Shown here: piece after piece, positions 1 to 36,654 of the stretch
Numbering within the stretch: position 1 is the stretch's first letter
Layout of the letters: each line of letters opens with the position of its first letter
Source of the DNA: Frankiaceae bacterium
GTDB lineage: Bacteria; Actinomycetota; Actinomycetes; JAFAQI01
Assembly: GCA_019239875.1 (NCBI GenBank)
Contig: JAFAZI010000097.1
Coordinates: forward strand, 1-36,654
Length of the DNA stretch: 36,654 nt
Direction of reading: 5' to 3'
Notes under the pieces: generated by a model
Database searches by the model: none
Told to the model about the DNA's origin: nothing
The model's input: only the letters and a program-made list of their open reading frames with translations
Program-made: the position numbers and the translations under genes

Positions 1-2
1 GG

Positions 3-1514
3 CGTTACCTGCCGAGCGCTCTGGTGCGCCGACGTCTGAACGACTTCGTGCTACCGGTCATGCGCTGGCCGATGCTGCTGAACAGCCACGAACTTGCGGG
101 CCTGTCCGGCTTGCCGATTGGCGATGTGCAGTTGCCCGGGCTGGACCTGTCGGCTGCTCGTCAGCTTCCTGCACCAGCCGGTCTATCGAGGAGCGGCACG
201 ATCATCGCCGTCAGCAACTACGCCGGGATGACGGACCGACCTTTGGCGCTCGCCACCCGAGACATGCTCAGACATACATACGTGGTTGCGCCAACCGGTG
301 CCGGAAAGTCGTGGCTGTTGTCCGGAATGATCTTGCAACAGGCCGAGGCCAACCGAGGCATCCTGGCGATTGACGTCAAAGGGGATCTCGTCGCGGACGT
401 GCTGGCACGCATCCGGGATGTCGACGCCGAGCGCGTCATTGTGATCGACCCGAGTAAGCGGGACAAGCCGATCGGGTTGAACGTCCTCGCCGCCGGCCAT
501 CTCGATCGCGAGCTGGTCGTCGACAATGTCTTGCACACCCTCCGCGAGATCTGGTCGAGCTCATGGGGTCCGCGCACGGACTACGTCATCCGTAACGCAC
601 TGCTCACGCTGGTCTCGACCAAAGGCGCCCAGGGAGACGCCTTCACGATCTGCGAGGTCGTGCCCCTGCTGACGAACCAGAGGTTCCGAGCAGAACTCCT
701 CCAGCGGAGCAAGGTTCCCGACAACCTGCGGACTTTCTGGCAGCGCTACGACGCCATGAGCCTCGCCGAGCAAACCCAGGTAATTGGACCGACGCTCAAC
801 AAGCTCGATGCCTTCACCAGCCGCTCAGCGATCCGTTTGATGCTCGGGCAGAGCACCGGCATCGACCTGTCGAGCGTGTTCTACAGCCGAAAGATCATCC
901 TGATCTCCTTGGCGAAGGGACAGCTCGGCGCCGAGACCGCCAACCTGCTGGGCGCACTGCTGGTCAGCGCTTTGTGGCACGCGACCCTCGGCCGAGTATC
1001 TGTCCCGTCGGAGCAACGGCCGGCAACGTTCGCGTACCTCGATGAAGCCCAGGACATCGTCCGCCTGCCAGTCGACATGGCCGACATGCTGGCTCAGGCC
1101 AGAGGTCTGCGACTCGGCGTCGTGCTGGCGAATCAGTACGTCGCCCAACTCCCCGAGGCAGTCAAGAATGCGGTCCTCGGCACCGTCCGGACACAGATCG
1201 CCTTCCAGCTCGACCACGACGATGCTCGACTCCTTGAGCGCCGATTCGCACCGCTCAGTCAGCGCGACCTGATGGGCCTCCAGGAGTATGAGATCGCGAT
1301 GCGACCATGCGTCAACGGTCGCACGCTCAGCCCAGTCACTGGTCGCACCTTGGCGCTCGAGCCGGCCGTGCGCAACCCAGACCTCCTCGCCGCTCGCAGT
1401 CGGGATCGGTACGGCGTTCCGGCTGCCGAAGTCGAACAGGCGATTGCCGATCGTCAGCAAGCGCCCCGCACAAGCACCAGGTTCGGCCGTGAAGATCTCG
1501 GGAGCGACTCGTGA
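3..1514 (+). CDS. VirD4/TraG/HerA-like conjugative DNA-transfer ATPase, 5'-truncated by window edge
   Basis: This is a P-loop ATPase of the type IV secretion coupling-protein class, expected to sit at the membrane and drive DNA transfer of the element. Walker A (APTGAGKS) is encoded at 288-311 and Walker B (FAYLDEAQ) at 1029-1052. A motif reading ANQYVAQLP follows, as in VirD4/TraG C-terminal halves. The frame is open to base 3 with no stop. The segment before the GTG at 24 reads like family sequence (a HELAGLSGLP-type stretch follows it), so the real start lies upstream of the window and GTG 24 is not a true start. The stop is TGA at 1512-1514. The assignment to a conjugative rather than a HerA-like repair ATPase rests on the neighbouring element genes. 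Confidence 0.82.
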   Translation, partial: RYLPSALVRRRLNDFVLPVMRWPMLLNSHELAGLSGLPIGDVQLPGLDLSAARQLPAPAGLSRSGTIIAVSNYAGMTDRPLALATRDMLRHTYVVAPTGAGKSWLLSGMILQQAEANRGILAIDVKGDLVADVLARIRDVDAERVIVIDPSKRDKPIGLNVLAAGHLDRELVVDNVLHTLREIWSSSWGPRTDYVIRNALLTLVSTKGAQGDAFTICEVVPLLTNQRFRAELLQRSKVPDNLRTFWQRYDAMSLAEQTQVIGPTLNKLDAFTSRSAIRLMLGQSTGIDLSSVFYSRKIILISLAKGQLGAETANLLGALLVSALWHATLGRVSVPSEQRPATFAYLDEAQDIVRLPVDMADMLAQARGLRLGVVLANQYVAQLPEAVKNAVLGTVRTQIAFQLDHDDARLLERRFAPLSQRDLMGLQEYEIAMRPCVNGRTLSPVTGRTLALEPAVRNPDLLAARSRDRYGVPAAEVEQAIADRQQAPRTSTRFGREDLGSDS

Positions 1515-1635
1515 AGGGTGTTGCCGCCGATGTTGTGTCCGATGTTGATATCGGGCGGGAGGTCACACCAGGGCTGACCTCGCCGTTTGGGTTGTTAAGC
1601 GAGGCGAATGGTGTGCCCTGCACAGAGGTCGCCTT
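1515..1635 (+). promoter_or_regulatory. Repeat-rich noncoding gap before the replication-relaxation gene
   Basis: This 121-bp gap holds several small repeats. CCGATGTTG occurs twice with a 12-nt period (1527-1535 and 1539-1547). GAGGTCA (1559-1565) pairs with TGACCTC (1575-1581) around a 9-nt loop. CCTCGC (1578-1583) pairs with GCGAGG (1599-1604), so the last two hairpins share bases and exclude one another. A GAGGT Shine-Dalgarno-like stretch precedes the ATG at 1636. The gap may be a regulatory leader, an iteron-like site or part of a transfer origin. None of these can be decided from sequence alone. Confidence 0.35.
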
Positions 1636-2448
1636 ATGAGTCCGCGCGAATCGCCCCGGCGCGTTCGTGACGCGGACGTCCGTGCCGTCCAGGACCGACT
1701 GAGTCTCCGAGACTGGTTGGTCGTTGAAACGGTTGCCAACGTCCGATTGGCCACCGGCCGCCAGCTTGATCAGCTCTGCTTTGCCAACCTCGCCGGTCGA
1801 AGCCAAGCCGTAGTACGAGGCCGAGTCATTCACCGACTCATCCGCTGGCGAGTGCTTCGCAGTCTTGATCGGTTCATCGGCGGTGCAAACGGCGGCTCGA
1901 CCGAGTTGATCGTCGGGCTGGACTCGATCGGCGCGATTCTGGCCCAGCAGCGGGCCTTCGCGGCTGGCCGCAGCAGTCGTCAAGTCGGTCTGCCGGGTGA
2001 GCGATTCGTTCGTCACACCTTGGCGGTCACGCAGGTTCTGACCGACCTCTGCGCCCACGCAGCTGGGACATCACTTCGGGTCGAGACCTTCGAGATTGAG
2101 CCTCTCTCGTGGTGGCCCGACGGTCTCGGCGGACAACTCAAACCCGATGCCTACGTCGCGCTGATCGGCGATCAGCTCCGGAACCACTGGTGGATCGAGG
2201 TCGACCGTGCCACTGAGAGCTTGCCGACCTTGTCTCGAAAGCTGCGGCGATACGTCGACTTCGCTCGCCGAGGCCAATTCGGTCCGGGGCGTGTCGTACC
2301 TCGGGTTTTGGTCTCCGTGATCAGTGATCGGCGGCTGGAAGCCGTGCAGAGGCTGGCTGCTGGTCTGCCCGATCCGGCGCCCGAACAGCTCGTGATCGTT
2401 CGAGACCGTGACGCCGCGCACGCGCTGCTAGGCGGTCTTCGCGAGTGA
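1636..2448 (+). CDS. Replication-relaxation family protein (Replic_Relax)
   Basis: This 270-residue protein resembles the replication-relaxation family found on actinobacterial plasmids and integrative elements, usually next to a TraG-like ATPase as here. The N-terminal third (SLRDWLVVETVANVRLATGR onward) looks like a winged-helix domain. The middle has the family-like stretch GERFVRHTLAVTQVLTDL followed by LKPDAYVAL and WWIEVDRATESLPTLSRKLRRY, an arrangement reminiscent of a restriction-nuclease-like fold. ATG 1636 is preceded by GAGGT at a workable distance. The family is linked to replication or mobilization of the element, but its biochemical activity is not established. Lower base bias than the host genes fits horizontal origin. 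Confidence 0.75.
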   Translation: MSPRESPRRVRDADVRAVQDRLSLRDWLVVETVANVRLATGRQLDQLCFANLAGRSQAVVRGRVIHRLIRWRVLRSLDRFIGGANGGSTELIVGLDSIGAILAQQRAFAAGRSSRQVGLPGERFVRHTLAVTQVLTDLCAHAAGTSLRVETFEIEPLSWWPDGLGGQLKPDAYVALIGDQLRNHWWIEVDRATESLPTLSRKLRRYVDFARRGQFGPGRVVPRVLVSVISDRRLEAVQRLAAGLPDPAPEQLVIVRDRDAAHALLGGLRE

Positions 2449-2502
2449 CAGCGACAAGCTCGAATCAAAGTAAGTGCGGCCGTTGGCCGCGGAAGGAAGG
2501 TG

Positions 2503-3318
2503 ATGACAACAGCAGAAACCGAACCAAGACAAACACGCAACCGAGAGCTGGACTGGCAACGACTGATCGAGGTCGCTCTCGACTTACCGGGCAGCGTCGG
2601 CAACGTCTACAACCGGTTCTACGACTACTCGTTCTTGAACCAGATGTTCCTGCGCATGCAGGGAGTCGCCGAGCCAGTGGCCACCTACAAGCGGTGGCAA
2701 AGCCTGGGTCGGCAGGTCCTCAAAGGAAGCAAAGCGACCGCCATCGTCCGGCCGATCGTCATCGATCGGAAGAACGACGAGGGCGAAGTCGAGGGCCGCA
2801 TGCTGCGGTTCAAGGTCGTCAACTGCCTCTTCACGGCCTCTCAGACCGGCGGAGACCCGCTGCCGGAAGTCGAGCTTCCGGGTTGGGACCTCGGCACGGC
2901 GCTGTGCAGGTTGGAGGTCAAGCGGCATCCGTTCGAGATGATCGACGGCAACACGCAGGGCTATTCCTGGGGCCGGAACTACGCGATCAACCCGGTGGCT
3001 GCGGATGCGACCCGAACGACTTTCCACGAGCTCGGGCACATCGTGCTTGGGCACACCACGCCACAGCCGGCCGAAGATCAGGTAGCGGCTCACCGCGGCG
3101 AACGCGAGTTTCAAGCCGAGGCAACTGCATACCTGACGCTCAACGAGCTCGACCAGCTCACGCCGGAGTCGGCCAGTCACAGCCGGGGCTACATCCAGCA
3201 CTGGATGAACGCCGAGCGACCGAGCGACCGAGCAATCCGGCAAGTGTTCGCCGCCACCGACACCATCCTGAAGGCCGGCCGCCTCACAGTGGGCGGCGAG
3301 CAAGGCGGCGCGGTATGA
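2503..3318 (+). CDS. ArdC-like antirestriction protein with HELGH metallopeptidase domain
   Basis: The protein has 271 residues from ATG 2503, which follows a strong GGAAGGAAGG ribosome-binding site at 2491-2500. A GTG at 2500 in the same frame is less likely. The N-terminal half (DWQRLIEVALDLPGSVGNVY, then NRFYDYSFLNQMFL) matches the ArdC-type single-strand DNA-binding domain. The C-terminal half carries a zinc-binding HELGH at residues 175-179, with a possible third ligand Glu206 in FQAEATAY. ArdC proteins of conjugative elements protect incoming single-stranded DNA from host restriction, so the likely role is establishment in a new host. That role is inferred from family and context. The stop TGA overlaps the ATG of the next gene (ATGA, 3315-3318), suggesting translational coupling. 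Confidence 0.78.
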   Translation: MTTAETEPRQTRNRELDWQRLIEVALDLPGSVGNVYNRFYDYSFLNQMFLRMQGVAEPVATYKRWQSLGRQVLKGSKATAIVRPIVIDRKNDEGEVEGRMLRFKVVNCLFTASQTGGDPLPEVELPGWDLGTALCRLEVKRHPFEMIDGNTQGYSWGRNYAINPVAADATRTTFHELGHIVLGHTTPQPAEDQVAAHRGEREFQAEATAYLTLNELDQLTPESASHSRGYIQHWMNAERPSDRAIRQVFAATDTILKAGRLTVGGEQGGAV

Positions 3319-3761
3319 GCCGGCACGAACAACCCAACCTGCAACGCGGTGCCTGCCTCGATCTCTTGCCGGAGGTAGTCGACAAGTACTTCATGGCCAA
3401 CGGCAACACCGAGCGGTTCCAGGTCGCAACAGCCAAAGCCATCTGTGGCCGCTGCGCCGTACGGGCCGCCTGCCTAATGGATTCCATAAAGGTGCCGTGG
3501 CCCTCGGGCGGTATCCGCGGCGGCGAACTGGCCAGCACCATCAGCGAGTTGCATCGACGCTACGAAGCCGGCGAGGACCTCGACCTACTCACGATCGAGA
3601 CCCTTCGCAAGCAAGAGCCGCTGCGTGGCCGTCACGGCGGCGAGGCCTTTCGGGCGGGTCGATTCGTCTCGCTGGAATTGCTGCCTACTCCCGATATGCA
3701 GGACGTTGTAAATTCCACTGTCCCGCTCGCGGGACAAACGGCGTACAATGGGGATACATAA
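3315..3761 (+). CDS. WhiB-like iron-sulfur regulator of the mobile element
   Basis: This 148-residue protein starts at ATG 3315, overlapping the previous stop by ATGA. Cysteines at 14, 44, 47 and 53 give C-X29-C-X2-C-X5-C, the canonical ligand pattern of the [4Fe-4S] cluster in WhiB-like proteins. The following turn reads GGIRGG (residues 65-70) where canonical Wbl proteins have G[V/I]WGG, so the usual tryptophan is replaced by arginine. A basic C-terminal tail (LRKQEPLRGRHGG) could contact DNA. WhiB proteins act with the housekeeping sigma factor and sense redox or NO. Here a role in regulating the element is plausible but unproven. The last 40 bases of the gene also contain the promoter and operator-like signals of the next operon. 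Confidence 0.75.
   Translation: MSRHEQPNLQRGACLDLLPEVVDKYFMANGNTERFQVATAKAICGRCAVRAACLMDSIKVPWPSGGIRGGELASTISELHRRYEAGEDLDLLTIETLRKQEPLRGRHGGEAFRAGRFVSLELLPTPDMQDVVNSTVPLAGQTAYNGDT
3719..3736. promoter_or_regulatory. Operator-like perfect palindrome upstream of the XRE-ImmA pair
   Basis: TGTCCCGCTCGCGGGACA is a perfect inverted repeat with 8-bp arms and a 2-bp centre. It ends 7 bp before a -10-like TACAAT (3744-3749), so it covers the expected -35 region of the XRE-ImmA promoter. This is where an XRE dimer would bind to repress its own operon, or the element's genes, as in ImmR/ImmA-controlled elements. Binding by the adjacent XRE protein is inferred. Confidence 0.55.
3744..3749 (+). promoter_or_regulatory. 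Putative -10 box of the XRE-ImmA operon
   Basis: TACAAT matches the bacterial -10 consensus in five of six positions and lies 26 bp before the ATG at 3776. It is embedded in the 3' end of the upstream WhiB-like gene. No good -35 is visible; that region is occupied by the palindrome at 3719-3736. Confidence 0.45.
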
Positions 3762-3775
3762 GTGAGGCCCCGCTC

Positions 3776-4153
3776 ATGCCAGCACCAAGTAGATCCAGTC
3801 TCGGCACCGCCCTCGACGACGCTCGTACCGCCGCCGGGATGAGCGTTCGCCAGCTCGCCGTCGCCGCAGATGTGCCGAAGTCAGTCGTTGACCGCCTTCT
3901 TCGCGATCAAGTCGAGAGCCCTGCTCCGCACCACGTCTCGCGTCTCGCGGCCGTCCTCGAACTTAATGCTGCGGACATGTTCTTGCTCGCCGGTATGCCA
4001 GTGCCGATCGAGATGCCCAGCATGGAGGCCCTGCTGCGCACCGAATACGACTTACCAGAGCAGGCCGTGCAAGAAGCCAAAGCTCAGATCGACAAGATCG
4101 TCAGCCGCTACAAGTCAACCAACTCACGAATCCCGAAAGGAGGGAAGAAATGA
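3776..4153 (+). CDS. XRE-family helix-turn-helix repressor (ImmR-like)
   Basis: This 125-residue DNA-binding protein starts at ATG 3776, with GTGAGG upstream as a modest ribosome-binding site. Residues about 8-65 form a lambda-repressor-type HTH (TALDDARTAAGMSVRQLAVA, then ADVPKSVVDRLLRD, then ...HHVSRLAAVLELNAADMFLLAG). The C-terminal part is a short helical tail. The frame is open further upstream, but that part overlaps the WhiB-like gene and lacks a ribosome-binding site. The stop overlaps the ImmA start as ATGA (4150-4153). The pair XRE plus ImmA beside an integrase is the arrangement known from ICEBs1-type elements, where ImmA cleaves the repressor to induce excision. The same logic is inferred here. 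Confidence 0.82.
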   Translation: MPAPSRSSLGTALDDARTAAGMSVRQLAVAADVPKSVVDRLLRDQVESPAPHHVSRLAAVLELNAADMFLLAGMPVPIEMPSMEALLRTEYDLPEQAVQEAKAQIDKIVSRYKSTNSRIPKGGKK

Positions 4154-4773
4154 AACCAATAAATGTCGTGAACAAGCTGCGCTCGGTCATGCCGATGCGC
4201 GCTCTCACCCTGAGCGAAGCCTTTGCCGTCGCTGAACTGCAGGCCACCAAACTTCTGGAGCTCTTAGAGCTCCGCAGCCCGTCGGTCGACATCGCGAAGG
4301 TCGCCGAGCTACCGAAGATCGAAGTTCACCTTGAGCCGCGGCACCGGATGCCGACGCTGGCCGGGTTCTCTCAATGGTCAGACGGCCGCTGGCTGATCGT
4401 CATCAATAAGGACAGCGTCCCTGGACGGCGCCGCTTCACGCTCGCACATGAGTTCAAGCACATCATCGACCACAATGCCGCGCGAATCGCCTACCGAAAC
4501 ATCGGCCATGGTGACAAGCGCCGCCACGACCAACAAATAGAACTGATCTGTAATCACTTCGCCGCCTGCGTTCTGATGCCCCGCACTTGGGTCAAGCGCG
4601 CCTGGGCCAACGGCATTCAGGGAGAGGAAGAACTCGCCGGCCTATTCAAGGTCAGCGTTGAAGCCATGCACACCCGACTCGTCTATCTCGGCTTCCTCGA
4701 AGACACCCGCAAGCCACTGGCGGAGTACTTCCGAACGGATGCGCTAGGAACGATCAACGCAACGGCCGCGTAG
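4150..4773 (+). CDS. ImmA/IrrE-family zinc metallo-endopeptidase
   Basis: The protein has 207 residues. ATG 4150 overlaps the XRE stop and follows a strong AAAGGAGGG site at 4137-4145. The zinc motif HEFKH is at residues 100-104 in the context RRFTLAHEFKHIIDH, followed by the family hallmark FAACVLMP. A C-terminal winged-helix-like region (ELAGLFKVSVEAMHTRLVYL) completes the ImmA/IrrE (DUF955) architecture. The family cleaves HTH repressors in response to DNA damage or signalling. With its coupled XRE partner and the integrase 16 bp downstream, it probably controls induction of the element. The substrate is inferred from context. Confidence 0.87.
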   Translation: MKPINVVNKLRSVMPMRALTLSEAFAVAELQATKLLELLELRSPSVDIAKVAELPKIEVHLEPRHRMPTLAGFSQWSDGRWLIVINKDSVPGRRRFTLAHEFKHIIDHNAARIAYRNIGHGDKRRHDQQIELICNHFAACVLMPRTWVKRAWANGIQGEEELAGLFKVSVEAMHTRLVYLGFLEDTRKPLAEYFRTDALGTINATAA

Positions 4774-4789
4774 GCCAAAGGAGTTTCAG

Positions 4790-7306
4790 GTGGGACAGGT
4801 ACGTCACATCCCGATCAAGGGCGATTCGCAGGGCAAGCGAGCGGTGATCTATCTCCGCGTGAGCTCGTCCGGGCAGGTCAACACCGACTACGACCCTGAA
4901 GGGATTTCGATTCCGGCTCAGCGTCGCCGTTGTGTAGCCAAAGCTCGCGAGATGGGCGTCGAGATTGCTGATGAGTACGTCGAACCAGGCAAGAGCGCCA
5001 CAGCGATCGCCAAGCGACCCGTCTTCCAGGCGATGATGTCGCGGATCAAGAACCAGCGCGACGTCGACTACGTGATCGTCTACTCCGCCTCCCGCATGAA
5101 CCGCAACTGGATGGAAAACGGCGCGGTTCTGCTCGAACTCCGCCAACTCGGCGTCAGCATGATCTCCGCCACAGAAAACATCGACGACACGCCCCTCGGT
5201 GAAGCCATGACCGGCATCCTCGCTGTCTTCAACGGCTTCCAGTCCGCCGCAAATGGCCAAGACATCCGCTACAAGATGGGCCAGAAGGCTCGGGCGGGCG
5301 GCACCGTCCGGATGGCGCCGATCGGCTATCTCAACGTCATCGAGACGTTCGAGGGGCGCAAGGTCCGATCCGTAGCGATCGACCCCGAACGCAGCACGTT
5401 GGTCAAGCTCGCATTCGAGCTCTACGCAACGGGTCGCCTCAGCCAGGCCGACCTTCGCGAGACCCTGAAAGAAGCTGGGTTACGGTCCCGGCCCACTGCA
5501 AAGAACCCGTACGGCACGCCGTTGTCGATCCACACCATTGGCAAGATGCTCCAGGATCGCTACTACCTCGGCATCATCACCTACGACGGCGAGGAGTATC
5601 CCGGTCGCCACGAACCGTTGATCGAGCCAGAGCTCTTCGATCAGGTCCAGCACGTCCTGTTCAAGGAACGCGGGGCCGGGACGCGCGCCCGGATCTACAA
5701 CCACTACCTCAAGGGGCTGCTGTGGTGCGGCCGATGCGGCAGACGGATGATCCTCTGGCCCGGGCGCAGTAAGAACGGCTCGAAGTACTTCTACTTCGTC
5801 TGTATCGGCCGGCAAGACAAGAGCTGCGATCTGCCCTACATGCGTACAGAGGTCGTGGAGGCATGCGTTCTCGACCACTACGCCACCGTTCCCGTACCCG
5901 CAGAGCTTCGCAACCGCATCCGTGAGCGGATCGACCAGGCCGCTACCGCCAGCAAGTCAACGTCCGACAAGTTCATCAGGACCGCGAAGGCGCAGCTCGC
6001 CGAACTCGACAAGAAAGAGGACCAGTACCTCGACCTACTGGGAGACCCCGATTGGCCAGTAGACAAGCTTCGATCCCGCATCCGCGACGTTCGTGCGCAA
6101 CAGGCCCAGGTACGAGCAAAACTGGCAACTCCGACTGTCGATCTCGACCGAGGACGCACGGTCCTCCTGGCCACCCTTGACCTCCTTAGCCAGCCCCAGG
6201 AGCTCTATCGGCTCGCGGACGCGGGCGGGCGAAAGCTGCTCAACAAGGCGATCTTCAGTCGGCTTCTGCTGGATGAGGATCAAGATGGCGGGCATGTCTC
6301 GGGCGACGAGCTCAACGAGCCCTTCCAGACGGTGGTGACGTATCACCGCCGAGAGCCGAAACCGTCGCCCTTCGGTCAAACAGCGCGCCTGATCTCGGTT
6401 CCAACAGAAACACCGCTCGTGGACTTGCTCGACGCCGCGATCTCTTCGCGGTGTTCAAGTAAGGCCAAGATGGTGGAGCTGAGGGGACTCGAACCCCTGA
6501 CCCCTTGCATGCCATGCAAGTGCGCTACCAGCTGCGCCACAGCCCCAAAGCGCCGCTCAGTCTACAGGCGGGTCGCGCCAGGCGAGGTGGTGAGTAGACA
6601 CTGCCGTCAGGACGGCACTGGCTACTCACGACCCATCGGATCGAGCGGCCGGGGTGCAAGGCAAGAAGGTCAGCGAGCGTCGTCGCCGGTCTCCTCCTCC
6701 GGCGGCGACCCGGCATTGTGCTCCTCGATCCGCCAGCCACGCCCGATGTTGGCCAGCAGCGACCAGCGGCAGTTCGACAGCGGCGCGAGGCGCCACCACG
6801 TGTCCGGGTCCATGCCGATCATCGTGCCGATCGTCGCGCGCGCCGCTGACCCGTGCGTCACCGCCACGAGCAGTGACCCTGGGCCGAGCCGCTCGAGCCA
6901 CTCGTCGATGACGGCGAGGCATCGCGCGCCGACCTCGGCGTACGTCTCGCCGCCTCCCCGTCGCGCGTCCTCCCCCGCCTGCCACCGCGTGTACTCGTCA
7001 CCGAACTGCGTCCGCGCCTCCGCCCGGGTCAGACCCTCCCAGGCCCCGAGATGGATCTCCCGCAGCCGCGCGTCCACCGCGACCTCGAGGCCACACTCGG
7101 CGCCGACGACCGCCGCGGTATCGAGCGCTCGAGTGAGATCTGAGGAGACGATCGCGTCCGGCTTCATTGGGGCGACCGCGATCGCCGCGCCCTCTGCCTG
7201 CGCCCGTCCGATGGCATCGAGCTTCGACTCGGTCTGTCCCTGGAACCGCCCGGTCGCGTTCCACTCCGTCCGCCCGTGCCGCAGCAGCAGGACCTGCTGC
7301 ATCTGA
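4790..7306 (+). CDS. Large serine recombinase (integrase) whose frame reads through the tRNA-Ala attachment site
   Basis: GTG 4790 is well supported: AAGGAG at 4778-4783 with a 6-nt spacer. The protein shows a resolvase domain with YLRVSSSGQ (probable nucleophile Ser25), a recombinase domain (about residues 170-290), a zinc ribbon (LWCGRCGRRM ... FVC ... C, about 318-350) and a coiled-coil segment rich in Arg, Asp and Lys (about 380-450). It would catalyse site-specific integration and excision of the element. Recognisable integrase sequence ends near residue 540. The frame has no stop before the tRNA, so residues from 561 (MVELRGLEPLTP) are translated from the tRNA-Ala gene. The frame then continues antisense to the phosphatase gene until the stop at 7304-7306, 838 residues in all. 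The native C-terminus is therefore uncertain; the last roughly 275 residues are probably not functional integrase. Confidence 0.85.
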   Translation: MGQVRHIPIKGDSQGKRAVIYLRVSSSGQVNTDYDPEGISIPAQRRRCVAKAREMGVEIADEYVEPGKSATAIAKRPVFQAMMSRIKNQRDVDYVIVYSASRMNRNWMENGAVLLELRQLGVSMISATENIDDTPLGEAMTGILAVFNGFQSAANGQDIRYKMGQKARAGGTVRMAPIGYLNVIETFEGRKVRSVAIDPERSTLVKLAFELYATGRLSQADLRETLKEAGLRSRPTAKNPYGTPLSIHTIGKMLQDRYYLGIITYDGEEYPGRHEPLIEPELFDQVQHVLFKERGAGTRARIYNHYLKGLLWCGRCGRRMILWPGRSKNGSKYFYFVCIGRQDKSCDLPYMRTEVVEACVLDHYATVPVPAELRNRIRERIDQAATASKSTSDKFIRTAKAQLAELDKKEDQYLDLLGDPDWPVDKLRSRIRDVRAQQAQVRAKLATPTVDLDRGRTVLLATLDLLSQPQELYRLADAGGRKLLNKAIFSRLLLDEDQDGGHVSGDELNEPFQTVVTYHRREPKPSPFGQTARLISVPTETPLVDLLDAAISSRCSSKAKMVELRGLEPLTPCMPCKCATSCATAPKRRSVYRRVAPGEVVSRHCRQDGTGYSRPIGSSGRGARQEGQRASSPVSSSGGDPALCSSIRQPRPMLASSDQRQFDSGARRHHVSGSMPIIVPIVARAADPCVTATSSDPGPSRSSHSSMTARHRAPTSAYVSPPPRRASSPACHRVYSSPNCVRASARVRPSQAPRWISRSRASTATSRPHSAPTTAAVSSARVRSEETIASGFIGATAIAAPSACARPMASSFDSVCPWNRPVAFHSVRPCRSSRTCCI
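6471..6546 (-). tRNA. tRNA-Ala (anticodon GGC), with encoded CCA; integration site
   Basis: The reverse strand folds as a complete tRNA. The acceptor stem is GGGGCTG/CAGCTCC with one G-U pair. The D arm contains AGCTGGTA. The anticodon arm is CTTGC/GCAAG with loop ATGGCAT, anticodon GGC at 6511-6513. The T arm is AGGGG-TTCGAGT-CCCCT. The discriminator A and an encoded CCA follow (6474 down to 6471). The 3' end faces the recombinase gene, so this is the likely attachment site of the element, and the tRNA has been left intact. Some of the 3' half, including CCA, may derive from the element copy. Confidence 0.95.
6590..6629. terminator. Long imperfect hairpin between the phosphatase gene and tRNA-Ala
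   Basis: GTGAGTAG (6590-6597) pairs with CTACTCAC (6622-6629), and inside them TGCCGTC (6602-6608) pairs with GACGGCA (6611-6617), with two further pairs between. On the - strand it starts 40 nt after the phosphatase stop and ends 43 nt before the tRNA. It probably terminates the nadD-to-phosphatase transcript, although no T-tract follows. Being nearly symmetric, it could act in both directions. Confidence 0.45.
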
Positions 7307-7311
7307 CTCAT
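6670..7311 (-). CDS. Histidine phosphatase family protein (phosphoglycerate mutase-like; GpgP position)
   Basis: The protein has 213 residues from ATG 7311, which overlaps the rsfS stop as ATGA (7308-7311). The N-terminal LLLRHGRTEWN carries the phospho-accepting His of the histidine phosphatase superfamily. LREIHLGAWEGLT and VAVTHGSAAR supply the proton-donor Glu and second catalytic His regions. In mycobacteria the gene in this position after rsfS encodes glucosyl-3-phosphoglycerate phosphatase (GpgP), an enzyme of methylglucose lipopolysaccharide synthesis. That specificity is only suggested here, and a broad-specificity phosphatase is equally possible. It is the last gene of the nadD-LCP-rsfS operon. 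Confidence 0.85.
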   Translation of the reverse strand: MSQMQQVLLLRHGRTEWNATGRFQGQTESKLDAIGRAQAEGAAIAVAPMKPDAIVSSDLTRALDTAAVVGAECGLEVAVDARLREIHLGAWEGLTRAEARTQFGDEYTRWQAGEDARRGGGETYAEVGARCLAVIDEWLERLGPGSLLVAVTHGSAARATIGTMIGMDPDTWWRLAPLSNCRWSLLANIGRGWRIEEHNAGSPPEEETGDDAR

Positions 7312-7685
7312 GAGGCGGGTGGCAGCGCGTCGGCTGGCAGCGGCAGGCTCGGGCAGTCCTTCCAGAGCCGTTCGAGGGAGTAGTAGGCCCGCTCCTCCGA
7401 GTGCTGCACGTGCACGACGATGTCGATGTAGTCGAGCAACACCCACCGCCCCTCGCGCTCGCCTTCGCGGCGTACCGGCTTCACGCCGTGGCCCAGCAGG
7501 CGCTCCTGGACGGCGTCGACGATGGCGTTCACCTGGCGCTCGTTCGGTGCGGCGGCGAGGACGAAGCAGTCGGTGATCGCGAGCTGTTCGCTCACGTCGA
7601 CGATCCGGAGATCGGTGGCGAGCTTGTCGGCGGCGGCGCTGACGGCGGCCTCGGCCAACTCGATGCTGCGTGGTGCTGCGGTCAA
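7308..7685 (-). CDS. rsfS: Ribosomal silencing factor RsfS
   Basis: The 125-residue product has the full RsfS (Iojap/DUF143) domain: AADKLATDLRIVDVSEQLAI, then TDCFVLAAAPNERQVNAIVD, then ...WVLLDYIDIVVHVQHSEERAYYSLERLWKD. RsfS binds ribosomal protein L14 and blocks 30S-50S joining when nutrients are scarce. The start is a TTG at 7685 with GAGGGA just upstream. No better ATG or GTG gives the conserved N-terminus. It is coupled to the downstream phosphatase by ATGA and lies 57 nt after the LCP gene, in the conserved order nadD-LCP-rsfS. Confidence 0.93.
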   Translation of the reverse strand: MTAAPRSIELAEAAVSAAADKLATDLRIVDVSEQLAITDCFVLAAAPNERQVNAIVDAVQERLLGHGVKPVRREGEREGRWVLLDYIDIVVHVQHSEERAYYSLERLWKDCPSLPLPADALPPAS

Positions 7686-7742
7686 GATTTCCCTCGGTGG
7701 CGGATCGGCATCAGGTTTCGCCTACCAGCCTGTCACGACTCG

Positions 7743-9014
7743 CTATTTGAAGTCGCGCCCGAGGATCACGATCACGTCCGCGACGCTCTGGTTCTGTGAG
7801 GTACGCCGGACGGCAGACCGCGGCAGGCCGAGTGCACTGGCAACCGTGTACCCAAGGTCGATCTGGCTGTTCGACACCTCGACCACCGACGGCTGGTTCG
7901 TGAAAGCCGCATTGCCGCTCCCCGCGTACACGAGGCGATGCGCCTGCAGCCGCGGGCACGCTCGCGCGATCAGGCCGGGCGTGCCGACGCCATTGAGCAG
8001 CTCGACCGTCGGCCTGTGCTGCCCCGCGTCGTCCGGCAGGGAACTCTTCAAGTTGTTGTTCGCGAGCTTGGCCGCGTTGTCGTTGTCGATCCGGTAAGAC
8101 GGCGCACCACCGGTATCGATCGGCGCCGTCGGCAGGTCGATCGGCAGCACGTGGCCGGCGACCTGGTCGGCGGACTTGATGCCCGCCAGCAGGCTGGCCA
8201 GTTTCGTCGCGCCCAGGGTCGAGGAGCCGCCGGGTCCCAGTACCCGCAGGTCCGCGGACAGTGCTGCCCCCGTCGGCAGCTTGACGATCATGCCGTCGAC
8301 GACCTGCTGCAGGCGGGCGAGCTGCGCCGCCGCGTCCTCGTGGGCCGACGCACGGTAGGTCGCGTACTCAACCGCCTGAGTGCCGTCCAGCTGGCGGGCC
8401 TGCCCTGCCGCGACCAGGATCTGCCCGCCGCCACCGCCGGTCCGCCGCACGACATCCGTGTCAACGTCGACCGTGACGCCGCCAACGCGGTTGATCAGCT
8501 TCGCGAGCTGCGCCTCGGTGAGCACCCAGGAGCCGTCGATCGTGACGTTCTCGAGCATTCCTGACAGCGCTTGGCGCGACGCCGCATCACCCGACGGCAA
8601 CCCGAGGACCTTGCCGAAGTCCAGCGAGTTGTAACCGCACACATCGGTGATCACGCGGGACGGGACGAGCAGCTCGAGGCCCTCGTTGCCGTTGGTGTCG
8701 TGCGCGAGCAGAACGCTGCCCTCCGCCGTACCGTCGGGCGCTTGGAGCTGGAGCAGCACCGTCGACTGCGATCGCACCGTCGTGCCGCTGTCCTCGGTGG
8801 CCTTGTGGACGCCGAAGGCAACCGCCCCCACGGCCACGATCACCGCCACGGCGATCGCCGCGCCGCCGGCCAGCCCGATCCGTTTGCGCTGCTGCTTCTT
8901 GCGCTCCAGCCGGGCTTGGCGGCGCGACTGCTGTGGCGCCATCACCACGGGCGGGGCATGGGAGGAGATGGGCGGCTGGATCGGATCCTTACCGGCCCGG
9001 CGCTTGCCGGTCAT
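7743..9014 (-). CDS. Divergent LCP-family membrane protein with LytR_C domain
   Basis: This 423-residue protein has a basic cytoplasmic N-terminus, one membrane segment (about residues 46-68), a LytR-CpsA-Psr-like extracellular domain ([16 protein letters not shown] ... [20 protein letters not shown]) and a C-terminal LytR_C domain ([17 protein letters not shown] onward). LCP enzymes attach glycopolymers to peptidoglycan. The usual catalytic signatures near the domain start (GSDSR-like, and PRD after the second strand) are not seen: that region reads [12 protein letters not shown] and [11 protein letters not shown]. The protein may therefore be a non-catalytic LCP relative. The ATG overlaps the nadD stop (ATGA, 9011-9014). 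Confidence 0.8.
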
Positions 9015-9625
9015 CCCTCTACCTTTGCGTACAGCCCGCGCTTGGAGATGTATTGCACGACGCCGTCCGGCACGAGATACCAGACCGGCTCCCCCGCAAG
9101 CACGCGGCTACGGCAGTCGGTGGAGCTGATCGCCAGCGCCGGGACCTCCAGCAGGCTGACCGCACCGTCCGGGAACCCGTGACCCGACAGGTGGTGCCCC
9201 GGCCGGGTGACGCCGACGAAGTGCGCGAGGTCGAACAGCTCGTCTGAGCGGTGCCAGTCGAGGATCTGCTCCAGCGCATCGGCGCCGGTGATGAAGAACA
9301 GGTCGGTGCTCTCTCCGTACGCCGCCCGCAGGTCCAGCAGCGTGTCGTAGGTGTAGGTCAGGCCGGCGCGGTCGATGTCGACACGACTGACCGAGAACAT
9401 CGGGTTGGACGCCGTCGCGATGACCGTCATGAGGTAGCGGTCCTCGGCGGGCGACACCGGCTCATGCGACTTCTGCCACGGCTGGCCGGTCGGGACGAAG
9501 ACGACCTCGTCGAGGGTGAACCTGCTCGCGACCTCACTGGCCGCGACGAGGTGCCCGTTGTGAACGGGGTCGAATGTGCCACCCATGACGCCGACTCGGC
9601 GTGATGGGACCGCCCGACCGCTCAC
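9011..9625 (-). CDS. nadD: Nicotinate-nucleotide adenylyltransferase
   Basis: The enzyme adenylylates nicotinate mononucleotide to deamido-NAD in NAD synthesis. The 204-residue protein has the nucleotidyltransferase motif [12 protein letters not shown] at residues 15-26 (HxGH = His22-Asn-Gly-His25), [10 protein letters not shown] for substrate binding, and the C-terminal [10 protein letters not shown] in place of ISSTxIR. Length and motif order are normal. The GTG start at 9625 has a TANNNT box 7 nt upstream, so the message may be leaderless. It heads the nadD-LCP-rsfS-phosphatase unit, whose genes overlap or lie close together. Confidence 0.95.
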
Positions 9626-9632
9626 GTCTCCA

Positions 9633-9638
9633 AGGCTA
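9633..9638 (-). promoter_or_regulatory. Putative -10 box (TAGCCT) of a leaderless nadD transcript
   Basis: On the - strand TAGCCT is followed by 7 nt and then GTG 9625, placing the expected transcription start at or next to the start codon. A GGAG lies only 2 nt from the GTG, too close for a normal ribosome-binding site. No -35 is recognisable. Confidence 0.45.
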
Positions 9639-9668
9639 GCCGCGGGCGTGCACCCTCACGTCGCGGAC

Positions 9669-11450
9669 TCAGACGCTGCCGCGACGCCGCACCAGCGCGA
9701 CCCCGAATCCGAGAGCCAGTACGACGGCACCGCCGATCGGCAGCGCCGGGGACATGCCGGTGTCAGGCAGCGGCGGCGACCTCTTCAGCTTCACGTGCGG
9801 CGCATGCAGCGTGTACTTGCCCGTGAGCTTCACCGTCGACCTGCCGTTTGCATTGCCGGTTCCGCACTCGGCCGACGCAACCGCCGTGTCCGACATCTTC
9901 CCGGCCGCGGAGTCGGCGTCGATCGAGATGTCGACCTGCACCGCCTTGTGCTGGCCCGGTTTGATGCTGCCGACGTCGTTCCACACGACTTCGGAGTTGG
10001 TGACCTTGTCCGCCTTCGGTCGCGTGGCGCCGACTGTCCACTTCACGCCGCTGGTCGCCGTGATGTGGTCATCGATCCTGACGTGCTTCAGCACGCAGTC
10101 GTAGGGGTTGCTTGCCGCGATCGTCACGGTGAACTGCTCACCCGCGGTGACGGGGTCCTTGTTGGTGGACTTCGTGACGGGGATGCCGCAGTGGATGCCA
10201 CCGACCGGCACCTGCGCGTTGGCCTCGAAGTGCCCGATCCGCAGGTCGACGCCCTTGGAAAGACCTAGACCCTCGATGGCGGTCTGCAGCTGGGAGACGA
10301 TCTGGTCGAGCGCGCTGACGACCGGATCGAGGACCGGCTGCAGGATGCCCTTCAACGGACCGTGGATCTTGACCTTGGTCTTGCCGACCTTGTTGATCAC
10401 CTGGACCTTGATCAGGTCCGCCACTGCGGACGCCATCGTGCCGTTCTGCGCCAGCTTGACGTTCGGCTTGCCGCCGATCTCGATGTCGAGCAGGTGGAGC
10501 GTCTTGCCCTTGTCGTTCTGGCCGACGACCGGGATCGTGGCGCCCTTGCCACCCAGGAGCTGCTCGACGGTCAACACCGCGGAGTTGCCGCCCGACGTGA
10601 TCTTCAGGACATCCTTCTTGCCGTCGGAGCTCCCGAAGCTGACCTTCGACGTGCCTGGCTCGCCACCGGCGAACGCCTTGAGAATCAGCGGGTTGAGGAC
10701 CTTGATCTTGACCTGTGCGCCGGGCACCCCCTTGAACAGCGTGATGCCGGCCGTGTTCAGCGTCTCGAAGGACCCGAGCCCAAGCGCGCCGTGACCGTTC
10801 GGGTCCAGCTCCTCGGTCGAGTCCTGCCGGACGGTGCCGTCAGCGTTGGCGATCGCGAGACCCTGCTGAACCGGCAGCACCTCGGCGTTGGCGATCGTCG
10901 CCGTACCCTCCGACAGCGGCGCACCCAGCACGCAGAAATCGGTCTTCGAGGTGGTGTTCGCCGCCGCGACGTCGGGCTGGACGTCAGCTGTCGCGATCGG
11001 CGCGAGCGGGACGTTGACGATGTCGGTCGAGACCGGCTTGCCGCGGGGTGGCGACACAGCCTCTGCCTTGGTCAGGCCGATCTGCGGGATCGTGTTGTCG
11101 CCCTGGCCGAGGTTCGCATTGACCCCGGCCGCGTGACCGTATGCGTTGTGACCCTTGATGCTCTTGCTGAGCAGCAGCTGGCCGAGCGTGTCGGTGGTCT
11201 GCATCGCCCTGTTCGACACACCGGCTGCGCTCTGCGCGACACTGACCTGCGCCAAGTTGGTCTTGGGGACCGACAGCGCGTCGATGAAGGCGAAATCTCC
11301 GGTCGCGAAGCCCTTGATGGTGCCGTGGATCGGCGGGTTGGACGACGCACTGACGCCGGCCGACGCGGTCCCGCTGAGCGCAAGCGGCGCCACCGCCGCC
11401 AGCCCAGCGATCAGGGCAGCCGACCGACGGCGTTTTGCAGCAGAACGCAT
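9669..11450 (-). CDS. LPXTG-anchored secreted surface protein with DUF11-like domain
   Basis: This 593-residue exported protein starts at ATG 11450. It has a Sec signal peptide (RSAAKRRRSAALIAGLAAVA, ending near ALSGTASAG) and a C-terminal sorting signal: LPDTG at residues 561-565, a hydrophobic stretch and a RRRGSV tail. Sortase should link it to the cell wall. No sortase gene is in the window. Residues about 430-545 resemble a DUF11-type Ig-like adhesin domain (GEQFTVTIAASNPYDCVLKH, NSEVVWNDVGSIKPGQHKAV). The long N-terminal part is Gly/Ala/Lys-rich, with paired cysteines only near the middle and C-terminal domain, and no recognised fold. In-frame codons before ATG 11450 exist, but they lie ahead of the signal peptide and are unlikely to be used. 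Function beyond surface display is unknown. Confidence 0.82.
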   Translation of the reverse strand: MRSAAKRRRSAALIAGLAAVAPLALSGTASAGVSASSNPPIHGTIKGFATGDFAFIDALSVPKTNLAQVSVAQSAAGVSNRAMQTTDTLGQLLLSKSIKGHNAYGHAAGVNANLGQGDNTIPQIGLTKAEAVSPPRGKPVSTDIVNVPLAPIATADVQPDVAAANTTSKTDFCVLGAPLSEGTATIANAEVLPVQQGLAIANADGTVRQDSTEELDPNGHGALGLGSFETLNTAGITLFKGVPGAQVKIKVLNPLILKAFAGGEPGTSKVSFGSSDGKKDVLKITSGGNSAVLTVEQLLGGKGATIPVVGQNDKGKTLHLLDIEIGGKPNVKLAQNGTMASAVADLIKVQVINKVGKTKVKIHGPLKGILQPVLDPVVSALDQIVSQLQTAIEGLGLSKGVDLRIGHFEANAQVPVGGIHCGIPVTKSTNKDPVTAGEQFTVTIAASNPYDCVLKHVRIDDHITATSGVKWTVGATRPKADKVTNSEVVWNDVGSIKPGQHKAVQVDISIDADSAAGKMSDTAVASAECGTGNANGRSTVKLTGKYTLHAPHVKLKRSPPLPDTGMSPALPIGGAVVLALGFGVALVRRRGSV

Positions 11451-11476
11451 GTGAACCAGTCCCCGTGGAGTAGAAC

Positions 11477-11499
11477 AATCGCTTACGCGATTAAATCGC
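11477..11499. promoter_or_regulatory. Nested AATCGC palindromes upstream of the surface-protein gene
   Basis: AATCGCTTACGCGATT (11477-11492) is a perfect inverted repeat with 6-bp arms. Its right half is reused in GCGATTAAATCGC (11487-11499), a second palindrome. They lie 27-49 bp upstream of the ATG at 11450 in a 135-bp intergenic region, in position for a repressor or activator of the LPXTG protein gene. The regulator is unknown. Confidence 0.4.
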
Positions 11500-11585
11500 A
11501 CGAATCGGGATCAACGACTACGCCACGCGTGCGCTTTCGCTACCAACAGTCACAAGGCAAGAACAACAAGTATCGCGAGACCGGG

Positions 11586-13016
11586 TCAGACCGGGAGCAA
11601 TCCCTCGACGAACTCCTGGAGCTGCTGGACGTTGCGGCACTCGACCATCGGCATCACCTCGCCGTAGGTGGCTGCCGCCGAGTCCCCTGACGCCCAGTAC
11701 TGCCGGGGCTCCGGGTTGAGCCAGAATGCGTGCCGCGCCTGACGGACCACCGACCGCAGCGCGGGCAGGGCCGGCGCTCGGTAGTTGGTCCGCGCGTCGC
11801 CGAGCACGAGGAACGACGTCTTCGGCCCGACCGCATCCGGCCACTTCTGGGCGAAGATCTCGAAGGAGTGGCCGTAGTCGCTGTGCCCGTCGTACCAGAC
11901 GACGTCGGCCTCGGATGACATCCGCTGGAGCGCGTCGACGACGTCGCCGCCGCGCTCGAAGAACCGCGTGACCTCATCCGTCGTGTCGACGAACGCGAAG
12001 ATCCGGACCTTGGCGAACTGCTCGCGCAACGCGAACGCCAGCAGCACGGTGAAGTGCGCGAAGGCGGCCACCGATCCGGACACGTCGCAGAGCACCACGA
12101 GCTCCGGCTTGTGCGGCTTGTGCGGCTTGAAGATCGTGGTCAGCGGGACGCCGCCGGTCGACAGCGAGGCCCGGACGGTACGACGGACGTCGAGTCGGCC
12201 ACTGCGGCCGAGCCGCCGCTTCGCCGTCAGGCGGGTCGCGAGCCGGCGCGCGATCGGATGCACCTGCCGGCGCAGCGCGGCAAGGTCGTCCCGCGATGCC
12301 CGCAGGAACTCCACCTGCTCGACGAGCGGCTTGACCGCGGTCTTGGCGATCGTCTCGGCGCCGCGCTCCTCCGCGAGCCGGCGTCGTACCTCCGACTCGA
12401 CCATCTCCTCGAACTGCTTGATGCGTTCGGTGATCATCTGGCGGGCGACCTTCTCGGCGAGCCCGCCGCGCTCCTTGCCGAACAGCACGCTCTCGAGCAG
12501 CGATGCCATGAGCGTGTCGGGGTTCATCGCCCGCAGCACGCGATAGGTGAACCATGACTGCCGGCCGGGCTGACCGCCCTCGGCGCGGCCGAGACCGTTG
12601 ACCGCCTCGCGGGCGAGCCGGCGCAACGCCTCGTCGTCGCCGGAGAGCAGGACGTCGCGGAGCCGGTCCCGGAGCTCCGTGCGCAGTGCGTCGAGATCGA
12701 TCGGCTCGGCGTCGTCGAGGGCGCCCTCGCCGTCCGCCGCCTCACCGTCGTCGTGACCGTCCCCGACCGCCGCCGGCCACCACAGGTCGAACAGCCGGTC
12801 GAAGGCCGGCCGGTGCGCCGCGTGCTTGACGACAGCAGCCGCGTACGCGGCCCGCAGCTGCTCGCGCTCGAGCAGGTCGATCGCGGCGATCGCACGGCCG
12901 CCGTCGAGTGATTCGGCCATCGACACAGGCAGCCCCGCAGTGCGCAGCGCACCCATGAACGAGACGTGCCGGTCGATCAGGCCGCCCGGCTCGGTGGTCG
13001 CTGCGTCGTCGCTCAT
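11586..13016 (-). CDS. VWA-domain protein (CoxE-like), partner of MoxR ATPase
   Basis: The protein has 476 residues from ATG 13016, which overlaps the MoxR stop by one base (TGATG). The frame continues upstream inside the MoxR gene, but that part is antisense-like noise. The N-terminal half is helical and charged. The C-terminal half is a von Willebrand A domain with a metal-binding MIDAS motif DVSGS (Asp311, Ser313, Ser315), followed by the conserved WYDGHSDYGHSFEIF and LVLGDARTNY. MoxR-VWA pairs act as chaperone-like systems for metalloenzyme or complex maturation. The client here is unknown. The same pair follows proA in mycobacteria, so its position is conserved. Confidence 0.88.
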   Translation of the reverse strand: MSDDAATTEPGGLIDRHVSFMGALRTAGLPVSMAESLDGGRAIAAIDLLEREQLRAAYAAAVVKHAAHRPAFDRLFDLWWPAAVGDGHDDGEAADGEGALDDAEPIDLDALRTELRDRLRDVLLSGDDEALRRLAREAVNGLGRAEGGQPGRQSWFTYRVLRAMNPDTLMASLLESVLFGKERGGLAEKVARQMITERIKQFEEMVESEVRRRLAEERGAETIAKTAVKPLVEQVEFLRASRDDLAALRRQVHPIARRLATRLTAKRRLGRSGRLDVRRTVRASLSTGGVPLTTIFKPHKPHKPELVVLCDVSGSVAAFAHFTVLLAFALREQFAKVRIFAFVDTTDEVTRFFERGGDVVDALQRMSSEADVVWYDGHSDYGHSFEIFAQKWPDAVGPKTSFLVLGDARTNYRAPALPALRSVVRQARHAFWLNPEPRQYWASGDSAAATYGEVMPMVECRNVQQLQEFVEGLLPV

Positions 13017-13873
13017 CAGGCGAGCCCGAGCTCCTTGGTCGCGCGAACGTGATCCGAGGAGTGCTTCAGGACGACGCCCAACGTCCGGGCGACGGCTTCC
13101 TCGTCGAGGTCGGCAACGCCGAGGACGACGAGGGTTCGCGCCCAGTCGATGCTCTCCGCAATGCTCGGGGCCTTCTTGAGCTCCAGGGCGCGCAACGTGC
13201 GGATCGTGCGGACCAGCGCCTCCGCGAGGTCTTCGACGACCTCCGGCACACGGGTCATGACGATCGCCTTCTCGCGCTCCGCGTCCGGGTAGTCGACGTG
13301 GAGGAACAGGCAGCGCCGCTTGAGGGCCTCGGAGAGCTCGCGGGTCGCGTTCGACGTGAGCACGACGAACGGGCGGCGTACGGCTTCGATCGTGCCGAGC
13401 TCCGGCACTGTGACCTGGAAGTCCGACAGCACCTCGAGGAGGAGGCCCTCGACCTCGACGTCCGCCTTGTCGGTCTCGTCGACCAGCAGCACCGTCGGGT
13501 CGGTCTGGCGGATCGCGGTCAGCAGCGGCCGCGAGAGCAAGAACTCCTCGGAGAAGATGTCGTCGTGGGTCTCCTCCCACGCCTGGTCGCCGGCGGCTTG
13601 GATCCGCAGCAGCTGCTTGCGGTAGTTCCACTCGTAGAGAGCGCGCGCCTCGTCGAGGCCCTCGTAGCACTGGAGCCGGACCATCCCCGCACCCGCGGCC
13701 GTCGCGACCGCCTTGGCGAGCTCGGTCTTCCCGGTGCCGGCGGGGCCTTCGACGAGCAACGGCTTGCCGAGCGCGTCGGCCACGAACACCGTCGTGGCGA
13801 TGGCGTCATCGGCCAGGTAGCCGGTCGCGGCGAGCCGCTCTCGGACGTCGTCGGGCGACGTGAAGAACGGCAT
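13016..13873 (-). CDS. MoxR-family AAA+ ATPase
   Basis: This 285-residue AAA+ protein has Walker A GPAGTGKT at residues 43-50 and Walker B VLLVDETDK (acidic pair Asp132-Glu133). Sensor 1 lies in VVLTSNATRELSEALKRRC, which also carries the arginine-finger region typical of MoxR. ATG 13873 is preceded by GGAG with a 6-nt spacer. The gene overlaps the VWA gene (TGATG), which implies coupled expression and a joint complex. It follows proA after a 101-bp gap that holds no clear terminator. Confidence 0.92.
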   Translation of the reverse strand: MPFFTSPDDVRERLAATGYLADDAIATTVFVADALGKPLLVEGPAGTGKTELAKAVATAAGAGMVRLQCYEGLDEARALYEWNYRKQLLRIQAAGDQAWEETHDDIFSEEFLLSRPLLTAIRQTDPTVLLVDETDKADVEVEGLLLEVLSDFQVTVPELGTIEAVRRPFVVLTSNATRELSEALKRRCLFLHVDYPDAEREKAIVMTRVPEVVEDLAEALVRTIRTLRALELKKAPSIAESIDWARTLVVLGVADLDEEAVARTLGVVLKHSSDHVRATKELGLA

Positions 13874-13974
13874 GTGCGCTCCAGCGGTAGAGGCTTTGCA
13901 GCCAAGCAGAACGCGATTCTATCGAGGCCGCGACCGGAGCGCTGCGCCCCTCCCGCCCGTTCTGAAGCGGTGGG

Positions 13975-15219
13975 TCAGGTACGGATCTGGCCGGTTCCCG
14001 TGACGACCCACGTGGTGCTGGTCAGCTCGGGCAGGCCCATCGGGCCGCGGGCGTGCAGCTTCTGGTTGGAGATGCCGATCTCCGCCCCCATGCCAAACTG
14101 CTCACCGTCGGTGAACCGGGTCGAGGCGTTGACCATCACGGCCGCCGAGTCCAGGCCCGAGACGAACTGCTGCGACGCCGGAAGCGACCTGGTGACGATC
14201 GCCTCGGTGTGCCCACTGCCCCACTGCCGGATGTGCGCAACGGCGTCGGCGAGGCTGTCGACCACGCCGACCGCGAGATCGAGCGAAAGGTACTCCGCGG
14301 CCCAGTCATCGTCAGTCGCCGGTACGACGTCGGCGCCGTGCTCGGCCACGGCTGCGTCGCCGTGGATCGTGACCCCCTTGTCCTGCAGCGCTTTCAGCGC
14401 GCCGGGGAGGAACTCCGCCGCAACGTCGCGGTGGACCAGCATGGTCTCGGCCGCGTTGCACACGCTGGGCCGTTGCGTCTTCGAGTTGACGATGATCTCC
14501 AGGGCCATGTCGAGATCCGCGTCAGCGTCGACGTACACGTGACAGTTGCCGACGCCCGTCTCGATCACCGGCACCGTCGACTCCTCGACGACGCTCCGGA
14601 TCAGACCGGCCCCGCCTCGTGGAATCAGCACGTCGACCAGGCCCCGGGCGCGCATCAGGTGCTTGGCCGATTCGTGGTCGTCGCCTGGCACGAGCTGGAC
14701 GCTGTCTGGGGGCAACCCGGCCTGCTGCGCCGCAGCCGCGAGGACGTCAACGATCGCTCGGTTGCTCTCGCGGGCACTCGACGAGCCACGGAGCAGGACC
14801 GCGTTGCCGCTCTTCAGGCACAGCCCAGCAGCGTCCGCCGTCACGTTCGGGCGGGCCTCGTAGATGATTCCGACGACCCCCATCGGCACCCGCACCTGCC
14901 GCAGCTGCAAGCCGTTGGCCAGCGTCGACCCGCGCAGCACCTCCCCGACCGGGTCCGGCAGGCCGGCGACCTGACGGAGGCCGTCAGCCATCGCTTCGAT
15001 TCGCTCGGAGTCCAGCTTCAGCCGATCCACCAGGGGGTTGTCGGGGTCGCGGGCCACATCGCGGCCGTTGGCCTCGAGGATCGCGGTGGTGTTGGCCACC
15101 AACGCGTCCGCCATCGCGAGGAGCGCCGCGTCTTTCACCGATCGCGGCATCGGGGCGAGCTCGGCGGCGGCCACCCGCGCCGCCTTCGCAACCGACAGGA
15201 CGTCTTCGGCAGTCGTCAT
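13975..15219 (-). CDS. proA: Glutamate-5-semialdehyde dehydrogenase (gamma-glutamyl phosphate reductase)
   Basis: This is the second enzyme of proline synthesis, reducing gamma-glutamyl phosphate with NADPH. The 414-residue protein shows [43 protein letters not shown] and the catalytic-cysteine motif [10 protein letters not shown] (Cys254), with the normal C-terminus [17 protein letters not shown] 15219 gives the family length. The open frame upstream is not conserved. A TACGAT box 7 nt before the ATG and the lack of a Shine-Dalgarno suggest an independent, leaderless transcript, although proB lies upstream on the same strand with one small gene between. Confidence 0.96.
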
Positions 15220-15226
15220 GCCGAAA

Positions 15227-15232
15227 ATCGTA
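15227..15232 (-). promoter_or_regulatory. Putative -10 box (TACGAT) of a leaderless proA transcript
   Basis: TACGAT on the - strand, then 7 nt (TTTCGGC), then ATG 15219. No Shine-Dalgarno is present between them, so transcription should begin at or within 1-2 nt of the start codon. Confidence 0.5.
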
Positions 15233-15242
15233 CGGCGCGGGC

Positions 15243-15716
15243 CTAGAAGATGAAGCGGGTCGCCGATGTCGGGAAGTCCGTCTCGCGCCATGCGAGCACG
15301 CGGACAGGTGCGACCCGGTAGAAGCCGAAGGCCGGGTCGGTCACGTCGAGCGTGTGCCCGTACTTCTCGGCGTAGTCGCCGACGAAGCTGTCGGGCAGCC
15401 CGGCCTGCGTCACCCACTCCGCACGACCCTCGACCACCACGACCTCGTCGCCGCTCTCGAGGTGGACGACGATATCCGGCCGCGCTGCGAGGTTCCGCCC
15501 CTTGTAGGACTGCGAGTCCGTGGAGAACATCACCGCGCCGTCAGACCACAGGCCCCACACCGGCATGGCATGAGGGCGGCCGTCGGCCCGCGTCGTACAG
15601 ATCCAGTAGTTGCGCGCGGCAGTGAGCCGCTCCTCCGCCCAGGCCCACGGCAGCTGCCCGGCCGCATCCGTCGCGATGCCGTAACCCGCGATCATGTCCG
15701 GTCGTCCCACGTTCAT
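15243..15716 (-). CDS. Pyridoxamine 5'-phosphate oxidase-fold protein (putative FMN/F420-binding)
   Basis: The 157-residue product carries the split-barrel flavin-binding fold: [20 protein letters not shown], then [48 protein letters not shown]. Family members bind FMN, F420 or haem, and the substrate cannot be told. The start is uncertain. ATG 15716 is preferred because it keeps the conserved region and avoids proB, but a GTG at 15806 in frame would overlap the proB end by 23 bp and ATG 15695 is also possible. It sits between proB and proA, which may reflect co-transcription rather than a role in proline synthesis. Confidence 0.8.
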
Positions 15717-15783
15717 GGTCGGGACGGTAGCGCCGGCCTCCGACAGCCGCCGAGCGCCGGCGGTCAGCGCCAACTCGGCAACG

Positions 15784-16896
15784 TCAGAGCAGGGCGAGGT
15801 CGTCACGGTGGATGACCTCGCGGGAGTACGCCGATCCGAGCGCCTCGGCCAGCTCGTGCGTTGATCGCCCGAGCAGCGTCGGCAGCTCGGTCGAGTCGTA
15901 GGCGACCAGCCCGCGGGCCACCGGCGTCCCCGCGTGGTCGAGCAGATCCACCGGATCGCCGGCGGCGAACTCGCCCTCGACCGCGGTGATCCCGGCCGGC
16001 AGGAGCGACTTACGGCGCTTCACCACGGCGTCGACGGCCCCCGCGTCGAGCCGCACGATCCCTCTGCCCGTGGTGGCGTGGGCCAGCCACAACAACCGCG
16101 CCGGTGCCCGGCGGCCGGTCGGGTGGAAGCACGTGCCGACATCAGCGCCGGCCAACGCCGGCGCGACATCGTTCGCGTGCGCAAGCAGGGTCGGCACGCC
16201 GGCACCAGCAGCGATGCGCGCCGCCGACACCTTCGTCGTCATCCCGCCCCGCCCGACACCGGCCCTGCCGACCGCACCGAGCCGCACGTGGTCGAGGTCG
16301 GACTCGTTGCGGACGTCGGTCACTCGCGTCGCCGGCCCGTGCGAGGGGTCGACGTCGTACACGCCGTCGACGTCGGAGAGCAGGAGCAAGGCATCCGCGC
16401 CGACGATGTGGGTGACCAGCGCCGCGAGGCGGTCGTTGTCGCCGAAGCGGATCTCCTCGGTCGCGACGGTGTCGTTCTCGTTCACGACGGGCACGACGCC
16501 GAGCCCGAGCAGACGCTCGAAGGTTCGGGCCGCATTGCGATAGTGCACCCGCCGGACCACGTCGTCGGGCGTGAGCAGTACCTGCCCGACGGTGAGCTGA
16601 TGGTTCGCGAACGCTGCGGTGTATCGCGCGAGCAGCATGCCCTGGCCGACGCTTGCCGCGGCCTGCTGCGTCGCGAGGTCCCGCGGGCGCTGGGCCAGCC
16701 CGAGTGGCCGCAGTCCGGCGGCGATCGCACCCGAGGACACCAGGATCACCTGCGAACCGGCGGCGACCCGGCCGGCGATCGCCGCCGTGAGGGAGTCGAT
16801 CCGGGTCTGGTCGATGCCGCCGCCCGGACTGGCCAGGGTCGAGGAGCCGATCTTGACGACGAGGCGCCGAGCGCCGGCAACCACATCGCGGCTCAT
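15784..16896 (-). CDS. proB: Glutamate 5-kinase with C-terminal PUA domain
   Basis: This is the first enzyme of proline synthesis, phosphorylating glutamate, and is usually feedback-inhibited by proline. The 370-residue protein has the amino-acid kinase domain (RLVVKIGSSTLASPGGG, QVILVSSGAIAAG, VVPVVNENDTVATEEIRFGD, GRGGMTTKVSAARIA) and a C-terminal PUA domain (RGIVRLDAGAVDAVVKRRKS onward), the standard long form. ATG 16896 is preceded by GGTGGGG at short distance. It lies 70 bp after obg, separated by a hairpin. Confidence 0.96.
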   Translation of the reverse strand: MSRDVVAGARRLVVKIGSSTLASPGGGIDQTRIDSLTAAIAGRVAAGSQVILVSSGAIAAGLRPLGLAQRPRDLATQQAAASVGQGMLLARYTAAFANHQLTVGQVLLTPDDVVRRVHYRNAARTFERLLGLGVVPVVNENDTVATEEIRFGDNDRLAALVTHIVGADALLLLSDVDGVYDVDPSHGPATRVTDVRNESDLDHVRLGAVGRAGVGRGGMTTKVSAARIAAGAGVPTLLAHANDVAPALAGADVGTCFHPTGRRAPARLLWLAHATTGRGIVRLDAGAVDAVVKRRKSLLPAGITAVEGEFAAGDPVDLLDHAGTPVARGLVAYDSTELPTLLGRSTHELAEALGSAYSREVIHRDDLALL

Positions 16897-16927
16897 GTCC
16901 CCACCCTCGCGACGATCATTCGGTTTG

Positions 16928-16954
16928 TGTCACGACACGCCGGTGTCGCGGACA
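16928..16954 (-). terminator. Hairpin between obg and proB
   Basis: CGACAC (16933-16938) pairs with GTGTCG (16943-16948) around a GCCG loop. Flanking TGTC (16928-16931) and GACA (16951-16954) extend the stem across a small bulge. It begins 12 nt after the obg stop on the - strand. No T-run follows, so it may attenuate rather than fully terminate. Confidence 0.4.
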
Positions 16955-16966
16955 TCAACTCCATGA

Positions 16967-18448
16967 TCATCGGCTCTGCTCGCCGGCCTCGTCGGACCAG
17001 CCGATGCCCTCGACGTCTTCGTCGTACGCCGAGCGGCGAGACGAGCGCGCCGCCTTGCGCTGATCCGCGCCGATCCGCCTGTGGTCCTCGAGCCGCTCGT
17101 CGGTGCCACGACCGCCGTGCGGCGAGCCGACACCACTGCGCAGCGTCGGCTCCCAGTCGAACGTGACCTCGCCGATCGTGACTTCGGCGCCTGCGGTCGC
17201 GCCGAGCCCCGCGAGCGCATCTTCAACGCCAAGGCGTGAGAGCCGATCCGCGAGATAGCCGACTGCCTCGTCGTTGGAGAAGTCGGTCTGCAGCACCCAG
17301 CGCTCGGGGCGCTCACCGTGTACGACGAACGCCTGCTCACCGACCGGCTCGACCGAGAACCCGTCATCACGAGCCGGGGCGGGTCGCAACACGATTCGGG
17401 TCGGCTCGACCTTGGCCGGGTTGGCCCGTGCGCTCGCGACTGCGTCGGCCATCGCGAAGCTCAGCTCGCGCAGCCCGTGCCGGGTGGCAGCGGAGATCTC
17501 GAAGATCGGGAAGTCAAATCGCTCCGTGAGGTCGGCGCGCACCAGCTCGGCGAGGTCGCGCGCATCAGGCACGTCGACCTTGTTCAGCGCGACCAGCCGC
17601 GGTCGGTCGGACAGGCCACCCTCGACCGCCTCGTCGTATGCCGCGAGCTCGGTCTCGATCTGAGCCAGATCGCTGACGGGATCACGGTCGGGCTCCATCG
17701 TCGCGCAGTCGATGACATGAACGAGTACGGCGCAGCGCTCGACGTGGCGGAGGAACTCCAGCCCGAGGCCGCGGCCGCTGCTCGCTCCTGGGATCAGACC
17801 CGGCACGTCGGCGACGGTGAACACCGTGTCGCCCGCCTCGACCACCCCGAGGTTCGGGACCAGCGTGGTGAATGGATAGTCCGCGATCTTCGGCCGCGCC
17901 GCCGACAACGCGGCGATCAGCGACGACTTGCCGGCATTGGGGTAGCCGACGAGTGCCACGTCGGCGACGCTCTTCAGCTCGAGAATCGCCTCGAGGGACT
18001 CGCCGGGCTCGCCCAGCAGGGCGAAACCGGGCGCCTTGCGCCGAGCCGACGCGAGCGCCGCGTTGCCGAGGCCGCCTCTGCCGCCACGCGCCGCGACGAA
18101 CCGGGTGCCGGTGCCGACCAAGTCGGCGAGCACCTCGCCGGACTCGGCGTCGCGGACCACCGTGCCGTCCGGCACCGGGATCACGAGATCAGAGCCGATG
18201 GCACCGTCGCGGTTCGAGCCCTGGCCAGGCTTGCCGCTCGACGCTCGCTGGTGCGGATGCCGGTGCAGGTCGAGCAGGGTGGTGACGCTCGGATCGACGA
18301 CGAGGATCACGTCACCGCCGCGGCCGCCGTCCCCGCCGTCCGGGCCACCGAGCGGCTTGAACTTCTCGCGGTGGACCGACGCGCAGCCGTTCCCACCATC
18401 ACCGGCTCCGGCGTGCAGGACCGCGCGGTCGACGAAGCTCGCGGCCAT
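16967..18448 (-). CDS. obgE: GTPase Obg/CgtA
   Basis: This is an essential GTPase for late 50S assembly and stress signalling. The 493-residue protein has the glycine-rich Obg fold (residues 1-158, e.g. [17 protein letters not shown] and [15 protein letters not shown]), then a G domain with G1 GYPNAGKSS (168-176), G3 [10 protein letters not shown] and G4 NKVD, then an OCT domain (about 340-430, including [15 protein letters not shown]). A charged tail extends beyond, as in other actinobacteria. ATG 18448 lies 12 nt after the rpmA stop, so rplU-rpmA-obg form one unit in the usual order. Confidence 0.97.
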
Positions 18449-18460
18449 GGCCGCGCCCGC

Positions 18461-18730
18461 TTACGCGGAGGAGTCGGCGGCGCTCGTGGTGATGCTCACC
18501 ACGCGGCGCCCACGCCGACGCCCGAACTGCACGGCGCCAGCGGCGAGCGCGAACAGCGTGTCGTCGCCACCGCGACCGACATTCTCGCCCGGGTGGAAGT
18601 GCGTGCCACGCTGCCGGACGAGGATCTCGCCGGCGTTGACCTGCTGGCCACCGAACCGCTTCACGCCGAGGCGCTGAGCATTGGAGTCGCGCCCGTTACG
18701 ACTGGAGGACGCACCCTTCTTGTGAGCCAT
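18461..18730 (-). CDS. rpmA: 50S ribosomal protein L27
   Basis: The 89-residue protein begins [17 protein letters not shown] without the N-terminal processing extension of Firmicutes. It continues [19 protein letters not shown] and [20 protein letters not shown], the L27 signature. L27 reaches the peptidyl-transferase centre. ATG 18730 has an AGGA site upstream and follows rplU by 7 nt. The Ala/Ser-rich tail ends at TAA 18461. Confidence 0.98.
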
Positions 18731-18737
18731 TGCGGTC

Positions 18738-19055
18738 CTACTTCCCGGTCTCGATGCCGGTGACGCGAATCGTGGTCAGGCGCGAACGGTGCCCCTGCCG
18801 ACGGTGGTAGCCGGTCTTGTTCTTGAACAGATGGATGTTGATCTTGGGGCCCTTGATCTCCTCGACGACCTCGGCGGTCACGGTCGTGGCAGACAGGGCC
18901 TTGGCGTCGGTGGTGACCTGGCCGGCGTCGTCGACGACGAGCACGGCTGGCAGGGTCACTGAATCGCCGGGAGCGGAGGCCAACCGGTCGACGGTCAGCG
19001 TGTCGCCGACGGCGACCTTGTGCTGGTGGCCGCCACTGCGCACGATCGCGTACAC
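18738..19055 (-). CDS. rplU: 50S ribosomal protein L21
   Basis: This is a 105-residue 23S rRNA-binding protein. It starts [20 protein letters not shown] and ends [20 protein letters not shown], both diagnostic of L21. The GTG start at 19055 has AGGAG with a 7-nt spacer. It leads the rplU-rpmA-obg unit, downstream of rne and after a 111-nt gap with two hairpins. Confidence 0.98.
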
Positions 19056-19166
19056 GGTCGAACTCCTTGCCAGTTCTCGCGAGATCTGAGCTCGAACAGA
19101 TCAGTCTCAATCGATCGGGATCGCATCGGCTGCGTCCAGGCGGTGCGCACCGGGCGCACCGACCAT
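19056..19166 (-). promoter_or_regulatory. Structured leader between rne and rplU
   Basis: CGGTGCGC (19141-19148) pairs perfectly with GCGCACCG (19154-19161) around a 5-nt loop, beginning 5 nt after the rne stop, and is terminator-like without a T-tract. Further along, GATCTG (19083-19088) pairs with CAGATC (19097-19102) around an 8-nt loop, about 28 nt before the rplU start. The region may end rne transcription and carry the rplU promoter or an L21 leader. No convincing -10/-35 pair was found. Confidence 0.4.
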
Positions 19167-21767
19167 TCAGGTTACGGAAGCGGTCCGCGCCGGGTCAAAC
19201 GGCGAATCCGCACCCGCTTCATCCGCCGCAGGCGCCGGATCGCTGTCCTTGGTCGCGGTTTCAGTGCTCTTGGTCGTCGTACGCCGCCGCTTCGGCTTCT
19301 CGGCCGGCGGTGCAGCGTCGGCGGCCTTGTCCTCGGCCGCGGGCGCAGGGGCGTCCTCGGCCGGCTTGTCACCCTCAGCCGACTCAGCCGCAGCCGGCAC
19401 GACCGCTGCCGTCGGCTCCGTGTCTGCTGTCGACTCGGTGTCCGCCGTGGGCTCAGCGTCTGCCGCCGACTCCGTGTCCGGCTGCGGCGGCTTCGCGGTG
19501 GCCGCGATCGCCGTCGGCTTGGGGGCGCGCACCTTCTTCGGGGGGCGCCTCGCGCTGACCGGATCGATCTCGAGGATCACCCCGCTGCCGTTGCACTCGG
19601 GGCAGGTGTGGCTGAACGATTCGAGCAGACCCTCACCGACGCGCTTGCGAGTCATCTGCACGAGGCCAAGCGAGGTGACCTCGGCCACCTGGTGCCGCGT
19701 CCGGTCGCGACCGAGACATTCGAGCAGCCGACGGAGCACGAGATCACGGTTGCTCTCGAGGACCATGTCGATGAAGTCGATGACGATGATGCCGCCGAGG
19801 TCGCGGAGCCGGAGCTGCCGCACGATCTCCTCCGCCGCCTCGAGGTTGTTCTTCGTGACGGTTTCCTCGAGGTTGCCGCCCTTACCGGTGAACTTGCCGG
19901 TGTTGACGTCGACGACAACCATCGCCTCGGTGCGGTCGATCACCAGGTAGCCGCCGCTCGGCAGCCAGACCTTGCGGTCAAGCGCCTTCGCGAGCTGCTC
20001 GTCGACCCGGTAGGCCTCGAAGACGTCCTCGGGCCCGGACCACTTCTTGGTCCGCTCGGCCAGGTCGGGAGCGACCCAGCCGACGTAGTTCTCGATCGTG
20101 TCCCACTCGTCGTCACCCTGCACCACCAGCGAGGTGAAGTCCTCGTTGAAGATGTCGCGGATCACGCGGATGACGAGGTCGGGCTCGCTGTAGATCAGGC
20201 TCGGCGCCGAGGCGGTCTTCGACTTCGCGTCGATGACCTCCCACTGCGCCTTCAGCCGGCTCAGGTCCTTCTCGAGAGCCTCTTCGGTTGCGCCTTCGGC
20301 AGCGGTGCGGATGATCACGCCGGCATCGTCGGGGGTGAGCCGCTTGAGGATGCCCTTCAACCGGGAGCGCTCGGTGTCGGGCAGCTTGCGACTGATCCCG
20401 GACAGCCGGCCGTCCGGCACGTAGACCATGTAGCGGCCGGGGAGGCTGACCTGGCTGGTGAGCCGGCCGCCCTTGTGGCCGATCGGGTCCTTCGTGACCT
20501 GAACGAGGACGGACTGGCCCGACTTCAGCGCCTGCTCGATGCGCGGCGGCTTTCCTTCCAGCGCGCTGGCGTCGTAGTTGACCTCGCCGGCGTACAGCAC
20601 TGCGTTGCGGCCGCGGCCGATGTCGACGAACGCCGCCTCCATGCTCGGCAGGACGTTCTGGACCTTGCCGAGATAGACGTTGCCGACCATCGACGCCTGG
20701 TCCTTGCGGGTGACGTAGTGCTCGACCAGCACGCCGTCCTCGAGCACCGCGATCTGCGTGCGCTCCTCGCCCTGGCGGACCACCATGACGCGGTCGACGG
20801 CTTCCCGGCGAGCCAGGAACTCGGCCTCGGTGATGATCGACGGGCGGCGGCGCTGGGTGTCGCGTCCGTCGCGGCGACGCTGCCGCTTCGCCTCGATGCG
20901 GGTCGAGCCCTTGACGCCGCGAACGCCGTCGTCGGCGGCCTGCTTGCGAGGTTCGCGGACGTGCACGACCGTGTTGGGCGGGTCGTCCGGGCCGAGCTCG
21001 GACTCACCGTCGCCCGTACCGGTACGCCGCCTGCGCCGCCTGCGCCGGCTACTCGCGCTCGTGCCGCCATCGTCTGCGGCCTCGTCGTCGGAGCCTTCGG
21101 CGGTGTCCCGGCCGGCGGCCTCATCGGGTGAACCCTCGCCATCGCTGCTGTCCGCGCCGGCGCCCTCGTCGGTGGCTGCTCCACCAGCTCCGCCGCCACG
21201 ACCACCTCGGCCACGGCGACCCCGCCGGCGGCGGCGCGGCGTGCCGTCGCCGGCCTCGCCCTCGCTGTCCCCGTCGTCCGGGCTGGTCGCTGCGGCTGCG
21301 ACGTCCTGGTCGCTGGTGTCGGACGCCGCCTCCTCAGCGGTCTCTTTCGCCGGGGTTCGCTTGCGGGGCGCCAGCTCGGCGGGTGGTGGCTGGAAGAGCA
21401 GCGCGGTCGTCGGCGCAGTCTTCTTGGCGCCGCTCTTGGTGCCGGAGTCGACCTCGGCGTCGGTGGTCGAGCTCGCCGTCTTTTTCGCGCGAGACCGCTT
21501 CGCCGGGGCCTTGGCGGCTTTCTCCGTGCCACCGGCGTCGGCCTTGGTGGGGGCGTCGTCACCGGATGTCTCGGCCTTGGCGTCGGTCGCGGCCGGCGGC
21601 GTCGATGACGCTGCGGTCGGCGCGCTCTACTCTGCGCTCGACTCCGACGGGGCCGGCGGGCCGGCGGGCCGGCTCACGGTCCGGCGGCGACTTGCGACCT
21701 TCTTGGGTGCGGCGTCCGATCCGGACGGCGCGTCGTTGGATGTGGTGGTTGGCTCGTCGTCGAGCAC
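19167..21767 (-). CDS. rne: Ribonuclease E/G, interrupted by an in-frame TAG in its N-terminal extension
   Basis: The main RNA-decay and rRNA-processing endonuclease. The GTG start at 21767 (MLDDEPTTTS...) has GAGGAGAA upstream. The frame runs to TGA 19167-19169 but has a TAG at codon 47 (21627-21629). Downstream of it the frame stays open and looks like family sequence: Ala/Lys-rich, LLFQPPP, an Arg8 run, then DDPPNTVVHVREPRK. After that come the S1 domain (GNVYLGKVQNVLPSMEAAFV), the catalytic Asp regions VVVDVNTGKF and IIVIDFIDM, and the Zn-link CPEC. If TAG terminates, the only later ATG/GTG/TTG in frame before the catalytic core is GTG 20966, giving 599 residues with the whole core. A sequencing error, a real nonsense mutation or readthrough are all possible. 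The C-terminal tail is low-complexity. Confidence 0.88.
19411..19482 (-). repeat. Four 18-bp tandem units in the rne C-terminal tail
   Basis: Four imperfect 18-bp units (19411-19428, 19429-19446, 19447-19464, 19465-19482) encode hexapeptides close to ADTE(S/P)T in the acidic, disordered tail of RNase E/G. This probably reflects in-frame repeat expansion, and copy number may vary between strains. Confidence 0.65.
21627..21629 (-). other. In-frame amber codon within rne
   Basis: Plus-strand CTA is TAG on the coding strand, in the same phase as both the GTG start at 21767 and the catalytic core. It falls between SESSAE and SAPTAASS, in a disordered segment. One base change from CAG, GAG or AAG would create it. 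Confidence 0.85.
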
Positions 21768-21781
21768 TCGTTCTCCTCGTC

Positions 21782-21820
21782 CGCTCCCGGGTTCGCCCGT
21801 AGGCGCCCCGCACGGGAGCG
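21782..21820 (-). promoter_or_regulatory. Hairpin in the rne 5' leader
   Basis: CGCTCCCG (21782-21789) pairs perfectly with CGGGAGCG (21813-21820), with a small inner CGCC/GGCG stem (21794-21797, 21802-21805). The structure ends 3 nt before the rne ribosome-binding site (21771-21778). RNase E genes elsewhere are autoregulated through 5' leader structures. That role is only a suggestion here. Confidence 0.4.
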
Positions 21821-21908
21821 AGGTGGTCGCCGTACGCCGCCTCTCAGCGACCCACGACGGAAGCCGGTGGGGGTCCGGTCGGTCTCGCGGTCGCGATCCC
21901 TGCCGGAC

Positions 21909-22703
21909 CTACGGCGACACCGCGGAGTCCGAACGACGTGAGCCATGAAGCGGGTCGGTCAGTCGTTGCGCATCCTCCGGCGACGTCGTGTCGATCAGCC
22001 CTTGCGCCAGCCGCGTCACCAATGGGGTGACGGGCGTCGTCAGTGCGCCAATCATTCGCAACGCCGTCAAGATGTCGTCGGGTCGGACAGCGGGTGTGGC
22101 GTGCTGCACGACCAAGTCCATTCTCGCACATTCGGCCGCCGGGTCGGGACCATTCGCGCTGGTCAGCGCCACGTTCGCGGTCACGAGCGCCGCCCGGACG
22201 TCCACGGTGCGGGTGCCATCCTTGGTCGCTCGCTCGACGGGGGCCGTGGTCTGTGCGAGCAGGAGATCGAGCGCTTTCTGAGCGGCCGCAACGGATACAC
22301 CCGGCAGCTCGATCGACCAACGTGAGGCCTCGATCAGCTCGGCGAGGGTCTTGGCGGGGCTGTCTGCGGCGTCCACGACGTCGACGATGTCGATGCCGGG
22401 CGGCAGCGCGGCGTCGAGCGTGTCGCGGACCTGGTCGGGGTCGGTCGCCTCGGCCAGCCCGATCTCGAGGTATTCGGCCTCCGACGCCGTACCGGTCGGC
22501 GCCGCCCCGGCGTAGGACACCTTCGGGTGGGGGCTGAACCCCGCGCTGTAGGCGATCGGGAGCCGTGCCCGACGGATCGCGCGCTCGAAGACCCGCGCGA
22601 AGTCCCGGTGACTGGTGAACCGCAGCCGACCGCGCTTGGCGTAGCGGATCCGCAGCTTCTGGACCACGGGAGGCGGCGGCGGCCCCTCCGGCTGCCGACT
22701 CAC
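21909..22703 (-). CDS. TIGR03936 / DUF2344 radical-SAM-linked protein
   Basis: The protein has 264 residues from GTG 22703, which follows a G-rich stretch that could serve as ribosome-binding site. The N-terminus RIRYAKRGRLRFTSHRDFAR and FERAIRRARLPIAYSAGFSPHPKVSYA is characteristic of DUF2344 (TIGR03936). The family always accompanies, or is fused to, the TIGR03960 radical-SAM protein, which is the next gene upstream here. Its activity is not known. The C-terminal 90 residues are less conserved. A 70-bp inverted repeat fills the gap to its partner gene. Confidence 0.9.
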   Translation of the reverse strand: MSRQPEGPPPPPVVQKLRIRYAKRGRLRFTSHRDFARVFERAIRRARLPIAYSAGFSPHPKVSYAGAAPTGTASEAEYLEIGLAEATDPDQVRDTLDAALPPGIDIVDVVDAADSPAKTLAELIEASRWSIELPGVSVAAAQKALDLLLAQTTAPVERATKDGTRTVDVRAALVTANVALTSANGPDPAAECARMDLVVQHATPAVRPDDILTALRMIGALTTPVTPLVTRLAQGLIDTTSPEDAQRLTDPLHGSRRSDSAVSP

Positions 22704-22716
22704 GCCACCCCCCAGT

Positions 22717-22786
22717 TATCGCCCAACCGTCTCGAATCGTTGGTTTCAGACCCTTCAAACCAACGATTCGAGACGGTTGGGCGATA
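22717..22786. repeat. Perfect 30-bp inverted repeat with 10-bp spacer
   Basis: Bases 22717-22746 and 22757-22786 are exact reverse complements over 30 bp, with a 10-bp spacer (CAGACCCTTC). Each arm also has CCAAC and GTTGG at its ends (22723-22727/22739-22743 and 22760-22764/22776-22780), so each arm can alternatively form its own weak hairpin. The repeat fills most of the 97-bp gap between two - strand genes, starting 14 nt after the TIGR03960 stop and ending 13 nt before the DUF2344 GTG. It could be a terminator/attenuator, an RNase III site, or a REP/MITE-like dispersed repeat. No second copy was noticed in the window. Confidence 0.95.
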
Positions 22787-22800
22787 GGTCGGGGGCGGCA

Positions 22801-24738
22801 TCAGAGGGGGGTGAGCGGCAACAACGGACGGCCGGTGGGTCCGACCTGGATCTCGGTGCCCATCGACGGGCACACGCCGCAGTCGTAACACGGCGTCCAG
22901 CGGCAGTCCTCCACCTCGCCGCCACCATCAACCGACGCGGCGATCGCCTCCTGCCAGTCCTCCCAGAGCCACTCCTTGTCCAGCCCGGAGTCCAGGTGGT
23001 CCCACGGCAGGACCTCGTTCTGCTGCCGCTCGCGGGTCGTGTACCAGTCGAGCGAGACCGGCTGCGCCTCGAAGACGTCGCGGCACGCGGCTTCCCACCG
23101 CTCGTAGGAGAAGTACTCGCTCCACCCGTCGAAGCGCTGGCCCTGCTCCCACACCCGCCGGATCACGGGAGCGACCCGGCGGTCGCCTCGTGAAAGCAGT
23201 CCTTCGATGATCGAGGGCCGGCCGTCGTGATAGCGGACGCCGATCGATCGGCCGAACTCCCGGTCGTGCGTGACGGCGCCTTTGAGCGCACGCAACCGCC
23301 GGTCGACGGTCTCGTGATCCAGCTGCGCGGCCCACTGGAACGGCGTGTGCGGCTTCGGCACGAAGCCGCCGATCGAGATCGTGCACCGGATGTCCTTGCG
23401 GCCGGCCGCCTCCCGTCCGGTCGCGATGACGCGCCGCGCCATTCCGGCGATCGCGAGGACGTCCTCGTCGGTCTCGGTCGGCAGACCGCACATGAAGTAC
23501 AGCTTCACCTGGCGCCAGCCGTTGCCGTAGGCCGTCGCGACGGTCTGGATCAGGTCGTCCTCGGTGACCATCTTGTTGATCACCTTGCGCATCCGCTCGC
23601 TGCCACCCTCGGGGGCGAAGGTCAGGCCGGTACGGCGACCGTTGCGCGACAGCTCGTTGGCCAGGGTGATGTTGAAGGCATCGACGCGGGTCGAGGGCAG
23701 CGACAGCGACACCTGCTCGCCGTCGTACCGGTCGGCGAGACCCTTTGCGATCTCGTGGATCTCGCTGTGGTCGGCGGAGGACAACGACAGCAGGCCGACC
23801 TCCTCGAACCCGGTCGCCGCGATGCCGCGTTGCACCATCTCGCCGACCGTGGTGATCGATCGCTCGCGGACCGGTCGCGTGATCATGCCCGCCTGGCAGA
23901 ACCGGCAGCCGCGGGTGCAGCCGCGAAAGATCTCGACGCTGTACCGCTCGTGCACCGTCTCGGCGAGCGGCACGAGCGGCTGCTTCGGGTACGGCCACTC
24001 GTCGAGGTCCATGACGGTGTGCTTGGTGACCCGCCACGGCACGCCGGACTGGTTCGGTACGACGCGCTGGATCCGGCCGTCCGGGAGGTAGGCCACGTCG
24101 TAGAACCGGGGCACGTACACGACACCGCTCGTCGCCAGCGCCAGCAGCAAGCCGTCCCGGCCCCCTGGCCGGCCCTCGGCCTTCCACGTGCGGACCAGGT
24201 CGGTCACGGCAAGGGCAGCCTGTTCGCCGTCGCCGACGACCGCCCCGTCGATGAACTCCGCGACCGGCTCGGGGTTGAACGCGGCGTGCCCACCCGCGAT
24301 CACTACCGGGTCGCCGTCGGCGCGTTCCGCTGCGGTGATCGGGATGTCGGCGAGATCGAGCGCGGTCAGCAGGTTCGTATAACCGAGCTCCGTCGCGAAG
24401 GAGACCCCGAAGATGTCAAAGTCCCCCACCGGGCGATGGGCGTCGACAGTGAACTGCGGGATGCCGTGCTCGCGCATCAGGGCCTCGAGGTCCGGCCACA
24501 CGCTGTAGGTGCGCTCGGCGAGCACGTCCGGCTGCTCGTTGAGCACCTCGTAGAGAATCTGAACACCCTGGTTCGGCAGCCCGACCTCGTAGGCGTCGGG
24601 ATACATCAGGGCCCATCGCACGGCCGCCGAGTCCCAGGCCTTGACCTGCGCGTGCAGCTCGCCGCCGACGTACTGAACCGGCTTGCGCACCTGCGGCAGC
24701 AACGGCTCGAGCCGGGGGAAGACGCTCTCGACGGTCAC
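22801..24738 (-). CDS. TIGR03960-family B12-binding-like radical SAM protein
   Basis: The 645-residue protein has an N-terminal cobalamin-binding-like domain (WALMYPDAYEVGLPNQGVQI, VIAGGHAAFNPEPVAEFIDG) and a radical-SAM core with CTRGCRFC (Cys274, Cys278, Cys281) ligating the [4Fe-4S] cluster. KLYFMCGLPTETDEDV is a typical SAM-domain stretch, and a C-terminal CYDCGVCPSMG may bind a second cluster. The reaction is unknown. It is conserved beside rne and its DUF2344 partner in actinobacteria. GTG 24738 has TAGCCT 8 nt upstream and no Shine-Dalgarno, suggesting a leaderless message. Confidence 0.93.
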   Translation of the reverse strand: MTVESVFPRLEPLLPQVRKPVQYVGGELHAQVKAWDSAAVRWALMYPDAYEVGLPNQGVQILYEVLNEQPDVLAERTYSVWPDLEALMREHGIPQFTVDAHRPVGDFDIFGVSFATELGYTNLLTALDLADIPITAAERADGDPVVIAGGHAAFNPEPVAEFIDGAVVGDGEQAALAVTDLVRTWKAEGRPGGRDGLLLALATSGVVYVPRFYDVAYLPDGRIQRVVPNQSGVPWRVTKHTVMDLDEWPYPKQPLVPLAETVHERYSVEIFRGCTRGCRFCQAGMITRPVRERSITTVGEMVQRGIAATGFEEVGLLSLSSADHSEIHEIAKGLADRYDGEQVSLSLPSTRVDAFNITLANELSRNGRRTGLTFAPEGGSERMRKVINKMVTEDDLIQTVATAYGNGWRQVKLYFMCGLPTETDEDVLAIAGMARRVIATGREAAGRKDIRCTISIGGFVPKPHTPFQWAAQLDHETVDRRLRALKGAVTHDREFGRSIGVRYHDGRPSIIEGLLSRGDRRVAPVIRRVWEQGQRFDGWSEYFSYERWEAACRDVFEAQPVSLDWYTTRERQQNEVLPWDHLDSGLDKEWLWEDWQEAIAASVDGGGEVEDCRWTPCYDCGVCPSMGTEIQVGPTGRPLLPLTPL

Positions 24739-24746
24739 GGCATACC

Positions 24747-24752
24747 AGGCTA
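24747..24752 (-). promoter_or_regulatory. Putative -10 box (TAGCCT) of a leaderless TIGR03960 gene
   Basis: TAGCCT on the - strand lies 8 nt before GTG 24738, in a 34-bp gap after hpnH. The same hexamer precedes nadD. No Shine-Dalgarno is visible. Confidence 0.45.
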
Positions 24753-24772
24753 CGGGGAGCCGGCCGTCCGCG

Positions 24773-25777
24773 TCAGGACGCGACCGCGGCGCGCAGGCTC
24801 TCCTTGAGCGAGCTCATCGTCGCCAGGACGGCGGTCGGCTCGTAGCCGCAGTGCGCCATGCAGTTCGCGCAGCGCTCGTCGTTGCCCCGCCCGTAAGCCT
24901 CGAAGTCGGTCGTGTCGAGGTATTCCTGCCAGGTCGCGGCGTAGCCGTCATCGAGGAGGTAGCAGGGCTTCTGCCAGCCGAGCAGGGAGTACGACGGGAT
25001 GCCCCACGGCGTGCATTCGAAGTCGCGCTTGCCCTCGAGGAAGTCGAGGAACAGCGGCGAGTGGTTGAGCCGCCACTTCTTGCGCCGGCCCTCGGCGAAC
25101 GCCTCGGCGAACAGCGCCCGGGTCTGTGAGACGCCGAGGAAGTGCTCCTGGTCGGGCGCCTTGCCGTACGCGTAGCCGGGCGAGATCTGCATGTTGTCGG
25201 CGCCGAGCTCGTCGTTGATGTAGTCGAGGACGCTGATCACGTCCGCCGGGGTGTCGGTCGAGAAGAACGTCGTGTTGGTCATGACACGGAAGCCACGCGA
25301 CTGCGCCAGCTTGATCGCGGCGACGGCCTGGTCGAACACGCCGTCCTTGCAGACCGACTCGTCGTGTCGTTCCTGCAAGCCGTCGAGGTGCACGATGAAC
25401 GAGAAGTCGCGGTGCGCGGTGAATCGGTCGATGTGCTTCGGCAGCAGCACCGCGTTGGTGCAGAGGAGCACGATCCGGCCGCGCTCGATCAGGCCGTCGA
25501 CGATCTTCTCGATCTCCGGATGCATCAGCGGCTCGCCGCCGGCGATCGACACGACCGGCGCGCCGCACTCCTCGACGGCGGCGATCGCCTGCTCGACCGG
25601 CATCCGCTGCTTCAGCAATGTGTGCGGCTGCTGGATCTTGCCGCAGCCCGCGCACTTGAGGTTGCACGCGAACAGCGGCTCGAGCTCCAGGACCAGCGGA
25701 TACTTCTCGACGCCGCGGACCTTTTGCTTCATCAGGTACGAGCCGACTTTGAGGTTCTGCCGCAGTGGCATCGCCAT
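24773..25777 (-). CDS. hpnH: Adenosyl-hopene transferase HpnH (radical SAM)
   Basis: HpnH joins a 5'-deoxyadenosyl group to diploptene, the first step of extended C35 hopanoid synthesis. The 334-residue protein has CNLKCAGC (Cys38, Cys42, Cys45), IAGGEPLMHPEI, VHLDGLQERHDESVC and the C-terminal cysteines NDERCANCMAHCGYEPTAVL, a SPASM-like end seen in HpnH. ATG 25777 is preferred (MAMPLRQNLKVG), with ATG 25771 as an alternative. A nucleosidase gene 18 nt upstream fits the next pathway step. Squalene-hopene cyclase is not in the window. Confidence 0.93.
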   Translation of the reverse strand: MAMPLRQNLKVGSYLMKQKVRGVEKYPLVLELEPLFACNLKCAGCGKIQQPHTLLKQRMPVEQAIAAVEECGAPVVSIAGGEPLMHPEIEKIVDGLIERGRIVLLCTNAVLLPKHIDRFTAHRDFSFIVHLDGLQERHDESVCKDGVFDQAVAAIKLAQSRGFRVMTNTTFFSTDTPADVISVLDYINDELGADNMQISPGYAYGKAPDQEHFLGVSQTRALFAEAFAEGRRKKWRLNHSPLFLDFLEGKRDFECTPWGIPSYSLLGWQKPCYLLDDGYAATWQEYLDTTDFEAYGRGNDERCANCMAHCGYEPTAVLATMSSLKESLRAAVAS

Positions 25778-25795
25778 CCCGCTCAGCCCCTCTCG

Positions 25796-26380
25796 TCAGG
25801 CAGCGTCCGCCGCCCACCTGCACACTATGTCCGCTGCCCGCCGCACATTCGCAAGGGCGGCGACACCGTTCTTCACGATGCTGGGCCGGAACAACGGCTC
25901 GGTGACGCTGTCGGACAGGGCTCGTACGACGATCAGCGGCCGGCCCGGCGCGAGGCGTTCAGCGAGGTAGCCGGTCTCCATGTCACATGCCAGGCCGGCG
26001 TACTTCGCGGCGAGCTCGACGCGCTCCTCACCTTCGACGATCTTCGGGACCGAGACGACGGTGCCAACGTGAGGCGTCAGGCCGGCCGCGACGAACCGGT
26101 CGGCGAGCTCCTCGCCCAGCGGGCAGTCGATCGAGAATCCCTCCGTCGTGACGATCCTGGATGCGATCACCAGATCGGGCACGCGAAGCTCAGGTGCGAG
26201 GCCACCGGCAACCCCGAGCACCGCGACGGGCCCGTCCCCCGCGAGCTCAGGGAAGTCGCGGCGCGCCTTCGCCGGTCCCATGCCGATCCGGACCAGGCGC
26301 GCCGCGCCGGCTGGCGCGCCGCGCCGTACCGCCGAGTACTCCAACCGCAACGGCGCGCAGATCACCAGCTCCGAGTTCAC
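25796..26380 (-). CDS. hpnG: Nucleoside phosphorylase-superfamily protein, probable HpnG
   Basis: This short (194-residue) phosphorylase/nucleosidase has ICAPLRLEYSAVRR, VRIGMGPAKARRD, VAVLGVAGGLAPELRVPDLVIAS and the ribose-binding CDMETGYLAERL with RALSDSVTEP, where Met-Glu and Asp match the active-site pattern of the PNP/UDP family. Directly upstream of hpnH it most likely removes adenine from adenosylhopane (HpnG). This rests on context plus family. An MTA/SAH nucleosidase-like role cannot be excluded. The start is a GTG at 26380, 28 nt after rodA, with no strong ribosome-binding site. Confidence 0.78.
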   Translation of the reverse strand: MNSELVICAPLRLEYSAVRRGAPAGAARLVRIGMGPAKARRDFPELAGDGPVAVLGVAGGLAPELRVPDLVIASRIVTTEGFSIDCPLGEELADRFVAAGLTPHVGTVVSVPKIVEGEERVELAAKYAGLACDMETGYLAERLAPGRPLIVVRALSDSVTEPLFRPSIVKNGVAALANVRRAADIVCRWAADAA

Positions 26381-26408
26381 CGCGCTGTTTCTACCGCACT
26401 CCCCCGTT

Positions 26409-27599
26409 TCAGCGCTGGGTGCGGATGTAGACGTTCTGCAGCAGGCCGATCGCGATCATGGACGCGAACATGGAGGTGCCGCCGTAGGAGACGAAGGGCA
26501 ACGGCAGGCCGGTGATGGGCATCACGCCGAGGTTCATGCCGATGTTCTCGAAGACCTGGAAGGCGAACCAGCACGCGATCCCGACGGCGACCAGCATGCC
26601 GAAGCGGTCCTCGGCGAGCCGCGCGATTCGCAGCGCCCGGTACAGCACCAATCCGGACAACAGCACGAGCAGGCCGGCCCCGACCATGCCGAGCTCCTCG
26701 CCCGCGACGGAGAACACGAAGTCGGTCTGCTGCTCCGGGACGAACTGCCCGTTGGTCTGCGTACCGTTGCCGAGGCCCTGCCCGAACAGCCCACCGTGCC
26801 CGATGGCGATCTGGGCCTGCTGCGGGTTGTAGTTGATGGTCTGTGCCGTCTTGTCGGTCGCGTTCGGATGCGTGAAGGCGGTGAACCGGTCGATCTGGTA
26901 CTGGTGCAGCAGATGAAGGTGAGCGATCAAGAAGAACGCGAGCAGCGCGACCAGCAGCATGCCGACGATCCAGCGGCCTTCGATCCCGGACAGCGCCAGC
27001 ATCCCGAACACCACGATGCCGAAGACCATGATCGATCCGACGTCCGGCTGCAGCAGGATCAGGATGATCGGGATCGCAGAGAAGGCGAAGCAGAGCAGGA
27101 TGTCCTGGCGCGTCGGCTCCGACGTGCCCTCGCGTTTCTCTGACAGCAGCATCGCGAGGCCGAGGACCACGGCGACCTTCGCGAACTCGGCAGGCTGGAT
27201 CTCGAAGCCACCGCCGAGACCGATCCACGAGTGGGCACCGTTCACGGTCTGTCCCAACGGGGACAGCACCGTGATCAGACCGAGCACCGATGCGCCGTAC
27301 AGCACCGGCGTGTACGCCCGCAGCGTCCGGTAGTCCACTGACGCGGCGAGCACCGCCAGCATGACGCCGATGATGACGTTGAGTGCGTCCTTCTTCAGGT
27401 ACGACGGACCGAGACCCTGCGGCTTCGTGGCCGCCCACACCAGGGCCAGCCCCATGACGCAGAGCACCGCGACAGCGCCGAGCAGGACCCAGTCGAGCTG
27501 GCGTAGGAAGCCTTCGCGGTCGAGGGCTCGCGACGCCAGCGACTCGGGTCTGCGCCGCGGGATCGGTGATGACCGCGCGGTCTCCGACCATTCGCTCAC
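26409..27599 (-). CDS. rodA: Rod-shape peptidoglycan polymerase RodA (SEDS family)
   Basis: RodA polymerises lipid II glycan strands during elongation together with the class B PBP encoded just upstream. The protein is 396 residues from GTG 27599, 7 nt after the PBP stop. The longer open frame lies inside the PBP gene and is not used. It shows about ten membrane segments and the SEDS signatures WIGLGGGFEIQPAEFAKVAV, ILLQPDVGS (catalytic-site Asp), FVFSVAGEELGMVG, NIGMNLGVMPITGLPLPF and VSYGGTSM. Spacing and strand place it in the mreBCD-mrdA-rodA operon. Confidence 0.95.
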   Translation of the reverse strand: MSEWSETARSSPIPRRRPESLASRALDREGFLRQLDWVLLGAVAVLCVMGLALVWAATKPQGLGPSYLKKDALNVIIGVMLAVLAASVDYRTLRAYTPVLYGASVLGLITVLSPLGQTVNGAHSWIGLGGGFEIQPAEFAKVAVVLGLAMLLSEKREGTSEPTRQDILLCFAFSAIPIILILLQPDVGSIMVFGIVVFGMLALSGIEGRWIVGMLLVALLAFFLIAHLHLLHQYQIDRFTAFTHPNATDKTAQTINYNPQQAQIAIGHGGLFGQGLGNGTQTNGQFVPEQQTDFVFSVAGEELGMVGAGLLVLLSGLVLYRALRIARLAEDRFGMLVAVGIACWFAFQVFENIGMNLGVMPITGLPLPFVSYGGTSMFASMIAIGLLQNVYIRTQR

Positions 27600-27606
27600 G
27601 ACGGCG

Positions 27607-29853
27607 TCACGGGGGGCTCGTTCCGGAGGTCGACGTCGGAGACGTTGGCGTCGAGCCGGTGGCGGTGGACTGCGACCGCTGCGCCTGCCGATGCGCCCGG
27701 CGTGCCTGCTTGCGGGCAACCCGAGCCTTGATCGCGGCGGCACCGACCTTCGGCAACGTCGTGGGCGGCACGCCGTTGTTGAAGATCGCGGACCGGCCGT
27801 TCACTCCGTACAGGTGCTCCCACATGTGCTCCACGTAGGGCGCCGAGGAAACCGCGCCCTGGTCTGCCTTGTCGACCTCGATGACGGTGACGTACTGCGG
27901 CTTCTGGCCGGCCGGGCCGCCGAACGAGGCGAACCAGCATCCGTTCTCGTTCGTGCCGGTGAGCTCCGCCGTGCCGGTCTTCCCGCCGATCGGGTACTGC
28001 CCGGTCGGGAACGGCGCGAAGACCCCGTGCCCGGTGCCAGACGGCTCGTTGACCACGCCGTACAACGCGTTGCGAAGGTAGGTGAGGTCGTACTTGCTCA
28101 GCGGGATGTGACCGCGAACCGGCGCCTTGATGCGCTTGATCAGCTTGCCGGTCGGGCTGACGATCGCCTTGACGACGCGGGGTTCGAAGACCGTGCCGCC
28201 GTTGGCGATCGCGGCGTATGCGGTGGCGACCTGCAACGGAGAGGCCAGCACGGTGCCCTGGCCGACGTCCTCGTTCTCCTGGTCACCGGGCAGGAAGATG
28301 TAGCCGGTCCGGCAGAACTCGGCGTCGAGGCGCTGGAGCATCGTTCCCCTCGCGCGAGTCCTCGCTCCCTTGCAGTAGTTCAGGCCGCGGTGTGCGTTCT
28401 GCTGCCAGAACAGCTTCGTGTTCCGGCGGTCAGCGATGTGCCCGTAGCTCGCGCCCGGCAGGTCGACGCCGGGATCCTCGCCGTACCCGTAGGCCCGCGC
28501 GATGTTCTGCACGCCCTCGCGTGGCTGGTGGCCGTCCTTGATCAGCTGAGCGTCACGCGACCAGTCGTGCGCGCCGAGTGCGAAGAAGAACGTGTCGCAG
28601 GAGATGACGAGCGCCTCGTGCAGCGAGATGAACCCCTTGCCGCTCTCGCCCTCGAAGTTGGTACGAGTTCCGAACGTCGTCGGGCAGTCGTACGCGCCGT
28701 TCACCGACATGGTCCCGTCGTGGATCAGCCCGCTCGCCGAGATCGGCTTGAACGTGGAACCCGGCGGGTTCGAACTGCCGTACGCCTTGTCCAGGAACGG
28801 ATGCCCCGGCTGGTTCTGAAGATGGGTGTACTGCGGTTTGGTGAGCGTCGGCGGCGGCCGGTTGGGGTTGTACGTCGGCAGGCTCGCCATCGCGACGATG
28901 CCGCCGTTGCGCGCGTTCAACACGACACCGGCTGCGTAGTCGGCGGTCAGACCGCTGCTGTGCGCGTTGTCGATCGCCGCCTGCACCTCCTGCTCGAGCG
29001 CCGCCTGCGCCTTCGCGTCGAGGTGGGTGACGAGGTCATTGCCCTGCCGTGGCGCGGTGTTCTTCACGACGCCGGTCGGATTGCCGAGATGGTCGACCGT
29101 GATCTGGCGGATCCCGGGCTTGCCCCGCAGTTGCTTGTTGTAGGACTCCTCGAGGCCCGAGACGCCCACCTTCGAGTTGCGGTAGACGTCTTGGCGCAGC
29201 GGCGACATCCCGTTCAGCGTGCTCTGGTCGATCGGCGCGGTGTAGCCGAGGATGGTGCTCGCCATCGCACCCTGCGGGCGGGGGTAGTGGCGGACCGCGG
29301 TCGTCTGCGCGTCGACGCCCGGGAACTGGTCTGGCATCTCCTGGATGTGGATCGCGCGGCGGGTCGCGGCGATCGTCGGCTTGGCCTGGCTGACCGGGAT
29401 CGGCTGGGTGGGGTCGCCGACGTAACAGTTCGCGGGCAGCGCCACCCGTCGTACGACGGTCTTCGGGCCCGATTTGGTGTGGATCCGAACGTGCCGCTTC
29501 GGGTAGCGGCAGATCTTGGTCTGCTGGTGCAGCTTGTGGTACGGCGTGTTGAGCAGATGGGCCAGCCGATGCAGCATCGGGACACCTTTGTCGGCCCGCT
29601 GGTTCAGCTCCGAGCGGTCGACCGTGATGACCACCGCCGTCTTGTTCGTGACCCACGGCCGACCTTTGTCATCGACGATCTGCCCGCGCGGCGCCTGCGT
29701 GACGACATCCCGTACCTGGTTCTGGAAGGCGGCCACGCGGTAGTGCGGCGCGACCTTCACCTGCAGGTACCACAGGCGCCCCATCAACGTCGCCAGCAGC
29801 GAGAGGATCAGGACCCCGAGGACCACGAGCCGTAAGCGGGAACGGTCGGTCAC
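27607..29853 (-). CDS. mrdA: Penicillin-binding protein 2 (class B transpeptidase)
   Basis: This elongasome transpeptidase pairs with RodA. The 748-residue protein has an N-terminal membrane anchor (residues about 7-27), a PBP dimerisation domain with APRGQIVDDKGRPW, and a transpeptidase domain with the nucleophile motif STFK (Ser366, Lys369), SCD in the second motif (ALVISCDTFFF, Asp as often in PBP2) and KTGT (Lys625). The roughly 50-residue tail is Ala/Arg then Ser/Thr/Pro-rich. The GTG start at 29853 lacks a clear ribosome-binding site. A 46-nt gap separates it from mreD. Confidence 0.95.
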   Translation of the reverse strand: MTDRSRLRLVVLGVLILSLLATLMGRLWYLQVKVAPHYRVAAFQNQVRDVVTQAPRGQIVDDKGRPWVTNKTAVVITVDRSELNQRADKGVPMLHRLAHLLNTPYHKLHQQTKICRYPKRHVRIHTKSGPKTVVRRVALPANCYVGDPTQPIPVSQAKPTIAATRRAIHIQEMPDQFPGVDAQTTAVRHYPRPQGAMASTILGYTAPIDQSTLNGMSPLRQDVYRNSKVGVSGLEESYNKQLRGKPGIRQITVDHLGNPTGVVKNTAPRQGNDLVTHLDAKAQAALEQEVQAAIDNAHSSGLTADYAAGVVLNARNGGIVAMASLPTYNPNRPPPTLTKPQYTHLQNQPGHPFLDKAYGSSNPPGSTFKPISASGLIHDGTMSVNGAYDCPTTFGTRTNFEGESGKGFISLHEALVISCDTFFFALGAHDWSRDAQLIKDGHQPREGVQNIARAYGYGEDPGVDLPGASYGHIADRRNTKLFWQQNAHRGLNYCKGARTRARGTMLQRLDAEFCRTGYIFLPGDQENEDVGQGTVLASPLQVATAYAAIANGGTVFEPRVVKAIVSPTGKLIKRIKAPVRGHIPLSKYDLTYLRNALYGVVNEPSGTGHGVFAPFPTGQYPIGGKTGTAELTGTNENGCWFASFGGPAGQKPQYVTVIEVDKADQGAVSSAPYVEHMWEHLYGVNGRSAIFNNGVPPTTLPKVGAAAIKARVARKQARRAHRQAQRSQSTATGSTPTSPTSTSGTSPP

Positions 29854-29899
29854 CGGCGGGAGCTTTCGATCAGGCGATCCGTGCGGGCGGGGCGAGGCA

Positions 29900-30409
29900 C
29901 TATCGGACCCCCACAGGCTCGAACCGGCGAGCGAAGTTGGCCACCACGGGGATCACGAACGGTGCCAAGACCACATCGTAGACAACAGTTGCGAGCAGGG
30001 AATGGGTCGTGGCACCAGCCGTCACACGGGCATCACCGAGCAGGCCGCCGAGCCCGGCGTAGACCAGAACCGACGCCGCTGAGCCGCCGAGAACAACCAC
30101 GATCGTGGCGAAGACGGAGTTCTCCTCCGGGTCTTCGAGCAGCCCGGCCAGGAACCCGACGACCGTGTAGGCGAAGGCGGTTCGTCCTGCGATGTGCCCG
30201 GCCGGCGGGATGACGTCCGCGAACAGGCCGGCCCAGAACCCGAGCAGAGCACCACGCTGCGACCCGGATGCCAGCGCGAACGCGATCACGACCAGCAGCA
30301 GGAGGTCGGGATGGCCGAGTGGCAGATGCCATTTGTTGACGACGACGACCTGCAGGATGGCCGCGACGACGACCAGCACCCATCGGATGGCAACGCGCTG
30401 AGCGGTCAC
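29900..30409 (-). CDS. mreD: Rod-shape-determining protein MreD
   Basis: This 169-residue integral membrane protein, part of the elongasome, starts at GTG 30409, which overlaps the mreC stop as GTGA (30406-30409). It has five or six hydrophobic segments, e.g. IRWVLVVVAAILQVVVV, PDLLLLVVIAFALASG and SVFATIVVVLGGSAASVLVY, with the MreD-like GFWAGLFADVIPPAGHIAGR. Open frame upstream of the GTG overlaps mreC and is not coding. Low sequence conservation is usual; identity rests on topology and position. Confidence 0.9.
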   Translation of the reverse strand: MTAQRVAIRWVLVVVAAILQVVVVNKWHLPLGHPDLLLLVVIAFALASGSQRGALLGFWAGLFADVIPPAGHIAGRTAFAYTVVGFLAGLLEDPEENSVFATIVVVLGGSAASVLVYAGLGGLLGDARVTAGATTHSLLATVVYDVVLAPFVIPVVANFARRFEPVGVR

Positions 30410-31350
30410 GGCGTCGTTGTCGTCGAGCCGGTGGAGCTCGACGACGGCGTCGCGGTCACCGTGACGGTCACCGTCGGGGCCGGCGTCGGCGACGCTGGAA
30501 GCAGGCTGTCGTGCTTCACGCTCTTCGGGGCGGCGACGACGACGGCGACGATGTCGATCGCGGTGTAGTCCACGAACGGTTTGACCTCGGCCGTCTCCGT
30601 GAGCCCGCCGGCGAGCGGGTTGACGTGCGTGATCGTGCCGATCGGCACCTCGGGAACGAATGGGGAGGGCACGGACGGGCTCGAGCCGAGGGACACGACG
30701 CTCTGCCCCGGGCTCAGCAGCGCGGTGTTGCTGTCGAGCTCCAGCGTCAGCGGCCGGTTGGTCCCGCTTCCGGACACCGTGCCGATCTCGAGCTGCTTGC
30801 CCTCGACGCGAATGCCGACCGAGAAGGTCGGGTCGTTGGCGAGCAGGATCGTCGAGCTCGAGTGCCCGACGGTGATCACGCGCCCGACGAGGCCGTCGCC
30901 GGAGATCACCGTCATGTTCTTCTTGATGCCGCTGGCGCTGCCACGGTTGATCGACGCGGTCTCCTCGAACCCCATCGAGCTGCCGTAGGCGGTGACCCGT
31001 GAGGCCACGACGGTGAACTGGGCGAGGCCGGCGAGGTGCAGCAGCGCACGGTCCTGCTTGAGCTCCGCCGCCTCGGCCGCGGACAGGTTCGCCTGGTACT
31101 CCAGGGTCGAGATCCGCCGCTTGAGGGCAGCGTTCTCGTTCTTGTAGCTGCCGAGATGGCCGATCGAGGAAAACCACGAGCCGATCGGGTGCGTGACGTG
31201 GCCGACCCCGTTCTCGATCGGCCCGAAGATCGTCGACCCGGCACTGCGCACGCCGTTGAGCGCGCCGGTGCGGTAGTCGAGCGTGATCAGCGAGAAGGCA
31301 GCGAGCAGCAAGATGGTGAGAACCAGCCGCCCGCGGCGGGAGTTCCTCAT
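30406..31350 (-). CDS. mreC: Rod-shape-determining protein MreC
   Basis: This 314-residue periplasm-facing scaffold links MreB to the wall synthases. It has an N-terminal membrane anchor (RLVLTILLLAAFSLITL), a coiled coil (KNENAALKRRISTLEYQANL to about residue 105), and a beta-domain with MTVISGDGLVGRVITVGHSS and GLTETAEVKPFVDYTAIDIV. The Thr/Ser/Pro-rich C-terminal tail is common in actinobacterial MreC. ATG 31350 has AAGG about 10 nt upstream. A 67-bp gap separates it from mreB, with no obvious terminator. Confidence 0.95.
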   Translation of the reverse strand: MRNSRRGRLVLTILLLAAFSLITLDYRTGALNGVRSAGSTIFGPIENGVGHVTHPIGSWFSSIGHLGSYKNENAALKRRISTLEYQANLSAAEAAELKQDRALLHLAGLAQFTVVASRVTAYGSSMGFEETASINRGSASGIKKNMTVISGDGLVGRVITVGHSSSTILLANDPTFSVGIRVEGKQLEIGTVSGSGTNRPLTLELDSNTALLSPGQSVVSLGSSPSVPSPFVPEVPIGTITHVNPLAGGLTETAEVKPFVDYTAIDIVAVVVAAPKSVKHDSLLPASPTPAPTVTVTVTATPSSSSTGSTTTTP

Positions 31351-31417
31351 GTGAGAGCTGCCTTCATGACCACGCGACCGGTACGACGTGCCCCTCGCCG
31401 TATGGCTTAAGCCGCGA

Positions 31418-32449
31418 TTATCGACGTGGCTCGCTGATCAGGACCTGCTGCAGCGCCTCGAATTCCTCGACGCACTTGCCGGCACCCATCGCGACCGAGT
31501 TCAGCGGATCGTCGGTGACGTGGATCGGCATGCCGGTCTCGTGCCGGAGCCGCTCGTCGAGACCGGTGAGGAGCGCGCCGCCGCCGGTGAGCACGATGCC
31601 GCGGTCCATGACGTCACCGGAGAGCTCCGGCGGCGTCTTGTCGAGCGTGGTCTTCACAGCATCGACGATCGCGTTGACGGGCTCCTCGATCGCCTTGCGG
31701 ATCTCCTCCGCGCTGACGACGATCGTCTTCGGCAGGCCGGTCACGAGGTCACGACCGCGGATCTCCGCGTGCGGCTCGTCAGGAGCCGGGAAGGCCGACC
31801 CGATCGCCATCTTGATCTCCTCAGCCGTCCGCTCGCCGAGCATCAGGCTGTACTCCTTCTTCACGTACGCGATGATCGAGGAGTCGAGCTCGTCGCCACC
31901 GGTCCGGATCGACTGGCTGGTCACGATGCCGCCCAGCGAGATCACGGCGACCTCGGTCGTGCCACCGCCGATGTCGACGACCATGTTGCCGGTCGGCTCG
32001 TGGACCGGGAGGCCCGCGCCGATCGCAGCCGCCATGGGCTCCTCGATGATGAAGACCTTGCGAGCACCCGCCTGGTAGCCGGCGTCCTTCACCGCGCGCT
32101 GCTCGACCCCGGTGATGCCGGAGGGCACGCAGATCACCAGTCGCGGACGAGCGGTACGACGGCGCTTGTGCACCTTCTGGATGAAGTAGCGGAGCATGCG
32201 CTCCGTCGTCTCGAAGTCGGCGATGACGCCGTCCTTGAGCGGGCGGATCGCGACGATGTTGCCCGGCGTCCGGCCGATCATCCGCTTCGCCTCAGTACCC
32301 ACGGCGAGGATGCCGGCGGTATTCGTGTTGATCGCCACCACGCTCGGCTCGTTGAGCACGATGCCGCGCCCACGGACGTAGACCAGCGTGTTCGCCGTAC
32401 CCAGATCCACAGCCATGTCTCGACCGAGGAATCCGCTGTTGTTCGCCAT
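31418..32449 (-). CDS. mreB: Rod-shape-determining actin-like protein MreB
   Basis: This actin-family ATPase forms membrane filaments that organise wall elongation. The 343-residue protein has phosphate-1 [20 protein letters not shown], phosphate-2 [19 protein letters not shown] and the adenosine motif [16 protein letters not shown], with [20 protein letters not shown] 32449 has GGAAGG 9-10 nt upstream. A TACTTT -10-like box lies further up (32474-32479), without a clear -35. It heads the mreBCD-mrdA-rodA group. Confidence 0.97.
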
Positions 32450-32516
32450 GCGGCGTATGCCTTCCGGACGGGGAAAGTAAGTGCTGCCTTGAAAAAGCAG
32501 GACTCTCAGGGGGCGA

Positions 32517-32540
32517 GCCCGATGCTATCGCTGATCGGGC
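32517..32540. terminator. Hairpin in the ndk-mreB gap
   Basis: GCCCGAT (32517-32523) pairs perfectly with ATCGGGC (32534-32540) around a 10-nt loop, 46 nt after the ndk stop on the - strand. It may end the folC-DUF4233-ndk transcript before mreB. No T-tract follows. Confidence 0.4.
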
Positions 32541-32585
32541 CTAGTCCGAAATGCCGGTTTATCGGCTACTACGGACAGTGATCAT

Positions 32586-32993
32586 TTAGAGGTTCGGGAA
32601 GAACAGGCCCAGTTCGCGGGTGGCCGACTCGACCGAGTCCGAACCGTGCACCAGGTTCTGACCGATCTCCAGCGCGAAGTCCCCCCGGATCGATCCGGGA
32701 GCCGACGCGACCGGGTCAGTCACGCCCATCAGGGTGCGGACCGCTTCGACGGCGCGGTGCCCTTCGACGGCGAGCGCGACCAGCGGCCCGCCGGTGATGA
32801 AGTCGACGAGCTCACCGAAGAACGGCTTGCCCTCGTGCTCGCCGTAGTGCGCGCTGGCGGTTTCGCGGTCCAGGGTGCGCAGCTCCATCGCGAGGATCGT
32901 GAAGCCTTTGCGCTCGAGCCGGCCCACCACCTCGCCGATCAGGCCGCGGCGGACACCGTCGGGCTTGACGAGAACAAGCGTGCGCTCGGACAC
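32586..32993 (-). CDS. ndk: Nucleoside diphosphate kinase
   Basis: The enzyme transfers gamma-phosphate among NTPs through a phospho-histidine. The 135-residue protein has [19 protein letters not shown], then [11 protein letters not shown], and the catalytic His116 in NLVHGSDS, with the normal end [11 protein letters not shown] 32993 is preceded by AGGAG with a 6-nt spacer. The position next to DUF4233 and folC is conserved in actinobacteria. Confidence 0.97.
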
Positions 32994-33071
32994 AGAGAAC
33001 TCCTGAATTGGATGGGGAAGTAGCGGTCGACAAGCCTAGCCGAGGGTTTGTGAAGAGATCGCCGTAGCGGG

Positions 33072-33452
33072 CTACGCCTCAGTCTTCACAGACCGGTCGA
33101 AACCGTGGCGGGGCCACAGGCGCAACCAGTAGAGCCAGATGCCTCCGAAGGCGGCTCCGATGATGAACAGCGGCCAGGTGATGATGCCGCCCGCGATCAC
33201 CAGCACCTGGAGCACGGTCCCGACCTGCTTACCCCCTGGCCGGCGCAGCACCGCCGCTCCGATGATCAGGAGTATGGCGAGGACGAACATCGCGCCGACG
33301 CGCAGCCAGTGGACGTCGCCCCGCTCGAGGGTGATCACCGTCGGCGCCGCCAGCATGAGCACGATCGCCTCGAGGGCAAGGCCTGCCGCGCCGATCGCGT
33401 AGAGCCCGCGCTCGGTCGGCGGCTTTGCGTCCGGATTCGTCACGCCGCACAT
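33072..33452 (-). CDS. DUF4233 membrane protein
   Basis: This 126-residue protein has four hydrophobic segments (about residues 17-40, 50-67, 78-95 and 93-112), including GLYAIGAAGLALEAIVLMLA and GGIITWPLFIIGAAFGGIWL, typical of DUF4233 proteins found between folC and ndk in actinobacteria. Its function is unknown. ATG 33452 has no strong ribosome-binding site, and a CCGGA/TCCGG hairpin (33456-33469) sits just ahead of it. GTG 33443 is an alternative start. Confidence 0.85.
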   Translation of the reverse strand: MCGVTNPDAKPPTERGLYAIGAAGLALEAIVLMLAAPTVITLERGDVHWLRVGAMFVLAILLIIGAAVLRRPGGKQVGTVLQVLVIAGGIITWPLFIIGAAFGGIWLYWLRLWPRHGFDRSVKTEA

Positions 33453-33478
33453 CCACCGGAGCTGTCCGGGCGTGAGAG

Positions 33479-33497
33479 GCCTGTCGCCGGCACAGGC
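33479..33497. other. Small hairpin between folC and DUF4233
   Basis: GCCTGT (33479-33484) pairs with ACAGGC (33492-33497) around a 7-nt loop, 17 nt after the folC stop. It is too short to call a terminator with confidence. Confidence 0.25.
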
Positions 33498-33513
33498 GCG
33501 GACCGGTCGGCGA

Positions 33514-34860
33514 TCATCGCGGCGAGACGCCGCGAAGCAGGTGGCGCGCCTCGCCGGCCGTGACGATCGAGCCGGTGACGATCACGCCAGCTCCACCGAG
33601 CGCAGCGTCGGCCTCCGCGTCGGCGACGGCGAGGTCGATCGCGTCGTCCAGCCGATCGCGAACCTCGACCCGCTCCGCACCGAACACCTCGCGCGCGATC
33701 TCGGCAAGCTCGGTCGCCGGCATCGCCCGTGGTGAGGTGTTGGTCGTGGCCACGACGGTCGCTACGACCGGTTCGAGCTCCTCGAGGATCGACGTCGCGT
33801 CCTTGTCGTCGAGGATCGCCACCACGGCGACCAGCCGGTCGAACGTGAACGCGTCCTCGATCCCGGCCACCAGCGCTGCGGCACCGGCGGGATTGTGCGC
33901 GCCGTCGATCAGCACCGTCGGGCTGCGCCGGACCACCTCGAGGCGGCCGGGCGAGCTGACACCGGCAAACGCCGCGCGGACGACATCGGCGTCGAGCGGC
34001 TCCCGGTTGGCTGAGCCGAGGAACGAGTCCACCGCCGCGAGCGCGCAGGCGGCGTTGCGTGCCTGATGCTCTCCGTAGAGGGGCAAAAAGACCTCGTCAT
34101 ACACCTCGGCGAGGCCCTGCAGCTCGACCACCTGGCCGCCGACGGCGACTGCACGATTGCGGACACCGAAGTCGAGCCCCTCGTGCAGGATGCTCGCGCC
34201 GACCTCATCGGCCCGGTCCCGCAGCACCCGGGCCGCCGCTTCGGGCTGCACGGCGGAGATCACCGTCGCTCCGGCGTGAATCAACCCGGCCTTCTCCCCC
34301 GCGATCTCCTCGATCGTCGCGCCGAGGATGCCGACGTGGTCGAGGCTGATCGGCATCAGGACCGCTGTCTGGGCGTTGAGGACGTTGGTGGCGTCCCATC
34401 GGCCGCCGAGGCCGACCTCGATGACCGCCGCGTCGACCGGGGCGTCGGCGAACGCCGCAAACGCCATCGCGGTGAGCAGCTCGAAGAAGGTCACCTTGTC
34501 CTCGTGCCGCCCGTCGACGAGCTCGGCGAACGGAGCGACCTCGTCGTAGAGCTCCGCAAATCGTTCGGCGTCGAGCGGTGCCCCGTCGACCGTGATCCGC
34601 TCGGTCACGCTCTCGAGGTGCGGTGACGTGTAGCGGCCGGTGCGGAGCGAGAGCTCATGGAGCAGCGCGTCGATCATGCGGGCGGTCGATGTCTTGCCGT
34701 TGGTGCCGGTGATGTGGATCGACGGGAACGCGCGCTGCGGGTCCCCGAGCAGGTTCAGCAGGTCGACGATGCGGTCGAGATCCGGAACCATCCGCGACGG
34801 AAAGCGCTCCTCGAGTGCCTTCTCGACCCGGGCCAGCGGATCGGCGCCATCGAATCCCAC
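33514..34860 (-). CDS. folC: Bifunctional folylpolyglutamate / dihydrofolate synthase
   Basis: FolC adds glutamate to dihydropteroate or folates. The 448-residue Mur-ligase-like protein has an ATP-binding loop GTNGKTS (residues 52-58), RTGRYTSPHLESVTERI, EVGLGGRWDATNVL, SLDHVGILGATIEEIAGEKA and the C-terminal-domain motif LIDGAHNPAGA. The GTG start at 34860 has TACGCT 7 nt upstream on the - strand and no Shine-Dalgarno. It is divergent from valS across only 38 bp. Confidence 0.95.
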   Translation of the reverse strand: MGFDGADPLARVEKALEERFPSRMVPDLDRIVDLLNLLGDPQRAFPSIHITGTNGKTSTARMIDALLHELSLRTGRYTSPHLESVTERITVDGAPLDAERFAELYDEVAPFAELVDGRHEDKVTFFELLTAMAFAAFADAPVDAAVIEVGLGGRWDATNVLNAQTAVLMPISLDHVGILGATIEEIAGEKAGLIHAGATVISAVQPEAAARVLRDRADEVGASILHEGLDFGVRNRAVAVGGQVVELQGLAEVYDEVFLPLYGEHQARNAACALAAVDSFLGSANREPLDADVVRAAFAGVSSPGRLEVVRRSPTVLIDGAHNPAGAAALVAGIEDAFTFDRLVAVVAILDDKDATSILEELEPVVATVVATTNTSPRAMPATELAEIAREVFGAERVEVRDRLDDAIDLAVADAEADAALGGAGVIVTGSIVTAGEARHLLRGVSPR

Positions 34861-34867
34861 GCGACCA

Positions 34868-34873
34868 AGCGTA
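34868..34873 (-). promoter_or_regulatory. Putative -10 box (TACGCT) of leaderless folC
   Basis: TACGCT on the - strand, then 7 nt, then GTG 34860. Any -35 would lie inside or next to the valS start. No Shine-Dalgarno is present. Confidence 0.45.
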
Positions 34874-34884
34874 GGCGTCGCTCT

Positions 34885-34890
34885 TAGACT
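34885..34890 (+). promoter_or_regulatory. Putative -10 box (TAGACT) of leaderless valS
   Basis: TAGACT on the + strand is followed by 8 nt (CGCCTCTC) and GTG 34899. No ribosome-binding site is present. It lies only 11 bp from the folC -10 box on the other strand. Confidence 0.5.
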
Positions 34891-34898
34891 CGCCTCTC

Positions 34899-36654
34899 GT
34901 GACCGTGCCCGAGAAGCCGACGATCGACGGCCTGGAGGAGAAGTGGTGCGCCGCCTGGGAGGACCAGGGGACGTACCACTTCGACCGCACCAAGAGCCGC
35001 GACGAGATCTACTCGATTGACACCCCGCCGATCACGGCGAGCGGCTCGTTGCACGTCGGGCACGTCTTCTCCTACACGCACACCGACCTCGTCGCCCGCT
35101 ATCAGCGGATGCGTGGCCGTGAGGTGTTCTACCCGATGGGCTGGGACGACAACGGCCTGCCCAGCGAACGGCGGGTCCAGAACTTCTACGGGGTGCGCTG
35201 CGACCCGTCGCTGCCCTACGACCCGAACTTCACCCCGCCGGCGGGGGGTGGCAAGAGCAAGGACCAGCAGCCGATCTCGCGGCGCAACTTCGTGGAGCTC
35301 TGTGACCACCTGACCGCGGAGGATGAGAAGTCCTACGAGGCGGTCTGGCGCCGGCTCGCGCTGTCCGTGGACTGGTCCGCGCCGTACCGGACCATCAACG
35401 AGCAGTCCACCGCGATCTCGCAGAAGGCCTTCCTGCGTGACCTCGCCCGCGGTGCGGCCTACCGCTCGGAGGCGCCGACGCTGTGGGACATCACGTTCCG
35501 CACCGCCGTCGCCCAGGCCGAGCTGGAGGACCGGGAGCGCCCGGGTGCCTACCACCGCATCGCGTTCGCAAAGAGTGACGGGTCGGGGCCGGTCAAGATC
35601 GAGACCACCCGGCCGGAGCTGCTCGCAGCGTGCGTGGCGCTGGTCGCGCACCCTGATGACGAGCGTTACCAGCCGTTGTTCGGTACGACGGCTCGCACGC
35701 CGCTGTTCGGCGTCGAGGTGCCGATCGTCGCCCACCACCTCGCGGCGCCGGACAAGGGCTCCGGCATCGCGATGATCTGCACGTTCGGCGACCTCACCGA
35801 CGTGGTGTGGTGGCGCGAGCTGCAGCTGCCGACCCGCGCGATCCTCGGGCCCGACGGCCGGATCCAGGCAGACCCACCGGAGGGCGTCGACGCGGCGGCG
35901 TACGGGCGGATTGCGGGCAAGACGGTGTTCCAGGCTCGCGAGGAGACCGTCGCGATGCTGCGCGAGACCGGCGAGCTCGAAGGCGAGCCGAAGCCGATCC
36001 AGCACCCCGTGAAGTTCTACGAGAAGGGTGACCGGCCGCTCGAGATCGTGACGACACGACAGTGGTACATCCGCAACGGCGGTCGCGACGCTGACCTCCG
36101 CGAGGCGCTCATTGCCCGCGGCAACGAGCTCGAATGGCACCCCCCGCACATGCGCGTCCGGTACGAGCACTGGGTGAACGGCCTGACCGGCGACTGGCTG
36201 ATCAGCCGGCAGCGGTTCTTCGGCGTGCCATTCCCGGTCTGGTACCGCCTCGACGACGCGGGCGAGCCGTTGCAGGACGACCTGCTGCTGCCCGACGAGG
36301 CTTCCCTGCCGGTCGACCCGTCGAGCGACTGCCCGCCGGGGTACGACGAGTCACAGCGCGGGCAGCCTGGCGGGTTCGCCGGTGACACCGACGTCATGGA
36401 CACGTGGGCGACCTCGTCGCTCACCCCACAGATCGGCGGCCACTGGACGTTCGACGACGAGCTCATGAGCAAGGTCTTTCCCTACGACCTGCGTCCGCAG
36501 GGTCAGGACATCATCCGGACCTGGTTGTTCTCGACGGTGGTGCGCTCGCACTTCGAGTTCAACACGGTGCCTTGGTACAACGCGGCGATCAGCGGCTGGA
36601 TCCTCGATCCCGACCGCAAGAAGATGTCGAAGTCCAAGGGCGACGTGATCACGC
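34899..36654 (+). CDS. valS: Valine-tRNA ligase, 3'-truncated by window edge
   Basis: This class I aminoacyl-tRNA synthetase charges tRNA-Val. The frame is open from GTG 34899 to the last base (585 codons plus one base), so only the N-terminal two-thirds is present. It has the ATP-binding HVGH (residues 52-55, the HIGH motif), [19 protein letters not shown] as in actinobacterial ValS, and the editing (CP1) region around [20 protein letters not shown]. Also seen are [12 protein letters not shown] and KMSKS at residues 575-579. The start is the first GTG after the folC divergence and has no Shine-Dalgarno. Confidence 0.97.

Follow-up and report, generated by a model that had tools for sequence, protein, structure and literature searches.

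Dispersed gene-end hairpins with conserved arms and variable loops in a Frankiaceae genome

Our sequence comparisons revealed that the long hairpin at positions 22717-22786 of the window (i.e., the whole 36,654-nt stretch of Frankiaceae DNA analyzed here) is a copy of a dispersed repeat family unique to its lineage, hereafter family 1. We regard it as moderately probable that this family represents a gene-end boundary element, REPIN/BIME-like but with no RAYT found, whose arms would be kept by sequence-specific recognition. A second hairpin family of the same layout, with arms of unrelated sequence, was found in related genera (family 2, described below).

The hairpin is the top inverted repeat of the window. 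Its left arm (22717-22746), which contains the family-conserved core TCGCCCAACCGTCTCGAATCGTTGGTT, and its right arm (22757-22786) are exact reverse complements of 30 bp separated by a loop of 10 nt (CAGACCCTTC; 22747-22756), as the preliminary description had stated; arms, loop, and outer flanks are all given without strand. When mismatches were allowed, the arms extended to 48 nt with 88% pairing (22699-22804), in that the C-rich outer left flank (22699-22716) is a partial complement of the G-rich outer right flank (22787-22804). More specifically, the folding energies were -76.9 kcal/mol for the plus strand and -85.5 kcal/mol for the minus strand, relative to shuffled means of -30 and -35 kcal/mol, respectively (z ~ -14). 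Searching the window against Rfam yielded no match at the hairpin, the sole match being a tRNA elsewhere in the window. The alternative folds proposed for single arms on the basis of their CCAAC/GTTGG ends proved to be weak (-2.4 and -3.1 kcal/mol; z of -0.35 and -0.81, respectively). Likewise, the 48-bp arms gave a first impression of a locus-specific lower stem, which we rejected: the outer flanks pair with each other no better than do those of swapped copies (p = 0.77), and thus lie outside the conserved element. As for the uncommonly clean stem noted at the outset, the exact 30-bp arms stand, but such perfection is ordinary within the family, in which 5 of 45 copies have perfect 27-bp stems versus 5.2 expected if both arms vary independently.

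In the draft genome that hosts the window (G000; 4,145,868 bases in 206 contigs), a search with a 121-bp segment spanning the hairpin returned 80 matches, corresponding to 40 places on both strands, and the 16-nt arm core gave 98 matches at ≤2 mismatches, nearly all of them in plus/minus pairs. Family 1 comprises 45 close copies (≤2 mismatches per 16-nt arm core) and about nine diverged members, ~54 in total. A covariance model built on the 45 hairpins recovered the same 45 together with the diverged members, in some of which a C-G pair of the stem is replaced by a compensated G-C. The preliminary description had offered a miniature mobile repeat as an alternative, and had named many genomic copies of the 30-bp arm as the outcome to be expected of a REP/MITE-like family; the copy number obtained here agrees with that proposal. 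We also observed a sibling subfamily in which GCGTC/GACGC replaces CCGTC/GACGG, again in compensated form, at loci L072 (1474-1537), L074 (~1413), L075 (~1925), and L070 (2473-2536). Each family 1 copy consists of two inverted arms of ~28 bp (consensus TCGCCCAACCGTCTCGAATCGTTGGTT) around a 10-nt loop, with the arm-core start-to-start distance being 34, and the loop length fixed, in 43 of the 45 copies. All 45 loops are different in sequence, while retaining a faint shared origin around GAGACGTCTC. The outer arm ends are sharp, and the flanks are unrelated between copies.

To delimit the distribution of family 1, we compared it with progressively larger sets of genomes. No copy was found in 59 relatives by blastn or, with a pattern search, in 393 further genomes belonging to the class, and the covariance model gave weak matches (E ~0.02) in two relatives only. 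An exact match to the 21-bp arm was likewise missing from 84,980 named genomes, as was the 19-bp arm from IMG/VR, and plasmid and phage records contained none.

We then assessed gene contexts in the 5-kb surroundings of the copies by means of a simple home-made codon-usage gene caller, so that the following counts are approximate. None of the 45 copies lies inside a gene; 20 are flanked by convergent, 24 by tandem, and 1 by divergent genes (L018, between histidine kinase and sigma factor genes). Among the other gene pairs in the same neighborhoods, which served as background, 11 were convergent, 129 tandem, and 32 divergent (Fisher p = 7e-9 for convergent and 0.004 for divergent pairs). The tandem copies lie at a median of 10.5 nt past the upstream stop codon and 81 nt ahead of the next start. 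The host genes have no common function, and include those for fumarase, uracil phosphoribosyltransferase (UPRTase), semialdehyde dehydrogenase, CorA, ilvD, ribF, cysS, and peptidases, among others.

At the locus in the window, the hairpin occupies a 97-bp gap between two genes on the minus strand, and the gene order described beforehand was confirmed. The upstream gene encodes a TIGR03960 B12-binding radical SAM protein (22801-24738), whose stop lies 16 nt away from the core of the hairpin and whose named matches, at up to 79% identity, place the genome among Actinomycetes. It is followed by the gene for a TIGR03936/DUF2344 radical-SAM-associated protein (21909-22703; GTG start), the conserved N-terminus of which begins directly after the gap, and, further downstream, by the gene for a Rne/Rng family ribonuclease (RNase E/G; 19167-20966, minus strand). 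In genomes G003, G008, and G005, which belong to the same taxonomic family, the radical-SAM gene and its DUF2344 partner share a TGATG or TAGTG overlap, and the same gap in G001 and G004 contains other palindromic repeats, of the CGCATGG.CCAT.GGTGGGGC type. The window's genome retains TGATG at the radical-SAM stop (22799-22803, minus strand), i.e., the motif that forms the overlapping stop and start of both genes in G003 and G008, with the hairpin placed ahead of the conserved DUF2344 N-terminus. The presence of other repeats in the gap of relatives indicates that gene-end repeats are tolerated in this gap, or drawn to it, and that the hairpin is lineage-specific there.

The suggestion that the hairpin sets the expression ratio of its two neighbors is not borne out, as the same hairpin is found behind unrelated genes, and relatives that share the gene order lack it. 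Its absence from such relatives had been named beforehand as an argument against a regulatory role, and in them the two genes either overlap or are separated by other sequence. We reject a locus-specific regulator on the copy number and the unrelated host genes, and a role of the hairpin as a switch for its two adjacent genes is not supported. Since the hairpin parts two genes that overlap in relatives, it probably uncouples them a little, and a putative side effect on readthrough into DUF2344 and rne is possible.

We next compared the conservation of arms and loops across copies. Identity between copies is 94% for arms, 38% for loops, and 35% for outer flanks. Consistently, site diversity is 0.61 for loops (near random) versus 0.07 for arms, in which 14 of 27 sites are invariant across 90 arms. 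At least three loop mismatches separate 98% of copy pairs, whereas 4% would be expected had the loops evolved neutrally at the rate of the arms, indicating that the arms are held back or the loops renewed. Pairing adds little to this constraint: arm mismatch is 1.71 within a hairpin versus 1.90 between hairpins (p = 0.03), which, together with the 5 versus 5.2 perfect stems, indicates that the arm sequence itself is constrained. Compensatory changes were found in 8 of 31 pairs, only modestly above shuffles. These comparisons point to arms that are recognized as sequence, rather than to an RNA stem preserved through pairing, and a loop of set length but free sequence would fit two inverted sites held at a fixed distance. 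In addition, six pairs of loops are identical at 9 of 10 positions (0.8 expected), suggesting that some family 1 copies descend from one another. Given this copying among loci, shared ancestry could account for part of the arm conservation.

That the arms are frozen while the loops are saturated suggests that something reads the arms. The most likely candidate reader would be a protein that binds DNA or hairpins and engages the pair of inverted sites at their fixed spacing. In the boundary reading that we favor, the element would mark the 3' ends of genes, where it would either stop or trim transcripts, or relieve supercoils or collisions of neighboring, often convergent, genes. This role is proposed by likeness to the roles put forward for REP/BIME elements; for REPs and REPINs these are supercoiling, termination, and mRNA stabilization. 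If the element does end transcripts, it would be relevant to U-tract-free transcription termination in G+C-rich bacteria.

An ordinary intrinsic (Rho-independent) terminator, or an RNase III site, would require a strong RNA hairpin only, and a very stable hairpin directly behind stops and between convergent genes fits that requirement. However, a T-tract is lacking: the 10 nt past the stem are G/A-rich (T, 15%), with ≥5 T in only 1 of 64 tails, and family 1 hairpins are thus not canonical intrinsic terminators. Moreover, the stem sequence is conserved far beyond the needs of pairing while the loop is free, and G.U is not in excess over A.C on the transcribed strands of tandem copies (15:12), so that we consider this explanation distinctly improbable. 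In Neisseria and Pasteurellaceae, inverted pairs of the DNA uptake signals DUS and USS function as terminators. A parallel to DUS/USS pairs has been noted for other genomes (PMC2267715), and family 1 is like them in having conserved arms, a free loop, and a position behind genes. Unlike those signals, its arms are much longer and never solo, and its copies number only ~54, making an uptake-type signal pair hardly credible.

Two classes of mobile repeat come closer to family 1. A selfish MITE, functionless and moved by an unseen DDE-type transposase, would be found at gene ends because insertions are tolerated there. Family 1 resembles bacterial MITEs of the RUP, NEMIS/Correia, and ERIC type in being short, non-coding, gene-adjacent, and present in many copies with long terminal inverted repeats. 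The dispersal, sharp ends, and unrelated flanks of its copies, its absence from relatives, the few near-identical loops at separate loci, and two identical hairpins ~0.6 kb apart in G008 are all consistent with such an origin. In contrast to those elements, family 1 has an interior of only 10 nt that is saturated while the ends are conserved (arms 94% identical), and we detected no target-site duplication at its copies (best z of 2.3 among 81 tests). In the 206 contigs of the draft genome, we found no solo arm at ≤1 mismatch and no full-length element or parent insertion sequence with these ends, the arms occurring only in short pairs. Given also the strong bias of tandem copies to ~10 nt from stop codons, we judge the MITE explanation unlikely.

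A true REPIN, i.e., a REP doublet mobilized by a RAYT (Y1 tyrosine transposase), accounts for other features. Most catalogued REP-like hairpins come from Proteobacteria, Cyanobacteria, and some other phyla. REPINs and REP doublets have inverted conserved ends around a spacer that varies in sequence but hardly in length, and form lineage-specific families (PMC3116915, PMC3733652), and REPs lie mostly between convergent and co-oriented genes, adjoining the 3' end of the upstream gene (PMC3733652). Family 1 likewise consists of inverted pairs that are dispersed outside genes, have a spacer constant in length but not in sequence, and lie behind genes in convergent or co-oriented settings. It is therefore REPIN/BIME-like in anatomy and position, yet departs from REPINs at three points. 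A search for PF01797 (Y1_Tnp/RAYT) gave no match in the G000 draft (206 contigs) at E up to 1, while 10 of 14 control genomes were positive, and none was found in G003, G004, G005, G008, or G179. Single arms, ~28 bp long and never solo, fold no better than shuffles and hence are not the palindromes expected of REP units. Finally, GTAG is absent from the consensus, in which a CGTC does occur inside the arm, although without an 8-9-bp stem beginning AT. The host, moreover, is an actinomycete, and the terms "actinobacteria," "Streptomyces," and "Frankia" are unmentioned in PMC3733652. A true REPIN is thus very unlikely, and the boundary element read through its arms remains our preferred explanation.

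Family 2 emerged from a scan of relatives for long hairpins, followed by pattern counts in G003, G004, G005, and G008. Its members read GATCTTGACGTT - genome-specific inner stem - AACGTCAAGATC, and a class-wide pattern search located further copies in G179 (12), G241 (7), and G032 (1). Spacing in the examined loci is 43 (54 in G005) and the centre is free. The outer 12 bp are common across genera. In contrast, similarity of the inner stem is 0.33-0.52 between genomes versus 0.99 within G004, 0.92 within G003, and 0.73 within G008, but only 0.41 within G005. Placement is convergent for 13 copies, tandem for 23, and divergent for 3. Families 1 and 2 are therefore alike in their fixed spacing, gene-end placement, and free centre, and this same layout indicates a design common to unrelated sequences and uniform within most genomes. 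Two unrelated families of the same layout thus occur in actinomycetes in which the expected transposase was not found. As a more speculative and rather doubtful extension, genomes of this actinomycete family might label the ends of their genes with a hairpin "barcode" that is specific to each genome and is read by a fast-evolving protein. The two arms would then be recognized as sequence at a fixed spacing, with copies alike within a genome and each genus having its own stem. If true, this would constitute a protein-dependent, U-tract-less system for transcript ends or chromosome boundaries, and the genome-specific stems make the putative arm reader testable.

Several further observations concern these repeats. 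Family 2 spans several actinomycete genera (examples at L271-L305 and L311-L317), and one copy occurs in the window's genome (L285). Neighboring pairs of family 2 hairpins were seen in G008 (L296; 2509-2564 and 3095-3150) and in G003 (L294; 2494-2549 and 3569-3624), and their identical arms and loops within different outer flanks suggest local copying of the element. The end of ilvD carries a family 2 hairpin in G003 (L295; 965-2639) and a family 1 hairpin in the window's genome (L028; 2545-4254), which may be due to chance; we did not retain shared gene ends of the two families as evidence, because ilvD is the one strong case and ~0.5 would be expected by chance according to our own estimate. 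Lastly, a palindromic unit, CCACCGATGGGCCATGCG, forms clusters at ~31-bp steps within 99- and 153-bp repeats in the window's genome (L306, 2281-2804; L307, 2494-2724), and is more abundant in G004 (107 matches) and G001 (47 matches).
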